Notes: generated by a model not told the origin, from the letters alone. 64,000 bases of DNA from Verrucomicrobiota bacterium (GCA_030625775.1 DAOUQC010000015.1:1-64000); one strand, 5' to 3'. Numbered from the stretch's first letter, positions 1 to 64,000 are shown. A program made the numbers and translations.

Positions 1-119
1 TCGACAATCCCCGTACCAGCAAATAGGGCGGTTTCATTTTCAGCCAGCAGTTCAGGCGAAACAAAAACACCTGCCAACAAGATGCAAATCGCGATGCCCC
101 AAATAAATTGTTTTCTCAT
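1..119 (-). CDS. Secreted protein, N-terminal part (cut by left edge)
   Basis: The minus strand opens with an ATG at 119 and reads without stop to base 1, giving 39 residues. The first 26 form a clear signal peptide: MRKQF, a hydrophobic core IWGIAICILLAGVFV, then SPELLA as cleavage region. The mature part starts ENETALFAGTG, too short to assign a family. It lies downstream of the truncated FG-GAP gene in the same orientation, with a gap of 47 bases carrying a GTAA-N5-TTAC dyad (158-170) that resembles one in front of the XylR-type regulator at 1106. No clear ribosome-binding site is present. A secreted enzyme or cytochrome-type PVC protein is plausible, but that is a guess. Confidence 0.65.
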   Translation of the reverse strand, partial: MRKQFIWGIAICILLAGVFVSPELLAENETALFAGTGIV

Positions 120-157
120 AGAGATAACAATTTGGCATCTCAGGGTTACAATATCTC

Positions 158-170
158 GTAATTATTTTAC
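158..170. promoter_or_regulatory. Candidate XylR-type operator (dyad GTAA-N5-TTAC)
   Basis: GTAATTATTTTAC has 4-base inverted arms and matches 11 of 13 positions of GTAACTCTTTTAC at 1085-1097 in front of the XylR-type regulator. It lies just upstream of the secreted protein starting at 119, overlapping the stop of the FG-GAP gene. A role as shared operator is inferred from similarity and position only. Confidence 0.35.
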
Positions 171-955
171 AAAATATATCTTTCCCACACAATCCTGTCA
201 GTCCGGGTTTTCAGCAGATCCTTAAAGGAAACTCTCCGGATCAAATCCTTTTTGCCAGCGCTAAACTCATTGGCCTGGATCATTTTTCCGGAATGGAACC
301 AGACTCCGTTGTTACGGCCATGTTCGACGATGGAGGGAATCGCATCGGGGGCTCCGGCTTTGCCTGAGCGAACCTTTATCCAGCCCGCTAGTACGCCATC
401 GAATCGCCAGACCCCGTATTCCTTCTCATTGGAAAAAATCAGATCGTCATCACCGTCTGCATCGAGATCAACAAAACGCAAACCGGCATCCTTGCCATCC
501 TTGCCATCTTTGCCGATCAGCATGCCTGGTCGGGGCAGGGCAAAACCACCTGGATTCAATCGAAATGAGCTTTTCCCTGCATAACCAAGATAAACAGCGC
601 TCTGTTTTTCATTATTTAGTATCAGATCCGATACCCCGTCACCATTCAGATCCCGAAAACGATAAGCACACAATTCTGCAGCCGCAGCAATTATAATATC
701 ACCGGAGTGTGCGTTGTTTGCCTGAACCCAGCCATCCCCGTTAAAGATCCATGTCTTGAGAAAACCATCTCCGGCAACTGCCAATCCGGCTTTACCCTCA
801 GGGGTAGCAGTAAACCAACGAACGTTGGGTGAACCCCCCCGCACTGGAAGTGTGAACTGATCGAAGTGATTGCGTTCCGGATTCCACACCCCTGCCCCCG
901 GTGTTCCCATCAGCACATCGATGTAGCCGTCAGCATTCAAATCCGCTAGTTGCAT
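167..955 (-). CDS. FG-GAP/VCBS-repeat protein, apparently 5'-truncated
   Basis: The 262-residue frame contains calcium-binding-type FG-GAP repeats: DLNADGYIDVLMG near residue 5, DLNGDGVSDLILNN near 99 and DLDADGDDDLIFSN near 163. These repeats build beta-propellers, and in PVC bacteria they usually follow a signal peptide or a cytochrome-c domain in large secreted proteins. Here the first repeat begins at the first ATG with no signal peptide. The frame stays open 24 codons further upstream with propeller-like sequence (ending DANGGDSH) and then meets a TGA at 1028-1030. The N-terminal part therefore seems to be missing, and the gene is probably a remnant. The C-terminus (HSGKMIQANE...VSFKDLLKTR) looks like a natural family end. 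Whether the remnant is expressed is unknown. Confidence 0.6.
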   Translation of the reverse strand: MQLADLNADGYIDVLMGTPGAGVWNPERNHFDQFTLPVRGGSPNVRWFTATPEGKAGLAVAGDGFLKTWIFNGDGWVQANNAHSGDIIIAAAAELCAYRFRDLNGDGVSDLILNNEKQSAVYLGYAGKSSFRLNPGGFALPRPGMLIGKDGKDGKDAGLRFVDLDADGDDDLIFSNEKEYGVWRFDGVLAGWIKVRSGKAGAPDAIPSIVEHGRNNGVWFHSGKMIQANEFSAGKKDLIRRVSFKDLLKTRTDRIVWERYIL

Positions 956-1082
956 GTGACTGTCTCCCCCGTTCGCATCACGTAAAGCAATGCCTTTGCG
1001 AAATTGTTGATCAGTCGATCGTATATTTCACGGCAGTTGAGAAATTCCACCTGCCTACCGTAAGTCCCCTCCTTGCAATATC

Positions 1083-1099
1083 CTGTAACTCTTTTACAG
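1083..1099. promoter_or_regulatory. Dyad CTGTAA-N5-TTACAG in front of XylR-type gene
   Basis: A perfect 6-base inverted repeat with a 5-base centre ends seven bases before the proposed ATG at 1106, a position where bound protein would block initiation. Its core resembles the dyad at 158-170. An autoregulatory operator for the XylR-type protein is the simplest reading; this is inference. Confidence 0.4.
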
Positions 1100-1105
1100 T
1101 TTTTC

Positions 1106-2275
1106 ATGCCCAAACAACGCCATGTGGCCGTCATCGTTGACGCCACCAAACCTTATGACCGTAAGGTTATCTCCGGACTGGCCGAGTATGTGCAACAGGT
1201 GGGCAATTGGAGTTTGTATGTTGAAGAAGAACCGCTCGACAAATTGCCTGACTTCCGCTCCTGGGATGGTGACGGGGTAATCGCCAACTTCGATGACCCT
1301 CGTGTATTTAATGCAGTTAAGAACCTCAACGTCCCCGTAGTTGGCTTGGGCGGCGGTTACGGAAAGTACCACCCCGGCTTGGATATCTCCTACCTGCGTA
1401 CCGATAACAACAAAGTCGCCCAGTTGGGAGCCGCCCTCTTGATTGATCGTGGCTTTCGTCATTTTGCTTATTGTGGCATGCCTAAAACTCCTCTTAATGG
1501 CTGGTCGAAGGAACGCGAACGTTCATTCACCAATCATGTGCTTGCCCGAGGTTTTTCCTGTGAGGTTTATAATGGTCGTTTCACCACCACTCGGCAGTGG
1601 AGAAAACTTCAGGATCACCTTGGCCAATGGTTGAGAAAAATCGAAAAACCAATCGGGATCATGACCTGCAACGACGCACGCGCACGCCATGTGCTCGAAG
1701 CCTGCCGCAAATTTGCCATCCGCGTGCCAGAAGAAATCGCTGTCATCGGAGTCGACAACGACGAGCTGATCTGTGAACTCACTCAACCTCCACTGAGCAG
1801 CGTCGAACAGGGAGCAAAACATCTCGGATACGAAGCCGCCGCTAGTCTCGACAAGCTCATGTCAGGTAAACGTCACAAGTCATTCGAACGCACCATAGAA
1901 CCAGTAGGCATTGTTGAACGCCGCTCTACCGACACCCTGGCCTTTGATGATGAAGCCGTCACCCACGCCCTCCAGATCATTCGTGAACGTGCCTGCGAAC
2001 CGATTCAAGTCAGGGACGTGGTCGATTCTGTCCCGGTATCCAGAACTTCACTGGAAACCCGCTTTCAACAACATACCGGCCACAGTATCCACAGTGAAAT
2101 CAGGCACACTCAACTCTCCCAGGCAAAAAAAATGCTCACTATTGGTAACTTACCGATCAAGAACATTGCTCTTCACTGCGGCTTTCGCACCGTGCAGTAT
2201 TTCACCACTGTTTTTCGTAAAAAATTTGGGGAAACCCCGGCTGTATTTCAAAACAAACACCGCTCACGGGGATGA
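1106..2275 (+). CDS. XylR-type regulator: LacI-like sensor fused to AraC DNA-binding domain
   Basis: This 389-residue transcription regulator has the PVC XylR layout. Residues about 1-270 form a periplasmic-binding-protein-like sugar sensor, seen in HVAVIVDATKPYDRKVISG, the GVIANFDD segment and IAVIGVDNDELICELTQPPLSSV, which is the usual LacI/XylR signature. Residues about 285-385 form two AraC-type helix-turn-helix motifs, the second with IKNIALHCGFRTVQYFTTVFRKKFGETP. I chose ATG 1106 because family proteins start with K-x-x-V-A-V-x-V; an open stretch upstream (from 1073) adds 11 unrelated residues. It is divergent from the FG-GAP remnant and the secreted gene at 119, so it probably senses a sugar and controls those or lost neighbours. 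The ligand cannot be named. Confidence 0.85.
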   Translation: MPKQRHVAVIVDATKPYDRKVISGLAEYVQQVGNWSLYVEEEPLDKLPDFRSWDGDGVIANFDDPRVFNAVKNLNVPVVGLGGGYGKYHPGLDISYLRTDNNKVAQLGAALLIDRGFRHFAYCGMPKTPLNGWSKERERSFTNHVLARGFSCEVYNGRFTTTRQWRKLQDHLGQWLRKIEKPIGIMTCNDARARHVLEACRKFAIRVPEEIAVIGVDNDELICELTQPPLSSVEQGAKHLGYEAAASLDKLMSGKRHKSFERTIEPVGIVERRSTDTLAFDDEAVTHALQIIRERACEPIQVRDVVDSVPVSRTSLETRFQQHTGHSIHSEIRHTQLSQAKKMLTIGNLPIKNIALHCGFRTVQYFTTVFRKKFGETPAVFQNKHRSRG

Positions 2276-2317
2276 AAAAACTACCGGAACGGTTAAAGCC
2301 TTTTTCCTAGGGGGAAG

Positions 2318-3163
2318 TCATTCACCATCCACACAACAGGTAACCACAGGATCTTTTCCACTACATAAAAAATCTTTCAACTCGGGTAGATCGGTGCTCT
2401 CCAAAATAGCAGCCACAGGTCCCGAACAGGCGATGCGACCAATCCCCCCGGATTGATTACTGACAAAAGCCACCTCATCGCAAAGTCGATGCGCCTGGCC
2501 AAGATGATGGGTGACGAGGATAATGGTACGTGTCGTTTTAAGTTGGCCTATCAATTCCTCGATGGCCTGTGTCGACTTGGGATCGAGCGCACTGGTCGGC
2601 TCGTCCATCAGAATGACTTCTGGATTCACCGCAAGGGTTCGAGCAAGGCAAAGTCGCTGCTGCTGACCTAGCGAAAGTTTGCTTGCACAATCCTGCAGAC
2701 GATCCTTCACCTCGTCCCACAGCGTCGCTTCACGCAAAGCTTGCTCGGCTGCGCTTGTCCATTCAGCACGAGGCACGGCTCTATGATGCCTAACACCAAA
2801 AAGCACATTTTTTAAAATACTCACCGGAAAGACCACCGCTTGCTGAAACAACATACCAAGCCGCACCCGCAGATGATCAACGTTCACTTGTGAACTATAT
2901 ATAGATCGGCCATGCAACAAAATTTCACCCTCCACACGAAGCCCGTGATCAAGTTCTATGAGCCGGTTGAGGCAACGCAACAGCGTACTTTTTCCAGCAC
3001 CAGATGGCCCTATGAGGCCGAACACCTGATGCGGAACTATACGGAGATTAACATCCTGAAGCAACTTGCGATTCCCTGCGAATACGCAGAGATCACGCGT
3101 TTCGAGTATATACTGCCCAGCCTTGTCACCGTCGATTTTTTCTACCAATGTTGATTCAATCAT
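2318..3163 (-). CDS. pstB: Phosphate ABC transporter ATP-binding protein PstB
   Basis: This 281-residue cytoplasmic ATPase energises phosphate uptake through PstC-PstA. Walker A is GPSGAGKST (near residue 52), Walker B plus D-loop is VILMDEPTSALDP, and the Q-loop (LGMLFQQAVVFPVSI) and H-loop (LVTHHLGQA) are present. The signature motif reads LSLGQQQR where PstB proteins normally have LSGGQQQR, so one signature glycine is leucine. It is the last gene of pstSCAB and overlaps the end of pstA by 8 bases, indicating translational coupling. The convergent XylR-type gene ends 42 bases away. The family call rests on operon context as well as sequence, since PstB resembles other ABC ATPases. Confidence 0.9.
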   Translation of the reverse strand: MIESTLVEKIDGDKAGQYILETRDLCVFAGNRKLLQDVNLRIVPHQVFGLIGPSGAGKSTLLRCLNRLIELDHGLRVEGEILLHGRSIYSSQVNVDHLRVRLGMLFQQAVVFPVSILKNVLFGVRHHRAVPRAEWTSAAEQALREATLWDEVKDRLQDCASKLSLGQQQRLCLARTLAVNPEVILMDEPTSALDPKSTQAIEELIGQLKTTRTIILVTHHLGQAHRLCDEVAFVSNQSGGIGRIACSGPVAAILESTDLPELKDFLCSGKDPVVTCCVDGE

Positions 3164-4010
3164 TTCCGGATTCCTCGTGAATATGCAATCGTGCGGGCAG
3201 TGCCAACAGGCTCAAGCCTAAAACCAAAACCAGTAGAACCAAAGCGGTTCCCCACAGGTTTGTTCCTGCAGCGGGATCAAAAGAATCCTGAGCGAGAATA
3301 AAAATGTGGTAGGGTAACGACAACACCGGGCTCTCTTTCACACCACTCGGAATGGTCGCCCCGGCAAAAATCGTTGATGTGAACATAATGGGAGCCGTCT
3401 CCCCCGCTGCTCGCGCCAGACCGAGCAAAGAACCTGTCACCAATCCACCGGCACACTGCGGCATCACCACCGACCACACCCTTTGCGAATCACTCAGGCC
3501 TAGCCCCGCCGCCGCTTCAATGTAGTGGCGTGGCAAACTCTTGATCTGCTCGATAAATGCTACCGCTACGGTTGGCAACATCATCAAGCCCAGCAGAACA
3601 CCCCCTGTCATCCATGATTTTCCCCAACCTAAATACTTCACAAAAACGATCAGACCAAACAAGCCGAATAAAATCGAGGGCACCCCGTTCAGCACAGAGA
3701 GCAAAAGCCAGAGACGTTCCTTGGTTCTTTCATTTTTCAAATATACTCCATGCACCAAAGCCAAACCTGTTGCGATCGGAACACTAACGAGAAATGCCGT
3801 CATCAGCAAAATGAGAGTGCCTGCGATATTGTAGAAAATACCGCCATCCGCACCAGCAGACCTGATTTGATCAGTCAGGAACTCCCACGATAACGCCCCT
3901 CCCCCGCGCCATGCGATGACGCCAATGATGAATACGATGATCACCACCGGCAAAGCGGCACACAGGGCAGTGCAAAGAATGAAAAGGCGATCAAGCCAAT
4001 GGCGCATCAC
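3156..4010 (-). CDS. pstA: Phosphate ABC transporter permease PstA
   Basis: This 284-residue inner-membrane protein has about six predicted hydrophobic spans, beginning LFILCTALCAALPVVIIVFI. It carries the binding-protein-dependent permease signature (EAAAGLGLSDSQRVWSVVMPQ, quoted in part, near residue 165) that docks on PstB. The segment AAGETAPIMFTS is characteristic of PstA. It would form the channel with PstC. Its start overlaps the 3' end of pstC by 20 bases and its end overlaps pstB by 8 bases, so the three are one transcription unit. Length is normal for the family. Confidence 0.92.
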   Translation of the reverse strand: MMRHWLDRLFILCTALCAALPVVIIVFIIGVIAWRGGGALSWEFLTDQIRSAGADGGIFYNIAGTLILLMTAFLVSVPIATGLALVHGVYLKNERTKERLWLLLSVLNGVPSILFGLFGLIVFVKYLGWGKSWMTGGVLLGLMMLPTVAVAFIEQIKSLPRHYIEAAAGLGLSDSQRVWSVVMPQCAGGLVTGSLLGLARAAGETAPIMFTSTIFAGATIPSGVKESPVLSLPYHIFILAQDSFDPAAGTNLWGTALVLLVLVLGLSLLALPARLHIHEESGND

Positions 4011-4914
4011 ACTCCTCCTTTCGGCGCATCAGGCGAGCCCCAGCCCATGAAATACCCGCCACGATGCTTAACAAAAACAAAGCCAGCCCCACGATTGCTG
4101 CCCAATGAAGCGGGTCCCCATAGGCAATATTAGTTTCCGACCCGCCCAGTTTACTGGTCAGGGTCTGCCCTGCCTCGACCAGCGGCGGTATTGAATAAAA
4201 ACTTTCAGGCAAAGCATTGTCCCGCCGCCCCACAACCAAAAATACCGCAATGGTTTCACCCAATGCCCGCCCCAGTGCCAATAGCAAGGCCGTGAGCATG
4301 CCTCGCCATGATTGAGCAAAGCCCACTAAGATTGCCGTTTCCGCACGAGTCAATCCGAGGCCACGAGCCGCGCGTCGTTGTGTCGCAGGCACCGCACGCA
4401 AAGCATCATCACTCAACGTCATCACAGTGGGCAGAATCATCACAGCAAGCAGAATACCTGCAGTCAGCAGCGTATCGCCACTCAGTAAATCAAAACTCTC
4501 CAGTCCGTCATACACCCAATTGCGCAGGAACAGAATACCGAGCAAACCATAAACCACCGAAGGTACCCCCGCGAGCAATTCCACCGCCGCTTTCACTGGC
4601 AGCCGCCAGCGATTGGGCAACACCTCCGCCGTAAACAAGGCTGCACCCACTCCGACTGGAGCCGCCAGCAGTAAAGCCACTGCCGATACCACAAAGGTTC
4701 CATAAATCATCGCCAGAGCCCCGAATTCCTGTTGCCGAAAATACCAGGTTTTGCCCGTAATATAACCTAGTCCGGCATGCTTCCAGGCCGGCAGACTTTG
4801 CCAAACAAACAAGCCCAACATCAATCCCAGAAAAGCCACGGCCAGCAAAGTAAAAGCAAAACTCGCAAGGCGAGTCCAGGTCCAGTGTCGGGCGGCATTT
4901 CGAAGTGAAAGCAT
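3991..4914 (-). CDS. pstC: Phosphate ABC transporter permease PstC
   Basis: This 307-residue inner-membrane permease has about six hydrophobic spans. The EAA-type docking loop (RRAARGLGLTRAETAILV) and the PstC hallmark GRALGETIAVFLVVGR in the last third are present, and FGALAMIYGTFVVSAVALLLA is also typical. It pairs with PstA to form the phosphate channel. The gene follows pstS by 41 bases and overlaps pstA by 20 bases. The N-terminus FVWQSLPAWKHAGLGYITGKTW matches the usual periplasmic entry loop of PstC. Confidence 0.92.
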   Translation of the reverse strand: MLSLRNAARHWTWTRLASFAFTLLAVAFLGLMLGLFVWQSLPAWKHAGLGYITGKTWYFRQQEFGALAMIYGTFVVSAVALLLAAPVGVGAALFTAEVLPNRWRLPVKAAVELLAGVPSVVYGLLGILFLRNWVYDGLESFDLLSGDTLLTAGILLAVMILPTVMTLSDDALRAVPATQRRAARGLGLTRAETAILVGFAQSWRGMLTALLLALGRALGETIAVFLVVGRRDNALPESFYSIPPLVEAGQTLTSKLGGSETNIAYGDPLHWAAIVGLALFLLSIVAGISWAGARLMRRKEECDAPLA

Positions 4915-4955
4915 AAAATATATTCTGCGTCAGACCAAAATCATGGCAGAAGCGG

Positions 4956-5822
4956 CTACTCCAATTGCTTGAGTGAAAGATAACCGTGTTTGCGCACCAG
5001 TTCTTGTCCGCGATCACTCAAGATGAAATTCACAAAAGTTTTTGCTTCAGCCTTCGGCTTCCCATCCGTCAATAAAAAAAGTGGGCGGCTCATCGGGTAT
5101 TGATGCGAGGCGATGTTCTTGTTAGTCGGCAATACCACGGAACCGTCATTTTTCATGATAGCCAGAGCAAAAACCCTTTTTCCATCCGCCCATGAAGATG
5201 AGAGCTGAGACAGTGCACCTCGGGTGGAAGCCACCTTATTGCGAGTCTCCTCATTGCCTCCAACTTCGGGAAAGCTGACTGACGGCGTCTTTTTTGCACT
5301 ACCGTAGAGCCAATGAGCAAACACTTCCCAAGTTCCTCGTCCTGGCTCTTTATTGAAAAAAGCAATACGCCGATCCGGACCACCTAGCTCTTGCCAATTT
5401 TTTATCCGCCCTTCGTAGATGCCCTGCATCTGCGATTTGCTGACAGCCTTCACCCCGGCATCCCATATATCCTTCGATACCACCAAAGCCACCGCATCTT
5501 CTCCAATGTGAATTTCTTCAAACTCAATCCCGGGATATCGGGCTCTTACATCATCGCTGATGAGCTTGGATGCCATACCTATCTGCACCAAGCCATCTCC
5601 CAGCATGGAGATCCCTCCCGAACTGCCGCCCTGAGTGTCCACCTGAATCTGCATGCCCTTTTCCCTGCGCAGTATTTCCGCCGCTTCCGCCGCCGGCGGG
5701 TTGACGGTAGTCGAACCGTTTATTTTAAGCGTGTCGGCCCTGCTGGTGATAGCAAAAAAAATAACACCTGATACTAGGGAGCAACGAGTGATTACATGGA
5801 ATTGCATCGGGTGGGTGATCAT
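4956..5822 (-). CDS. pstS: Phosphate ABC transporter substrate-binding protein PstS
   Basis: This 288-residue secreted or periplasmic phosphate-binding protein starts with a signal peptide (hydrophobic core CSLVSGVIFFAITSRA). The family phosphate-contact motifs are visible: KINGSTTVNP at the mature N-terminus, VDTQGGSSGGISML near residue 65 and FNKEPGRGTWEVFAHW near 160. An alternative ATG at 5807 gives a more compact signal peptide and may be the real start. It is the first gene of pstSCAB and lies divergent from an ArsR-type regulator; a 24-base dyad sits 21 bases upstream of its start. No convincing Pho box was found. Confidence 0.9.
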   Translation of the reverse strand: MITHPMQFHVITRCSLVSGVIFFAITSRADTLKINGSTTVNPPAAEAAEILRREKGMQIQVDTQGGSSGGISMLGDGLVQIGMASKLISDDVRARYPGIEFEEIHIGEDAVALVVSKDIWDAGVKAVSKSQMQGIYEGRIKNWQELGGPDRRIAFFNKEPGRGTWEVFAHWLYGSAKKTPSVSFPEVGGNEETRNKVASTRGALSQLSSSWADGKRVFALAIMKNDGSVVLPTNKNIASHQYPMSRPLFLLTDGKPKAEAKTFVNFILSDRGQELVRKHGYLSLKQLE

Positions 5823-5842
5823 ACTATTTTAAAATACTGTGC

Positions 5843-5866
5843 GTATCTGCGCGTTGAAGCAGATAC
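5843..5866. promoter_or_regulatory. Inverted repeat GTATCTGC-N8-GCAGATAC between pstS and arsR-type gene
   Basis: Two perfect 8-base arms lie between the divergent pstS and ArsR-type genes, close to the pstS start. ArsR-family dimers bind dyads of this type within promoters of their targets, so this is a candidate operator controlling pst, the regulator, or both. The sequence shows the dyad; the binding partner is inferred. Confidence 0.45.
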
Positions 5867-5984
5867 TATACTACAACTGGACGTCTGTAAAATCATGGCC
5901 TTACAATAAAATGGAAAAAATATTCCAGAATTGTCTTTTCAGGGCCCCTTGCATCGTAAGAATGCTGCGGCTACAATTACAGTG

Positions 5985-6311
5985 GTGAAAAATTTTGACT
6001 GCATTAACGCTCTACGCGCCCTGGGAGAAGAGAATCGTCTGCGCATCCTCCATCTACTGATGGAACACAAATGCAGTGTCACCGAATTAGCAGAAGCTCT
6101 GGAACTAACTGCTTATAACACCTCCAAACACCTGCGAGTGCTCAAAGATGCCGATCTGGTGACTTGCGAAAAACAAGGTCAACAACGCCTTTATCGCATC
6201 GCCGAAGGTCTACAACAACATCTTCGCAAAAACAAAAACACCCTTGATCTCGGTTGCTGCCTGTTTCGCTTTGATGAACTTGAGCTCTCACTGAATCAAT
6301 CTTCCGCTTAG
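5985..6311 (+). CDS. ArsR-family winged-helix transcription regulator
   Basis: About 108 residues from a GTG at 5985 form an ArsR/SmtB-type winged helix: FDCINALRALGEENRLRILH (helix 1-2), CSVTELAEALELTAYNTSKHLRVLKDADLV (quoted across the recognition helix-turn-helix), then the beta-wing VTCEKQGQQRLYRI. The usual arsenic-binding CVC pair in helix 3 is reduced to one cysteine (HKCSV), and there is a Cys-Cys pair near the end (DLGCCLF). An upstream TTG at 5931 would add 18 non-conserved residues. Divergent placement from pstSCAB suggests it regulates phosphate (or arsenate-sensitive phosphate) uptake; that is inference. Confidence 0.75.
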   Translation: MKNFDCINALRALGEENRLRILHLLMEHKCSVTELAEALELTAYNTSKHLRVLKDADLVTCEKQGQQRLYRIAEGLQQHLRKNKNTLDLGCCLFRFDELELSLNQSSA

Positions 6312-6341
6312 CTGGAATTTATTTTCCCTTCCCCTGTTAAT

Positions 6342-7763
6342 ATGAAATCCTCACTCACCCTTTTGATCAGTGCATTTTTCGCACTGCACCTGAATGCGCA
6401 GAAAGCCGCCCCATTCCCCAAGCCGGAACCCGCTGGCGATCAGTCCACCTTCGGAGCAAAAATCCAACGCACCATGACGCTGCTCACAACGAGCACTCCT
6501 GAAAAACGAAATCACGTTCGCATCCTCTTCTACGGACAATCCGTCACTCGAAACCCATGGTGGAATGACGTCGCCGAAGACCTGCGCAAACGATATCCGC
6601 ACGCTGATTTAGAAATCGAAAACCGCGCCATCGGTGGTTATGGTGGCCCGGTGCTGATCAATACGGCAGAATTCGATCTCTATCCCTTCTACCCCGATCT
6701 GGTGATTTTTCACGTCTGGGCCGGAGTCGAAAGCGGACATCAGGAAAAAATCATCCGCCGTATTCGTGAACGCACCACCGCCGAAGTATTGCTCTGGACC
6801 AGTAATCTGCGATGGCCAAAATCTGTACCGCCCGATGGGGATCCCCAACACCCCAACGTGCTTGCCAAAGACGCCCAGGATCAAGCCATTTCCGATCTCT
6901 ATAAACGACTCGGCAAAGAACTCTACTGTGAAGTGGCCGACGTGCGCACAGGGATGCAGAACTACCTGAAAAAGAACAAGCAGGTCGTCAAAGACACCCT
7001 GCGTGACACCGTTCATCCGAATGAACTGGGAAATTTCCTCATCGCCGAACTGATCAAACCTCATCTGCGTTATGATCCATCCTTTCCTGACGATCAATGG
7101 AAAAAACTCGTCACGGAAGCCCCGGTCAATGATCCCCAGGTCAAACGCCAGGACGACGGTTCACTGACTCTGAGTTTTAATGGCAACCGTGTCGACATCA
7201 TCGCGGCTTCCACGGCCAAGGCAAAAGCCAAGGTTCTCCTCGACAACAAAGCCCCCTCAGAATTCCCCGAGCTTTATTACCATACCCGTCCCAGCCCCAC
7301 TCCCTTCGCGGGACGCCCGGCTTTCAATCGCCTCGATCATCAATCTCCCCTGCAGGTGGAAACCTGGACCGCTCGCATTCTCGAGTGCGATCTTGAGGAA
7401 GACGTTTTACGCTATGAAGTAAGCGGTTCCAAAACAGGTCCCGATGGTAGAGGTGATCACAAAACACGTTTTGTTTCCAATTCCGGCCGTGTTGTCATAG
7501 AACCTAAAATGTGGATGGTGAACTGGTCTCTTCGTTATGGCAAAAAAAACCTGCCAGAAGATTACAAAGTCACTTGGGAAAGCAAAGCCCTCTTCGTAGA
7601 TGTCTGGGAAGCACCAATCGAGACAAGCCCTACAAAAGAATCTTCCACAGTGCTCGCGCAGGGAATGACGAATGGTGAGCACACTTTAACACTCACACCG
7701 CAATCGACAGGGAAACTCCCGATCAAAGCCTTTCGCATTTATCGTCCGCCGCTTAAAGAGTAA
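6342..7763 (+). CDS. Secreted SGNH/GDSL-type hydrolase
   Basis: This 473-residue protein has a signal peptide (MKSSLTLLISAFFALHLNA). The SGNH esterase core spans about residues 55-245: a GQS nucleophile motif in ILFYGQSVTRNPWW (Ser67), a conserved glycine block GGYGGPV, and the catalytic pair DTVHPNELGNF (Asp222, His225). Residues about 250-470 form a beta-rich region that may bind carbohydrate. Such PVC proteins are thought to deacetylate or de-esterify polysaccharides outside the cytoplasm. Its TAA stop lies inside a perfect 13-base-pair hairpin. It is 30 bases downstream of the ArsR-type gene but need not share its control. Substrate is unknown. Confidence 0.75.
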   Translation: MKSSLTLLISAFFALHLNAQKAAPFPKPEPAGDQSTFGAKIQRTMTLLTTSTPEKRNHVRILFYGQSVTRNPWWNDVAEDLRKRYPHADLEIENRAIGGYGGPVLINTAEFDLYPFYPDLVIFHVWAGVESGHQEKIIRRIRERTTAEVLLWTSNLRWPKSVPPDGDPQHPNVLAKDAQDQAISDLYKRLGKELYCEVADVRTGMQNYLKKNKQVVKDTLRDTVHPNELGNFLIAELIKPHLRYDPSFPDDQWKKLVTEAPVNDPQVKRQDDGSLTLSFNGNRVDIIAASTAKAKAKVLLDNKAPSEFPELYYHTRPSPTPFAGRPAFNRLDHQSPLQVETWTARILECDLEEDVLRYEVSGSKTGPDGRGDHKTRFVSNSGRVVIEPKMWMVNWSLRYGKKNLPEDYKVTWESKALFVDVWEAPIETSPTKESSTVLAQGMTNGEHTLTLTPQSTGKLPIKAFRIYRPPLKE

Positions 7764-7787
7764 AACGAAGTTGGAACTTCGTTTTAC
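7760..7787. terminator. Bidirectional hairpin terminator
   Basis: A perfect 13-base-pair stem (GTAAAACGAAGTT / AACTTCGTTTTAC) with a two-base GG spacer lies between the convergent SGNH hydrolase and PhyH genes and includes the hydrolase stop codon. Both arms end in A/T-rich runs, so it can work on either strand. Confidence 0.65.
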
Positions 7788-7829
7788 AATGGTATTTCAC
7801 TCCCGCCACTCATAAAATCAAAATTCCAC

Positions 7830-8600
7830 CTAAATCTTCCCCGCTTTTTCCAGATCCTTATGCAACTCCTCCGCGTAAGCTGCTCTCTCCGCAGTGTCCA
7901 CTTCAACACCTGCCGCATAATAAACAATGCCCATTGATTTGCGGGATCGAGTGATCGAATCATTGCCGCTCGCCCAGTGAACCGTCTTGGCATGATGCAC
8001 CAGCAGGTCTCCTGCTTCTGCAAACATTGCGACGTCCCCCATGCGGTCGTCCTCATTTGGAAAATCCGTAATCCCCTGGGAAAACCCCAGCGTGCTAGTC
8101 TGCTTGTGTTCACGCATGCCCAGTTTTTGTGAAGCACGCGAATAATGGAGACAGCCGTTTTCTTCATCCACTTTTTCCAAAGCCAACCACATGGTTAACC
8201 CTTCACAGGGATTAACTTTCCAATAATACCCGTCCTGATGAGGTGGAGTTGGCTGACCTACTCCCGGAGCTTTGTCAAAAAACATCACTCCCTGATCCAT
8301 AGCACCATCACCGAGCAATAAATCCGCCAGGTGCTTGAACTTCCCTTTACACACTTCCTGATCAAAAAATCCATCATGCTCGTGCATTCTGATCAGTTGC
8401 TTGAGCGTTTCCGGCCGTTCCTTGTCTTCGTAAAACACTTCAGTGGACTCCAGGTTAGGAATTACTTCACTGATATAACGGCCAATGTTTGCTTTCATTT
8501 CTGCGACTTCTTCAGCGTCGAGAAATCCCCGGATGGCAACATAACCATCCTCATCAAAGGATTTTTTCCACTGTGGATCTGATTTGATCGTTTTATTCAT
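7830..8600 (-). CDS. Phytanoyl-CoA dioxygenase (PhyH) family Fe(II)/2-oxoglutarate oxygenase
   Basis: The 256-residue protein begins MNKTIKSDPQWKKSFDEDGYVAIRGFLD, which is the usual PhyH opening (quoted in part for position). The iron triad is visible: HQD (His121, Asp123) in PTPPHQDGYYWKV and His208 in HHAKTVHWASGND. A downstream arginine cluster (TRSRKS) can hold 2-oxoglutarate. LEKVDEENGCLHY is another family block. These enzymes hydroxylate small molecules; the substrate is not predictable. I chose ATG 8600 over an upstream ATG at 8630 that adds a basic 10-residue tail. The gene is divergent from an AraC-type regulator (8724), which probably controls it. Confidence 0.85.
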   Translation of the reverse strand: MNKTIKSDPQWKKSFDEDGYVAIRGFLDAEEVAEMKANIGRYISEVIPNLESTEVFYEDKERPETLKQLIRMHEHDGFFDQEVCKGKFKHLADLLLGDGAMDQGVMFFDKAPGVGQPTPPHQDGYYWKVNPCEGLTMWLALEKVDEENGCLHYSRASQKLGMREHKQTSTLGFSQGITDFPNEDDRMGDVAMFAEAGDLLVHHAKTVHWASGNDSITRSRKSMGIVYYAAGVEVDTAERAAYAEELHKDLEKAGKI

Positions 8601-8723
8601 AACTTTGAGCAGCTTGTATTTTCGAATCACCGGATTAGTCTTAATTAATTATTTAGCTTGTTTTCAGCCATAACAACCCTGTTTTATTAATAATTTCGCC
8701 GATCCCTTCTTCATTCTGCTTCT

Positions 8724-9524
8724 ATGCTCCGATTTCTTCGCCATGGCTTTGGCCAGTTTGATAAAAAGCATCTGATCGGTCCCATATCTCTGTCTCATTT
8801 TGACCTGCTTTATATCCATGAAGGTTTGATCGAGCTGGAAACGGGTGGCAGGCCACGCTTTCAAATGAAAGCCGGTGAAAGCATTCTGATTTATCCCCAA
8901 ACTCGATTTGAAGGACGCTCCATAACTCCTTCTGCCTGGGCCTCGATTCAACACTTTGAATTCCAGCCTGCGAAGGGTTTAAAATCCCCTCTTCCCTCCT
9001 GGTCTGATAAAACCAATCAGACCGAGATTTTTCAAAATACAAAGGACACGGAGATCGAGGAAGACATCAATCGAGCCATCGAGCTTTCCCGATTTGAAGG
9101 ATCACAGACATCTCCGGAAATTCGAGAAGCCTTGCTCTTCCTCATTCTTGCCCAACTTCGCCACCCCAGAATATCCCGCGCCACAATGACCGCCGAGCAA
9201 CAAACCCTCGAACAAGCGCGAGCCTGGGCCCTGACTCATTTCAGAGACTCTATTACCGTCGAAAAAATGGCGGCAAAAGCAAAACTTTCCTGCAGCCATT
9301 TCAGAGCCTGTTTCAAAAAACACTATGATGAATCCGCCGGAAAATTTCTTCTACGCAATCGCATTGATAAAGCTCGTGAATTGTTGAGAGAAACCCGGAT
9401 GCCCATCAAGCAAATCAGTCTGGAAACCGGCTACGCCAATGTAATCCCCTTTCATCAAGCCTTCCGTAAATACACCGGACAGACACCGGCTCATTATCGC
9501 AGGGAAAATACCCTGAATGGGTAG
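8724..9524 (+). CDS. AraC-family transcription regulator with cupin sensor
   Basis: The 266-residue protein has an N-terminal cupin-like sensor (residues about 18-85, with LLYIHEGLIELETGGRPRF) and a C-terminal AraC double helix-turn-helix (about 160-262), seen in ITVEKMAAKAKLSCSHFRAC and IKQISLETGYANVIPFHQAF followed by TGQTPAHYR. It lies divergent from the PhyH gene with a gap of 123 bases. That layout suggests local control of the dioxygenase and possibly of the convergent sialidase-like gene. No clear operator dyad was found in the gap. Inducer unknown. Confidence 0.88.
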   Translation: MLRFLRHGFGQFDKKHLIGPISLSHFDLLYIHEGLIELETGGRPRFQMKAGESILIYPQTRFEGRSITPSAWASIQHFEFQPAKGLKSPLPSWSDKTNQTEIFQNTKDTEIEEDINRAIELSRFEGSQTSPEIREALLFLILAQLRHPRISRATMTAEQQTLEQARAWALTHFRDSITVEKMAAKAKLSCSHFRACFKKHYDESAGKFLLRNRIDKARELLRETRMPIKQISLETGYANVIPFHQAFRKYTGQTPAHYRRENTLNG

Positions 9525-9533
9525 AGTTGAAAA

Positions 9534-10778
9534 TCAGCGGAACTCTCCGTTCGGCTTTTTCCATTTAACCTTGGCCACCCAGACCCGATTGTTGGCACCC
9601 ATTTTCATCAGTTTTTCAGGATCATTGTATTTCGGTCCAATCGTTTGCATCCATTCAGTCACCGTGATCCAGGTTTCATCCTTACTGAACTGGGTAACCC
9701 CAAAATTACCCAGCCGGGCGCCCTTCTCAGTAACCAAAACCTGCTCGCTGGATCGAATGATCTGAAGTTTATCCGGATCAACTCGAGCGATAAAGACCGG
9801 TGCACGGTGCCTGAACACATGATCATTGTTGGCTCCCTTGCGGGTATAAGCTAAAAACAGAGCATCGCTGTGCGACACCCAATGCTGCTGCGTGTTGTAA
9901 TTACCCAGAGGTTTGCCGTCATCGAATGTCCAAACTTTTGGAGTCGAGTAGTTTAATCCGTCATCACTCACTGCCACATAACCGCTTTCATCATTTCTCA
10001 GAGTGAGATAATAACGCCCCTTTAAATGAGAGATGGAGGGCTCATACAATCCACGACCAATGGGCACGGTCAGTTCGCTTCCGTGTTCGATATATTTGAG
10101 ATCCGTGCCGTCAAAAGAGCAGCGAAGAACGGTGACGGAATATCGTTTCGTTCCGATCTCCTTGAAGTAGATCGGAAGCAAAACATCACCATTGGGGAGA
10201 TCGTAACGCTGTACACTTCCCGCACCTGAATTACTGAATTTCGCATCCTTCGGCATCTCAATCGTTTTCCATTTTGACCATGAACGTTTTTCTGGGTCGT
10301 AAACTGAATAAGGAGTCAAACGCGGACGAACATGCATGACCTTATTGTTTTCATACATCACCGTATGACCCGTTCCCAACAACTTGCCGGTTTTTTTGTG
10401 CCAGGCCGGACTGAAATCGCATACCGTCATTTCCAGATCATCCTTGCCTCCATAACTAAAGGGCTGTCGGCCGAATGAAGCGTGCTCCTTTGGCTCCGTC
10501 CAGGTCACACCTCCATCGCTGGAACGCATTTCGTTGAGTGCATAAAAAATATCCGATCCGGAAAGCATCAACTTCTGCAAAGTCATCACGGCAACAGGAT
10601 TGGCTCCACCTTTACCCGGAATCGCACCGGCACGCGCATGCACCCAACACATACTTTTATCCTCAAAGCCCTGCCGGGCAACTGTTAGATCGATATCGTA
10701 AAGAGGATCAGCTGTAACACAGGGTTGAAGCCCAATAAACAAGGACAATGCCATCAAGGTGATAGAAAGTGTTTTCAT
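9534..10778 (-). CDS. Secreted sialidase/BNR-repeat (exo-alpha-sialidase family) protein
   Basis: This 414-residue secreted protein has a signal peptide (MKTLSITLMALSLFIGLQPCVTA). It is a six-bladed-propeller-type sialidase fold protein: an Asp-box reads SSDGGVTWTEP near residue 86, and weaker blades read RCSFDGTDLKYIE and VSDDGLNYSTPKVW. PVC genomes carry many such proteins, often annotated exo-alpha-sialidase or BNR-repeat glycosidase; activity on sialic acids is not established for this branch. It sits 19 bases downstream of the HpcH/HpaI aldolase gene in the same direction, so it is probably in an operon with it, under the GntR-type regulator at 11703. Confidence 0.75.
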   Translation of the reverse strand: MKTLSITLMALSLFIGLQPCVTADPLYDIDLTVARQGFEDKSMCWVHARAGAIPGKGGANPVAVMTLQKLMLSGSDIFYALNEMRSSDGGVTWTEPKEHASFGRQPFSYGGKDDLEMTVCDFSPAWHKKTGKLLGTGHTVMYENNKVMHVRPRLTPYSVYDPEKRSWSKWKTIEMPKDAKFSNSGAGSVQRYDLPNGDVLLPIYFKEIGTKRYSVTVLRCSFDGTDLKYIEHGSELTVPIGRGLYEPSISHLKGRYYLTLRNDESGYVAVSDDGLNYSTPKVWTFDDGKPLGNYNTQQHWVSHSDALFLAYTRKGANNDHVFRHRAPVFIARVDPDKLQIIRSSEQVLVTEKGARLGNFGVTQFSKDETWITVTEWMQTIGPKYNDPEKLMKMGANNRVWVAKVKWKKPNGEFR

Positions 10779-10797
10779 GATAGGTTTTTCTTAAAAT

Positions 10798-11601
10798 TTA
10801 CGCGCCTGCCAAATCCTGAAAACTTGAAGAGGATGTTTCGCTCCCCTTTTTGACTGCCTCATTCAATTCTGTCAACTGCGCTTGCTGATACATCGTCGGC
10901 TCGGTGATACAAAGAAAGTTATATCCCCGCTCCACCAGAGTCGGGCCGTCGCCGATCATCCACATATTTTTCCCTACCGCTCGTCCAGCTTCGCGAATTT
11001 TCTGTAGGGCCCCCTGAAGTACATCAGCCTCAGGATCCCAACACACTCCCAAATCAGCGGACAGGTCATAAGGCCCTACGGCAATTGCCGTGGTCAAAGG
11101 ATTGGCAGCAATGGCTTCCACATTGTCGAGCCCGACCTGACTCTCGATCTGCGGCATGATGATCATGTCATCCTCCACTTCCCTTTTCCAAGTCTCATAG
11201 TTCACATCAGACACCCAGTGATTTCCAAGCCCTCCCGGACGTCGACGCCCACGGGGCTTCATATAAACGGCGTCCTGAATTTCACGCATCGCCTCCTGAG
11301 TTTCGACGTAGGGCACCAACAATCCACAGGGGCCCAGATCCATCGCCAAACGAACCGGCGTGTATTCGGCTGAAGGGGGGCGTATCAGAATTGGAAAATC
11401 CTCACGGCGCCCGGTCGCACAAACATCCGCCACCATCTGCGCGTCATAAGTGACGTGTTCCAAATCAATAATGATATAATCCAACCCAGCCTTCATCGCC
11501 ATTTCCAACATGCCTGGCCAAAAATGGAAAGTGCAGATGATGCCGGTTGTGATCTCGTTTTCAGAGCTGATTTTTTTGCGGAGGATTTGAGCGGATTTCA
11601 T
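10798..11601 (-). CDS. HpcH/HpaI-family class II aldolase
   Basis: From ATG 11601 the protein has 267 residues, the usual length for 2-keto-3-deoxy-sugar/4-hydroxy-2-oxoheptanedioate aldolases. Family landmarks are GLDYIIIDLEHVTYD near residue 34 (metal/substrate region), ILIRPP, the LGPCGLLVPYVETQEAM block and MPQIESQVGLDNVEAI (metal-binding Glu), followed by AVGPYDLSADLG. These enzymes cleave 2-keto acids to pyruvate and an aldehyde. A longer open frame to 11721 would overlap the divergent regulator and its operator, so it was rejected. The gene is first in a likely operon with the sialidase-like gene. Confidence 0.85.
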   Translation of the reverse strand: MKSAQILRKKISSENEITTGIICTFHFWPGMLEMAMKAGLDYIIIDLEHVTYDAQMVADVCATGRREDFPILIRPPSAEYTPVRLAMDLGPCGLLVPYVETQEAMREIQDAVYMKPRGRRRPGGLGNHWVSDVNYETWKREVEDDMIIMPQIESQVGLDNVEAIAANPLTTAIAVGPYDLSADLGVCWDPEADVLQGALQKIREAGRAVGKNMWMIGDGPTLVERGYNFLCITEPTMYQQAQLTELNEAVKKGSETSSSSFQDLAGA

Positions 11602-11682
11602 GGGGTCAGAAGTTTTATTCTCGAGTAACTTATACCGGAAACATAGTGCTTTCCCTGCTTGCACCACGCAAGTCTTCACTGA

Positions 11683-11701
11683 TGGTTCTATTATAGAACC
11701 A
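11683..11701. promoter_or_regulatory. 19-base perfect palindrome, operator for the GntR/LacI-type regulator
   Basis: TGGTTCTATTATAGAACCA is fully symmetric around a central T and ends one base before the regulator ATG at 11703. It lies in the divergent promoter region shared with the HpcH/HpaI aldolase. Its location would let the regulator block its own translation start region and the divergent promoter. The dyad is seen; the binding protein is inferred. Confidence 0.7.
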
Positions 11702-11702
11702 G

Positions 11703-12788
11703 ATGAAAGAAAACCATTCACCGCCTTCGATCCTGCCTCAACGCCGTTCTCTCATCGCACAGACGGCTACAAGTTTACGTGAAGGCATACGCGCAGGTCA
11801 CTGGCAGACGCATCTTCCGGGCGAAAGAAAATTGAGTGCTCAACTTCAAGTGGGACGTAACACCCTTCGTTCTGCGCTAAAAGAACTGGAGCGTAGCGGG
11901 TGGCTGGAAGTGAATGCCTCGCGGCAGCGGCGGATAAAGAAAAATGCCGGCAACAAACATTCCAATAGCCAACAAGTTGTCGGCATCATCTCTCCATCCT
12001 CGCAACTGGATATGGGGCCGAGAAGCTTGCTCCTTCTTGATGCTCTGCGCAGCACATTCGCGCAAACCGGATTCTCGATGGATTTCCATACTGACCGATC
12101 GTGTTATTCAGCCATGCCCTCCCGAGCTTTAAAAAAACTGGTGGGACGCAGCCCGGCTAACATCTGGTTATTATTTTCATCAAAGGATCCGACCGAGCGG
12201 TGGTTTATCAGACAAAAAATTTCCTGCATGGTGATTGGGTCCTCTCGACCGGACATCACACTTCCCTCCTTCGACATTGACCACCGCGCTCTCTGTCATC
12301 ACGCCAGCGGGTTACTGTTGCGGAAAGGCCATCGCCATATCACATTGGTTCTGCCTCAGGATGCTTTCGGCGGAGAAGCGGATAGCGAGCAAGGACTGCG
12401 CGAAGCAGTGTATGGGTCGAAAAATGTCACCATCAATGTACTGAGCCACGACGAAACACCCGAGCACCTTTGCTCGCTACTGGACGAATCCCTTGCGCAG
12501 TCCAATCCCCCCACAGCCTTCCTGGTTGCCCGGGCAAAACATTCCCTGGCCGTGACCATGCATCTCCTTCGTCGCGGCTTACGCATTCCTCAAGACGTGG
12601 CGATCGTCTCCACTGATGACGATCCCATCCTGCAATCGATCAGTCCTGCTCTCACTCGATACACCATGAACACAGAACAATTTGCCCGGCGGCTTACCCT
12701 TGCTGCTCGTCAATTGACCGAGTCCGGAATGTTACCTGCCAACGCCATCCGTCTGATGCCCAAATTCCTGCCTGGTGAAACCGTATGA
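11703..12788 (+). CDS. GntR-type DNA-binding domain fused to LacI-type sugar sensor
   Basis: The 361-residue regulator has an N-terminal GntR winged helix at residues about 12-78 (LREGIRAGHWQTHLPGERKL, then QVGRNTLRSALKELERSGWL). A LacI/PBP1-type sensor follows at about 90-355, with QVVGIISPSS, a RGHRHITLVLP segment and IPQDVAIVSTDDDPILQSISPALTRY, the usual LacI effector-domain block. PVC genomes use this fusion to control sugar-acid operons. It is divergent from the aldolase/sialidase-like pair and has a perfect palindrome overlapping its start region, suggesting autoregulation and control of those genes. The effector is not known. Confidence 0.85.
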   Translation: MKENHSPPSILPQRRSLIAQTATSLREGIRAGHWQTHLPGERKLSAQLQVGRNTLRSALKELERSGWLEVNASRQRRIKKNAGNKHSNSQQVVGIISPSSQLDMGPRSLLLLDALRSTFAQTGFSMDFHTDRSCYSAMPSRALKKLVGRSPANIWLLFSSKDPTERWFIRQKISCMVIGSSRPDITLPSFDIDHRALCHHASGLLLRKGHRHITLVLPQDAFGGEADSEQGLREAVYGSKNVTINVLSHDETPEHLCSLLDESLAQSNPPTAFLVARAKHSLAVTMHLLRRGLRIPQDVAIVSTDDDPILQSISPALTRYTMNTEQFARRLTLAARQLTESGMLPANAIRLMPKFLPGETV

Positions 12789-12852
12789 TCATTTTAAAAA
12801 CTTCAAGCAATACATTCACACCCTCTGCTCTCCAAAAATGAACTACCAGTCC

Positions 12853-13662
12853 CTATTGCTCGTCACCGACCATCAACAGCACATTGCGCGTCGAATTGAT
12901 GTGACGCGTCTGGGAGAAATGATTAACCGATATACTCTCACTCAGCTTGAAAGGCCGGCGAATCACAAACTCAGCCCAGTCCGGTGCATGCCAGGCTGAA
13001 TACGCCAGATCAAAAACATCAATTCCCAGATCAGCTTGCTCAAGCCGCTGCGATGACAGGTCGGGTAAAATGATGGGGCCGGTATCAGTCTGGTGCAATT
13101 GATCGCGCTCGGCAAGATTGATCGTCTTGACCGGCTGGTCGATGCACACATCAAAATCGCCATCACGGTACTCGATACGTGAAACAATGGGCTGCGTTCC
13201 AGAAATAGCCTCAGCCACCTGGTCAAAATCAGTCAAGGGAGTCGCATCGACCATTTGCAAATCGAGATCCATTTCCTGAAAATTCTCACCGGCAGCAAAA
13301 GCCTGTCGTTCCGGCTGAGGGCCAAGCGAGGGAGGGTAAAGCATGACCCCGGGATCTTTTTTATGCCAGCATTTGTGAATGCCCACCTGCCCATCGTCTG
13401 AACACAGGAATATACACTCGGCATTTGGCTGAGTCCACAGCTCGTTATAACCAGCTCCTACCTGTTCTGTTCTGCATGGAGCAGAAAGCGCATACACCGT
13501 GGTTTTATCCGAAGGACGGTGCTTAAGCCGGCAGATGGATTCAAGCATCACCCTTACACGATTTGTCCGCACCGGTGGCTTGTTGGATATCGAACCAGCC
13601 TGATGTTTCTCAAAATCCAGAAAAAAGCGAAAATAACTGCGGGTAAAATCTGGTGCATTCAT
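12853..13662 (-). CDS. Conserved-looking protein of unknown function
   Basis: The 269-residue protein has no signal peptide and no recognised motif. It starts MNAPDFTRSYFRFFLDFEK and contains RVRVMLESICRLKHRP, TVYALSAPCRTEQVGAG, a CSDDGQVGIHKCWHKK segment with cysteines and histidines, and ends in a beta-rich region with FDLAYSAWHAPDWAEFVI. Sequence character and codon use look like a real cytoplasmic gene, and the start ATG at 13662 is the only good one. It is convergent with the GntR-type regulator (64 bases between stops). I recognise no family and assign no function. Confidence 0.6.
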   Translation of the reverse strand: MNAPDFTRSYFRFFLDFEKHQAGSISNKPPVRTNRVRVMLESICRLKHRPSDKTTVYALSAPCRTEQVGAGYNELWTQPNAECIFLCSDDGQVGIHKCWHKKDPGVMLYPPSLGPQPERQAFAAGENFQEMDLDLQMVDATPLTDFDQVAEAISGTQPIVSRIEYRDGDFDVCIDQPVKTINLAERDQLHQTDTGPIILPDLSSQRLEQADLGIDVFDLAYSAWHAPDWAEFVIRRPFKLSESISVNHFSQTRHINSTRNVLLMVGDEQ

Positions 13663-13899
13663 GAATATAGATCAAAGCCCTGTGGCAAGGTTTACAAGTG
13701 GGGGTGAAAATCAGAGGATCAGACACCCAAGCTCTGAGTTCTGGAACAATTGCATTTTGCAAAAGATATTCCTTTCCCTGCTTCTGTCATGCAACTATTC
13801 AACTGATTCATACGTTTCCAGTTTGTGCAACCGTGTCAGCCTACCGGGAAGCCACAAACCCTTCGACGACAGCACCACTTCGATCTAACTTTTCCCACC

Positions 13900-14769
13900 A
13901 TGTCCACAGCCAGAAACAGACCTGATTTCCTCATCATCGGTGCGATGAAAAGTGGCACGACCACGCTGTATCACGATCTGTTATCTCATCCTGACATCTT
14001 CCTGCCTGACAAAGAATCAAACCTTCTCCTCACCGTCGATCAGCAGCAGTCGTATACGGAAGTTTATAGAAAAGCCCGCCCTGAGCAAAGCTGTGGCGAA
14101 GTCTGCCCGGATTACAGCAAACTCCCCGACTTGAAAGAGGCCGTTCCCAAAGCCAAATCCCTGTTTACCAATACTTCCCCACGCATCATCTACCTCGTCA
14201 GGGAACCACTCAGCCGCACCCTCAGCCATCACCGCTTTGTCAGCAGTAGACGGGACTCGAGATTCCCATCAATGCCCCCCGACATCAATCAATGCATCCA
14301 CCAACACCCTGAACTCATCAACTACAGCCGTTATGCCATGCAGATCCTCCCATGGATCGACGCCTTCGGCAAAGATTCAGTGTTCCTTATTCGTTTTGAA
14401 GATTTTGTTCAAAATCGAAGTGATACCCTGAAACAAATTTTTACTTTTCTCGGAGTTTCGAGCGATCACGTTTCAGTCGAACAGAACCGCATCCACAATG
14501 CCAGCAAGTCACGTCCCGTCCTGACACCCACCTGGCAATATTTCATCGAGACCAAACTCTACCGCCGTATTCTGCGTCCCCTGCTATCACCTTCCCTCCG
14601 CGACAAAATCCGCTCCTGGGTACTCCCCTTACCTTCAAATCATTGGATTCCTCCTGACTCTGAAACAATCCAATACATCATTGATCAGGTTCGCGATGAC
14701 GTCACCGACCTCCAACATTTACTGGAACTTGATTCCCCCTTATGGGATCTCGACAAAATTGAAATTTAA
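13900..14769 (+). CDS. Sulfotransferase (PAPS-dependent), exopolysaccharide island
   Basis: This 289-residue protein has the PAPS 5'-phosphosulfate loop GAMKSGTTTLYHDLLSHPD near residue 14 and the 3'-phosphate-binding segment IIYLVREPLSRTLSHHRF near 95. FLIRFEDFVQNRSDTLKQIF is the usual later block. It belongs to the heparan/N-deacetylase-like sulfotransferase group and would move sulfate from PAPS to a glycan hydroxyl or amine. I chose ATG 13900 because it directly precedes the conserved RPDFLIIGAMKSG opening; an earlier in-frame start at 13825 adds unrelated residues. Its stop overlaps the polymerase start by one base, so it is the first gene of a five-gene operon. Confidence 0.85.
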   Translation: MSTARNRPDFLIIGAMKSGTTTLYHDLLSHPDIFLPDKESNLLLTVDQQQSYTEVYRKARPEQSCGEVCPDYSKLPDLKEAVPKAKSLFTNTSPRIIYLVREPLSRTLSHHRFVSSRRDSRFPSMPPDINQCIHQHPELINYSRYAMQILPWIDAFGKDSVFLIRFEDFVQNRSDTLKQIFTFLGVSSDHVSVEQNRIHNASKSRPVLTPTWQYFIETKLYRRILRPLLSPSLRDKIRSWVLPLPSNHWIPPDSETIQYIIDQVRDDVTDLQHLLELDSPLWDLDKIEI

Positions 14770-16226
14770 TGAGCCACACCAAAACGACAACAAACTGGTA
14801 TATTTTCGGCGCAGCACTCACCGCGATTACGGCCATCGTTTTCACCATTGCCGCAGCATTCGGAGATCACTTCCATGTATTCTCCGCTGCCGGACTCTGG
14901 GCTCTGGCCATCGTCCTGCTCCCCCCGGCTTCACTTCCCCGCTATGACCTTTTTTCACCGTGGTCGTTCATCATTCTCAGCATCGTGGTCGGACTGACCT
15001 TGCGAGGCTTTTATATTGCTTTCAATTACCCCAACCCTGAAATCATTGACAGATTATTTGTTCGAGGAGAAGCCCCTTCTTTTTTCATTTTTCCTGCAGC
15101 CGTTTTATTATCAGGCTTGATCACCATGGTGATCGGCTATCTGTGGAAACCTCTACAAAAAAAAACCGCACTCTCCCAAGCAAGTCTTCGAATATTCCAA
15201 GCGCCCCGACTTTATACCTTTGTTATCGTCATTCTAACTCTCTCAATCGTCAGCACCATTCTCTACATCGTTCTCACCGGCGGCCTGGATTCCAGATTCA
15301 TTTCCGCCAAGCGCACCCCCATCCCGGGTCTTGAACTTGTAGGACAGAATTATAAATCCTACGGGGGACTGCGCTTCATGGCCTCACTGGCCATCTTTGC
15401 CCACCTGTTGGTTCTTTGCGATTTACTCAAACCCGATGCGACAGGCCGCAAATGGAAAATTCTGCTGGCATTATTGTTGTTCCTAGTAGCATGTGCAGTG
15501 CCCTTCTATGCCAGTGTTCGCAGTGTCATCGTCAACAATTTCATCCTTTCTGCTGCAGTTTTTTATTATTCCAGCAGATCATTCCCCCTGCTGAAATTTG
15601 CTACAGCAGGACTCGTATTGGTCATAGCCGTATATTTCATGACTCTTCTGCGGGCGGAACGCAATGACTCGACAGCATTCTCAAAATTCAATCCCGGTAA
15701 ACAGGCTTTCAACTCCCTGATTCTTAACCGTAATCAGATCGAACTTACCAAGACCGCCCACATTATGCATGCCATTCCTGATGTATTGGACTACCAATAC
15801 GGCAAAACCATTGCCATCTGGCTGGCTGCTCCAATCCCACGAAGTCTGTGGCCCGACAAACCCCTGATCCAACCCGGCCCCATCATTGGCAATCGTGTTT
15901 ACGGCCAGTTTCGCGCTGGTGTGCCCCCGGCTTTTGTCGCAGAAATGTTCTGGAACTTCCACCTGCCTGGCGTTTTGATCGGCGGTCTACTGTTAGGGGC
16001 ATCCCTGCGTTTTCTTGATCAGCGATTCTCTCCTGCCCAGAAACAAAAAAACAGAAATCCTGCCCAAATCTTCCTCTATGTCGCTGCCCCCATGATGTTC
16101 GGTTTTCAAGCGATCAGCAGTAATCTCGGTTACGCTCTGTTCTGGCTGTGTATGAATTTGCTCATTGCCACGCTCATTCTGAAATTCACCGCCCCCTTGA
16201 GCAAGATCACCAAAGTTGCTTCATGA
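14769..16226 (+). CDS. O-antigen/exopolysaccharide polymerase-like integral membrane protein
   Basis: The 485-residue protein is very hydrophobic, with about eleven to twelve predicted spans from residue 12 to the C-terminus. A polar region between spans contains DSRFISAKRTPIPGLELVGQNY and KFNPGKQAFNSLILNRNQIE. The segment PRSLWPDKPLIQPGPIIGNR is of the type found in the large periplasmic loop of oligosaccharide repeat-unit polymerases. It would join lipid-linked repeat units at the outer face of the inner membrane. The gene overlaps the sulfotransferase by one base and the glycosyltransferase by four. No Wzx flippase or chain-length regulator is seen nearby, so the pathway must be completed elsewhere. 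Confidence 0.7.
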   Translation: MSHTKTTTNWYIFGAALTAITAIVFTIAAAFGDHFHVFSAAGLWALAIVLLPPASLPRYDLFSPWSFIILSIVVGLTLRGFYIAFNYPNPEIIDRLFVRGEAPSFFIFPAAVLLSGLITMVIGYLWKPLQKKTALSQASLRIFQAPRLYTFVIVILTLSIVSTILYIVLTGGLDSRFISAKRTPIPGLELVGQNYKSYGGLRFMASLAIFAHLLVLCDLLKPDATGRKWKILLALLLFLVACAVPFYASVRSVIVNNFILSAAVFYYSSRSFPLLKFATAGLVLVIAVYFMTLLRAERNDSTAFSKFNPGKQAFNSLILNRNQIELTKTAHIMHAIPDVLDYQYGKTIAIWLAAPIPRSLWPDKPLIQPGPIIGNRVYGQFRAGVPPAFVAEMFWNFHLPGVLIGGLLLGASLRFLDQRFSPAQKQKNRNPAQIFLYVAAPMMFGFQAISSNLGYALFWLCMNLLIATLILKFTAPLSKITKVAS

Positions 16227-17356
16227 TACATCTTCTGCACAGCGTTGATTCTCTTGCTGTCTCCAATGGTGGCCTGCCGCTGGCAGTAAGTGAACTCGCC
16301 TCCGCAGTGGCGAAAACCCAGAGCGGCAAAATCCTCCACCAGATAGACCTCATTTCCTCCCGCACCAAGCTGCCCTGCTTCCACCCCGACCAGGTGAACT
16401 TGATTACAGCCCGGAATTCAACCCGACACTGGCGCGAGCAGATGGAAACTGCTCAGCAACAACAGCCCTTCAATCTGATCCATCAACACGGTATCTGGGT
16501 GAGATCATCCCATACCACCGCAGCCTTCGCCCGTCGCCACGGCAGCCCACTTGTCATCTCACCCCATGGCATGCTCGAACCCTGGGCCCTCAAGCACCAC
16601 GCCTTTCGCAAACAGATCGCCATGTGGCTTTACCAAAAGCGCAACCTGCAACAAGCCGTGGCCTTCCACGCCACCTGTGAAGCTGAAGCTGAACACATTC
16701 GTGATCTTGGCTTCTCCCAAAACATCGCCATCATCGCCAATGGCGTCACCATCCCAGAACCTCCTTCATCTGATCCGGATCCTGCAACACACCGCACCGC
16801 CCTTTTTCTTTCCCGCCTTCACCCGAAAAAAGGCATCCCCATGCTTCTCGACGCCTGGGCAAAAATTAATCCCCCCGATTGGAAATTGGTCATCGCCGGC
16901 AATGATGAAGGTCATCACCTCGATGAGTTGAAAATGCAAAGCCAACAACTCGGACTTTCATCGACAGTCACTTTCCCGGGATCTCTTTATGACGAAGATA
17001 AAACCAGAGCGTTCCAGCAAGCTGATCTCTTCATCCTTCCCAGCCATTCTGAAAACTTTGGCATCGCGATCGCAGAGGCCCTTGCCTACGGATTGCCCGT
17101 AATCACCACCCGCGAAACCCCGTGGCAAATTCTCGAACAAAAAAATTGCGGCTGGTGGATCGATGCCACTCCGCAGGCGGTCACCTCTTCGCTGCAAAAG
17201 GCACTCCAGCTCCCTCCCTCTGAACTTCAGGCCATGGGCCAAAGCGGCAAAGATCTCGTTACAGAAAAATTCCTCTGGCCAAAGATCGCCAAACAGATGC
17301 TTTCGTTTTATCATTGGCTCATCGACGAAGGTGAAAAACCAGATTACATCATTTAA
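16223..17356 (+). CDS. Glycosyltransferase family 4 (GT-B fold)
   Basis: The 377-residue protein starts MIHLLHSVDSLAVSNGGLPLAV, typical of family-4 transferases with an N-terminal acceptor domain. The C-terminal donor domain shows TALFLSRLHPKKGIPMLLDAW near residue 195 and the E-x7-E block HSENFGIAIAEALAYGLPVI near 275. It is predicted to add a sugar from an activated nucleotide donor to a lipid-linked intermediate on the cytoplasmic face. ATG 16223 overlaps the polymerase stop (ATGA), indicating coupling; an earlier open stretch from 16148 lies inside the polymerase gene and was discarded. Confidence 0.88.
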   Translation: MIHLLHSVDSLAVSNGGLPLAVSELASAVAKTQSGKILHQIDLISSRTKLPCFHPDQVNLITARNSTRHWREQMETAQQQQPFNLIHQHGIWVRSSHTTAAFARRHGSPLVISPHGMLEPWALKHHAFRKQIAMWLYQKRNLQQAVAFHATCEAEAEHIRDLGFSQNIAIIANGVTIPEPPSSDPDPATHRTALFLSRLHPKKGIPMLLDAWAKINPPDWKLVIAGNDEGHHLDELKMQSQQLGLSSTVTFPGSLYDEDKTRAFQQADLFILPSHSENFGIAIAEALAYGLPVITTRETPWQILEQKNCGWWIDATPQAVTSSLQKALQLPPSELQAMGQSGKDLVTEKFLWPKIAKQMLSFYHWLIDEGEKPDYII

Positions 17357-17358
17357 AA

Positions 17359-17916
17359 GTGATCGACCTGAGCACATACAATAACAACAACTACAACGCC
17401 GGTTCCCTACCGCGTCGGGCACTATGGTATATCGTAAGCCTGATTTTTTTCGAGACTCGGATTCCCTGGGCCTATACTCTGAAGAGAACTCTTCTCTCCC
17501 TGTTTGGCTGTCATCTGCGCGACGGTCTGATCATTAAACCCAATGTAAAAATCAAATACCCCTGGTTTCTGAGTATCGGTGCCGACTGCTGGATCGGCGA
17601 AGGCGTCTGGATCGACAATCTCTGTGATGTCTCCCTTGGCGACCAGGTCGTCCTCTCCCAGGGAGCCTATTTGTTAACTGGAAATCACGACTACAAAAAA
17701 CGTAGTTTCGATCTCATTCTCGATCCCATCGAAATCAAATCCGGCGCGTGGATTGCAGCCAAAAGTATCATCTGCCCCGGAATCATCGTCGGAGAATGTG
17801 CTGTATTAACTGCAGGTTCAGTCGCAACAAAGCCTCTCGAAAGTCACTCAATTTACTCAGGCAATCCCGCCACCTTCAAACGCAAACGCGAGTTCACCGA
17901 TGAGGCAGGTGACTGA
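17359..17916 (+). CDS. WcaF-like left-handed beta-helix acetyltransferase
   Basis: This 185-residue protein starts at GTG 17359, two bases after the glycosyltransferase stop. It has the WcaF-type N-terminus (MIDLSTYNNNNYNAGSLPRR and LKRTLLSLFGCHLRDGLIIK) followed by hexapeptide repeats: IGADCWIGEGVWIDN, VSLGDQVVLSQGAYLLTGNHDYKK and IAAKSIICPGIIVGECAVL. NHDY supplies the catalytic histidine of this trimeric fold. It probably acetylates a sugar of the repeat unit using acetyl-CoA. Its 3' end overlaps the next sulfotransferase by 17 bases. Confidence 0.88.
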   Translation: MIDLSTYNNNNYNAGSLPRRALWYIVSLIFFETRIPWAYTLKRTLLSLFGCHLRDGLIIKPNVKIKYPWFLSIGADCWIGEGVWIDNLCDVSLGDQVVLSQGAYLLTGNHDYKKRSFDLILDPIEIKSGAWIAAKSIICPGIIVGECAVLTAGSVATKPLESHSIYSGNPATFKRKREFTDEAGD

Positions 17917-18784
17917 TACTCCAGATGCCGAGCGCAACATCAAGCGCCCCATCACCATCGTTGGCTGCCCTCGCTCCGGCACCACCCTGCTCGGTCAATT
18001 ATTTGCTGCTCATCCCGACGTTGCCTACTGGGAAGAGCCTCGCACCATCTGGAGCACAGGGAACCAGCACCTGTCTGACGACGCATTGCTTGAAGAACAT
18101 CTCTCCCCCGAAATCGGTAGTGAAATCGACCAACGTTTTTCTGACTTCCTGCAACAAAGCGGAAAAACTCGCTTCGCAGAAAAGACCCCGTCCAACATGC
18201 TGCGCATCCCCTTCATCCACGCGCTCTACCCCGACTGCAAAATCATCCATCTCCACCGTGATCCACGCCCCGTTGTTGCATCCGCTTTGCGCATGCTCGA
18301 ATCCCCTCCCAATGTTAATCGCATAACCGCTCGTATTCGCGAAGCAAAACTGCGCGACTGGCCTGGCCTGGCCGGACTATTTTTCCGTGACGCTATCAGC
18401 CGTCTCTTCAACGAGGGAAAAAAATCATTCTGGGGACCACGTCCCCCAGAATGGAAAGAATGGCAAGGCCTCCCTCCTGCAACCATGTTGAGCAAACAAT
18501 GGTGCGCATTGATACAAACCGCCAGACAGGACTTGCAACAGTTACCCGCTGATTCCTGGATGGAAATTAGTTACGAAGACTTGTTAAACGATCACGACCA
18601 AATCCTGCCGAAACTACTCGAGTTCGCCGAACTCAGCCCATCCAGCGAAGTCACTGATCTTGCCAATCAAAACATCAACCCCAATCGAGCTGAAACCTGG
18701 CGGCAAAATTTATCCCCTGAGCAAGTGAGCGAAATCGAAGCACAAACCTCCACTTTACTCATCGAGTTGCGCTACGACCTTTGA
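17900..18784 (+). CDS. Sulfotransferase family protein, exopolysaccharide island
   Basis: The 294-residue protein shows the PAPS loop ITIVGCPRSGTTLLGQLFAA near residue 18 and a 3'-phosphate segment KIIHLHRDPRPVVASALRM near 114, plus a late ADSWMEISYEDLLNDHDQIL block. It differs from the first sulfotransferase and is closer to the Stf0/Sulfotransfer_3 type, so the two probably sulfate different positions or substrates. It overlaps the acetyltransferase by 17 bases and ends the five-gene operon. An intergenic repeat with a hairpin follows. Confidence 0.82.
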   Translation: MRQVTDTPDAERNIKRPITIVGCPRSGTTLLGQLFAAHPDVAYWEEPRTIWSTGNQHLSDDALLEEHLSPEIGSEIDQRFSDFLQQSGKTRFAEKTPSNMLRIPFIHALYPDCKIIHLHRDPRPVVASALRMLESPPNVNRITARIREAKLRDWPGLAGLFFRDAISRLFNEGKKSFWGPRPPEWKEWQGLPPATMLSKQWCALIQTARQDLQQLPADSWMEISYEDLLNDHDQILPKLLEFAELSPSSEVTDLANQNINPNRAETWRQNLSPEQVSEIEAQTSTLLIELRYDL

Positions 18785-18810
18785 AGAACATCGTCTTCCG
18801 CAGTTCATTT

Positions 18811-18905
18811 TTTTACCACAGAGCAACACAGAGGAAGATGGGAATAAAAACACTTCTCTCTGTGGTTCACTCCTTCTTTGCGATCTTTGCCTCTGCGAGA
18901 CACCT
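18811..18905. repeat. Intergenic dispersed repeat with ACCACAGAG/CTCTGTGGT hairpin
   Basis: The arms at 18815-18823 and 18858-18866 are a perfect 9-base inverted repeat, followed by a TTTGCGATCTTTGCCTCTGC segment. This vocabulary recurs partly at 49702-49728. I know similar 'ccacagag...ctctgtgg...tttgcctctgcg' sequences as intergenic repeats in many environmental genomes. It lies between convergent genes and may also act as terminator. Confidence 0.5.
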
Positions 18906-18920
18906 CTTTCTTGTTTTATC

Positions 18921-19595
18921 TCAAAGCTCTTTGATCCGCACATTCCGGTACCAAAGCCTTTTCGCTTCATCCTGAAAGCCCAGATACCCTTTCACCGGTT
19001 TGTCTTTTGCCTTCGTCGTCGACAAATCCACATCAATCACCTGCTCCCCGTTCAATACCACCTTCAGCCGGTTCCCTTTTGCAGTCACCGTCAAGCGGTT
19101 CCACTCCCCCGCAGGCTTGGTCACATTTTTTGTCGGCCCAACGGCACCTATCAAGCCAGCTGAATCATGAGGTGTAATCGCTTTAGGATTCCCATAAGTA
19201 TCCAGAATCTGCACCTCCATGCCAGACTTCACTGGATCATCCAAACTTCCCACCCGAAAAAACACTCCGCTGTTGCCGGTCTTTTCGTATTTGTATTCCA
19301 GATCGATGATGAAATCGCCGTATTGCTTCTCCGCCCAGATATAAGATTTGTAACGCTGCCACCCTTTTTCCCCAGAACGAGGCTTCAAAGTCACCACACC
19401 GTTTTCTTGCACCACCCAATTACCTTCTGTCTTCCACCCGCTCAAATCCTTGCCATTGAACATCGGAACAAAACCATCATCATCTTTGTCCGCCGCCAAC
19501 GATCCCGTGAGACCAAGCAGGATCAACAAACATACACCGCCAATGGTAAGCAGCCAGGCTGCCTGGATTTTTTTATTTGTCTGCATTGCTTTCAT
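18921..19595 (-). CDS. Secreted DUF1080 (3-keto-disaccharide hydrolase-like) protein
   Basis: From ATG 19595 the protein has about 224 residues with a signal peptide (KKIQAAWLLTIGGVCLLILLG). The DUF1080 domain, a concanavalin/LamG-like beta-sandwich, is clear: FVPMFNGKDLSGWKTEGNWV, then the FIIDLEYKYEKTGNSGVFFR block and the AGEWNRLTVTAKGNRLKVVLN block. WYRNVRIKEL is the canonical last strand. Members bind or hydrolyse sugars, and some are 3-keto-glucoside hydrolases. It is transcribed against the exopolysaccharide genes on both sides, so it is probably an unrelated insertion into the island. GTG 19601 and ATG 19586 are alternative starts. Confidence 0.82.
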   Translation of the reverse strand: MKAMQTNKKIQAAWLLTIGGVCLLILLGLTGSLAADKDDDGFVPMFNGKDLSGWKTEGNWVVQENGVVTLKPRSGEKGWQRYKSYIWAEKQYGDFIIDLEYKYEKTGNSGVFFRVGSLDDPVKSGMEVQILDTYGNPKAITPHDSAGLIGAVGPTKNVTKPAGEWNRLTVTAKGNRLKVVLNGEQVIDVDLSTTKAKDKPVKGYLGFQDEAKRLWYRNVRIKEL

Positions 19596-19698
19596 CCGCA
19601 CACAGTAACACGAAAATTAAAGCAAACGACCAAAAACGGGATATGATGACATTCTTACAGGTCAAAACATTTCATAGTCAGTTAATCAATCGCAGCTT

Positions 19699-20472
19699 GT
19701 GAAAATCACTATCATCACCGTCTGCAAAAATGCCGGAACCATGATTGGCGGGTGCATTCGTTCAGTGCAGGAACAAAGCCATGATGATGTGGAACACTGG
19801 ATCATCGATGGCGCCTCTGTGGATGGAACTTTAGCCACCATTCAAGCCAGCGGGCATGCCAAACAATTCCTGTTAAGCGAACCTGACAGCGGACAATACG
19901 AAGCGATGAACAAAGGTCTCGCACTCGCCTCTGGAGATGTGATCGGATTTCTGCATGCTGATGATCTCTACGCCCACTCACAGGTTCTGAAAACCGTGGC
20001 CGACACTATGGCAAACAAAAACATCGACGCCTGTTATGCCGACCTGACCTACGTTGATCCAGACAACATCGATCACACTGTCCGCTACTGGAAATCCGAA
20101 TCCTATCGACCTGGTCTTTTCCGCAAAGGCTGGATGCTGCCCCACCCGACTTTTTTTGCCCGCCGGGAGGTTTACGAAAAACTCGGTAATTTTGATCCTC
20201 AATTCACCATCGGTGCCGACTGGGATCTTCTATTGCGTTTCATCGAGGTGCACCAGATTCACACTCAATACATCCCTGATTTGTGGATCAAAATGCGCAA
20301 AGGCGGAGTTTCCAACCGCAGCCTGAGCAATATCATCCGCAACAACCGTCAATGCTGGAATGCCTTCAGTAAATACAATCTCCATCCCAGCCCTGTCTAC
20401 CCTTTCTACAAACTGTTACATCGTTTGTCTCAGTTTTTTGGGGAACCTCCTGAAACCAAGGGCGGCACATAA
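19699..20472 (+). CDS. Glycosyltransferase family 2 (GT-A fold)
   Basis: The 257-residue protein starts at GTG 19699 with MKITIITVCKNAGTMIGGCI and has the GT2 layout: WIIDGASVDGTLATI (nucleotide contact), EPDSGQYEAMNKGLALASGD and the DxD-type metal site HADDLYA near residue 90. PHPTFFARREVYEKLGNFDP then FTIGADWDLLLRF complete the acceptor region. It closely follows the WcaA/colanic-acid-type GT2 group, with the SDSGxYDAMNKG variant. It probably belongs to the polysaccharide island although the DUF1080 gene intervenes. A strong hairpin follows its stop. Confidence 0.88.
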   Translation: MKITIITVCKNAGTMIGGCIRSVQEQSHDDVEHWIIDGASVDGTLATIQASGHAKQFLLSEPDSGQYEAMNKGLALASGDVIGFLHADDLYAHSQVLKTVADTMANKNIDACYADLTYVDPDNIDHTVRYWKSESYRPGLFRKGWMLPHPTFFARREVYEKLGNFDPQFTIGADWDLLLRFIEVHQIHTQYIPDLWIKMRKGGVSNRSLSNIIRNNRQCWNAFSKYNLHPSPVYPFYKLLHRLSQFFGEPPETKGGT

Positions 20473-20513
20473 GCTAGTGTCTTGTCAGGCTCAAGATGAT
20501 GGATTCACCGTGG

Positions 20514-20533
20514 GACAGAACTCCGGTTCTGTC
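20514..20533. terminator. Hairpin terminator after GT2 gene
   Basis: GACAGAAC and GTTCTGTC form a perfect 8-base-pair stem closed by a TCCG tetraloop, 41 bases after the GT2 stop and between convergent genes. There is no long poly-T run on either side, so termination strength is uncertain. Confidence 0.5.
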
Positions 20534-20559
20534 ATTTAAGGCCAGCGTAAACCACCCCC

Positions 20560-20609
20560 GACAAATATGGAACCGGAGCGTAGCGAAGATAGACGAAGTC
20601 AAATTTGTC
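20560..20609. repeat. Possible intergenic repeat element with GACAAAT/ATTTGTC arms
   Basis: Arms at 20560-20566 and 20603-20609 enclose a segment reading GGAGCGTAGCGAAGATAGAC. Its odd, internally repetitive composition (GCGTAGCGAAG) is unlike the neighbouring genes and looks like a dispersed extragenic element. Only one copy was found in the window. Confidence 0.3.
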
Positions 20610-20643
20610 CTACGATCCCCATCATTTTAAGGTGGTCGAAGCA

Positions 20644-23121
20644 CTAGCTATGACTCTTTGCTTCCTTGCCACACAGTCCATGAAGCTGGTCGTGACACCA
20701 TTGATACTCATCAGTAAAAACCAGCAACAAATCCCCCTCGCTGCACAATTCACAAGCACGGGTAAAGGCCGCATGGAACTCATCTGCCACTTCAATTTTC
20801 TCCGCCTCCACCCCCTGCTTGCGAAGGCTGTCGGCCAAACGACCGGGAATCTCAGTCGCAGGAAACCCCCGTGTTCCACCATCATCCTTCTGGCTGTAAG
20901 TATTGTCCCGAGCGCATAAATACCGGTCAAATCGGCCGGCTACAAAGCGTGCGGTTCGCTCAATATGATCACCGTGCCGGTTTCCCGTGGTAGCGAGGAC
21001 AAGTAAACGACGCCCCTTCACCTCCATACGTTCAAGCGTATCACAAGCCACTTCAATCCCCTCAGGATTGTGAGCATAATCAATCACCACCGTAAAAGGG
21101 CAACCCTCAAATACATTGAGGCGACCAGGGTTGGAGGCAAAATTATTGTGAAAAGTTTTCACCCCCTCGACAATCTCCTTGAGCGAAATCCCAAGCCCAT
21201 AGGCCAGACCACTTGCCACCAGAGTATTGAAAATATTGTGGTGGGCCAGGCCTCCCATGGTTGCCGGTATCTCCCCGGCTTCCGCTATCACAACGCTTTT
21301 TTCACCATCGTACAAGTGAAGCTTCTTCCCAGCTCCGTCCTCCCCCTCTGCCAGCAAGGCAATTCCGCCCTCTTTGATATGCTTATCAATAAAATCAGTC
21401 CTTCCTTGGAGAGAAACAAAGGCAATTCGTTCAGCTTGGCAGCCTCCTGCCATGGCCACTGTCAGGGGGTCATCGGCATTCAGCACCACCAAAGCCTGTG
21501 CGGAACATGCCACCCGAGCTTTGACCTCGGCCATTTGATCCAAAGTATCTATCCCGTCGATCCCCAAATGATCCGCTGTCACATTAAGAACCGCAGCAAC
21601 TTCACACTCATCGAAAGCCAGGCCTTCTTCCAAAAGACCACCTCTAGCGGTCTCCAGAACAGCAAATTCCACTGCCGGATCCTCGAGAACCGCCAGGCTC
21701 CCCTGACAAGCAGCTGCATCCCCCAGGCCATTGAGCTTCCCTGCCACGAGAACCCCTTCCGTTGTAGCCACCGCGGACAATTTTCCTGAGGTCAATAGAA
21801 TATGATCAAGCATCCGGCAAGTCGTGGTTTTGCCGTTGGTTCCCGTGATTGCGGCAATGGGAATGCGACCATTTTGTCCGGCAGGAAACAAAAAATCAAC
21901 AATCGCCCTGGCCACAGTACCTCGCTGATCTTCAGGCCAATGATTCCTGCTGGCAAAACCCGCCTCCACGTCAAGCACCCTGGCATCTCCCTTCGTCCAG
22001 GATTCCCCAATATCCCGAGCCAGCAGCGTGACCTCCGCGGTCTTGAGCCCGATCAAACCAGCTACTTTTTCAGCCAGTCGCCTATTGTCAGGGTGAATCC
22101 CCTTAATTGGTTCCATCAGTTTTTTTTCACCTGGGGAAAATGCTATGATAAAACGATCGTCAATCACCACCAGTCGATAAATTTTTGTCCTGCTCGACCC
22201 CGCCCCTTGAACAACAAGCTCCCCACCTTTCCCCAGCAAAAAAGCAGCTCTCGCCCTGACTTTATCAGCATGGTTCAGAAAATAAAAATCCTGCCTCTGC
22301 GAGTAACGCTCCACCGGATTGATTATTACCGGATAGCCCATTTCATCCGCTGCCAACTCAGCCGCCTCAATCGAATCCACCTTCTTTACAGTGCTGCTCC
22401 TTATTTGCTTTTGTTGGAGAATACGCAATGTCTCACCTCGATTTGAAGCTATGCTGTATCCCAAAGCTGAATCAGCATCACTCAGCCCTTGCCCGTAGCG
22501 AATCTGTTTCCTCCCATGGCCCAAACAAATCGTCCCTGTGGCCGGATCAATTACCCGCCAGGGAATTCTGCGGTCTTCGGCTGCTTCAATCACTCGTTTC
22601 GATAAAGGTTCAAGCCCCCCCAATGAACCCGGCACACTAAAATGATTCAACATTCGCTGTGCCGCCTGGGCGCACCTTGTCGGCTCCCTCATCATGAAAT
22701 TGACCAGTTCAACTGCGGCCAAAACCGCAGCGCATCCTGGTTGGACAAAATGATAAGCAATAAAAAGACACTCTCGCCCCTCGCCCTCAACAAGTCTGGC
22801 GCCAAACTTACGCGGCACCCGGTCATCATCGAATAGCTGCAATCCCACTGCGATACCCCCTATCAAGTCTCCCGGATCTATTTTTTGATCACTCTGAAGA
22901 TTCTCAAGAAAACCGTGCCAACCCCCATCATCTCCAGTCAATCGAGTTGAGCCAAGGGCAATAAAAGTTTCCACCAATTTATCCAGCGCTATCCTGACCT
23001 CACGCTCATCGGGAAGAACTGCGGCAGCCAAACCTTCGATCCTAAGCTCCAAAACAGGATGCTCAGAAAAAACATTCGACCATGCATGCGGCAGAATTTC
23101 GATGATCCGGATCACGAGCAA
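20644..23121 (-). CDS. Cyanophycin-synthetase-like ATP-grasp/Mur-ligase protein
   Basis: This 825-residue protein has the cyanophycin synthetase (CphA) layout: N-terminal region about 1-210, an ATP-grasp region about 210-440 and a Mur-ligase module about 450-800. The Mur part is intact, with AITGTNGKTTTCRMLDHIL, the FAVLETARGGLLEEGLAFD block, NVTADHLGIDGIDTLDQM and DYAHNPEGIEVACD. The ATP-grasp part looks degenerate: the end that in CphA carries metal ligands (E-V-N-A) reads DVEAGFASRNH, and the lysine-rich P-loop is hard to place. It may make an amino-acid polymer or conjugate other than cyanophycin. The start is TTG 23121 or GTG 23115. No cyanophycinase is nearby. Confidence 0.72.
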   Translation of the reverse strand: MLVIRIIEILPHAWSNVFSEHPVLELRIEGLAAAVLPDEREVRIALDKLVETFIALGSTRLTGDDGGWHGFLENLQSDQKIDPGDLIGGIAVGLQLFDDDRVPRKFGARLVEGEGRECLFIAYHFVQPGCAAVLAAVELVNFMMREPTRCAQAAQRMLNHFSVPGSLGGLEPLSKRVIEAAEDRRIPWRVIDPATGTICLGHGRKQIRYGQGLSDADSALGYSIASNRGETLRILQQKQIRSSTVKKVDSIEAAELAADEMGYPVIINPVERYSQRQDFYFLNHADKVRARAAFLLGKGGELVVQGAGSSRTKIYRLVVIDDRFIIAFSPGEKKLMEPIKGIHPDNRRLAEKVAGLIGLKTAEVTLLARDIGESWTKGDARVLDVEAGFASRNHWPEDQRGTVARAIVDFLFPAGQNGRIPIAAITGTNGKTTTCRMLDHILLTSGKLSAVATTEGVLVAGKLNGLGDAAACQGSLAVLEDPAVEFAVLETARGGLLEEGLAFDECEVAAVLNVTADHLGIDGIDTLDQMAEVKARVACSAQALVVLNADDPLTVAMAGGCQAERIAFVSLQGRTDFIDKHIKEGGIALLAEGEDGAGKKLHLYDGEKSVVIAEAGEIPATMGGLAHHNIFNTLVASGLAYGLGISLKEIVEGVKTFHNNFASNPGRLNVFEGCPFTVVIDYAHNPEGIEVACDTLERMEVKGRRLLVLATTGNRHGDHIERTARFVAGRFDRYLCARDNTYSQKDDGGTRGFPATEIPGRLADSLRKQGVEAEKIEVADEFHAAFTRACELCSEGDLLLVFTDEYQWCHDQLHGLCGKEAKSHS

Positions 23122-23320
23122 TTAAAAATTTATTTTACCCCTCAATACTCTCGGTGGCATCGTATCAATATCAGAGAAACCGCCTGACACAAATTTAGCT
23201 GTGCAACTCCAACCACCTCTTCGCTAGCAGGTTCCATCGTCGCTCTGGTTTTGTCAACAAAGCTCCAACAAACAAGTGGCGCTTAACTTTTGCCATGCCC
23301 CTTGCATCAACAACAAAACC

Positions 23321-24775
23321 CTATGCAAACACTTCTTTAATCACTTCCCCTCCAAAATTTGTCGGAATTTCATCACGGTTGTTGTGTTTGTAGGTCAGTT
23401 TGTATTGATCAAGTCCCAGCGCATGCAGCATCGTCGCATGCATATCAGAAGGCGAGACCGGTCGCTCAACGGGAACGTATCCCAGTTCATCGGTTGAACC
23501 GATCACCTGCCCTCCTTTCACTCCTCCGCCAGCCAGCCACATGGTATATCCAGCCGGCGAGTGGTCACGCCCCCGTTTTTTTCCTTTCTGGTTTGCCTCA
23601 CAGGTCGGCGTACGACCGAACTCACCGCCCCACACCACCAGCGTTTCTTCCAGCAAACCACGCTGTTTCAAATCCTCGAGCAATGCCGCAATCGGTCGAT
23701 CCGTTGCCCGCGAACGTGCTAAATGATTACTCTCGAGACTACCGTGTGCATCCCAGCCACCATTCCTCAATTGAATGCAGCGCACTCCTTTTTCAATCAA
23801 TCGGCGCGCGATCAAACACTGGCCTCCAAACTCAGCTGTCGCTTTGTCATCCAATCCATAAAGTTTTCGAGTCGCCTTCGATTCAGTAGACAAGTTAAAA
23901 GCCTCCGGCGCTGAGGACTGCATCCGATAGCCCAATTCATACGAAGCAATTCTCGCTTCCAATTCGGAATCCTGACCGATTTTCGCCAGATTTTTATCAT
24001 TCATCCATTTGATAAAATCCAGCTGGTGTGTCCTCTTATCCCGATTGTAACTCTTGGGCATTTTTGTATAGGGAACTCCCACCTTGCCATCGACCAACGT
24101 GCCCTGATAACGCGACGGAAGAAATCCCGGCCCCCACCCCGGCCGTTGCGGTGCGGGGCCACTGCTATTCGATAGCATCACCACAAATCCCGGCAAATTC
24201 CGGCTATCGCTTCCAAGCCCATAAGTCATCCACGCACCCATGCTCGGCCGATCACCAATAGCTGATCCTGTGAGCGCAACGCATTCACCCGGTCCATGAA
24301 CCGGTATGCGGTGATTCATCGAACGAACCACACATATATCATCCACCATCCGGGCGGTTTCGGGCAACAGATCAGATACCTCAATACCACTCTCACCGTA
24401 TTTTTTGAACTTGAACGGGGAAGCCATCAGCGCGGAGTCCACTCCTGAACGCGGGATTTTGGGAACATTCACCGCAATACTTTCCGGAACCGGCTGTCCC
24501 TCCAACTTCGTCAGCAAGGGTTTCGGATCCCAGGTGTCAGCCTGACCGGGAGCACCACTCATGAAGAGAAAAATAATATTCTTCGCCCGGGCAGGAAGAT
24601 GGGGCCCGTTCGGCAAGACAGAAGCCGATTCAGTCGCAGACAGAAGTCCGTCATCGACCAGCATCGTCGTCAATGCCACCGAAGCAAAGCCCAGAGTTCC
24701 CTGACCTAACATTTCACGTCGTGTCACTTGATGATTAAACATTCGGGTAGCATTAATATTCTGATCGTCATTCAT
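23321..24775 (-). CDS. DUF1501 family protein with Tat-type leader
   Basis: The 484-residue protein has a twin-arginine leader ([20 protein letters not shown]) and the DUF1501 fold, a sulfatase/phosphatase-like family abundant in Planctomycetes and Verrucomicrobia. Landmarks are [18 protein letters not shown] near residue 70, [33 protein letters not shown] and [14 protein letters not shown], then [19 protein letters not shown]. Its biochemical role is not established. It starts five bases after the cytochrome-c protein gene, its usual partner, so the two are co-translated and probably exported to the same compartment. An alternative ATG lies at 24742. Confidence 0.88.
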
Positions 24776-24780
24776 AAAAT

Positions 24781-27700
24781 TCAGGGGATATAGATAAATT
24801 CATTCACGTTCAACAAAGCGAGGCAAAGACGGGCAAGAGCGTCAGATCGTTCTGCATCCGCTACATCCAACAAGGCCTTGGCATTTTTCAGCTCTTCTGC
24901 GTCCGGTTGTCTGCCAAGCGTTCTGAGAAAAACTGTTTTGGTTTGCGACTCGACATCAGCACCCGCAAGACTTCTCACCTTCCCCGCCAGAGCTTCCGCC
25001 CGGTGAGTCATAAATTCGCTATTCAGCAGAAAAAGCGGCTGCAAGGCAACGGTCGAAACGCCGCGTGCCGAACAACTGGAAATACTTTCCGGGCCGTCGA
25101 ACATCTTCATCACCGCCGGCATTTCACTGCGCCTCTGAGTGAGGTAAATCGTTCGGCGCAACTCGCTTTCCTCACGCTCAACAGGAACACTCGGACCACC
25201 AATAGAAGCATCCAGCTCACCGGTGGCCAGCAGGACAGAATCACGAATCGCCTCAGCCTGCAATCGTCGACGTGGCCAGTTCCACAACAGGCGGTTATCA
25301 GGATCGAGCTCGGCATTTTTTTCATCATGTTTGCGCGCCTGCCGATAGGTGTTCGACATCACAATCAAGCGATGAATGTGTTTGGTGCTCCACTTGTTAT
25401 CCATCAACTCAGCAGACAACCAATCCAACAACTCGGGATGAGTGGGTTTAGCCCCTTGAGTTCCGAAATCGCTCGCAGTCGAAACGATGCCCTGGCCAAA
25501 GTGATACTGCCACAAACGATTCACCCAAACCCTTGATACCAGCGGATTGCCCGGATCCGCCATCCAGTCAGCGAGCGCTACGCGTGGCCGCTCCCCCAAA
25601 GATGCTGGGGTCTTGCCCAGGACCACCGGCCAACCACTATCCAGTTCAGGTCCGGGTTTGGAAACATCCCCACGAATCAATAAACGAGCCCGCACATTTT
25701 TCAATCGATCCGGCTCATAGGCAATCGGGTCACGATTCACCACCGGCATACGCATGACTCCCGCATCTCCGGTCGCCGCCGAATAAAACCCCCAGGTATG
25801 CGGTTCATCACTTTCCGCAAACAAGCCCTTTGCTCTCAGTTTTTTGGCTTCCCGCATATAGAACGCGTATGAATCCTTCGACATCCAACGCTCGAGATCC
25901 GTCGGATTGTTTTTTGCCGAATTCTGCAAAGACAAATTACCCAACTGTCCGTTCACAAAAAAGGCCTGCAGACGATAATAATCACGCTGACTCAGCGGAT
26001 CAAATTTGTGGTTATGACACTGGGCACATTCCATCGTCAGCCCCAGCACGGCACTGCCAGTTGCGTTCACCATATCCACCAGCACATCGTTTCGCTGGGC
26101 CGCCTTGTCCATGTTATTGCCGCTGATCCTTGCAGCAGCCAGGAAACCGGTGGCTACCAGATTTCCATCCGAATAAGGTTGCATTTCATCGCCGGCTATC
26201 TGCTCCTTCAAAAAACGGTCATAGGGTTTGTCTTTGTTGAAACTGTCGACCACGTATTCCCGGTATCGCCAGGCAAAGGGACGCGGAATGTCATGCTGGT
26301 AACCATGACTCTCCGCCCAGCGAGCCAGATCCAACCAGTAGCGCCCCCAACGTTCACCGTAATGAGGCGAATCCAACAAGCGGTCGACTAATAGACGATA
26401 AGCATTCGGCCGCGCATTCACGGGATTAACAAAAGCCTCGACCTCCTCCTGTGTTGGTGGCAATCCGATCAAATCCAATGACAGACGACGAATCAAAGTG
26501 CGCCGCGATGCTTCGGTCGAAGGTTCCACCCCTTTTTCTTCCTGCTTCGCCGCAATGAAAGCGTCCACTTTTGTCTTCGCCCAGTCCTTGTTTTTCACCT
26601 TCGGAACCTGTGGACGGACCACTGCCTGAAAAGCCCAGTGATCGGACTTCCCGTTCGGCTCCGGCAAGAGTTTGTCATCCCACTGAAAACCCTGGTCAAT
26701 CCATGCCATCAGCAAGGCGATTTCTTTGTCACTCAACGCCTTTCCCTCTCCATCGGGCGGCATGCGTTTTTCGAGATCTTTAGCTGCCACATGTTCGATA
26801 AGTTTACTCTCAAGACTTTTTCCCGGAACCAGAAGCGGGTCGCCGGTGCTGTATCCCAGAACTTCACTCCTCACATCGAGCCTATAACCCGAATCCGGAT
26901 TCGCTCCTTTATGACATTCAAAACAATGCTTTTTTAACAAAGGAAAAACGTCCTGCTTGAAATCAACCGGCTCGCTCCACACAACCTTAGGTATTCTCAA
27001 ATGACTCTTTGTCAGCTTTTTGGCATCCTCAAGCGCCGCCTCATCAAGCACCCCCTCCCATGTCCGGCTCAATACCAGATCGTTGACAAAAATACGATCC
27101 TTCCGCTCCGTTTTTCTTCCGGTCGAAAAACCCAGCCATCGAACAAAACTGACACTGCGCGGATGTTTGATCGATGCCGCTGGTTTATCCAGATCACCGG
27201 GTTTGGGATTGACCCATAGTGCGACCTGATCATAATCTGCTCGCTCGGAATCCTCGCTCTTTTTCAAACGCGCAACCACCTGATAAGTTCGCCCTCGAAC
27301 CAACTCCACCTTACTCCACGCTGTGTGGCTCGGCCCGATGCGTACAATAAATACCACCTTACCTTTTTTCGGCCCCTGGTCAGCTACATGCACACCGATA
27401 TTCGGCACATGATCACCGTGAGTCGCTCGATCTCCACCATCCAGCCTGTCCAACCACAGCACAAAAAACTCGCTGCTATCCTCGCCCTTACTTTCGGGAT
27501 CATAGCGAAACTGAAACCGCACAAACAACTCACTTTCCCGATACGGCTTGGCCAATTCCCGGCGCATCGGATTGTTGCGCTCCGTCGTTCCTTTTATCAA
27601 CACGTCTCTGCCCTTCCCCTCAACATCCACAATTGACGCCGGACTCACCGCAGACAATTTCCACGGTGCAGACCATCCATATCCGGATTTTCCCGGAGCA

Positions 27701-27819
27701 CTTCCACTGCCATCAAAAGCATCACCCGCCACCCGATCTTCCTCCGCAGCCCACAGCGAACCTGACAAACAAAACAAAAACGCGTACAAGCCCAAATTCC
27801 ATTTAGTATCTTTTTTCAT
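24781..27819 (-). CDS. Planctomycete-type cytochrome c DUF1549/DUF1553 protein
   Basis: From ATG 27819 this is about 1012 residues with a signal peptide ([19 protein letters not shown]). In order: a concanavalin-like domain (about 40-270); a PSCyt1 heme motif in [20 protein letters not shown] near 310; DUF1549 (about 420-630) with [17 protein letters not shown] and a CxxCH-like [18 protein letters not shown]1553 (about 750-1000) with [17 protein letters not shown] and [11 protein letters not shown]. The family is thought to work in extracytoplasmic polysaccharide catabolism with electron transfer, but this is unproven. An open frame reaches 27927, inside the FecR gene, and was trimmed. It precedes DUF1501 in a four-gene unit led by an ECF sigma factor. 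Confidence 0.88.
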
Positions 27820-27850
27820 TCTAATCATCTCACTTTTCACTCTTCTCCAT

Positions 27851-29485
27851 TCACTCTTTTTTCTCCACCGCTTCCACCGCTGCGGATAAATTTTTAGCCA
27901 CGCTGAATCCGTAAACCAAGAGCTCATCGCTCACTTCCGTGTATTTGCCCATACGCAGACCGATAAATCGAAACTCCGCAGCTCCCTCATCTCTCACCGG
28001 ACCAATACTACTCGCATCGGGTTCAGGCTCTACATCTCCATCCACTACCGGATTCACCCACAGGGCAATCCTCGCTTTGCTCAACTTTTTGTCCCAGGCA
28101 TAATGCCCAGCCAATACAAACTCCCTACCATCCACAGGACGTTCGCCAATCGCTACATGCTCATGATGCAAGCGTGCAAAATATCGACCTTCTCGAATCC
28201 CGATCGTAGGCACATCCGTATGCGTGGAATCCTCGCGACCGTGCACATCAATCCACAATGCAAAAAAATCCTTATCATCCAAGCCCCGATAACAAGCACG
28301 GATGGCAAAATAATAATCGTCCGGCAGCACCTCCGCTAACTGACGTCGCACTCGATTTGCAACGGAAGGTTCGGCTTTTTCCCTTCCCCTGACCAACAAA
28401 TAACCGCCCGCCTTTACCTTGCCTGAGTGAGAAGCCACCGTTGGAATCAAGCGAGTGAACGCACGGCTCGCCATCCACGGATTCCCCCCAAATCCCATGC
28501 CTCCCCTACTGCCATCCAGAATGCCCTGCCCTTTGGTGAAATCCTGCCCCGCCATTCGCTCGTCCCTATTACCGGGCTTATTAAAATCCAGGCGTGGCAC
28601 ATTTTCCCTGCCGTTATTTCGACCTAAATCATTCGATCCCGCAATCGCAAGCAACTGCTCCAAAGCCGGTGGATCCGCAAACAGCGTCGGATCATTTATT
28701 ATATCGCCCCCTTGTATTCCATTGCTTTCAAAACGTCGTGCCTGCCCCTCGACGATCAATTCATGCACTCCCTCGCCCTTCCCTTTCACCGATATTTCTC
28801 CTTCAAACACATGCACATCCGTGCGCCCATTTTTATCCACGTCCGCCGCAAAATGCGTTCCCAAATCAACAATCTCGACATCCGGCGTCGTCAATTTAAA
28901 CCCAATCGCCTCCTCCGGCGCATAAGCACTCACTCGTCCGTAGAAAACGCGCACCTCTTGGTCAGAAACCACTGCAACTTTCGCCGGACCTTCCAGAGCC
29001 AAGCCAGCATTGCCATTCATCGCCAGACGAGCAATGCCCGATTTGACCCGCAGCGTCGCCCCTTTTTTAAACAGACTACCAAAAGAATACGACAGCTCAT
29101 CATCGGATTCCCAAACACAGTCTTCACTGTCGATCAACACAGCGACGATATTTTTTGGAGCCACTTCTGTTACTCCTCTGTTCAAAAGCACCGAAACCGC
29201 AATCAACAGTGCCACGCAAGCCGCGGCCAAAAGCGCAGCTCCAGTGAACATCGACTGTTCCTTTCCCTTGTCGGGAAATTCAACAACTCTATCATCCTTA
29301 TCCAAGCCCACTCCAAGGAGATTGAGTCGACAACTCAACAGCTCATCCATCTCCATGAGATCCAGATATTTTCTGATCCAATCAAAATCCCCCTTCATCC
29401 CCTCGCCCAAACGCTGCAAAGTTTTCTCGGAGCGCTCCCCGTCCAAAATTTCCCTCAATAGACTGTCGAACTCTTCCTCCTTCAT
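27851..29485 (-). CDS. FecR-type anti-sigma/sensor protein with C-terminal concanavalin-like domain
   Basis: This 544-residue membrane protein has a cytoplasmic N-terminus (MKEEEFDSLLREILDGERS), one transmembrane span near residues 85-110 (AALLAAACVALLIAVSVLL) and a FecR domain near 140-260, with VKSGIARLAMNGNAGLALEG and the VEIVDLGTHFAADVDKNGRT block. The C-terminal 200 residues form a beta-sandwich whose FFALWIDVHGREDSTHTDVP segment resembles the N-terminal domain of the downstream cytochrome-c protein. It probably holds the sigma factor and senses an outside signal. ATG 29485 overlaps the sigma gene stop (ATGA). Confidence 0.82.
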   Translation of the reverse strand: MKEEEFDSLLREILDGERSEKTLQRLGEGMKGDFDWIRKYLDLMEMDELLSCRLNLLGVGLDKDDRVVEFPDKGKEQSMFTGAALLAAACVALLIAVSVLLNRGVTEVAPKNIVAVLIDSEDCVWESDDELSYSFGSLFKKGATLRVKSGIARLAMNGNAGLALEGPAKVAVVSDQEVRVFYGRVSAYAPEEAIGFKLTTPDVEIVDLGTHFAADVDKNGRTDVHVFEGEISVKGKGEGVHELIVEGQARRFESNGIQGGDIINDPTLFADPPALEQLLAIAGSNDLGRNNGRENVPRLDFNKPGNRDERMAGQDFTKGQGILDGSRGGMGFGGNPWMASRAFTRLIPTVASHSGKVKAGGYLLVRGREKAEPSVANRVRRQLAEVLPDDYYFAIRACYRGLDDKDFFALWIDVHGREDSTHTDVPTIGIREGRYFARLHHEHVAIGERPVDGREFVLAGHYAWDKKLSKARIALWVNPVVDGDVEPEPDASSIGPVRDEGAAEFRFIGLRMGKYTEVSDELLVYGFSVAKNLSAAVEAVEKKE

Positions 29486-30030
29486 GACTCCACCCCCTGC
29501 TCCACACATTTTGCCAAGCCTTGACGCGCCCGATACAAGGTCATCGAAACGGCATCAACCGATTGCCCCACCAAATCCGCAATCGCTGTCACAGATGCGC
29601 TTTCCGTGTAGCGCAGCTCCACCAATCGGCGCTGACCTTCCGGCAACTTTTTGATGCACTCATTCAACACCTCCAGACGCTCATCAAAACTCTCGCTGCG
29701 CAACTGCGCCTGCTCGCTTATCTGCGTCACCAACTCTTCATCAAAGGGAACCCACTGCTGTTTATACTGCTTTCGAAGATGCACCTTCACCAGGTTGGCA
29801 GCAATCCCGCAAGCCCAGGGCATGAAGCGTTTAGAATGATCAAATTCCTCCCGCTTCCTCCACAACACCATATTGGTCTCCTGCAGCACATCGTTGGCAT
29901 CAGCCTCACGCGGCAAAAGGCTGCGAATCAACGATCTCAAGCCCGGCTGCGCCTCAGTCACGAGAACCACATAGTGCTCATTGCCATCTCCGACAGATTC
30001 CAGGTTTTGCTCTGATTTTGATCCCGACAT
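29482..30030 (-). CDS. ECF-type RNA polymerase sigma factor
   Basis: The 182-residue protein has sigma region 2 at about 20-90 (LLPREADANDVLQETNMVLW and FDHSKRFMPWACGIAANLV) and region 4 at about 120-175 (LPEGQRRLVELRYTESASVT, then SVDAVSMTLYRARQGLAKC). It matches the extracytoplasmic-function sigma group common in Planctomycetes and Verrucomicrobia, which usually sits before a FecR and a DUF1549/DUF1553 gene, as here. I chose ATG 30030 rather than GTG 30042. Four-base overlap with the FecR gene implies coupling. It probably drives the operon 30030-23321 or polysaccharide-use genes. Confidence 0.88.
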   Translation of the reverse strand: MSGSKSEQNLESVGDGNEHYVVLVTEAQPGLRSLIRSLLPREADANDVLQETNMVLWRKREEFDHSKRFMPWACGIAANLVKVHLRKQYKQQWVPFDEELVTQISEQAQLRSESFDERLEVLNECIKKLPEGQRRLVELRYTESASVTAIADLVGQSVDAVSMTLYRARQGLAKCVEQGVES

Positions 30031-30242
30031 AAGTGCTCTCACTGTATTCTTTACAAAAACCCGGAAAATCTAACGCACTTTTTACACTTTTTTTAATCAC
30101 CCTGATTTTCGCCCCATTATAACTTGATTTACCAGCGGCTGTTTTGTTGATTTAAGTGAATAACGTTAGCTCACCAAGCCCTGGGATACTTGCGTTTTTA
30201 GGGATTCCCTTTATTGATGTGACTCGACTCAAGTAATTTACT

Positions 30243-33200
30243 ATGAATCTTCCAGACACCATCGGATTTGACAGCAATCAAGAAGAACGCGATCCCGCCA
30301 AACAAAAACAACTACGTGAGTACCTCAATCTGAAATTCGCCGCCCGCGGATTGCCCATCATTGGGGATGAGAAGGATTCCCCCTTTCTGGAAATGGGAAG
30401 TTCCATGTTGAAGAATTTTCAAGAACGCCTGCGCCTTCTGAAAGACTACCGCTGCCCGGTTGATCAATATGTTCAAAACTGGTTGGTTGATTATCTCGGA
30501 CAAGATATAGAGGGCGTGTTCGAATCGGGAGATCCAATGTTACCGGATCCGCTTATTCTGGAGCGTCATGGCCTTTCACGTGAACTTTCTCTACCCGCCA
30601 ACGCAGACCGATTCGATTCCGAGATCGTGTCCAGCTATCGCACATGGCAGGGTGTTTGCCACAACCCTGCCAAGGACCGTCGGACTACCAAAGGTGTCTT
30701 TCATATTGTAGAAGGCGGATTACCCATACCTGCAGATAAAATAGCGACTCCCAAAAAAGCTTTTGCCCACCTGCTTAAAGCAGCGCTTAATCCACCTCGG
30801 GATTTGATGATACTGCCTTATACTTCTGAGGAAGCCAATCCAATTGAAATGTTTGCTTCTGTTCTGCTTCGACCAATAGTAGTGCCTGAAGTGCCTGGAT
30901 TTACTGCTCGGAAGACCATGGAGACTCGCTTTTTTGCTCCGGGCAGCCTGGTCAGCAATTTAGATTTCGTGGAATCAATATTCGGAAATGCGGGAGACCC
31001 CTTCCTTCCTGAAAATGACGCCCGCCTCGACGTCGAACACTGGTCAGGGCACACAGGTTGCGTCATCCTTGCTCCTCACTTGTGTCTTCAAAAAAAGCAA
31101 GCTCTTGGTCTTCCTCACATCAGTGAAGCCACCGACCGCCAAAAGCGTGACGGCATGTGCTGGGAAGATGAAAATGAATGCTACAACAACGGCACTGCCT
31201 TCAAAATAACCGTTCGTAACGAGCGTGGCGTTACGGTCACACTTATTGCCGATAACTATTTTGGTTATTGCAAAAAAGAAGTCAAAACCCAGATCAGTTT
31301 TGCCGCCAACCTTTACGGCCTAGCTGAAGAAGAGCATGCGGGCGGTGCTTTGGTTTTCCCAAGTTTTAATCTGGGTGAGAATTTCCACCTCAGTCAGTAC
31401 CGTCTGGAAGTGTCCCACACTTTCGAGGAAGTTGCCAAAAACTATGAGAAGCTGATGAAATTGATGCCTGAAGGTTACGGCATTGACCAACAATACAAAG
31501 ACATCCTTTACATCCCGGAAAACGCAAACATCGATCTTCGCGAACAAACCATCACTTGGAATAAAGGAGACAATGAACACTGCATCCAGCTCCTGCCTCA
31601 ACGCACCTATGTGATGCCTTCTGGTTATAAGGTGGAAATGCGAAAACCTTCAGAAGGGAGACGATGGCGTCTAGTTGGAACCAATGCAGAGGGTACTTTC
31701 TGTCACAAGCCCTGCACCGTTTCAGGAGGGGGCAAGTCGGAGATATCCAAACCCCTGACAGATGCCATGCATGAAGGACCTGTGATCATGCCCGATTTTG
31801 ACAAGGACATGAGCCGGGTTGAAGAATTGTTGAGCAGGGACTACAGCGATCGTTATCTCAACTCTCAACCTACCGGTGTCCCCAGTCGCACAATTCTCGA
31901 TCCCAATCGCTCGCTTGGCTCCGTCGTCCGATTGTTTTCTCCCAGCGAAGAATTCTCTGCGGCATACAATCAATTCATCTCATTAATCCCCAGGACGGTG
32001 AGGGATTTTATATTCACTTTAAAACGCTACTACAAACCCGAATGGGGTGATGACTGGCGTAGCCGTTTTCGTGTAGACAGTGTCAATGGCCAACCCGGCT
32101 TCCTGCTCAAATTTCGTAATCAAACCGTTCTGACCCAATATCTGCGTGTTGGGTTTGCAGAAGACGGTTCTTGGCGTGTGTTCGGATTGCGACATGATTT
32201 TGTGCCTTCTACCAAGCTGCAACGGGAAGATGATATTTCTGCCTCAATCACTATTCCCGCCAGTGCAGTGAAGCGAAACCAGATGCACCCTGAACTGGAG
32301 CAACCCAGTTACAAATTCGTGGAAAATTGTGAATTCCGACTCTTCCAGCGACCCGATGACGCCATCCACAGAGGTTACGATAAAAAGACTGAACTCGACT
32401 TTTCACGACATCAGAATTTCTTCTCCAACTACGAACCCATCGACCGCCAAACAGGCAGAAAAATGTTGGAGGACGTCATTCGCTTTGAGCAATTTACCGC
32501 CCCCCTGCAGAATACACTTAGCGAATTCGCCGAAGCCGCTGACGGAACCTCTCCCTCATACTGCATCAGCTCTGCCCATCCCCGGATCGTAGACGGCGTA
32601 CCTACGGAAAACCCCCGCTATCTGCAGAACCGACCAGACCTCGAAAATCCCCGCTCCGAATACCTTGCAGAAATCGGGTCGCGACTCTACCGACAGGTTC
32701 CGATTGACCAACCCGTAATAAATCCTGTTCATGCAGTTTTGCCTGGTCGTCGAAATAATCCTGCCGATCATGATGCAGGCATCCGCCCCCTCGCTGTTTA
32801 CGGCCCGGTACACTATCAGGAATTGCCCGAGCTGTTCATGGATTTCATTGCCAGCCTCACCGGCAAATCCCCTTCCACAACCGGAGCTGGCTCGGAAGGA
32901 GCTCTTACCAAGGGCCCTTTCAATTCGCTGCTCCCAATCGTCGACTTGAACGCCGCCATCCTTAGTTATATCGTCAGTGATTACGAAGGTTTCACCACAG
33001 CCGCAGGTTACATCGGCCCGAAATGCCGGGTCGATCATGATATCAGCCTGCTGGTGCCCGAAGTGTGGGCGCGCATGTTCCTCCATGAGAGAAAAGCTGC
33101 GCATCTGATTGAAAAAGGTCATTTGGAAAAGATCGAAGATTTTGAGCATAATGGAAACTGCGTGTTGGCCAGTCGTCTGGGATACCGGATCACCGAAAGC

Positions 33201-33740
33201 TTCATCCAATCCTACTTTGGCCGGGTGTTTACTGAGCCTGCCTCGGTATTCACAGAAGAAATGCTGAGACCCGAACGGCAAAGCTTAGACGATTATATTG
33301 ATGGAATAAGTAATATTGTCGAGACCCACCAAAAGGTAGCCACCCTCTATTTTGAAGATCAATCCGTGGAATTGGCCTGCCCGCCACTTAAGGCCCTTTT
33401 GCACATCATGGTTTACGGCCATTACAATGAAAAAGATATCAATCACCCCGAATGTCGCGCCCTGTTTTCCCGGGAAGCCGTGTTGGAAAGTGATTGGTAT
33501 CAAGAACGTTTACAAACAAAGGTAAGTATTCGTTTGAAGACGATGAAGCAGCATGTCGCTTCCCTTGAAAACTTTTTGAGAAAAACTCATTACGCAGGCG
33601 AAGCAGAGCGCATGCAGGTTAAGGAAAGGTTGGCACAATCCAAAAAAATACTGGCAAAACTTGAAGACGATCCCGCTGTATACCTAGCCAGCATCCGCGG
33701 CACCATCGGCGCCGACCCCACACTCGCGCCGACTTCATGA
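30243..33740 (+). CDS. Probable PPi-dependent phosphoenolpyruvate carboxykinase (large type)
   Basis: This 1165-residue cytoplasmic protein matches, in length and in remembered motifs, the pyrophosphate-type PEP carboxykinase known from Propionibacterium and Entamoeba. Supporting blocks are SGHTGCVILAPHLCLQKK near residue 265, the CYNNGTAFKITVRNERG block near 325, FIASLTGKSPSTTGAGSEGA near 870 (an anion-loop-like GKSPSTTG), AAILSYIVSDYEGFTTAAGY and KCRVDHDISLLVPEVW. The enzyme would interconvert oxaloacetate plus PPi and PEP plus phosphate and CO2. It stands alone, with its own 5' region of 212 bases. I have not aligned it to a reference, so the exact catalytic residues are not assigned. Confidence 0.72.
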   Translation: MNLPDTIGFDSNQEERDPAKQKQLREYLNLKFAARGLPIIGDEKDSPFLEMGSSMLKNFQERLRLLKDYRCPVDQYVQNWLVDYLGQDIEGVFESGDPMLPDPLILERHGLSRELSLPANADRFDSEIVSSYRTWQGVCHNPAKDRRTTKGVFHIVEGGLPIPADKIATPKKAFAHLLKAALNPPRDLMILPYTSEEANPIEMFASVLLRPIVVPEVPGFTARKTMETRFFAPGSLVSNLDFVESIFGNAGDPFLPENDARLDVEHWSGHTGCVILAPHLCLQKKQALGLPHISEATDRQKRDGMCWEDENECYNNGTAFKITVRNERGVTVTLIADNYFGYCKKEVKTQISFAANLYGLAEEEHAGGALVFPSFNLGENFHLSQYRLEVSHTFEEVAKNYEKLMKLMPEGYGIDQQYKDILYIPENANIDLREQTITWNKGDNEHCIQLLPQRTYVMPSGYKVEMRKPSEGRRWRLVGTNAEGTFCHKPCTVSGGGKSEISKPLTDAMHEGPVIMPDFDKDMSRVEELLSRDYSDRYLNSQPTGVPSRTILDPNRSLGSVVRLFSPSEEFSAAYNQFISLIPRTVRDFIFTLKRYYKPEWGDDWRSRFRVDSVNGQPGFLLKFRNQTVLTQYLRVGFAEDGSWRVFGLRHDFVPSTKLQREDDISASITIPASAVKRNQMHPELEQPSYKFVENCEFRLFQRPDDAIHRGYDKKTELDFSRHQNFFSNYEPIDRQTGRKMLEDVIRFEQFTAPLQNTLSEFAEAADGTSPSYCISSAHPRIVDGVPTENPRYLQNRPDLENPRSEYLAEIGSRLYRQVPIDQPVINPVHAVLPGRRNNPADHDAGIRPLAVYGPVHYQELPELFMDFIASLTGKSPSTTGAGSEGALTKGPFNSLLPIVDLNAAILSYIVSDYEGFTTAAGYIGPKCRVDHDISLLVPEVWARMFLHERKAAHLIEKGHLEKIEDFEHNGNCVLASRLGYRITESFIQSYFGRVFTEPASVFTEEMLRPERQSLDDYIDGISNIVETHQKVATLYFEDQSVELACPPLKALLHIMVYGHYNEKDINHPECRALFSREAVLESDWYQERLQTKVSIRLKTMKQHVASLENFLRKTHYAGEAERMQVKERLAQSKKILAKLEDDPAVYLASIRGTIGADPTLAPTS

Positions 33741-33764
33741 ACTTAGAGTAATCCTTAAATTATT

Positions 33765-34795
33765 TCACCCCACCAGTTCCGGAATCGGTTTATTGCCAGC
33801 ATCCACCAGATAATGCGGACGCCCCTTGGCATCCGGGATAGTGGTCCTGGCCGCATCGATGCCAATGCAATGATGCAGCGTTGCAAACACCTCCTGAAAA
33901 TTAACCGACCGCTCAGTAGGGAAAGCCCCATCCTTGTCAGTCGCACCGATGACTTGTCCCGTGTTTATTCCGCCTCCAGCCAGTAATGCAAAATTTGCGT
34001 TCGGCCAGTGATCGCGGCTGTTGAGTTTATTGATCCTGGGAGCTCTACCAAATTCACCACACACCACAACGGCGACATCCTTGTCCAATCCCCGGTCATG
34101 CAAGTCGTTCAACAAAGCCGAGAGCCCCATATCCAACATGGGAAATCTTTTTTGGTACTCGAATCCCTCTCCACCAGATTCATTGGTGAATGAGCAGGAC
34201 CCACAAAACCTCCATCGTAGGGGTTACCCCGGTTACCCCCTTTGGAAGGATACATCAACGCTACATTCGCAGGAACACTCGGCTTCGAACCTTCCAGCCT
34301 CGAAACCCAGGCACCGAAATTCGGCCAACCCTGTGGCGGTGCATTCGCCGTATCCAGTTTTTTCCGTCCGGTCATGCACTGGAAAGGGTCGTGCCGCGAA
34401 TCGCAGTCAGCCAATGAACGAATGATCGCAAACTTGTCCACACATTTGGCCAGGTTGGGAAATAACTCGCAAAATTCCATCCCCGGCACGTTGCTCTTGA
34501 TCGGCTGGAACTCGCCACGGATTTCCTGTGGAGCGTCCAGCTTCATGTCGAACATGTCCAGATGTGGAGGCCCGCCGGGTAGATAAATATTAATGATCAC
34601 CTTGTGCGAACTTCCCGTCTTCTGTGCCTCCTCCGCCGCCAGCAATTGTGGCAGGGATAAACCACCTGCAGCCATCCCTCCAATTTTCAGAAAATGGCGT
34701 CTCGACAGACCCTTTGATAGACCAGGGGTATCAAATAGATTAAGCATGACTGGGGAATGTTGCTTTTTCAGCCCCGACTCGCTCATCGGCGGCAA
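33765..34795 (-). pseudogene. DUF1501 family pseudogene (internal deletion and frameshift)
   Basis: The N-terminal piece (from ATG 34795; Tat-type SRRHFLKIGGMAAGGLSLPQ, then YLPGGPPHLDMFDMK and FVGPAHSPMNL) and the C-terminal piece (GLSALLNDLHDRGLDKDV, CGEFGRAPRINKLNSRDHW, ALLAGGGINTGQVIG to the stop at 33765) belong to one DUF1501 protein but lie in different frames. The junction is near 34140-34185, where the C-terminal frame reads GGEGFEYQKRFPMLDMG. Together they give about 345 residues against about 470 for the intact copy at 23321, so roughly 110-130 residues are missing. VVVCGEFGR also has Cys in place of the usual Trp. The gene is probably inactive, and no cytochrome-c partner remains beside it. 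Confidence 0.8.
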
Positions 34796-34955
34796 GTCAG
34801 AATTGGCAGGAGTTCTGGGCAGCGGAAGGTTTCGACTCTATGTAATTTATAAAAATCTCCCCACACGTCAAGCTTGGAGAACTCCATCTGATCCAGCCTG
34901 TTCCTTCCAGTTTTCCCTCGATTTACCCACAGCAGGCTTATACACTTCCTTCACC

Positions 34956-35927
34956 GTGAAAATCGCCCTCATCCCACTACTCATTCTGACTCTGGCCCTC
35001 GCTCCAGACACTTCACAGGCCCAGTATGCTAAAACCAAAACCGCCATAAAGACCTTCACTTACAAGACCGTCGGCGACCTCGAGATCCAGCTCGACCTGC
35101 ATCGGGCCGATGACGATAAAATCCGGCCCGCAGTCGTATCGATTCACGGCGGAGCCCTCATTCTTGGTAGCAAACAAGGCCTCGGTCACGTGGCTAAAAT
35201 GCTGCTCAAGGAAGGCTACTGCGTAATCTCAATCGATTACCGGCTCGCTCCGGAAAGCAAACTTCCGGAAATCATTGCCGACGTCGAAGATGCTTTTTGC
35301 TGGATTCACACCAACGGAAAAGAAAAACTCCACGCCGACACATCACAACTCATCGTCACCGGAGGATCGGCCGGCGGTTACTTGACTCTCACCTCTGGCT
35401 TTCGTATCAAACCGAAGCCTGCCGTGTTGATCCCGCTCTGGGGATACGGCGATCTAGTTGGACCTTGGATGAGCGAAGCCAGTCAACATGCACGTCACCA
35501 GTCGACCGATTTGCCCACAGAGAAATTCAAGATACTGAAAAATGGCTCACCGGTCGCTTTTTCCACCAGGGATACCCAGGCGCTGCGCGGCGGCTTTTAC
35601 CATCAAACCCGTCGCACTGCCACCTGGCCACAAGAAGTTTCCGGATTCGATCCAAAAAGTCACCCCGAAAAGTTTTATCCCTACATGGCCGTCAAAAATG
35701 TCAGCAAAGACTACCCGCCAACTTTAATGATCCATGGAACCATCGATACCGATGTTCCTTTTGAGCAATCGGAAATGATGGCTGCCGAGTTCAAAAAGCA
35801 CGGTGTGCCGTATCAACTCATCAGCGTTCAAAATGGTGAACACGGTCTCCAGGGAGCTGATCCAAAAACAATCAATGTCGCCTACGAACAGGTGCTGCCA
35901 TTCATCAAAAAACACACTGGCAATTGA
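34956..35927 (+). CDS. Secreted alpha/beta-hydrolase (esterase/lipase, HSL-type)
   Basis: From GTG 34956 the protein has 323 residues with a signal peptide (MKIALIPLLILTLALAPDTS). The oxyanion-hole motif is VSIHGGALIL (HGG near 64), the nucleophile elbow is VTGGSAGGYL (Ser138), and the acid and histidine are in TIDTDVPFEQSE and QNGEHGLQG. YRLAPESKLPE is typical of carbohydrate-ester or xylan-type esterases of this fold. It would act outside the cytoplasm. The longer open frame from 34593 is antisense to the DUF1501 pseudogene and was rejected. It ends 14 bases before the Mur-ligase-like gene. Confidence 0.8.
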   Translation: MKIALIPLLILTLALAPDTSQAQYAKTKTAIKTFTYKTVGDLEIQLDLHRADDDKIRPAVVSIHGGALILGSKQGLGHVAKMLLKEGYCVISIDYRLAPESKLPEIIADVEDAFCWIHTNGKEKLHADTSQLIVTGGSAGGYLTLTSGFRIKPKPAVLIPLWGYGDLVGPWMSEASQHARHQSTDLPTEKFKILKNGSPVAFSTRDTQALRGGFYHQTRRTATWPQEVSGFDPKSHPEKFYPYMAVKNVSKDYPPTLMIHGTIDTDVPFEQSEMMAAEFKKHGVPYQLISVQNGEHGLQGADPKTINVAYEQVLPFIKKHTGN

Positions 35928-35941
35928 AACCCTGGCCGAAT

Positions 35942-37327
35942 ATGCATGTTCATTTTACAGGCGCTTGCGGGAGGGCGATTGGCTCACTGGCAGCGGAGTT
36001 AAAGCAGAGACCAGGTTGGACAATCTCCGCCAGTGATGCCTGCCAATACTCACCAATGGATCAGATCCTTAAAAAAGCCGGACTCGAAATATCCACGAGC
36101 TACAAGACCTCCCATATCCCAAAAAATGCTGCCGCCGTCGTCATCGGCACTTCAATCGCCGATGACAATATAGAAATAGCTGCCGCCAGGAAAAAAGGCA
36201 TCCCTATTCTCAATATGGCACAATTCCTGAACCAGCATGTGCTGAAAAACGGTAAAAGAATTGTCGTGGCAGGCACCAATGGCAAAACGACCGTAACGAC
36301 TATGCTGGCATGGATTTTCACTCATGCAAAAAAGCAGCCGGATTATTTAATCGGGGGAAACAGCCCGCACTTCCCTTCTTCGGTTCGGTTTCGCAACAGT
36401 CAGTGGACTATATTGGAAGGCGATGAATATATCGCCAGCCAAAATGATCTTCAGCCAAAATTTCTTTATTACAAACCGGACATTGCATTACTGACCAATC
36501 TCAACTACGACCATTCCGAAGTCTTCGAAGATCTGAATTCCATTATTCAACATTTTGAAAATTTCGTCTCCCTGTTACCTGAAAATGGCAACTTAATCAT
36601 CCCCACTGATGATGCCGAGCTCAGAAAAATCGCCAGCAACACCTCTGCCGAAGTGATGACCGTTGGACGGCCTCACCAGTCTGACTACCGGATCACTCGA
36701 TGCCGACCTTCATCACAAGGCATGACTTTTGATCTCAATGGACAAAAAATCTACCTCCCCCTGCCCGGCATGATGAATGTGATGAATGCCGCCATGGCCT
36801 GTGCTGCCGCTGAGAAAGCCGGTATTCCCTTCGAACAATCAGCAGCCGCACTTAACGAGTTCCACAATGCGGCAGGACGACTCGAGATCCTTGAAGACAA
36901 TGTCGCAGGCACATTTATTCTGGATGAAGCCTACCATCCGGCCGCTCTTCGCGAAAACATCGCCGCCCTGCGACTGCGCTTCCCGAATCGCCCTCTCACC
37001 GTTGCACTGTTGCCAAGATTCACCGGCGGCAACAAAGGATTCCAGATGGCTGAACTGCCTGGAGTCCTTGCTGCAGCAGATCGAGTCATCCTCGCCGGAG
37101 TCTTTGACCCAACGGAGTTTCCGAGTGGTCCTTTTTCTAATCGCAAACTGGCGGCTCGGCTCAAACGCAAAAACGTTAAAGCCCATGTCCTCAAAGGCAT
37201 CGCATCTTTGCCACGATTCATGCAAAGAAACTGGACACCCAACGATATTGTCCTCTGCTCACTTCCTCCGGGCCACCGCTTTGTTTATGAACCTCTTATC
37301 AAATGGATGAACCTCCAAACCAATTGA
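35942..37327 (+). CDS. Mur-ligase-like enzyme (Mpl/MurC type)
   Basis: The 461-residue protein starts MHVHFTGACGRAIGSLAAEL with an N-terminal Rossmann domain like MurC/Mpl. The central ATPase domain has VVAGTNGKTTVTTMLAWIF near residue 112 and LTNLNYDHSEVFEDL near 195 in the usual Mur positions. The C-terminal domain shows FHNAAGRLEILEDNVAGTFI then DEAYHPAALRENIAALR, close to the Mpl D-x-A-H-P-P-A signature (Y instead of the first position). Mpl attaches recycled murein tripeptide to UDP-MurNAc; whether this one does so is unproven. ATG 35942 is preferred to TTG 35924. Its TGA overlaps the glycosyltransferase ATG by one base. Confidence 0.8.
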   Translation: MHVHFTGACGRAIGSLAAELKQRPGWTISASDACQYSPMDQILKKAGLEISTSYKTSHIPKNAAAVVIGTSIADDNIEIAAARKKGIPILNMAQFLNQHVLKNGKRIVVAGTNGKTTVTTMLAWIFTHAKKQPDYLIGGNSPHFPSSVRFRNSQWTILEGDEYIASQNDLQPKFLYYKPDIALLTNLNYDHSEVFEDLNSIIQHFENFVSLLPENGNLIIPTDDAELRKIASNTSAEVMTVGRPHQSDYRITRCRPSSQGMTFDLNGQKIYLPLPGMMNVMNAAMACAAAEKAGIPFEQSAAALNEFHNAAGRLEILEDNVAGTFILDEAYHPAALRENIAALRLRFPNRPLTVALLPRFTGGNKGFQMAELPGVLAAADRVILAGVFDPTEFPSGPFSNRKLAARLKRKNVKAHVLKGIASLPRFMQRNWTPNDIVLCSLPPGHRFVYEPLIKWMNLQTN

Positions 37328-38544
37328 TGAAAATACTCATCACCAATCACACTCTCCGACAACGCGGAGGCAGCGAACTATTCACCGCAGAAATCACCTG
37401 TGAGCTATTATCGCGAGGTCATGAGGTTTGTGTTTTCAGTACCGATCCCGGCGAAGTATCGAACGAATTGGAGAAACTGAACATCCCTGTAGTCGACGAT
37501 CCTGGCGACTGCCCTTTTACTCCGGACATTATCCATGGCCAACATCATCTGGAAACGATGACCGCTCTTTGTCTCTGGCCCAACACACCTGCTGTTTACA
37601 TGATTCACGGATCGGTCCCCTGGGAAGAGCAGGCTCCACGCCATCCAAGAATCATGCAATACCTTGCCCCCTCTTCGCATTTCGGCTGGATCATAGAACG
37701 GGATTGTGGAGTCAAAAAAACCTCGCTTGGGATCGTACGGAATTTTTTTGATTCCAAACGATTCACAGCCGTCAAGCCAACTGATCAGAGAACGGGGCGA
37801 GCTTTGGTTTATCACAACACAACACCAGCGAACGGAAAAAACTGGAATACCCTGAAGAACGCATGCAACCAAGCCAATCTCACTTTGGAAGGCATTGGTG
37901 CATCATTTGAAAAAACAACAAAAACTCCGGAAACCGTTCTCCCTGATTACGATGTCGTATTTGCCGCTGGCCGGTCTGCCATCGAAGCCATGGCTTGTGG
38001 CTGCTCCGTGATTTTAATCGGTGCGGAGGCAATGACAGCAAGAGTGAACCCGGACAATTTTGATTCCTTGATGGAATTCAATTTTTGTCCCCATGACCAG
38101 GACAAACCCATAGAAAGCTCCTTCGCTCTTGAACAGCTTGATCTCATCAGACCCGATGAAACAGCTGCGGTTACTACACGTGCCCGAGAGGAATTATCAA
38201 TAGACGCTACGTTGGGGGCACTGGAAAAATTCTATCAAAGCGCCATCGATAATTTTGCATTGGGGTCCTGGAATAAAACAGCCAATGAAAAAAACATCGG
38301 TCGTTATATTCTCTCATTGGCGGCTAAAATAAAAGACACCGATAAAGGTCGAGCCGACTTGGTTGAACAAAAAAACCGTGCTAAGCGACGAGCTGAAAGA
38401 TGGAAACATCGCACCGGGAAACTCAATCGCCGCCTGGAGTGGATCGAGGATCAGATGGAGCACAAAGCCTGGTGGCATGCCCGTTTATGGAGAAAACTAC
38501 GACGAGACTGGGAAGCGCGTGAGAAGGGCACCAACAACGATTGA
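37327..38544 (+). CDS. Glycosyltransferase-like protein with C-terminal basic coiled region
   Basis: The 405-residue protein starts MKILITNHTLRQRGGSELFT, a family-4 glycosyltransferase opening, with MIHGSVPWEEQAPRHP near residue 98 and a shortened donor region AAGRSAIEAMACGCSVILIG near 215, where the E-A-MACG element is recognisable. Residues about 330-400 are basic and helical (RAKRRAERWKHRTGKLNRRL), suggesting membrane-surface or partner contact. It is translationally coupled to the Mur-ligase-like gene (overlap of one base). Its stop abuts the stop of the convergent ATP-grasp ligase with no spacer. Acceptor and donor are not known. Confidence 0.75.
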   Translation: MKILITNHTLRQRGGSELFTAEITCELLSRGHEVCVFSTDPGEVSNELEKLNIPVVDDPGDCPFTPDIIHGQHHLETMTALCLWPNTPAVYMIHGSVPWEEQAPRHPRIMQYLAPSSHFGWIIERDCGVKKTSLGIVRNFFDSKRFTAVKPTDQRTGRALVYHNTTPANGKNWNTLKNACNQANLTLEGIGASFEKTTKTPETVLPDYDVVFAAGRSAIEAMACGCSVILIGAEAMTARVNPDNFDSLMEFNFCPHDQDKPIESSFALEQLDLIRPDETAAVTTRAREELSIDATLGALEKFYQSAIDNFALGSWNKTANEKNIGRYILSLAAKIKDTDKGRADLVEQKNRAKRRAERWKHRTGKLNRRLEWIEDQMEHKAWWHARLWRKLRRDWEAREKGTNND

Positions 38545-39543
38545 TTATGTTTTTCCGCTGAGACACTTGGCCACCTCTTCCGAAATCGGGTAACCCGTCA
38601 ATTCCTCAATCCATAACCACTCCGCATTCGTATTCACCTCAAGAAAATAAGGTTCCCCTGATTCATCCACTGCAAAGTCAAAATATCCAGCCTTCAAATC
38701 GAGAGCTTCTAAATAATCACGCAACAAAGCCTCAAATTCCGAAGATGGATCAAAAAGGCTGTGTTTATACTTCTTATGAGACTTTCTCCAATCAGGCTCG
38801 TCTGTTGACATCCCAGAGGTATCTATTTTACAACAAATGCTCGTGTTAGGAAGAACCGTGATGCGCCAATCCTCCTTTTTCACCACCTGTTGCTGCAGCA
38901 TCAATTGAGCCCGTCGGTCAGGTCGAAGAGATTCGGCAATCTTCTTGGGATCAATTCCCTGGCACCAAAGCGGCTGACTCACTTGCCCCTGTTTTCCTCC
39001 CTCATAGGAAGAATGAACATGTATCGGCTTCACCACCATATATGAATGCCTCCCCAGAAAATCCCTGATAACATGTGGATCATTACCTACCAAAGTATCA
39101 GGCACCTTAAACCCCATCTCTTTTGCCAGGCGCAATTGAAGTAATTTATTAGATGCCCGTTCCATCGACGCGGGATGCCCCAGCGGAAAATAGGAACTCG
39201 GCAACGAGTCCACCGCCAAACGAAAGGCATGATAGGTCTCCGCGAAAGACACCTCCTCGGGTGAAGGCAGCAAGGTTTTAATCCCATCCCACTGGTTTAT
39301 CGGACGCCTCCAATAAATGGTGCTAAAAACGGCTCCCTCCCTCGGCTTTTCATCAAAACCATTACGAAGGCTGGAGAAGACCTCACCTCGAGAAAACGAT
39401 TTTCTCAGGGGTTCAACGGAATATAAAAACTCCGTTGCCAGGCGCGAAGCGTCAATTCTCAAATAATCGCATCCCGATTCATCGAGACGCTGGCAAACAA
39501 GGTCGCCCTGCGCATCACTAGCATGTGAAACAATCAGAATCAT
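38545..39543 (-). CDS. Graspetide-type ATP-grasp peptide macrocyclase (MvdD-like)
   Basis: From ATG 39543 this is 332 residues, the usual length for ATP-grasp ligases that close omega-ester and omega-amide rings in microviridin-type peptides. Diagnostic blocks are WRRP (78-81), SNKLLQLRLAKEMGFKVPDT (131-150), VVKPIHVHSS (170-179), EDWRITVLP (224-232), KIDTSG then DWRK (239-254), and the C-terminal EVNTNAEWLWIEELTGYPIS (302-321), which carries the Mg2+-binding N-x-N-like end of the family. Predicted reaction: ATP-dependent condensation of Asp/Glu side chains with Thr/Ser hydroxyls or Lys amine in the precursor. It follows a precursor gene by 118 bases with a hairpin between. The longer frame to 39681 overlaps the precursor and was rejected. 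Confidence 0.87.
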   Translation of the reverse strand: MILIVSHASDAQGDLVCQRLDESGCDYLRIDASRLATEFLYSVEPLRKSFSRGEVFSSLRNGFDEKPREGAVFSTIYWRRPINQWDGIKTLLPSPEEVSFAETYHAFRLAVDSLPSSYFPLGHPASMERASNKLLQLRLAKEMGFKVPDTLVGNDPHVIRDFLGRHSYMVVKPIHVHSSYEGGKQGQVSQPLWCQGIDPKKIAESLRPDRRAQLMLQQQVVKKEDWRITVLPNTSICCKIDTSGMSTDEPDWRKSHKKYKHSLFDPSSEFEALLRDYLEALDLKAGYFDFAVDESGEPYFLEVNTNAEWLWIEELTGYPISEEVAKCLSGKT

Positions 39544-39570
39544 GAGTAGGTCTTTATTGATCTGCGAACA

Positions 39571-39603
39571 CAAAAAAACAGCCGCCATGTATAACAACGC
39601 CTG
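39571..39603 (-). terminator. Terminator/attenuator between precursor 1 and ATP-grasp ligase
   Basis: On the minus strand CAGGCGTTGT and ATGGCGGCTG pair with one mismatch and some G-T pairs, followed at once by seven Ts. It lies 59 bases after the precursor stop and 28 bases before the ligase start. It would lower transcription into the enzyme relative to the peptide. The pairing is imperfect, so strength is uncertain. Confidence 0.5.
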
Positions 39604-39661
39604 CTTTTGAATGCTCGCTATAATTAAACAGCATTTCGTGCTTCTACACGATAAGATATCC

Positions 39662-39790
39662 CTAAGGCAGAGGCTGAACATCTGTTGTTTTAAAATCAGC
39701 CTGGGGGTCTTTTGTGACCGTTTCCTGTTTGATCAGCAATTCAGGATCGGCACAGATTTCGTGGAGTAGTATGTCTGTATTGTCGTTCAT
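39662..39790 (-). CDS. Graspetide precursor peptide 1 (42 residues)
   Basis: ATG 39790 to TAG 39664 encodes 42 residues. The N-terminal leader (about 1-22) contains NTDILLHEICADPELLIKQ and the likely core is TVTKDPQADFKTTDVQPLP (24-42). The T-K-D-P-x-x-D run resembles the T-x-K-x-P-S-D core of microviridins, and it supplies Thr, Lys and Asp partners for ester and amide rings. It aligns without gaps over residues 1-32 with precursor 2 (41603-41710), with 21 identical positions. It is followed by the ATP-grasp ligase and preceded by a sigma70-type promoter 50 bases upstream. A longer frame starting further upstream (39850) ignores this homology and is not supported. Confidence 0.82.
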   Translation of the reverse strand: MNDNTDILLHEICADPELLIKQETVTKDPQADFKTTDVQPLP

Positions 39791-39840
39791 TTTATGGTGG
39801 ATTAATGTGGAGAAAACCTTGCCCCATGACAAGGATTGAG

Positions 39841-39870
39841 AAAATATCACACTTTCCAGTAATAAGTCAA
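39841..39870 (-). promoter_or_regulatory. Sigma70-type promoter of precursor 1
   Basis: Reading the minus strand, TTGACT (39870-39865), 18 bases, then TATTTT (39846-39841) make a good -35/-10 pair. The same hexamers with 17-base spacing precede precursor 2, and the distance from -10 to ATG is the same (about 50 bases). A conserved leader containing TCCTTGT follows. Confidence 0.75.
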
Positions 39871-39943
39871 TTTATTAGCTTTTCCGATTAAGCCCTCAAT
39901 TGCACTAGCTAACCCTGAAAAATTATCTGCGCAAATGGAGAAT

Positions 39944-41365
39944 TCAGGGAGAAACAAAGGGGCGGAGAATCGAATTTTTCGCAATTTTTTTGGCAATGTC
40001 ACGCAGATCTGAATCAAAGCTTTCAACCTTGGATCCGTTTAATATTTTGGCACAAAGGAACGCGGTTCTATCATGTACAGGCAAGTCGAACGGGGGTTCC
40101 GCTGCCCTCCCGAACATCCGAGTGAAAATCCGGTCCATCACGTTTACCGGAGGTTCGTCAGGCCACTTGTTGCGGATAAACTCCAACAATTGTCCACAAT
40201 CCGGAATATTGAGCAACAGTGCGAGCAAGAACCGCTCCTCCACATCCGAAGTGCTCGCCCGAAACTTTGCAAGTTTTGCCATTCGTTTCTGCTCCTTGAT
40301 CGAGGCGATAACTTCTTTCAGCAAATCCCTGCGTTCGGGAACAATCCGATCAAGTGTGATCGATAGGTGATCGGAATGCCCCAGGTGAAAACGTAGTCCG
40401 ATTAACAGGTGAACGAATTCGTCTGGCGGGCAGGTATTTAGAACCGTTTGTAAGTCATTAATAAAATCCGAGCTCTTAAGCCTTCCCATCATATTCAGAC
40501 TTTGATGCCGACTAATCTCGTCAGGAAATAGATTCGAAGCTAGAGCAATCCTCGGCTTCATGAAATGCCTTTGTGGAAGAGTCCATGCAGCGGCCGTTCG
40601 AATAACTATTGAAACAGAGGGACGCTCAAGATGAAAAAGAGCATGAATCAAACCCTCACCGGCAATGATGGGGCGCACGTCGCCGGTTGTGAGTAATTCA
40701 CAGGATCTCAGTTTAAGGTCCCCGATAGCCAGACGGGAATTAAACCTTTCGGTTTCCTCGAAGTCATAGTGACTATGAATACTGGAGCCATCCAGCACTC
40801 CTAATGCGCCACAAAATCCATGTTCGTGAATACCGGTAGTTCCATCCAACCAATAGTAGATATCAATATCAAAACGGTCACCCCGATATACGGTGACAGG
40901 CGGTTCACCAAACTTCTGTTCGCGATCACGTTGATCCCAGATCGACTGACTGAAAGCTGACCATCGTGCAGGATCCATAGAATCGATTTTCTCGTGAAGC
41001 TCGAAAGCTTTCAGAGCTTCCGTTGCGACCTCATGAAAAACCTTCTCATCATAGCTCAGCTCATTCCATCTGCAGTGAACTTCTTTAGCCAGTTCCTGAA
41101 AAACCCGGGGAACAGCTTCAAAAGATCCGGAAATCGCTGAAGGTGATTCCGATACCGACTCACCAAACGGCTTGAGGCTGACTTCAAAAAGCCACCGTTT
41201 CAGCGATCCGGGAAACTGTTCTTGCTCCGATTCTGAAAGCTCTTCAAAAAGCGTAACGGCCTGCTCCCGTTCTTTTTGAAAGGCCCCTCTTTTCCCAATC
41301 TCCCAATTTTTATAAGCCTTCACTACCCATCGAGTGAGGTCCTTCTCCTTTTGCTTATATGACAT
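39944..41365 (-). CDS. Cupin-centred protein of unknown function in graspetide locus
   Basis: The 473-residue cytoplasmic protein has a helical N-terminal part (1-150), a central cupin-like beta-barrel (about 155-260) and a helical C-terminal part (270-473). The barrel has the metal-type pattern HEHG (His180, His182) in GTTGIHEHGFCGALGVLDG and a later His241 in GEGLIHALFHLERPSVSIVI; a Cys185 lies three residues after His182. This resembles, at motif level, cysteine-dioxygenase-type cupins. It lies between the two precursor genes and downstream of a terminator. A role as oxygenase acting on the peptide, or as a sensor or peptide-binding partner, is possible; none is shown. I do not recognise the full-length family. 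Confidence 0.7.
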   Translation of the reverse strand: MSYKQKEKDLTRWVVKAYKNWEIGKRGAFQKEREQAVTLFEELSESEQEQFPGSLKRWLFEVSLKPFGESVSESPSAISGSFEAVPRVFQELAKEVHCRWNELSYDEKVFHEVATEALKAFELHEKIDSMDPARWSAFSQSIWDQRDREQKFGEPPVTVYRGDRFDIDIYYWLDGTTGIHEHGFCGALGVLDGSSIHSHYDFEETERFNSRLAIGDLKLRSCELLTTGDVRPIIAGEGLIHALFHLERPSVSIVIRTAAAWTLPQRHFMKPRIALASNLFPDEISRHQSLNMMGRLKSSDFINDLQTVLNTCPPDEFVHLLIGLRFHLGHSDHLSITLDRIVPERRDLLKEVIASIKEQKRMAKLAKFRASTSDVEERFLLALLLNIPDCGQLLEFIRNKWPDEPPVNVMDRIFTRMFGRAAEPPFDLPVHDRTAFLCAKILNGSKVESFDSDLRDIAKKIAKNSILRPFVSP

Positions 41366-41519
41366 TAGACAAAATCTCTATTCAAATTCGGAACACATTA
41401 TGCCCCTGCCAATTATGTCAGACGACCATGGAAACCCCGGAAACAAGTGATACCAGAACACTTTTCCACATTAATCAAACCTAATACAAATCGATTTGAT
41501 ACAATCCTTCCATCAAACA

Positions 41520-41555
41520 CAAAAAAGCGGCCCCTGAAAAATCAGGTAACCGCTT
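41520..41555 (-). terminator. Strong intrinsic terminator after precursor 2
   Basis: On the minus strand AAGCGG-N3-CCTGA, a T-rich loop, then TCAGG-GG-CCGCTT forms a two-part stem of 11 base pairs and runs directly into seven Ts. It lies 47 bases after the precursor stop and before the cupin gene, typical of a RiPP precursor whose transcript is mostly stopped before the enzymes. Confidence 0.85.
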
Positions 41556-41602
41556 CTCTTAAATCGAGCTTGGAGAATGAAAACCCTCCACACTTGCAAT
41601 TT

Positions 41603-41710
41603 TTAGTCAGCTCGATCTAGCTGAGGATCCTTGGTCACCGTATCCTGGTCGATTGTCAATTCGGGATCAACACAGAGCCCGTGTAGTAATGTATCGTTTT
41701 CTTCGTTCAT
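41603..41710 (-). CDS. Graspetide precursor peptide 2 (35 residues)
   Basis: ATG 41710 to TAA 41605 encodes 35 residues, too short for ordinary gene finders. Leader: MNEENDTLLHGLCVDPELTI; core: DQDTVTKDPQLDRAD. It shares LLH-x2-C-x-DPEL-x-I-x-Q-x-TVTKDPQ-x-D with precursor 1 at identical positions (21 of 32), which strongly supports both as genes. The core holds Thr24, Thr26, Lys27, Asp28 and Asp32 as possible ring partners. It has its own promoter and leader matching those of precursor 1, and a strong terminator follows. It is presumably modified by the ATP-grasp ligase at 38545. Confidence 0.82.
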   Translation of the reverse strand: MNEENDTLLHGLCVDPELTIDQDTVTKDPQLDRAD

Positions 41711-41760
41711 TTTATTAGATTTTTAGTAGAAAAACCCTGCGCCTTTACAAGGAACTCGGA

Positions 41761-41789
41761 AAAATAGTTATTTTATTAACTAAAGTCAA
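41761..41789 (-). promoter_or_regulatory. Sigma70-type promoter of precursor 2
   Basis: Reading the minus strand, TTGACT (41789-41784), 17 bases, then TATTTT (41766-41761). It has the same hexamers and geometry as the precursor 1 promoter, and the stretch between -10 and ATG shares TCCTTGTxAxGGxxC with the precursor 1 leader. Confidence 0.78.
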
Positions 41790-41919
41790 CTAAGAAGCAC
41801 TGACCTCGCCTGAATTCTGCTCTAAACCAGCCCGATTGACAAAATGTGCTCAGTCGCTACAGTTTCTTGCAAGCTATCCGGCTTCCCTGCGACTAATTCA
41901 GAGACCTGAATCCACTTTA

Positions 41920-43113
41920 ATGCATTTCGATCGCCATTCTGTCGACAAAGACTTCATTTCGTACGCACCGGGATACTTCTCCGGAACGGACATCAGTCAG
42001 TGGAATGATCACAGCTGGCAACTCAAACACCGAATCACTTCGCTCACCCAGTTGGAAAAACACCTGAATCTCTCCAGCGAGGAACGCAATGGCGTACTGC
42101 TGTCAGGCACCAAACTGGCGATGGCGATCACCCCTCACTTTCTCAACCTCATGGATCGCGATGATCCAGAATGCCCGATCCGGCGCCAGGTCGTTCCCCG
42201 CATCGAAGAAGCTCTGGAAGGTGAAGACGAAATGGCCGATCCCTGTGGCGAAGATGCCCACATGCCGGTGCCGGGGTTGGTGCATCGCTATCCGGACCGG
42301 GTTCTCTTTCTCGTCACTTCCCGTTGCGCTGCTTACTGCCGCTATTGCACCCGCAGCCGGGTGGTCAGTGGTGCCGGACAACAGGAACTCGATACCGATT
42401 TCGAAGCCGCTTATCAATACCTGGAGGAACACACGGAAATCCGGGATGTCCTGCTCTCCGGAGGAGACCCACTGCTGTTCACCGATGACAAACTCGAACG
42501 CATCCTGAAACGCTTGCGATCTATCAAACACATTGAGTTTCTTCGCATCGGATCACGCATTCCGATTTTCCTCCCACAACGCATCACCCCCCGCTTGTGT
42601 GAGATGCTGAAAAAATACCATCCACTCTTTTTGAGCGTGCACGCCAATCATCCGCGCGAACTGACTTTGGAAGTCAAAGAAGCACTCGAACGGCTAGCTG
42701 ATCACGGTGTGCCAATGGGCAACCAGAGTGTTTTATTGCGGGGCGTCAATGACGACGTCGAAACGATGAAAGCCCTGGTTCACAAACTACTCATGTGCCG
42801 GGTGAAACCCTACTACCTTTACCAACTCGATCTCATCCGTGGCTCCCAACATCTACGGGTGCCGGTATCAAAGGGCATCGAAATCATCGAAGGTCTGCGT
42901 GGTCACACCACGGGTTATGGCATCCCGCAATTTGTCATCGATGCTCCCGGCGGCGGCGGCAAAGTGCCGATCAACCCGGAATACGTGCTTCAACACAATG
43001 ACAAACGCGTAGTGATCCGTAACTATGAAGGAGAAGTTTTTGAGTACCCGGAGACCTCTGAGCTGAAAACCACCCCTCTTGAGCCCGCTGCGAAGATCGA
43101 TTGCGATTGTTAA
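41920..43113 (+). CDS. kamA: KamA-family radical SAM aminomutase (lysine 2,3-aminomutase type)
   Basis: The 397-residue enzyme has the radical SAM motif CAAYCRYC (Cys136, Cys140, Cys143), the substrate-contact region PMGNQSVLLRGVNDDV and the PLP-binding FVIDAPGGGGKVPINPEYV block whose lysine holds the cofactor. It would interconvert L-lysine and beta-lysine with a 4Fe-4S cluster, SAM and PLP. ATG 41920 fits the family N-terminus; the open frame from 41836 adds unrelated residues. It is divergent from precursor 2 with a shared gap of 209 bases. No beta-lysine catabolic genes are near, so an osmolyte or translation-factor role cannot be separated from the sequence. The C-terminus ends in IDCDC. 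Confidence 0.85.
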   Translation: MHFDRHSVDKDFISYAPGYFSGTDISQWNDHSWQLKHRITSLTQLEKHLNLSSEERNGVLLSGTKLAMAITPHFLNLMDRDDPECPIRRQVVPRIEEALEGEDEMADPCGEDAHMPVPGLVHRYPDRVLFLVTSRCAAYCRYCTRSRVVSGAGQQELDTDFEAAYQYLEEHTEIRDVLLSGGDPLLFTDDKLERILKRLRSIKHIEFLRIGSRIPIFLPQRITPRLCEMLKKYHPLFLSVHANHPRELTLEVKEALERLADHGVPMGNQSVLLRGVNDDVETMKALVHKLLMCRVKPYYLYQLDLIRGSQHLRVPVSKGIEIIEGLRGHTTGYGIPQFVIDAPGGGGKVPINPEYVLQHNDKRVVIRNYEGEVFEYPETSELKTTPLEPAAKIDCDC

Positions 43114-43120
43114 TTCGCCA

Positions 43121-44164
43121 CTACGGACAGGGATTTGGAAAACGGTGGTGCACTTTTTCGATCTGACGTTTTACTTCACCATCCAACTTCACATCGATAC
43201 TCGCGATGTTGTCGCGCAACTGCCCCATCGTCGTCGCACCAATAATGTTTGCCGCCACGTGCGGCCGCCCATTGATCCAGGCCAGCGCCATCTGCGCCGG
43301 ATCCAATCCCGCCTCTTTGGCAATAGCTACATATTCCGCAATCGCAGCATCCGAATTCGGCCCGTTGTAGCGCGCAAAACGCTCCCACAAAGTGCAGCGT
43401 GCACCTTCCGGCCGGGCACCGTTCAAGTATTTCCCTGACAGCTTCCCAAAAGCCAACGGTGAATAGGCCAGCAAACGCACACCCTCCTGATGACAAACCT
43501 CTGACAAACCTCCGTCAAAAGTCCGGTTGATCAGACTGTAGGAATTCTGAACCGTCAAAATCCTCGGATAAGCTTTTTCTTCAGCCTCTCGAATAAATTT
43601 CATCGCCCCCCACGGAGTTTCATTGGAAAGGCCAAAATAACGCACCTTGCCCGATCGACGAATCTCCTCCAACACTTCAAGTGTTTCTTCAATCGGCACA
43701 GAATCATCCTCCCCTTTGGGCTCGGAAAAATCCCGCCCTCCGAAAATTGGCACCGGTCGATCCGGCCAATGCAATTGATACAGATCCAGATAATCTGTCT
43801 TCAAACGCTTCAGGCTACCCTCGAGAGCCTGCATCAAATGCTCGCGATTCAAACGCACTTTACCTCCACGAATGTGACTCACGTGCGGCCCCGGACCCAC
43901 CGCTTTACTGGCCAGTATCACCTTGTCCCGATTCTTTCGTGCTTCGAACCAGGTGCCAATGATTTCCTCTGTCCGGTGGCAGGTTTCCGCAACAGGTGGC
44001 ACCGGATACATCTCAGCGGTATCAAAAAAGTTTACGCCCTGTTCAAGCGCGTAATCCATCTGCTCATGCCCTTCGGCTTCCGTATTCTGCTCCCCCCAAG
44101 TCATAGTGCCGAGACAGATCACGCTCACATCCAAATCACTGCGGGGGATTTTTCTATATTCCAT
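43121..44164 (-). CDS. Aldo/keto reductase (Tas-like)
   Basis: The 347-residue cytoplasmic NAD(P)H-dependent oxidoreductase shows the family start IPRSDLDVSVICLGTMTWG and the tetrad Asp-Tyr in NFFDTAEMYPVPP, Lys in KVILASKAVG and His in YQLHWPD. The NADP-binding block near the end is LAWINGRPHVAANIIGATTM. It belongs to the Tas subgroup (DAEXYPxPP). Length is normal. It is convergent with kamA, stops seven bases apart, and downstream of an esterase gene by 36 bases in the same direction, a possible two-gene unit. The substrate is unknown. Confidence 0.88.
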   Translation of the reverse strand: MEYRKIPRSDLDVSVICLGTMTWGEQNTEAEGHEQMDYALEQGVNFFDTAEMYPVPPVAETCHRTEEIIGTWFEARKNRDKVILASKAVGPGPHVSHIRGGKVRLNREHLMQALEGSLKRLKTDYLDLYQLHWPDRPVPIFGGRDFSEPKGEDDSVPIEETLEVLEEIRRSGKVRYFGLSNETPWGAMKFIREAEEKAYPRILTVQNSYSLINRTFDGGLSEVCHQEGVRLLAYSPLAFGKLSGKYLNGARPEGARCTLWERFARYNGPNSDAAIAEYVAIAKEAGLDPAQMALAWINGRPHVAANIIGATTMGQLRDNIASIDVKLDGEVKRQIEKVHHRFPNPCP

Positions 44165-44200
44165 CTGTTTGTTTTTTTATATTTACTGTGATCCGGCATT

Positions 44201-45103
44201 TCAAAGTGTGTCTTGGAACCACTGGTCAATTGCTGTCACAAATCCATCAAACCATGGCAGGCGATTCCAACAACCATGCTTGCCATCCTTCACCACAATC
44301 AAACGGTTCTTCACCCCCAGCGCATCCAATTTTTCACGAGTCGTTTGATTGCGTTGAGGCTTATCCTTGTCTCCACACATGAACAGCATAGGCGGCGTAT
44401 TTCCACCCAAATGATGAAAAGGGGAAGCCTGGCGATAGAGCTCCGGATCCTGGTCAAAGGTTTTACCGAACCACTGGTTCGCATTTGATTTCTCCGGCTC
44501 TTTCCGGGACCGCTCGACCACACTGCCGCTTGCAAGATCAAGCGGACCAGCCATGACCACACATGACTGCACCGCAGACGAAACACCCGTGTTCCCACCC
44601 GCCCCCTGAAACTCATCCGCATCACCCGCAGTCGCCATCAGCCCCGCAAGATGCCCACCAGCGGATCCTCCCACCACACCTATTTGTTTAGGATTCAGAT
44701 CATACTTATCGGCATGCGCTCGCAAAAATCGCACCGCAGCGTTGCAATCGTGAATCGCTGCAGGGAACTTTGCCTCTCCCCCCAAACGATATTCAATTGC
44801 CGCCGTAACATAACCTTTGCTTGCCAGAGCAATCGCCAGTGCTCGAAACTTGCTTTTATCTCCCTTCAACCAACCACCACCATGCACCACCACAATCGCC
44901 GGTTTTGCCTTATCTGTAGCTTTCAGTGCGAACAAATCGAGATGCATTTTACGCTCTCCATATTGTGCATAAACCACATCCAGTTTCTCAGTCATGCCTG
45001 CCGGCAATTCTATACTCGGTTTCCCCTTCCTACTTTGTGACTGTCCCAATCCGGGCGCCACAACCAACAACACAAGCATCATCCACACACCAAGCACTTT
45101 CAT
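44201..45103 (-). CDS. Secreted alpha/beta-hydrolase (BD-FAE-like esterase)
   Basis: This 300-residue protein starts with a signal peptide (MKVLGVWMMLVLLVVAPGLG). Motifs are VVVHGGGWLKGDKSKF (oxyanion hole), VVGGSAGGHLAGLMATAG (Ser147), an acid in CGDKDKPQRN and a histidine in KDGKHGCWN. The SKGYVTAAIEYRLGGEAKFP block is typical of carboxylesterases acting on sugar esters. It would work outside the cytoplasm. It is divergent from the gamma-glutamyltransferase gene (59 bases between starts) and upstream of the aldo/keto reductase. Confidence 0.83.
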   Translation of the reverse strand: MKVLGVWMMLVLLVVAPGLGQSQSRKGKPSIELPAGMTEKLDVVYAQYGERKMHLDLFALKATDKAKPAIVVVHGGGWLKGDKSKFRALAIALASKGYVTAAIEYRLGGEAKFPAAIHDCNAAVRFLRAHADKYDLNPKQIGVVGGSAGGHLAGLMATAGDADEFQGAGGNTGVSSAVQSCVVMAGPLDLASGSVVERSRKEPEKSNANQWFGKTFDQDPELYRQASPFHHLGGNTPPMLFMCGDKDKPQRNQTTREKLDALGVKNRLIVVKDGKHGCWNRLPWFDGFVTAIDQWFQDTL

Positions 45104-45162
45104 ACTTGATTATTTACGCCAAGCGGGACGATATTCAAAGACCATTTTACAGCCCAATCCCC

Positions 45163-46896
45163 ATGCCTCCACTTCGCCAAATCATTCTTAGCACACTGCT
45201 GCTCACGATCTCTCTCGTGCCAGCCAAGGCTCGCGATGCTGAAACACTATCTGAAGCCCGCGGTAAAAACGGGATGGTCGTTTCCGTCAGCCCCCCTGCC
45301 TCGGAAGCGGGGCTGGCTATTTTAAAAGCCGGCGGCAATGCAGTCGACGCAGCTATCGCGGTCGAGTTTGCACTGGCGGTCACCTGGCCTGAAGCCGGCA
45401 ATATCGGCGGCGGCGGATTCATGATGGTGCATCCGGTTGGTGGACGCGAAGTGTTTTGCATCGACTACCGCGAAACCGCACCCGGCTCTGCAACGGAAAC
45501 GATGTTCACGCCGAAGGACGGCCGACACACGCATAAAATTGTTGGAGTTCCGGGGACGGTTAAAGGAATGGCCAGAGCCCACGCAAAATTTGGCAAGCTG
45601 GAATGGAAACAACTGGTCGTGCCTGCGGTAAAACTGGCCGCCGACGGGTTTGTAATCGACGACGCCTTGGCAAGTTCACTCAACAGCGTGTTGGAATCGA
45701 TAATTACCAAAGAGGGAGGACATCACCAGGAATTGATCCGGGTTTACGGAAAAATACCACAGAAAGGTGCAGAAAAAACAAAATGGAAGGCCGGCGACCG
45801 ATTGGTCTTGCCTGATCTGGCAAAAACACTGCAACGCATTGCTGATCGGGGAGCTGAAGGATTTTACCAAGGAGAAACGGCTGAACTACTGGTCGCCGAA
45901 ATGCAGCGAGGTGATGGATTGATCACCGTCGAAGATCTGGCTAACTATAAAGCCAAAGCCCGCCGTGCGGTTCACGGGAAATTCCGCGGATACGATGTGT
46001 ATGGCGCGCCACCCCCGAGTTCCGGTGGCGTCTGTCTGGTGGAAATGCTCAATGTTCTTGAGCGTTTCGACCTGCGCAAGTATGACCGCTACTCTACGCG
46101 CAATATTCATATCATCGCCGAAACAATGAAGCGAGTATTTTGCGATCGGGCGCAATTTCTGGGAGATCAGGATTTTGTCAAAACTCCAAAACGACTGACA
46201 CGAAAAAATTACGCTCGCAAACTGGCTGAGGATATCGACGAACGTTTTGCCACCCCGAGCGAAACCCTGGCACCGCATGTTGAAGTGATGAGTGAATCCC
46301 CTTCAACGACCCATTTTTCAGTGATCGACGGAGATGGGCTGGCGGTGTCGAACACCACCACCCTCGAGGCAAGCTGGGGCGCACGCATTGTTGTGAAAGG
46401 CGCTGGTTTTGTTCTCAATAACGAAATGGGTGACTTCAACTGGTATCCCGACCACACTGACCGCAGTGGAAAAATCGGTACCAAAGCCAACCGGATCGCA
46501 CCCGGCAAACGCATGCTCAGTTCACAGACCCCGACGATTATTGCTTACAAAGGACACCCTGCGCTCGTCACCGGAAGTCCCGGCGGACGAACCATTATTA
46601 ATACAACCCTGCAGATGGTTTTGAATGTACTTGAATTTGAAATGGATCTTCCTGAGGCGATGCGCGCAGCGCGAATTCATCATCAGTGGTTGCCCGACAA
46701 AATCACCTACGAAACCTTCGCCGATCAGATTACCCCGGAAACAATCGCTGAACTGGAAGCCAAAGGCCATGTGTTGTCCGCCCGAAAAAAAAGCAGCACT
46801 CAGGGAGATGCCCATTCAATCGCAATTGATCTCGACACTGGCGAATACCACGGTGTCGCCGACTGGCGGAGAAATGGCAAAGCCCTGGGCTACTGA
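45163..46896 (+). CDS. ggt: Gamma-glutamyltransferase, secreted
   Basis: From ATG 45163 the protein has 577 residues with a signal peptide (MPPLRQIILSTLLLTISLVP). It is an N-terminal nucleophile hydrolase that cleaves itself before a Thr: the site is TTHFSVIDGDGLAVSNTTTL with Thr382 as the new N-terminus. Other family blocks are AILKAGGNAVDAAIAVEFAL, GGGGFMMVHPVGGREV and SSQTPTIIAYKGHPALVTGS. It transfers or hydrolyses the gamma-glutamyl group of glutathione and related peptides in the periplasm. Upstream open sequence from 44926 is antisense to the esterase gene and was trimmed. Confidence 0.92.
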   Translation: MPPLRQIILSTLLLTISLVPAKARDAETLSEARGKNGMVVSVSPPASEAGLAILKAGGNAVDAAIAVEFALAVTWPEAGNIGGGGFMMVHPVGGREVFCIDYRETAPGSATETMFTPKDGRHTHKIVGVPGTVKGMARAHAKFGKLEWKQLVVPAVKLAADGFVIDDALASSLNSVLESIITKEGGHHQELIRVYGKIPQKGAEKTKWKAGDRLVLPDLAKTLQRIADRGAEGFYQGETAELLVAEMQRGDGLITVEDLANYKAKARRAVHGKFRGYDVYGAPPPSSGGVCLVEMLNVLERFDLRKYDRYSTRNIHIIAETMKRVFCDRAQFLGDQDFVKTPKRLTRKNYARKLAEDIDERFATPSETLAPHVEVMSESPSTTHFSVIDGDGLAVSNTTTLEASWGARIVVKGAGFVLNNEMGDFNWYPDHTDRSGKIGTKANRIAPGKRMLSSQTPTIIAYKGHPALVTGSPGGRTIINTTLQMVLNVLEFEMDLPEAMRAARIHHQWLPDKITYETFADQITPETIAELEAKGHVLSARKKSSTQGDAHSIAIDLDTGEYHGVADWRRNGKALGY

Positions 46897-46921
46897 TATT
46901 GCAAAACTTCGGATTGATCAG

Positions 46922-47851
46922 TCATCCCTTCACAAGAATCTCCCCCTCATCGACAGGCTTGGCTTCTTGCTCCCGCTGTTCGCTCTCAGGCGCTTCGCTC
47001 AATTGTCCTCGCCAGCTCGCCCACAGCAATCCAAGATATTCATGAAGTGCCATACTCATTCTCGATAAGTTTTTAGCACTTGGAATCAACTGGTCATGTT
47101 CGTAATTTGTTCTTGGCCACCGCTTGATATCCGCGGCCGCAGCGACAGGCTGCAAACCCTGGCCCCGGAAGAGCCCCATCGCCCGCGGCATATGGTAGCC
47201 CGATGTTACCAGAATGAAGGGCTTGGCCTGCAAGACGGGTTTTAACAAACTCGCATTCTCTCTCGTATCCCTGGCCTCTTCTTCCAGAATCACCTCCCCT
47301 TCCAATCCCAGTATCCTGGCCATCTCCCCCATCTCCGCAGCCACTGAGGGCCAGCCTTCTTTCATCACACCTCCCGTCATCACCACCTTGGCACTGGGAA
47401 ACTGTTTATGAATTCGAAGCCCTTCAACCAACCTGGCCATCGTAGAACTGCCAAGGCGTGATGTAATCGGACGCTCCGGAAAATACACATGGGATCCAGC
47501 TAAAATCACTATGTATTCCGGTTCCAGAACCCTCACTTTTTCATCCTCCACTTGCAGCGGAGGGTATTGTTGCTCCAAAATGAAAAACATCTGATTCACC
47601 AACAATCCTGTGCTGCATCCATAGAGGATAAATATACCTGAAAAAAGCAACAACATGCCAAAACAACCAGGACGCCTTTTCTTTTTTGGCACACTATAAT
47701 CCGCCAATACTTCCGTACCCACACCCACCAAATTGCGCCGCCCCCGTCTCGACCAGGCCAGCACCAACCAAGCCAGTAACAGCAAGGCCAATACCACCGG
47801 TATCGGATATAAAAACTGCGAAACCACTTTTTTAAACAAAAACAAATCCAT
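46922..47851 (-). CDS. ElyC/SanA/YdcF-family membrane protein (DUF218)
   Basis: The 309-residue protein has two N-terminal membrane spans (YPIPVVLALLLLAWLVLAW and GMLLLFSGIFILYGCSTGLL) and a DUF218 domain at about 110-290: YIVILAGSHVYFPERPITSR near 112, PSAKVVMTGGVMKEGWPSVA, EEEARDTRENASLLKPVL and FILVTSGYHMPRAMGLFRGQ. This is the ElyC layout; ElyC affects envelope and undecaprenyl-phosphate-linked glycan synthesis in Escherichia coli. The topology fits. It is transcribed alone, convergent with the gamma-glutamyltransferase gene. Confidence 0.85.
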   Translation of the reverse strand: MDLFLFKKVVSQFLYPIPVVLALLLLAWLVLAWSRRGRRNLVGVGTEVLADYSVPKKKRRPGCFGMLLLFSGIFILYGCSTGLLVNQMFFILEQQYPPLQVEDEKVRVLEPEYIVILAGSHVYFPERPITSRLGSSTMARLVEGLRIHKQFPSAKVVMTGGVMKEGWPSVAAEMGEMARILGLEGEVILEEEARDTRENASLLKPVLQAKPFILVTSGYHMPRAMGLFRGQGLQPVAAAADIKRWPRTNYEHDQLIPSAKNLSRMSMALHEYLGLLWASWRGQLSEAPESEQREQEAKPVDEGEILVKG

Positions 47852-47948
47852 CCTTCACCTGGTCATTGCTTCCAGACAACCGCCTTCAGCCATTTACGTT
47901 TTTCCACTTCCTACCGTCTGGCAATCCAAACCGCTACAGCCTCCCCCT

Positions 47949-49562
47949 TTATTTCATCTTGTAATCTTTCGAATAATTCGGCCTCCACTTTTTCAAATCA
48001 TCCCAGGGCAGGACTCCCTGTGCCTGCGCCCACTTTTGCCAACTTTCTTTCAGTCCTTCAGCGCGGGCAGTCTCAACATCAATCAGATTTTTTGTCTCAC
48101 TACGATCTTCGCCGATATTATACAACTCCCAGGGAGCACCGTCCACAGCCACCAGTTTCCAATCCCCCTGACGAACCGCACGGTTGCCCTGATGCTCCCA
48201 GAAAACCATTCTCTCTGCATTCATTTCTCCCTGCCCACGCAAAACCGGCAGCAAACTGCGTCCCGACACCTCTTTTCCCACCTTTCCTCCCGCCAATTCC
48301 ACCGCTGTCGGCAATACATCGACCACATGCCCCAACGCACTCGTCAACCCACCTTTATTTTTTATGCCTGCCGGCCATGAAGCAATCAGCGGAGTGGAAA
48401 TCCCCCCTTCGTGCACCCATATTTTGTGATAACGAAAAGGTGTGTTCGCCGCGTTGGCCCAACCTACTTCCAGGCAGCGATAGGTTTCTCCACTGCCGAG
48501 AGGTGCTTTCGGATCATGTCCGTCCCCACGTAGAATGTATTCCGCACTCGCACCATTGTCCGACAAAAATAAAATCAGGGTGTTGTCCAGAGCCTTCATC
48601 GATTTCAGTTTTTTTACGATCCGACCAATGCCCACATCGATCCGGTAAATCATCGCCGCATGCACGGCCATTCTCCCCGACCAATCATCTTTCTCTTTAT
48701 CCGACAGGGAATCCCAGGCCACCGCATCCGAATCACGTTCTGTCAGTTTTGCATTCAGTATCCCCGATTTTTTCATCCGCACCAAACGCTGCTGACGAAT
48801 CACATCCCAGCCCACACGATACCTCTCACGAAATTTTGCCACATCCTCCGGCAATGCATGCAAAGGAAAATGCGGTGCCGTGTGTGCCAGATAGAGAAAA
48901 AACGGCTCGTCGCGGTGATAAGTCTGGTGCTCGTCCAGGTAATGAATGGTGCGATCCGTGAAGGCTCGGGTGATGTAATATTCCGAATCCTCATCCCCCG
49001 GCCGCTTAAACTCGAAATGCTCATCCAGCATCAGCTTCGGATTAAAAAAGTTATCCTGACGCTTCACACAATACGAACGATCAAAACCACGCCCCAAAGG
49101 CCATGACGCCGCACTGGCTGCTCCTTTTTTCCTGTTGTGCAAATGCCACTTACCCACATGATAAGTGCGATAGCCCAAGGGCTTCAACACTTCAGAAATC
49201 ATCAAGGCCCGCTGCTTCGAGGTTCCTTGATAGGCCGGAGGTGCTTGCTCGCCAAACATCATCGCGTGCCCCACGTCGTGCGGATAACGCCCCGTCATCA
49301 AAGCGGCTCGCGTCGGCCAGCAACGTCCCGTGTTATAAAACTGCGTGAAACGCAATCCCCCCGCTGCCAGCCGATCCAGATGAGGAGTATCGACTTCCCC
49401 TCCATAACAGCCAATATCGGAAAATCCCATGTCATCAACCATGATGAGCAGGATGTTGGGGCGTGAGTCTTTAGCCTCGGCAAATGTGGCCAGATTCCAC
49501 AAACAAAAACCAACCAGAACAAGATTACCCGGCAGGAACTGTAACAAAAATTTCCTCCTCAT
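47949..49562 (-). CDS. Secreted type I sulfatase (formylglycine-dependent)
   Basis: The 537-residue protein has a signal peptide and the sulfatase opening RPNILLIMVDDMGFSDIGCY with Asp43 and Asp44 as calcium ligands. The modification site CWPTR (Cys81, Pro83, Arg85) in NTGRCWPTRAALMTGRYP makes it a Cys-type enzyme needing a formylglycine-generating enzyme, not seen in the window. LFLSDNGASAEYI supplies the distal Asp-Asn pair. It probably removes sulfate from a polysaccharide such as algal glycan. It is close to the Gfo/Idh oxidoreductase but divergent. Confidence 0.92.
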   Translation of the reverse strand: MRRKFLLQFLPGNLVLVGFCLWNLATFAEAKDSRPNILLIMVDDMGFSDIGCYGGEVDTPHLDRLAAGGLRFTQFYNTGRCWPTRAALMTGRYPHDVGHAMMFGEQAPPAYQGTSKQRALMISEVLKPLGYRTYHVGKWHLHNRKKGAASAASWPLGRGFDRSYCVKRQDNFFNPKLMLDEHFEFKRPGDEDSEYYITRAFTDRTIHYLDEHQTYHRDEPFFLYLAHTAPHFPLHALPEDVAKFRERYRVGWDVIRQQRLVRMKKSGILNAKLTERDSDAVAWDSLSDKEKDDWSGRMAVHAAMIYRIDVGIGRIVKKLKSMKALDNTLILFLSDNGASAEYILRGDGHDPKAPLGSGETYRCLEVGWANAANTPFRYHKIWVHEGGISTPLIASWPAGIKNKGGLTSALGHVVDVLPTAVELAGGKVGKEVSGRSLLPVLRGQGEMNAERMVFWEHQGNRAVRQGDWKLVAVDGAPWELYNIGEDRSETKNLIDVETARAEGLKESWQKWAQAQGVLPWDDLKKWRPNYSKDYKMK

Positions 49563-49701
49563 GCCGACAATCTACATTCTCCACGCTGAGCAGCAAGGGC
49601 AAGTGGGGAGTTGATGAGGACTGTTACAACATATCCAGTTTAACCCCATTCAAATCTACCCTCTACTCTCCACCTCATGATATTCATTCCTCCTGCCCCT
49701 C

Positions 49702-49728
49702 TCTTCCTCTGCGTCTCCGAGCCTCTGC
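49702..49728. repeat. Fragment of dispersed intergenic repeat
   Basis: The segment TCTTCCTCTGCGTCTCCGAG, running on to GCCTCTGC, shares vocabulary with the repeat at 18811-18905 (CTTTGCGATCTTTGCCTCTG). It lies in the gap between the divergent sulfatase and oxidoreductase genes and seems to be a remnant without the hairpin part. Confidence 0.3.
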
Positions 49729-49792
49729 ATAATCCAATTTCTTTTCCTGAATCACTTGAAATGATAATCCCCCTCCCTTTAATTCCCCTACC

Positions 49793-51076
49793 ATGAACAA
49801 CTCGGCTCCCTCGTCCGTAACCCGCCGGAGATTCATCCGGACAACCGCTATTGGCACCGCTCCCCTCGTCCTCGCACCCCGGCTGTTCGGCGGCAAGGCT
49901 CCTTCGAAACAGATCACCCTGGGATTCATCGGTGTCGGTAACCATGGCCTGAATTACAACCTGAAGCGCTTTCTCAAAGAGGAGGATTGTCGAGCGGTAG
50001 CGGTCTGCGATGTGTTCGCCAGCCGGACACAGAAAGCGAAGGAAGTCATCGACACCCACTACCATACCAAAGATTGCCGCAAGTTTACCGACTTCCGCGA
50101 ATTGCTGGCGCGGGATGACATCGACGCGGTTGTCATTTCCACTCCGGATCACTGGCACGTCCCTCTTTCCCTGCTGGCACTGAAGGCGGGCAAGGATGTA
50201 TTCTGCGAAAAACCCACCCTGACCATCGCCCAGGGTCGGCAACTGGTGAATACGGTAAAAAAACACGATGCAGTATTCCAGACCGGGCTCGAAGATCGCT
50301 CGGTCGATCTCTACCACAAACTCGCCGAGGTGGTGCGCAACGGAGCCATCGGACAGCTGAAAAGCATCGAGGTCGGCCTGCCCTTCAAAGACGATCATGT
50401 CTTCCCCAAAGAGGATCCCGCACCGGTGCCGAAGGATTTGAACTACAACCTATGGTTGGGCGAAGCGCCTTTTGTTCCCTATTCCCCGATGCGCACCCAC
50501 AAGGATTGCTGGCGGCAGATTCGGGACTACTCAGGCGGCACTCTGGCCGACTGGGGAGCGCACATCATCGACACTGCCCAGGTGGGAAATTTCGCTGAAA
50601 ACAGCGGTCCGGTGGAAGTCGAGGGTGAAGGTGTGATCCCACCGAATGCTCTCAACACCATGCCCAACAAATTTGCACTGACATACACTTATGCCAACAG
50701 TGTTGTCATGAAGGTGAGGTCCGAAGGAGTCCGCATCCGCTTCGAGGGCAGCGACGGCTGGGCGGGAATCAAGGGTTGGCTCGGCAAACTCGAAGCCCAC
50801 GAGCCCGGCATCTTTAAACAGGAATACCAGAACAGCAAAATCTGGCCACTTCCGCCTGGTGAACACCGCGACTTTCTCGACTGCGTGAAATCGCGCAAAA
50901 CCAACACCTACACTGCCGAAGCCCTGCACCGCCTCAGCACGGTGATGCACCTCGGTAATATCTCCATGGAACTGGGACGGAAGCTTAAATGGGATCCAGG
51001 AAAGGAATCCTTCGACAATGATGAGGCAAATCGCCTGCGCAGCCGTATTTCACGCACAGATTGGAAAACGGGATAA
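49793..51076 (+). CDS. Gfo/Idh/MocA-family oxidoreductase with Tat leader
   Basis: The 427-residue protein starts with a twin-arginine leader (SVTRRRFIRTTAIGTAPLVL) followed by the Rossmann fold ITLGFIGVGNHGLNYNLKRF near residue 40 and the AVVISTPDHWHVPLSLLALK and VFCEKPTLTIAQG blocks, the last carrying the EKP motif. WADWGAHIIDTAQ-like sequence (LADWGAHIIDTAQVGN) is the typical C-terminal contact. Such exported forms are common in Planctomycetes and Verrucomicrobia, where the role, possibly 3-keto-sugar chemistry on external glycans, is unsettled. It is followed by a TIM-barrel gene 27 bases on, its common partner. Confidence 0.9.
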   Translation: MNNSAPSSVTRRRFIRTTAIGTAPLVLAPRLFGGKAPSKQITLGFIGVGNHGLNYNLKRFLKEEDCRAVAVCDVFASRTQKAKEVIDTHYHTKDCRKFTDFRELLARDDIDAVVISTPDHWHVPLSLLALKAGKDVFCEKPTLTIAQGRQLVNTVKKHDAVFQTGLEDRSVDLYHKLAEVVRNGAIGQLKSIEVGLPFKDDHVFPKEDPAPVPKDLNYNLWLGEAPFVPYSPMRTHKDCWRQIRDYSGGTLADWGAHIIDTAQVGNFAENSGPVEVEGEGVIPPNALNTMPNKFALTYTYANSVVMKVRSEGVRIRFEGSDGWAGIKGWLGKLEAHEPGIFKQEYQNSKIWPLPPGEHRDFLDCVKSRKTNTYTAEALHRLSTVMHLGNISMELGRKLKWDPGKESFDNDEANRLRSRISRTDWKTG

Positions 51077-51103
51077 ACAAGAAGCATCCAAGCCTACTCC
51101 TTT

Positions 51104-51949
51104 ATGAAAACGACTATCATCATCCAATCCTGCCTACTCTTCCTCGCACTTATGACCCCCACTTGGGCGAAGGCAGAGAAACCGTCCTTCGCCCCGCCTT
51201 TCTACCCTTTCCAGAACGGAGTAAAATTCGAAACCCCGGAGAAAGGTGCCAGGATTCTCAAAGAACTGGGATACGACGGCATCGGCTCGGTCTATGGCAA
51301 AGACCTGGCGAAACATCTCAAAGCCTACGACGAAGCGGGACTCAAGATTTTTAGCATCTATGTCGGCGGAAAACTGGGAGCAGACGGCCACAGCTACGAT
51401 CCTGTCGTCAGCGAAGCAATCGCCAGCTTGAAAGGAAGCAAGACGATCATCGAACTCTACGTGCAGAAAGGCAAAGATAACACTGACGAACAGGCAGTGA
51501 CCTTTGTCCGTGAGATTGCGGATCAGGCCAAGGCCTCCGGGCTACGCATCGTGCTCTATCCCCACAGCGGATTTTATGTCGCCACTGCGGGTGACGCCCT
51601 GCGCATTGCCAAGGCATCCGGACGCGACAATGTAGGCGTGGCCTTCAACCTCTGCCACTTCCTGAAAGTGGAACCGCAGAACGACTTACGCGAAACCCTC
51701 GAAAAAATCTGCCCCTACCTCTGGAGCGTCAGCACCTGCGGGGCGGATACCGATGGCACAAGCTGGCAACAACTTATCAGACCACTCGACGAAGGATCAT
51801 TCGACCAGACCAGTTTGCTGCAGCATCTACGCGAGTTGGATTACAAAGGCCCGGTGGGGCTACAATGCTACGCGATCAAAATTGCTCCCAAAGAGAACCT
51901 CCGGCGCTCGATCACCGCATGGAAGAAAAATCTCGCAGCGTGTCAGTAG
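51104..51949 (+). CDS. Secreted xylose-isomerase-like TIM-barrel protein
   Basis: The 281-residue protein has a signal peptide (TTIIIQSCLLFLALMTPTWA) and an AP-endonuclease-2/xylose-isomerase-like barrel: ARILKELGYDGIGSVYGKDL near residue 47, GLRIVLYPHSGFYVATAGDA with the metal-type His, NVGVAFNLCHFLKVEPQND and a final GPVGLQCYAIK. Family members are sugar isomerases or epimerases, but some exported PVC ones lack confirmed activity. It forms a two-gene unit with the oxidoreductase before it. Metal ligands other than His in PHSG and HF are not certain. Confidence 0.78.
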   Translation: MKTTIIIQSCLLFLALMTPTWAKAEKPSFAPPFYPFQNGVKFETPEKGARILKELGYDGIGSVYGKDLAKHLKAYDEAGLKIFSIYVGGKLGADGHSYDPVVSEAIASLKGSKTIIELYVQKGKDNTDEQAVTFVREIADQAKASGLRIVLYPHSGFYVATAGDALRIAKASGRDNVGVAFNLCHFLKVEPQNDLRETLEKICPYLWSVSTCGADTDGTSWQQLIRPLDEGSFDQTSLLQHLRELDYKGPVGLQCYAIKIAPKENLRRSITAWKKNLAACQ

Positions 51950-52280
51950 GTCTGAACGCAGGACCAGGCAGGAAAATGATTCCACCAACAAAACACACCC
52001 AGTGAATCTCAACATAAAATAACGATTATGAAACGAAAGTCGCTGCAGTGATTCTTAACCGGGCCCCACCTTCGCACATCTTTCAGCTACAGCATCAGAT
52101 TACTACTATTAACCGCCCACATTCGTTCCCCATTTGCGAAAACCCACCCTTAGCTGCTACCAGCGGCTTGATTGAGAAGCAATTCCGCATATTTTGCCCT
52201 CTTCCTCCGCATTTTAATGCCTCAAAGCAAAAAAACACAATTTTCTACTATCATCTTCTAAGAATTATTATATCTTACTG
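51950..52280. other. Non-coding gap upstream of feoA
   Basis: No supported gene lies here. It is A/T-rich towards the right, with TATTATAT near 52270 as a possible -10 of the feo promoter just before the Fur box. The left part shows no hairpin or repeat that I can support. Confidence 0.5.
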
Positions 52281-52284
52281 CAAT

Positions 52285-52299
52285 TGAGACTCATTCTCA
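52285..52299. promoter_or_regulatory. Fur box in front of feoA
   Basis: TGAGACTCATTCTCA matches the 7-1-7 Fur consensus TGATAATCATTATCA at 12 of 15 positions and is itself nearly symmetric. It overlaps the expected transcription start, three bases before the ribosome-binding site, so iron-loaded Fur would repress feoAB. Confidence 0.75.
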
Positions 52300-52301
52300 T
52301 T

Positions 52302-52307
52302 AAGGAG
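52302..52307 (+). promoter_or_regulatory. Ribosome-binding site of feoA
   Basis: AAGGAG lies nine bases before ATG 52317. It is one of the few strong Shine-Dalgarno sequences in this window, and it fixes the start of feoA over an upstream ATG-like start at 52284. Confidence 0.7.
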
Positions 52308-52316
52308 TATCTGGAT

Positions 52317-52595
52317 ATGAAATCTGATTTATCTTTATCTGAAAACTATACCATCACTGAAACCCTCGCTGATCTCGAACCGGGCGATCAGGCGGTAATA
52401 CGGGATTTCACCAGCTCTGATGATTCCCTGATACGCTTCCGCGAATTGGGAATGCTGCCGGGCACCCCCGTTTCACTGATCCGACGCGCCCCTCTCGGTG
52501 ATCCACTCGAGCTCTCTGTCCGCGGCTCCCTGCTCTCGGTCAGAGCCCATGAAGCCAAACTGATCGAGATCGAACCCCGCCCCTGCCTGGCCTGA
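52317..52595 (+). CDS. feoA: Ferrous iron transport protein FeoA
   Basis: From ATG 52317 the protein has 92 residues, of which about 20-88 form the SH3-like FeoA fold: TLADLEPGDQAVIRDF, IRFRELGMLPGTPVSLIRRA, LGDPLELSVRGSLLSVRAHE and AKLIEIEP are all canonical. It is a small cytoplasmic protein that assists FeoB. It is first in feoA-feoB-small gene, preceded by a strong ribosome-binding site and a Fur box, and followed by feoB after 22 bases. Confidence 0.92.
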   Translation: MKSDLSLSENYTITETLADLEPGDQAVIRDFTSSDDSLIRFRELGMLPGTPVSLIRRAPLGDPLELSVRGSLLSVRAHEAKLIEIEPRPCLA

Positions 52596-52617
52596 CTTTG
52601 AGAGACTGCTACATGCT

Positions 52618-54681
52618 ATGAGCAGTTCAAAGCCTGCAGCTTCGTATTCTCCTGAAACAGCTACGCAAAAAAGCCGTCGCGTATTTGCTCTGGTGGGCAA
52701 TCCCAACTGCGGTAAAACCACCCTGTTCAATGCCCTAACCGGCATGCGTCAAAAAGTCGGCAACTATCCCGGCGTCACTGTCGAGCGCAAGGAAGGGACT
52801 TGTTACGACCAGCACGGCAAAGAATTGCTCATCATCGACCTGCCTGGCGCCTACTCCCTGAACGCCCGCTCCCCCGATGAAGAAATCCTGCGTGATGTCC
52901 TGCTCGGTCGCCGCGACGACACCCCTATACCTGATGCGGTCATTGTCATCCTGGATGCTTCCAATCCTGAACGAAATTTTTATCTGGCCACCCAGGTACT
53001 CGAGCTCGGCCTTCCCTCCATCCTCGTTCTGAATATGGTCGACGTGGCAGAGTCACAAAACCTCACCCTGGATGCCTCAGTACTCAGCGAAGCCTTTGGT
53101 GTTCCCGTGATTCCAATGCAAGCCAATACGCGCAAAGGTTTGCCCGAATTGCGCATCTCCATGAGCCGTAGCGATTTGCCTGCATCCCCACTGCGCATCC
53201 CCCTGCCGGATGACACGCAGCGGTTACTCAAAGGTTTTTTAGCTGCCAACAAGCAGCAAACACAAAATCACAACGAACGTGCAGCACTTTACTTGCTCGA
53301 TGAAGCAACTAAAAAATCGCATTCAAACAATGACTGGGAAAATCATCTCATTGCTGCGCGCTACGATACCATTCAGAAAATCTGCGAAAACGCCGTTAAA
53401 CACTCTGCAAACAATGCTCCCTCAAGCACAGATCGCCTAGACAAATTTTTACTGCACAAAGTCTGGGGCTGGGTTGCACTCATCGGCATCATGACATTGA
53501 TCTTTGCACTGATTTTTTCCTATGCGGAAATACCTATGGGCTGGATCGACACCGCCTTTGCTTGGCTCGGAGACAAAGTCACTGCCCTCATGCCTCCGGG
53601 AGACTTGCGGGATCTCATTACTGATGGCGTCATTGCCGGTGTCGGAGGAGTGGTTATTTTTCTACCACAAATCCTCATACTATTCTTCTTCATCGGTCTG
53701 ATGGAAGACACCGGCTACATGTCACGTGTGGCTTTTATGATGGATCGGTTGATGGCCAAAGTCGGCCTCAATGGCAAATCATTTGTCCCCCTGCTCAGCT
53801 CCTACGCCTGCGCCATTCCTGGCATCATGGCTACTCGGACAGTGGAAAACCCCAAGGATCGTCTGATCACTATCCTGGTTGCACCTTGGGCCAGTTGCAC
53901 CGCCCGACTTCCAGTTTATTTACTGATGATCGCCGTACTGATCCCCGAAACACAAGTCCCCACACTTATTAAAGTAGGGTTCATGATTGCTTTGTATGTC
54001 CTGGGAACCGTGGCCATCTTTGCTGCCGCGTGGATTTTTAATAAAACCTTCAGCCGCGAAGTGAAATCTGCTCCAATCATGGAACTGCCCCTCTACAAAG
54101 CCCCCTCTCTGCACACGATCACCTTGCACATGTGGGATCGCTCCAAGATCTTCCTCCGCCGTGCAGGCACGGTGATTCTGGGGATTTCTATTTTGCTCTG
54201 GGCTGCTGAAAACTATCCCAAAACCCCCGATGCCGACCAGGCCACCCAGGTCGAAAACAGTATTGCTGGAAAAATCGGCCATGCTATCGAGCCCGTCATC
54301 AAGCCACTCGGATACGATTGGAAAATCGGCATCGGTCTGGTTGCCTCCTTCGCCGCACGGGAAGTGTTTGTCTCAGCCATGGCCATCACCTACAATGTCG
54401 AGGAACAAGACGACGAGGACGCTACTTTCACCCTGCTACGCCAACGTATGCAGACAGCCCGCCGCTCCGACGGCACCACCCCGGTGTTCACCCCTCTGGT
54501 CTGTCTCAGCTTGATGGTCTTCTACCTTTTTGCAATGCAGTGCATCAGCACCATTGCCGTCGTACGCCGCGAAACCAATTCCTGGAAATGGCCCCTGTTT
54601 CAAACTGCTTTCATGACGGGCACCGCCTATCTCGCAGCGCTGGTTATTTATCAGGGCGGCCTGTTGTTAGGCTTTAACTGA
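52618..54681 (+). CDS. feoB: Ferrous iron transporter FeoB
   Basis: The 687-residue inner-membrane protein has the N-terminal G-domain with FALVGNPNCGKTTLFNAL (G1), YPGVTVERKEG, DLPGAYSLNARSPDE (G3) and LVLNMVDVAES (G4). The core permease includes MEDTGYMSRVAFMMDRLMAK and FVPLLSSYACAIPGIMATR, with the conserved Cys after SYA, and ends in several spans with MVFYLFAMQCISTIAVVRRE. It imports Fe2+. It follows feoA by 22 bases and is followed by a small cysteine-rich protein after eight bases. Length is normal. Confidence 0.95.
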   Translation: MSSSKPAASYSPETATQKSRRVFALVGNPNCGKTTLFNALTGMRQKVGNYPGVTVERKEGTCYDQHGKELLIIDLPGAYSLNARSPDEEILRDVLLGRRDDTPIPDAVIVILDASNPERNFYLATQVLELGLPSILVLNMVDVAESQNLTLDASVLSEAFGVPVIPMQANTRKGLPELRISMSRSDLPASPLRIPLPDDTQRLLKGFLAANKQQTQNHNERAALYLLDEATKKSHSNNDWENHLIAARYDTIQKICENAVKHSANNAPSSTDRLDKFLLHKVWGWVALIGIMTLIFALIFSYAEIPMGWIDTAFAWLGDKVTALMPPGDLRDLITDGVIAGVGGVVIFLPQILILFFFIGLMEDTGYMSRVAFMMDRLMAKVGLNGKSFVPLLSSYACAIPGIMATRTVENPKDRLITILVAPWASCTARLPVYLLMIAVLIPETQVPTLIKVGFMIALYVLGTVAIFAAAWIFNKTFSREVKSAPIMELPLYKAPSLHTITLHMWDRSKIFLRRAGTVILGISILLWAAENYPKTPDADQATQVENSIAGKIGHAIEPVIKPLGYDWKIGIGLVASFAAREVFVSAMAITYNVEEQDDEDATFTLLRQRMQTARRSDGTTPVFTPLVCLSLMVFYLFAMQCISTIAVVRRETNSWKWPLFQTAFMTGTAYLAALVIYQGGLLLGFN

Positions 54682-54689
54682 TTTTACTG

Positions 54690-54866
54690 ATGTCTTCCGA
54701 CTGGCAAGCCTGGATCACCCTGGGGATTATCATCCTCACCGCCATGCTATTTATTTGGCGAGCGATCAACAAACGACGTAAAAAAAATGACGGGTGTGGG
54801 CATGACTGTGGCTGCCCCAGCTCTTCTCTTACCAAAAAGAAAGGTGATTCTAATCCTAAATCCTGA
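54690..54866 (+). CDS. Small FeoB-associated Cys-rich membrane protein
   Basis: A 58-residue open frame follows feoB by eight bases. It has one transmembrane span (WITLGIIILTAMLFIWRAIN) and then a basic KRRKKN and a cysteine cluster GCGHDCGCPSS. This is the layout of the FeoB-associated Cys-rich protein family (FeoC-like role, Pfam PF12669 type). It may hold an iron or Fe-S site near the transporter. Its size put it below the usual gene-calling threshold. Confidence 0.82.
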   Translation: MSSDWQAWITLGIIILTAMLFIWRAINKRRKKNDGCGHDCGCPSSSLTKKKGDSNPKS

Positions 54867-54919
54867 GTTGCCTCTGAGCAGTAAACTCCGGCTGTCTCAC
54901 TTCGATCGGCGCTTCCTCC

Positions 54920-56131
54920 TCACATTCCCATCATCGGGGCTGGCACCAGAAATGCATGCTGCTCCAACAAGCTCATACTGCCATTCTGAGAAAGGTACTG
55001 GGTCACATAAACAATCAACACATAGGCCAGGGCTACTGGCAAAAAAGCCAGACGGCTGGTCCAGCGAAAAAACCTACCACGCATTTTTTTCCGCCTCACT
55101 GCACGACTCATCGCCCAGCCTGCCAGTAATCGAGCCGGGAAAATAAACAATACAAACAGCAAACTCGGCAACCAGGCAACATCTCTCGGGGCCAATTCAA
55201 CCTTCAACAGGTAAAGCGGTACCGCGAACAGCAGCGTGATGAAAAAGGCCAGCCAGAAAGCCACCGGCGCATTGTTAAACAAACGCCGGATTTCGCCGAC
55301 CTCAAACATTGCTTTGAAACGATCAACTCGGGCAAAGTGGGCTTGAAGAAAAGGCAACCACATAACCACCGGCGTCAGCAACAATACCCCCACCAGTGAA
55401 AGTAAAGCCCCTGCTCCCGGAGATAAACTCGCCGCAAAAATAAGTATCCCCACCGGTAGAATCAACCAAAGCACAGCCCCGGCAAAGCCCCTTGCTCCCA
55501 GCCAAAAATAATAAGGTAAATTCAATTCCGACAAATACCCCCACCCTCTGCTGCAAACCACTGCAAGCTTACCTGGCCCACGCAACCATTGCCAAAAGCG
55601 AAGAGGGGCCGGCCACAAAAAATGCCAAGGTCGTCCCCCACGAATACAAGCCCAGGCAATATGAAAAAAAGCGAGAACAGAAAGAATCATCAAGCCCACC
55701 CGCCAAGCCGAGGAATTGGAGCTACCGGGAGCTATCAGTTCCGCATCCCGCCACATTCCAAAAACATAGCGTATGGGCAATAATACCGCCCAAATCCCAA
55801 CAACTGCACTACCGATAATAGAGGCCTTGCGAATCCCGACAAATCCAGAACGTAGTTTCCCTGTTCTCGCCACCCGACCACTGACTTCGAGCAAATAGCC
55901 CAAACTCAAAAAGTTTAAAATCGGCACAATCGACAACAAAGCAAGCCCGCCCGCTATCGCAATCAAGCCAAAAAACCAATCGAGCGAAGAGCCAAGCCCA
56001 GTCAGTAATCGTTTCCACCAGGATCGCGATTTCACATTTAAATTATCAGCAGCTTCAAGCCCTTTACTTCTACCAGCAGCTTCAGACAAAGGGGGCGGCA
56101 TCACAATAGTATCGATAATATTCGCATCCAT
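54920..56131 (-). CDS. Multi-span membrane protein, unknown function
   Basis: The 403-residue protein has about seven to eight predicted spans, starting WFFGLIAIAGGLALLSIVPI, then the GYLLEVSGRVARTGKLRSGF cytoplasmic loop. Repeated glycine- and leucine-rich spans follow to residue 390. The loop GYLLEVSGRV is of the DUF4013-like type seen in PVC membrane proteins, but I cannot name the family with confidence. It lies upstream of nothing obvious and is convergent with feoB's small partner gene. Possible roles in envelope maintenance cannot be tested from the sequence. Confidence 0.6.
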   Translation of the reverse strand: MDANIIDTIVMPPPLSEAAGRSKGLEAADNLNVKSRSWWKRLLTGLGSSLDWFFGLIAIAGGLALLSIVPILNFLSLGYLLEVSGRVARTGKLRSGFVGIRKASIIGSAVVGIWAVLLPIRYVFGMWRDAELIAPGSSNSSAWRVGLMILSVLAFFHIAWACIRGGRPWHFLWPAPLRFWQWLRGPGKLAVVCSRGWGYLSELNLPYYFWLGARGFAGAVLWLILPVGILIFAASLSPGAGALLSLVGVLLLTPVVMWLPFLQAHFARVDRFKAMFEVGEIRRLFNNAPVAFWLAFFITLLFAVPLYLLKVELAPRDVAWLPSLLFVLFIFPARLLAGWAMSRAVRRKKMRGRFFRWTSRLAFLPVALAYVLIVYVTQYLSQNGSMSLLEQHAFLVPAPMMGM

Positions 56132-56207
56132 AGGCAGTATTTTCTACCTGACTAGGACGCAAGCCAAACACCCGGGGTTACAAAAAAACCGCTTTATTCC
56201 TCACACC

Positions 56208-57557
56208 CTATTTTTGTGCCCTCTTGGCTGCATTCGAGCGCATGATACTGATAGCTCCCCAATCAACAGTGAAATCGTCCTTCTCAATTCGAGGTTTACT
56301 CTCAAAATCAATCGCAAAACCGACTGATTTCCAGCGTTCAAAAACAGCATCCTCCAGTTCCTGATAGGTTCTTCCTCTCAACAAATGTTTCATCCTCGCT
56401 TCTTTCTCATCAGCTCCACTCAGCACGGCTTCAAGATAATGCCTCATCGGCTCACCATTCTTGCCATCCGCATGAAAAAAGAAATCTACCAGCAATAAGG
56501 CCATATTATACTGCAACAAACCTGCTGCCCCCCCTTCCTGAACGGTATTGTTCCATTTATCCAAACGTCGCCCCATAAACTCATCCATCTGGTAAAGGTG
56601 TAGCTTGCGTTCTTTGAAACCACGCTCGGCCATTACTGTTTTGTTGATGTGATAACGAACGGCCGCATAGCTCGTATGAAATTGGTAGTTCCCGGGGGAG
56701 AAATGCATGGCTGACAGATATTCCGCAATCCCCTCTGGAATCCATGCCGGCATATCGAGCATCAACATCGATACCATGGCCTGATGAGTCACTTCATGCA
56801 CAATGGCATCGTATTTCTGACGTTTCTGCGGTTTGTCAAATTCGAATACAATGAGCTGGTTCTCCCGCTCAACCAACTGACTAGTATCAATATGAACTTT
56901 CCCAGTTCTCCCGTTAAAAAAACCTGCCAACTTCCCCTCTTCCTGTCCCTTGAACATGCTCTCCAAGATAACCTCACGCCGGGCACCCGCTGGACGCCCC
57001 CAATCGAGAGGTAAAGGCAGCGATTTCAATGCCCCGTCCACTGACTCACAAATACCGGCAATGGTTTCCAGAGTCTCGTGCTTTACTTTTGCTTCATTAT
57101 AAAGATCAAAATGTTCACTCCTCCACGCTTCCTTATCCGAGGACCATACCAATTCTGTGCGGCTTTCCATTCTCCACTCCGCAGGCCAGGGATCTGCACG
57201 AAGATTGACAGGATAGCCTAAAACGCCCGCCTTGCCCCATTTTGCCACCCGCGTCTTCACTCTCTCCTGATCCTCTGCAGCCAGGGCATCCATATCGAGA
57301 TAGTGAACCCGCTGCGTATCGGGCAGACGAAATTCAACCCGCTGATCATCGGCTGAAACCAGAACCGCCTTCATCGACTTGCCTCCACTGCCCGTCCATG
57401 TTTCCACCTTATCTGGAAGCTCATCCCGGAAAACCAAACCACCGGGCAATCCCGCAACTTTGTGCACCGCCTCATTTATCAGACCCGGCTTGAGCAGGAA
57501 AAAAGCCAGCAAGCCAGCAACCATCAAAAAAATAACTAGCAGCAAAAACCTGTTCAT
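56208..57557 (-). CDS. DUF1570-type metalloprotease-like protein with SHD1-like domain
   Basis: The 449-residue protein has an N-terminal span (FLLLVIFLMVAGLLAFFLL) that anchors it or acts as signal. An SHD1-like domain follows at about 50-100 (WTGSGGKSMKAVLVSADDQR, VHYLDMDALAAEDQERVK), a small PVC domain. The rest is a DUF1570/gluzincin-type region with the zinc motif HEVTHQ (His254, Glu255, His258) and the downstream acid in WIPEGIAEYLSA. It would face the periplasm. Protein substrate unknown. It lies 114 bases from the porin gene on the same strand but a terminator intervenes. Confidence 0.78.
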   Translation of the reverse strand: MNRFLLLVIFLMVAGLLAFFLLKPGLINEAVHKVAGLPGGLVFRDELPDKVETWTGSGGKSMKAVLVSADDQRVEFRLPDTQRVHYLDMDALAAEDQERVKTRVAKWGKAGVLGYPVNLRADPWPAEWRMESRTELVWSSDKEAWRSEHFDLYNEAKVKHETLETIAGICESVDGALKSLPLPLDWGRPAGARREVILESMFKGQEEGKLAGFFNGRTGKVHIDTSQLVERENQLIVFEFDKPQKRQKYDAIVHEVTHQAMVSMLMLDMPAWIPEGIAEYLSAMHFSPGNYQFHTSYAAVRYHINKTVMAERGFKERKLHLYQMDEFMGRRLDKWNNTVQEGGAAGLLQYNMALLLVDFFFHADGKNGEPMRHYLEAVLSGADEKEARMKHLLRGRTYQELEDAVFERWKSVGFAIDFESKPRIEKDDFTVDWGAISIMRSNAAKRAQK

Positions 57558-57606
57558 TTAATTCTCAAGCTCCCCTCTCTTCTTGCCCATAATAATAGGT
57601 TTGTAC

Positions 57607-57638
57607 AAAAAAAGGACAGGTTGTAAACAACCCGTCCT
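57607..57638 (-). terminator. Intrinsic terminator after the TpsB porin
   Basis: On the minus strand AGGACGGGTTGT and ACAACCTGTCCT form a 12-position stem with one mismatch and a TT loop, followed by seven Ts. It lies 34 bases after the porin stop and separates it from the DUF1570-type gene. Confidence 0.85.
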
Positions 57639-57671
57639 GTTTGATTACCTCAATTAGGCTCTGAACAGTTC

Positions 57672-59498
57672 CTAAAAGTTCGCCGTTGCACCAATGTGGA
57701 AGCGACCGGTGGCATCAAGACCGTCCAAGTTCTCCGTCGAAACCGGGTAACCGTAATCCAAGCGCACACGGAACCAATCACTGTAGCGCCAACGCAAACC
57801 TGCACCTACACTCGACATCTGGAACGAGCTGGGTTCATCATCCAGACGATCCACATTGCCCACATTGCCGTAGTCAAAAAATGCAAGGAAGCGCAACTCA
57901 TCAGTCTCATTTTTCCATTTCATGAAACGTCCAACCGAAGTAGCCGGAGTGAACACTTCAACCGTTCCCCAAACCCCCTGATCTCCACGAATCAAACGGT
58001 TATCAAAACCACGAACCGTATCGTAACCACCTATGCCAAGCTGCTCACTGGCGAGCAGGTTACCATCAGAAACCTGCCCCTGTCCGCGCAGACGCAACGT
58101 CCAGTTTTCCGGCAACCGCTGTTGACGCTCGATTCCAAAAGTTCCGTAGGCATACTCCGCATGAGCATCGTTTCGAGCTTCCTGGAAGGTCTCATCCGTA
58201 TTGTCTCCGTTCACTCCACCCGGTGAGTAATAACCTGTGACGTCTGCTTTTGTCACACCCCAGCGATCCTGAGCCAGAATATTGTAACCGAGACTTAACT
58301 GGAAAATCTGTGTTGTGGTATCAAACACATCATCACCACCAAAGGCCAGATTATTGTTAGTTGATTTGAAATCCAAGCCAATTTTCAATTCCTGAGCCTG
58401 GGATTTGAAAAAATTAACCGGAAGGCCATAACGTATGCTTCCCTGAGAGTTGACCCCACCGGATTCCAAGGTAGACCCACCGGCCGTTGTTTCAGAATCT
58501 GCAGTCGCATACGATCCTGCCACGATCAGGAAATGCTGCCAGGGCAACATGCCCGTGTAAGCCATTGAATGCCCTTGCACCGTTTCAAAATCAGTACTTG
58601 TGGTATACTGATAACTAAGCCCTTGATCAGGCCCGAACGCATCCCCCCAGTTGTAACCGGCTATAAATCGATCACGTCCAAGCGCCTCTGTTCCGGAGTT
58701 TTCATAACCCATGTAAAAGAAAGATGGATCCGTCTCCAGTGTATTCAGTATGATATCCGTTGTCCCAAACTCATAACCAGGGGCGTAAACCAGATCAACC
58801 TTGCGATAAGGGCTTCGGTTCAACCAATTCAAATTTCTCAATACATCTTTGTTATTGATCACATCCCCCTTTACGAGATCCACCTGCCCACGAATGTATT
58901 CCTCGGTATTGGCATCAACTCCCTCCACACGAATCCGGTTCAACTTACCTTCGACCACCACCAACTGCACCACTCCTGAAGTAATATCCTGCTCCGGCAA
59001 CATCACATCCACCACCGGGCGATCTGAACTTCGATAAGCACGAATCGTTGCTTTGATCATTTCATCCAAAGATGCCAGCGATACCGAGCTGCCCAGATAA
59101 GAGGTCAACACATCACCCACTTTCTGGGGGAAATCGTCGTAATCATGCCAGATGCCTTCCACTCCAGGCCAGCCATCAGCCCTTACATCACCAGGAGTAG
59201 GCACAATCACGATGCCTCTGAGATTATCAACCAAGGGGGCATCGCTCACTCCACGAGGAGAATCCGGTGCCAACACCACAGAACCACCCTGCACCTTCAA
59301 GGGGCCTTCACCACCCATCTCAATACTCGACTGGGTTTCCATCACCTTTCGCTGCGTATCAGGTGGCAGAACATCAATCAGATACTCGGTTCCAAACTCA
59401 TCCGTGACCACTCGTTGGGCCGATGAATCTGTAAGTGTTATCATCCACGCAGCCGCGCCGGCAGCCACAAAAGCAACAGTCTTAATAGTTCGTCTCAT
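57672..59498 (-). CDS. ShlB/FhaC-type outer-membrane TpsB transporter
   Basis: The 608-residue outer-membrane protein has a signal peptide (TVAFVAAGAAAWMITLTDSS), a POTRA region at about 140-255 (VVDVMLPEQDITSGVVQLVV, then VEGKLNRIRVEGVD) and a C-terminal beta-barrel that ends in phenylalanine (FHIGATANF). The L6-type motif VRGFDNRLIRGDQGVWGTVE is present. Two-partner-secretion TpsB proteins export a large TpsA exoprotein, but no TpsA with a TPS domain is in this window. It is a single gene with its own terminator. Confidence 0.86.
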   Translation of the reverse strand: MRRTIKTVAFVAAGAAAWMITLTDSSAQRVVTDEFGTEYLIDVLPPDTQRKVMETQSSIEMGGEGPLKVQGGSVVLAPDSPRGVSDAPLVDNLRGIVIVPTPGDVRADGWPGVEGIWHDYDDFPQKVGDVLTSYLGSSVSLASLDEMIKATIRAYRSSDRPVVDVMLPEQDITSGVVQLVVVEGKLNRIRVEGVDANTEEYIRGQVDLVKGDVINNKDVLRNLNWLNRSPYRKVDLVYAPGYEFGTTDIILNTLETDPSFFYMGYENSGTEALGRDRFIAGYNWGDAFGPDQGLSYQYTTSTDFETVQGHSMAYTGMLPWQHFLIVAGSYATADSETTAGGSTLESGGVNSQGSIRYGLPVNFFKSQAQELKIGLDFKSTNNNLAFGGDDVFDTTTQIFQLSLGYNILAQDRWGVTKADVTGYYSPGGVNGDNTDETFQEARNDAHAEYAYGTFGIERQQRLPENWTLRLRGQGQVSDGNLLASEQLGIGGYDTVRGFDNRLIRGDQGVWGTVEVFTPATSVGRFMKWKNETDELRFLAFFDYGNVGNVDRLDDEPSSFQMSSVGAGLRWRYSDWFRVRLDYGYPVSTENLDGLDATGRFHIGATANF

Positions 59499-59707
59499 GT
59501 TCTTTAATTAACAGATCTGAAATGATTACAAAAAAATCAATTCCTCTGGATAAGCTTTCTAAACTTTATCCATGAGAAATGCAACTTAAGCGTTTAACAC
59601 AATTCCGGGGGTGCAGGAAAGCCTTTTTCTCAAAAAAGCACTTTTTTTATCATCAAGAATCCTCACAACTGCAACAAAACACCCAAAATGGCGGCTCTGG
59701 CACCAAA

Positions 59708-60550
59708 TTATCGCCCCCCGACCTTCTCCGAAAGCCCCCCTGGCCCAATAGGCAACTGCCTTTTCTGAAAATCAGCCGGAATTTCAAACAAAGCCGGATC
59801 CAAGGGCTCAGCTGATATTTCCGTCAATTGATCCGTCCGTTTGAGTGCTGCGTTTTCAAAGTGATCCGCTTTGACCGGCAACTGGTTCCCTTTTGCCAGC
59901 AAGGTCTGAATTTTTATTTTCTGCTTCATCGGCCCCGGTAAACTTTTCATCAATTCCCCAAGAAATGTCTGAAATTTCTCCAAGGTGGCATATTCGCTGT
60001 CCCCTATTTTTAGTTCGCTTCGATCAACCACATAGTAGGCGATCGTTTTTTTGCCATCTTCCAAAACTTCAACCACTTCAGTTTGGTACCCTCCCACCTT
60101 CTCCTTGCGCCCGGTTTTCACATATTTGAGCTCGGGAGCTTTTCCGCCCCCCAGCAGACCTTGTCCCATTTTGCTCATCATGGCTCGCATCTGCTCCCGC
60201 TGCGCCTCTGGCATTGATGCCAGCTTGGCCTCAAGTTGGGCTTGCAGGCCGGACAAAGCTCCCATCATTTTTTCCATCATTGCCGGATCCATAGCCAGAT
60301 ATTTTTTAGCTTCCATTTCTAATAAGTAAATCTTGTCTGCCGCCGCATCGTAAAGCATCGCATTTTTACCATCAGGCATGTCGATCCGCATCTTGCCTCC
60401 GTGAATCAACATTTTCTGTGCTTCACCCGCCGAGCCGTCTTTATTAACTTTGCTATAGGTCAGGGTGTTATCCGCACGAGCACTAACCCCCATCCACATG
60501 GCTGTAGCGATGATTGCTCCAAAATATAATGTCAGTTTTCCTGTTTTCAT
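59708..60550 (-). CDS. Secreted DUF4412-like protein
   Basis: The 280-residue protein has a signal peptide (LYFGAIIATAMWMGVSARA) and a beta-rich region with MLIHGGKMRIDMPDGKNAML and AAADKIYLLEMEAKKYLAMD, which match the pattern of DUF4412, a LolA/outer-membrane-lipoprotein-sorting-like fold. A Met- and Glu-rich helix (MMEKMMGALSGLQAQLEAKL) separates it from the second half with KVGGYQTEVVEVLEDGKKTI. Function is unknown. It follows the next gene by four bases on the same strand, so the two form a unit. Confidence 0.65.
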   Translation of the reverse strand: MKTGKLTLYFGAIIATAMWMGVSARADNTLTYSKVNKDGSAGEAQKMLIHGGKMRIDMPDGKNAMLYDAAADKIYLLEMEAKKYLAMDPAMMEKMMGALSGLQAQLEAKLASMPEAQREQMRAMMSKMGQGLLGGGKAPELKYVKTGRKEKVGGYQTEVVEVLEDGKKTIAYYVVDRSELKIGDSEYATLEKFQTFLGELMKSLPGPMKQKIKIQTLLAKGNQLPVKADHFENAALKRTDQLTEISAEPLDPALFEIPADFQKRQLPIGPGGLSEKVGGR

Positions 60551-60554
60551 TTTT

Positions 60555-61277
60555 CTATTTTTTCAACTCCTTCACCTTCTTCTGATTCACCGGTCGCAAA
60601 TTAAATTCCGCGCCTTCCGGCACACTGATATCGGGATTCTCCTGAAACAATCTTGGATCATACAACAACCAAACCGAAGCGTCATCACCGGCTTTGATTT
60701 TACGTGACCCGAATTTCTGATAAATCGTGATCGCCCGACCTCCCGTCACACACTGCACGGCCAGTTGTTGTTGGCCATCCTCACCAAAATGAGTGTCCAC
60801 TTTTTTCATTGCCGCCTTGAAATCTACCAAAGACTGAAACACCGCTTGGTATTTTACTTTCCCTTCCACCACTTCCAGCGCTTTCATTTTACCCATTCGA
60901 GGCACTGCCAAAGTGAACTTTAACGACAACGATCCCCGGGGTTGATTAGACCACATCAGTGGATTTTCATCCATCAATGCGTCAGAAAAAGGCACGGAGA
61001 AATGCCCTTTGGCATCAAGCGGCAAAGGCAATGCACCCTTCTTTAGTTCCAAGCTCAGCACAATCTGATCAAGAGGCACGTTTTTGTTACTAGCCAAAAC
61101 AAAGGTCAGACGTCCCTGCTCTTTGACCTGACTGGAATCATTCTGCGCAATTTTGACCAACTCATGATAGGGCAGCTGGGCCAGATCATCCCTCCTTTCC
61201 GCCCCCCCCTCCGATTGGGCACTGCTAGTAACAGCAATCCCTAGCATCCAAATCAGGTATATCCATTGGCGCATCAT
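60555..61277 (-). CDS. Secreted hypothetical protein
   Basis: From ATG 61277 the protein has about 240 residues and a signal peptide (WIYLIWMLGIAVTSSAQ). The mature part is mostly beta with a helical stretch near DDLAQLPYHELVKIAQNDSS. It contains GRLTFVLASNKNVPLDQIVL and QQLAVQCVTGGRAITIYQKF; no catalytic motif is visible. It is translationally close to the DUF4412-like gene (four-base gap), suggesting a shared envelope role. An earlier ATG at 61304 would add nine residues. No family is recognised. Confidence 0.6.
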   Translation of the reverse strand: MMRQWIYLIWMLGIAVTSSAQSEGGAERRDDLAQLPYHELVKIAQNDSSQVKEQGRLTFVLASNKNVPLDQIVLSLELKKGALPLPLDAKGHFSVPFSDALMDENPLMWSNQPRGSLSLKFTLAVPRMGKMKALEVVEGKVKYQAVFQSLVDFKAAMKKVDTHFGEDGQQQLAVQCVTGGRAITIYQKFGSRKIKAGDDASVWLLYDPRLFQENPDISVPEGAEFNLRPVNQKKVKELKK

Positions 61278-61358
61278 TAACCATACATTGCTGGAAATTT
61301 GCATCGAGTCGAATCAAAAAAATGAATTTTACGATCACACACAGCCCCGGGCCAGCTT

Positions 61359-62243
61359 TTAGCGTTCATGGTAAATCCGCAAACCATCTGCGCACATGGA
61401 AGTCGGATTGGCCAGCTGATAGTCAGTCCAGACTGCTGCCGGGACCCCGGCCTGAAACGCCTGCTCCATCTGGAAAGCTTCATACAGAATCTGCAGAGCC
61501 TGGGCGTCCACCCCCTCCTTGAGACGCTCGGCAACAAAATCAGACGCTGCCTTCACCGCCACTCGGTACCGCTCAAGGTGATCTTCGACATCCCGCACCT
61601 CGCCAAAGTGCGTAAGATACATTTTTGAATAGGCCCCCTCTTGCAAAAAGGTGATCGATTGTTGGTAGGCTTGCGCATCAAACTGCGGCGGTGCACTGGT
61701 CACCGAAATGTAAGCCTGCCCCGCCAGGCGAACCCCGGCCACATCACCGGCAAATACCACGTCACCGCAACTATACACATGGTGATGTCGGGCATGCCCC
61801 GGTGTATCCCTGGCAACAATAACAGCATCCCCTACACGAATTTCATCACCGTCCTCTAACACCACCACCTGTTCCGTAGCAGCCGGCAACATCTCTCCCC
61901 AAAGTTCATCCATGCGATCCCCATAGACCATTTGTGCGCTTTCCATCAGACGTGAAGGATCTATCAAATGTCGCGCACCTCTTGCATGAACATATACTGT
62001 AGCCCCCTGCCCGGCCCACCAGCCTGCAGCCCCAGCGTGATCCAAATGAATGTGTGTCACCAACACCTTTTTCACATCAGCTACGGAATAACCCAAGTCC
62101 TCGATCCCCTCCCTCAATGTGCCCAGCGTCGAACCCGGTCCCGTTTCGACCAAGGCCAGCTCCCCACCGGACTCAATCAAAAAAGCCGCAATCAAACCTT
62201 CAATACCCTGGAATTTCAGATCAATGCTATGGATTTTCATCAC
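61359..62243 (-). CDS. MBL-fold metallo-hydrolase
   Basis: The 294-residue cytoplasmic protein shows the metallo-beta-lactamase motif HIHLDH (His64, His66, Asp68, His69) in KVLVTHIHLDHAGAAGWW, and later metal ligands in VIVARDTPGHARHHHVYSCG (His and the Asp of VVFAGDVAG). The C-terminal third is helical (FVAERLKEGVDAQALQILYE), as in several RNase Z-like or glyoxalase II-like subgroups. The substrate is not inferable. It has no partner gene in its direction. Confidence 0.85.
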   Translation of the reverse strand: MMKIHSIDLKFQGIEGLIAAFLIESGGELALVETGPGSTLGTLREGIEDLGYSVADVKKVLVTHIHLDHAGAAGWWAGQGATVYVHARGARHLIDPSRLMESAQMVYGDRMDELWGEMLPAATEQVVVLEDGDEIRVGDAVIVARDTPGHARHHHVYSCGDVVFAGDVAGVRLAGQAYISVTSAPPQFDAQAYQQSITFLQEGAYSKMYLTHFGEVRDVEDHLERYRVAVKAASDFVAERLKEGVDAQALQILYEAFQMEQAFQAGVPAAVWTDYQLANPTSMCADGLRIYHER

Positions 62244-62458
62244 TGTACCCAGCCATGACAGCTAGACATTCATCCGCCTTTCAAGCTAGCGACTAAGATC
62301 ATGATAGCCGCTGAATTCAATAGATGCATTTTCATGGTTTTTCCGGTTTCACAATATCATATAGGCTATTAAGATTTCTGCTAAGCTGGGCGACTCACAA
62401 CCTTTAGCAATTTGTAAATCCATTTTCAGCCTACCCCCCCATCATCCATAGAGCAACT

Positions 62459-63421
62459 ATGAACACTAACCCATCCTCCACTCAATCCACCACTCGCCGC
62501 CGTTTCCTCAAAAGCACGATTGCTGCAGCCACCGCCGCGACGGCTAACCTGCCTGACCTGAACTTCGCTGCAGACAAAAAGAAAAAAACATCCAAACTCA
62601 AGGCAATGGAAAATCCCGTCTGTGTTTTCAACAAACCGCTGCAACACCTCTCCTACGAAGAACAAGCAAAACTCGTAGCAAAAATGGGATTTGCCGGCAT
62701 CGAAGGCACAGTCAGACCCGGCGGACACGTCGAGGCCAAAAACGTCGAACGTGATCTACCTAAACAAATCGAAGCTCTCAAAAAATACGGCGTCGAAATG
62801 ACTCTGATGACTTCCGACGTCAACAACATCGACGAAGCGATCAACCGCAAGGTTCTCGAGACCGCAGCCAAGCTTGGAGTGAAACGCTTTCGCATGCGGC
62901 CCTACAAATACGACTACTCGCAATCCATCCCCGAGCAGCTCAATACCTTCCACCAGACCTACCAGGAATTGATTGCATTCTGCGCCGATCTCGGCATCCG
63001 CCCGCTCTATCAGAATCACGCAGGAGCCAAATACTTCGGCGCATCGCTTTGGGATCTCTACCTCTTGATGAAAGACGAGCCGAAGGACCAGGTCGGCATG
63101 TGTTTTGACATCCGCCACGCCACTGCCGAAGGAGGATTGTCCTGGCCCACCCAGTTCCACCTCATGGAGCCCTGGTTCGGTATGGTTTACTGCAAAGATT
63201 TCGACTGGGACAAAAAGAAAAAGAAACCCTTCAATGTCCCTCTCGGAACCGGCATGGTGGATTACCCTAGGTTTTTCTCAATGTTAAGAAAAATCAACTA
63301 CACCGGCCCAATCTCCCTGCACATGGAATACAAAGACCACCGCGATCCCAAACTGCTAGAGGAGTCCATCGCCGTCATTCGCCAGGATTATAAAACCCTG
63401 CAAGGGCTGATGAAGGGGTAA
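62459..63421 (+). CDS. Sugar phosphate isomerase/epimerase-type TIM barrel with Tat leader
   Basis: The 320-residue protein starts with a twin-arginine leader (TTRRRFLKSTIAAATAATAN). The barrel shows EEQAKLVAKMGFAGIEGTVR, a KLGVKRFRMRPYKYDYSQS segment, ALCF-like metal positions in LGIRPLYQNHAGAKYF (His) and VGMCFDIRHATAEGGLSWP (Asp, His), then NYTGPISLHMEYKDHRDPKL with the last His/Glu. It belongs to the xylose-isomerase-like superfamily and is probably exported folded. It is upstream of the SGNH-type gene at 63601 in the same direction. Confidence 0.83.
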   Translation: MNTNPSSTQSTTRRRFLKSTIAAATAATANLPDLNFAADKKKKTSKLKAMENPVCVFNKPLQHLSYEEQAKLVAKMGFAGIEGTVRPGGHVEAKNVERDLPKQIEALKKYGVEMTLMTSDVNNIDEAINRKVLETAAKLGVKRFRMRPYKYDYSQSIPEQLNTFHQTYQELIAFCADLGIRPLYQNHAGAKYFGASLWDLYLLMKDEPKDQVGMCFDIRHATAEGGLSWPTQFHLMEPWFGMVYCKDFDWDKKKKKPFNVPLGTGMVDYPRFFSMLRKINYTGPISLHMEYKDHRDPKLLEESIAVIRQDYKTLQGLMKG

Positions 63422-63600
63422 CCACCGGACTCTTCCCCAGAGCATGGTCGGAAGTATAACGCCCTAATGCTCGTTCAATTTACCCTTCCAAAGCCTTGCC
63501 AAATGAGGAATTACCTCCGAGCCTTTTAAATACATTGCCTCCCCTCCTTCGCCTGCCTACATTCCATCCCTGCATCTCAGTGTTAAACCCTAATCTTTCA

Positions 63601-64000
63601 ATGTTATACTCTCGCCGTCAATTCACCGAGCTGGCTCTCGGCAGCTCTCTCAGCCTCGCTCTCAGTTCCCAGCTAACTGCAGCAGAAAGTAACGCCAAAG
63701 CAGATACCAAGCCCAAAGACGGACTCACTTGGTACAATGTAAAAGACTGGGGCGTCGAAGGCCGCGGATGGCAAGCTGATGAAATGGAACGCCTCTACGC
63801 GCGTTTACCAGCCAAGGCTAAAGAAGTGGTGCGCAAACCTGTCTGGAGCCTTTCCCAACACAGCTCAGGCATGCTCACCCGCTTCGAAACCAATGCAACA
63901 AAAATCCAAACCCGCTACACCCTAAGCGCAGGCTTAGGCATGCCCCACATGCCAGCCACCGGCGTCAGTGGCATCGATCTCTATGCGGAAAATAAACAAG
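63601..64000 (+). CDS. SGNH-type esterase, N-terminal part (cut by right edge)
   Basis: An ATG at 63601 opens a frame of 133 residues that runs off the window. It starts MLYSRRQFTELALGSSLSLA, a Tat-type leader, followed by WYNVKDWGVEGRGWQADEM then RLPAKAKEVVRKPVWSLSQH and MPHMPATGVSGIDLYAEN. This is the pattern of the GxDLY domain (Pfam PF14607 type) that precedes an SGNH hydrolase domain in PVC secreted esterases. The catalytic domain lies outside the window. Confidence 0.75.
   Translation, partial: MLYSRRQFTELALGSSLSLALSSQLTAAESNAKADTKPKDGLTWYNVKDWGVEGRGWQADEMERLYARLPAKAKEVVRKPVWSLSQHSSGMLTRFETNATKIQTRYTLSAGLGMPHMPATGVSGIDLYAENKQ

Follow-up and report, generated by a model that had tools for sequence, protein, structure and literature searches.

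A predicted graspetide-type gene cluster of Verrucomicrobiota with very short precursors, a Mur ligase and a glycosyltransferase

Does an ATP-grasp ligase gene flanked by tiny ORFs in a Verrucomicrobiota genome form a graspetide locus and, if so, of what kind? An earlier note on this DNA had proposed such a locus at positions 38545–41710 of the stretch analysed here (64 kb; hereafter the window), with two paralogous precursors, one ligase and a cupin-centred protein. The ligase and both small peptides lie exactly where they had been placed (table 1), and the locus is a genuine peptide-tailoring gene cluster that combines a graspetide-type ligase and tiny peptide genes with a Mur ligase and, mostly, a glycosyltransferase (GT). 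The borders had been drawn wrongly: they left out conserved genes on the plus strand (35942–38544), and with them the true conserved partners, the Mur ligase and the GT, which had been overlooked. The cluster is present in at least seven genomes, the window genome included, all from one bacterial order; several of the seven are MAGs and one (L076) carries the cluster at a contig end. Computational analysis established which genes it contains, their homology and coding nature, the conserved residues and the co-conservation. We consider it probably a graspetide-type RiPP cluster, with short precursors, rings made by the ligase, and tailoring by the Mur ligase and a GT4 enzyme.

Table 1. Features of the window cluster, and predicted precursors in the six related clusters.
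Feature	Coordinates	Strand	Details
Mur ligase (P0006), diverged MurC/Mpl type, first gene of a two-gene operon	35942..37327	+	Pfam, NCBIfam, co-conservation
GT4-type glycosyltransferase	37327..38544	+	Pfam Glyco_transf_4 1.8e-8, above cut-off
Predicted graspetide synthetase (ATP-grasp peptide ligase)	38545..39543	-	332 aa; family, structure, tree, residues
Predicted precursor peptide 1	39662..39790	-	42 aa; paralogy, silent-site bias, profile rank
Protein with cupin-like HxH motif, between the two precursor genes	39944..41365	-	Probably outside the system
Intrinsic terminator directly 3' of precursor 2	41515..41560	-	Fold -22.7 kcal/mol, z -5.7, T run
Predicted precursor peptide 2	41603..41710	-	35 aa; paralogy, silent-site bias, profile rank
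L074 predicted precursors	Beside ligase		Three ORFs, 29 aa
L075 predicted precursor	Beside ligase		One ORF, 30 aa
L076 predicted precursor	Beside ligase		One ORF, 26 aa
L160, L161, L162 predicted precursors	Beside ligase		Four, three and four ORFs, respectively, 31 aa

The window ligase matches the NCBIfam models TIGR04187 (1e-51), MvdC (TIGR04185, 1e-32) and MvdD (TIGR04184, 2e-30), in each case with a score below the curated full-length cut-off, and rimK_fam much more weakly (1e-5). Its start at 39543 is correct, since the family alignments begin at residue 2. The best solved relatives by sequence in the PDB are CdnC (1e-24) and MdnB (2e-21), with MdnC also among the nearest. When an AlphaFold2 model of the ligase (pLDDT 84, pTM 0.85) was compared with the PDB using Foldseek, ranks 1–32 were all occupied by graspetide ligases (CdnC, MdnC, PruB, AMdnB, MdnB and PsnB), and structures of LysX and RimK followed. 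These RimK/LysX ligases share the general ATP-grasp fold but are far weaker matches in sequence and lower in structural rank, so the enzyme is not of RimK type. Every residue that is invariant when 20 diverse ligases are aligned is retained, among them K133, K172, R227, D251-x-R253, D289, E302 and N304. NCBIfam, the PDB matches, Foldseek and the phylogeny described below agree on a graspetide-type enzyme of the MvdC/MvdD/SAV_5884 family, as originally suggested, and not on one that groups with RimK or D-Ala-D-Ala ligase. From sequence and predicted structure, the ligase can safely be placed among the graspetide synthetases at the family level.

Among the matches listed in a search of 84,980 species genomes, at least three were close relatives: L074 (47% identity), L075 (33%) and L076 (32%), from MAGs labelled Akkermansia and Verrucomicrobiales. 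The matches listed after these are ordinary graspetide ligases, mostly with approximately 30% identity or less. A search of 386 genomes from the order of L075 added three further relatives, L160, L161 and L162. In a tree of 86 ligases, the window enzyme and the six others form one isolated clade (SH-aLRT 100) on a long stem of 1.85 changes per site. The relatives found on plasmids were only ordinary, distant graspetide ligases, and no relatives were found on viral contigs.

The two window peptides share 21 of their first 32 residues without gaps, including the stretch TVTKDPQxD, as had been noticed at the outset. When the whole 4.88 Mb genome was searched with peptide 1, peptide 2 was the only other match (E 2e-9). 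Their DNA is 73% identical over 95 nt, with 17 of the 29 differences at third codon positions (pS 0.67 versus pN 0.21). A profile built only from the precursors of the other genomes ranked the window peptides first and second among the 1031 ORFs of the window, with weak individual scores (E 0.02–0.03). The third-ranked ORF (29155–29247, +) starts with TTG, had no other support and was rejected as a further precursor. We take these coding-sequence comparisons to mean that the two window ORFs are genuine genes, paralogous to each other and subject to purifying selection.

The pattern extends across the clade: beside the ligases of the six other genomes, one to four ORFs of 26–31 residues were found in every case, and precursor homologues thus adjoin the ligase in 7/7 clade genomes, the gene arrangement expected of a graspetide and the outcome anticipated in the earlier note. 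Overall, precursors have 26–42 residues and occur in one to four copies per cluster. Close precursor orthologues in L160–L162 differ mostly at silent sites, for example with seven synonymous changes to one non-synonymous, or six to one. Strong terminators (z -4.2 to -5.9) lie 3' of precursors in the window, L074 (two), L075 and L076; in the last three loci, the terminator sits between precursor and ligase. A terminator in this position is a common route to producing much peptide and little enzyme. Very small size and no known precursor signatures are what spurious ORFs or unrelated coding regions would show; given the silent-site bias, paralogy, cross-genome profile rank, adjacency to the ligase in all seven genomes and dedicated terminators of these ORFs, we find that explanation barely credible. 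Upstream of both window precursors, the 5' leaders (39785–39840 and 41705–41760, both on the minus strand) carry a TTGACTT element and a small hairpin with a T run. This hairpin folds no better than shuffled sequence, so we rejected it as a functional element; the window genome holds no other good copies of it.

Two motifs are common to the precursors: an N-terminal hhxxLC[A/G/S], present in the window peptides as LCV or ICA, and a [ST][VI]x[ST/K] stretch approximately 8–11 residues past the Cys. Acidic residues flank this stretch on both sides in most precursors, and past the Cys each precursor with the LC motif offers one or more acids and a minimum of two donors, as befits an Asp/Glu–Ser/Thr/Lys core. 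No fixed ring pattern fits them all, however, as the L076 precursor contains E12 as its sole acid beyond the Cys, and one L074 precursor (L074b) only D28. In L160–L162, a divergent ORF of 22–25 aa (MSEVRxALCA...) lies directly before the ligase (L160:8513–8590, L161:8982–9050 and L162:9022–9099, all minus strand); it may be another precursor type, or non-coding. The divergent candidate L161e has no acid after its Cys. The likeness of the window core to that of microviridins, to which attention had been drawn, is not homology, since the T-K-D-P run is peculiar to the window genome and missing from the precursors of the other six. Neither the TxKxPSD core nor the PFFARFL leader of microviridins is present, the spacing in TVTKDPQxD being different. 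Likewise, the conserved hhxxLC stretch has no leading proline and is not a Phhx(1,2)h-type leader, a motif that, by the account in the text of a 2022 survey, occurs in about half of known graspetide precursors and is not a required feature (PMC8939145).

What else belongs to the cluster? The window Mur ligase has Pfam Mur_ligase N, M and C domains, all above cut-off. Its closest NCBIfam families are murC (1.6e-71, 242 of 335 bits) and mpl (1.2e-64, 219 of 389 bits), and it scores below the equivalog cut-off of both, so that it can be assigned to neither. Besides the cluster gene, the window genome contains the Mur-type genes C144, C6 and C126; in a tree, the cluster Mur falls outside the branch of the genome's Mpl-like gene. 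The GT gene is translationally coupled to the Mur gene, its ATG start overlapping the Mur stop codon (TGATG), and its stop abuts that of the convergent ligase. Overlapping Mur–GT pairs (ATGA) are also found in L074 and L160–L162, while the GT and ligase ends converge within 0–4 nt in the window and L160–L162, with an overlap of 4 nt in L160–L162. A Mur homologue adjoins the ligase in 7/7 genomes, incomplete in L076, where its C-terminus lies at the contig end, and divergent from the precursor in L075. The GT is found in five of seven clusters (the window and four of the six others, which have 45–47% identity to that of the window). In L074 and L160–L162, Mur identity to the window protein is 44–46%; for both Mur and GT, these values are comparable with ligase identity. 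By contrast with these seven clusters, the available flanks of 79 loci of other graspetide ligases contained neither a Mur nor a GT gene.

The Mur ligase and GT could nonetheless be an independent cell-envelope module that merely adjoins graspetide genes. More distant Mur–GT pairs without a ligase exist in the same order (L171, L172, L174, L175, L178, L180, L219 and L227), so the pair may serve another pathway, and in G960, the genome that contains L075, the GT orthologue (50% identity) is not linked to the cluster. In L075 and L076, the Mur gene groups with a subset of these ligase-free pairs and not with the window Mur. On the other hand, Mur adjacency persists in all seven genomes despite ligase identities of 32–47% and differing gene arrangements, and the closest GT orthologues (E < 1e-110) are confined to ligase-bearing genomes (5 of 189 searched). 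Farther out, nothing specific is common to the clade loci. Of all genes in the 64-kb window, the other loci share only those for Mur, GT, ligase and a generic sulfatase, so the linkage is not background synteny. On balance we regard an independent module as unlikely, and favour a functional association of the Mur ligase and GT with the graspetide genes. The ligase-free Mur–GT pair is apparently an undescribed two-gene module in its own right; no convincing LC-motif peptides were found beside such pairs. In L227, a gene between GT and Mur (2114–3397, -) encodes a membrane-protein-like product that, by eye only, has an HTTM/vitamin-K-carboxylase-type look.

The cupin-motif protein had been counted within the locus, but it is not a defining part. 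It is a fusion of an N-terminal domain of approximately 70 aa, which occurs elsewhere in the order as separate proteins of approximately 100 aa, and a domain of approximately 330 aa that many genomes of the order encode on its own, with no conserved neighbours. Pfam and PDB profile searches with the protein yielded no useful family. It is widespread without such clusters and absent from the available sequence around the other six; we therefore rejected it as a member of the system and interpret it as having inserted between two precursor units. Divergent from precursor 2 lies a radical SAM gene (41836–43113, +), identified by eye as KamA-like (lysine 2,3-aminomutase), which is not common to the other clusters. 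The gene set common to the clade clusters includes no recognisable transporter or protease, and an Rfam scan of the whole window yielded no match.

From this gene set, we infer a pathway with a leader, ring formation, a Mur step and a GT step. The very short precursors would be expressed from their own transcription units; their hhxxLC[A/G/S] stretch (approximately 10 residues) would serve as a minimal leader for docking to the ATP-grasp ligase. This enzyme would phosphorylate an Asp or Glu side chain and join it to a Ser or Thr (or Lys) located in the [ST][VI]x[ST/K] stretch, so that one or two lactone or lactam rings result. The dedicated Mpl/MurC-like Mur ligase could then form a further carboxylate–amine amide bond, most likely attaching either the peptide or an amino acid to some partner molecule; a sugar would be added or transferred by the GT4 enzyme. 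A different chemistry is conceivable, in which the ATP-grasp and Mur enzymes extend a ribosomal peptide with amino acids and no side-chain ring is made. Cyanophycin synthetase, whose fused ATP-grasp and Mur domains act on an Asp chain, offers a precedent for the pairing, P0006 weakly matches the cyanophycin synthetase family (1e-7), and rings are barely possible in the L076 precursor with its single acid after the Cys. However, the nearest relatives of the ligase in sequence and structure are macrocyclases, whose residues it keeps, and the match of P0006 to MurC/Mpl is far stronger; extension without a ring is thus very unlikely, and macrocyclization remains our preferred reading.

Mpl accepts peptides as amine substrates, and the likeness of the Mur enzyme to Mpl suggests a peptide–sugar conjugate. 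That the Mur ligase might join the peptide to a sugar is an attractive idea. In its most specific form, the Mpl-like enzyme would form a bond between an amine of the ring-bearing peptide and the carboxylate of a muramate-like sugar in nucleotide-activated form, with the GT4 enzyme transferring the resulting glycopeptide; this is a long shot, to be held quite tentatively. If true, the product would be the ribosomal equivalent of the stem peptide of murein, either part of the envelope or a secreted glycopeptide.

Has such a cluster been described? Neither Verrucomicrobia, Mur ligases nor glycosyltransferases feature in the main text of the 2022 phylogenomic survey of 174 families, and its table of associated families includes neither a Mur ligase nor a glycosyltransferase (PMC8939145). 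The main text of a 2026 survey of 43 groups and 17,967 BGCs, in which new groups require at least 20 members, likewise names neither enzyme (PMC13097080). A literature search for graspetides together with Mur ligases found no paper combining both among those searched. The initial suspicion of a new group is therefore borne out to the extent that the cluster corresponds to no group that the main texts of the two surveys name (PMC8939145, PMC13097080). Our verdict, on genomic evidence, is a putative new graspetide variant characterized by very short precursors, a Mur ligase and a glycosyltransferase. With it, Verrucomicrobiota gain a deep-branching graspetide group, whose precursors, at 26–42 residues, fall near or below the lengths that gene finders search for and are therefore easily missed. 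The pairing of a macrocyclase with a Mur ligase and a GT is a combination unmentioned in the main texts of both surveys (PMC8939145, PMC13097080). Should the Mur ligase act on the peptide, the tailoring of ribosomal peptides would be tied to cell-wall-type chemistry. With one 332-aa ligase and a 31-aa peptide, the system is small enough for direct testing.

Compared with known graspetide systems (microviridin MdnB/MdnC, CdnC, PsnB of plesiocin and the SAV_5884/TgmB type), the window cluster has the same ligase fold and core residues, and precursor genes that adjoin the ligase, several per enzyme. It differs in its separate, deep clade, its precursors of just 26–42 aa without the PFFARFL/Phh leader motif or a known core motif, and its Mur ligase and GT partners, with no C39 transporter or methyltransferase seen. 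MurC and Mpl, which are UDP-MurNAc:amino acid or peptide ligases, are the closest families to the window Mur protein and share its Mur ligase domains and P-loop (GTNGKTT), whereas the window protein scores well under both equivalog cut-offs and is an extra paralogue. Cyanophycin synthetase likewise combines an ATP-grasp with a Mur-type ligase on a peptide substrate, but in the window cluster the two are separate genes, the ATP-grasp enzyme is of the graspetide type and the substrate is predicted to be ribosomal.
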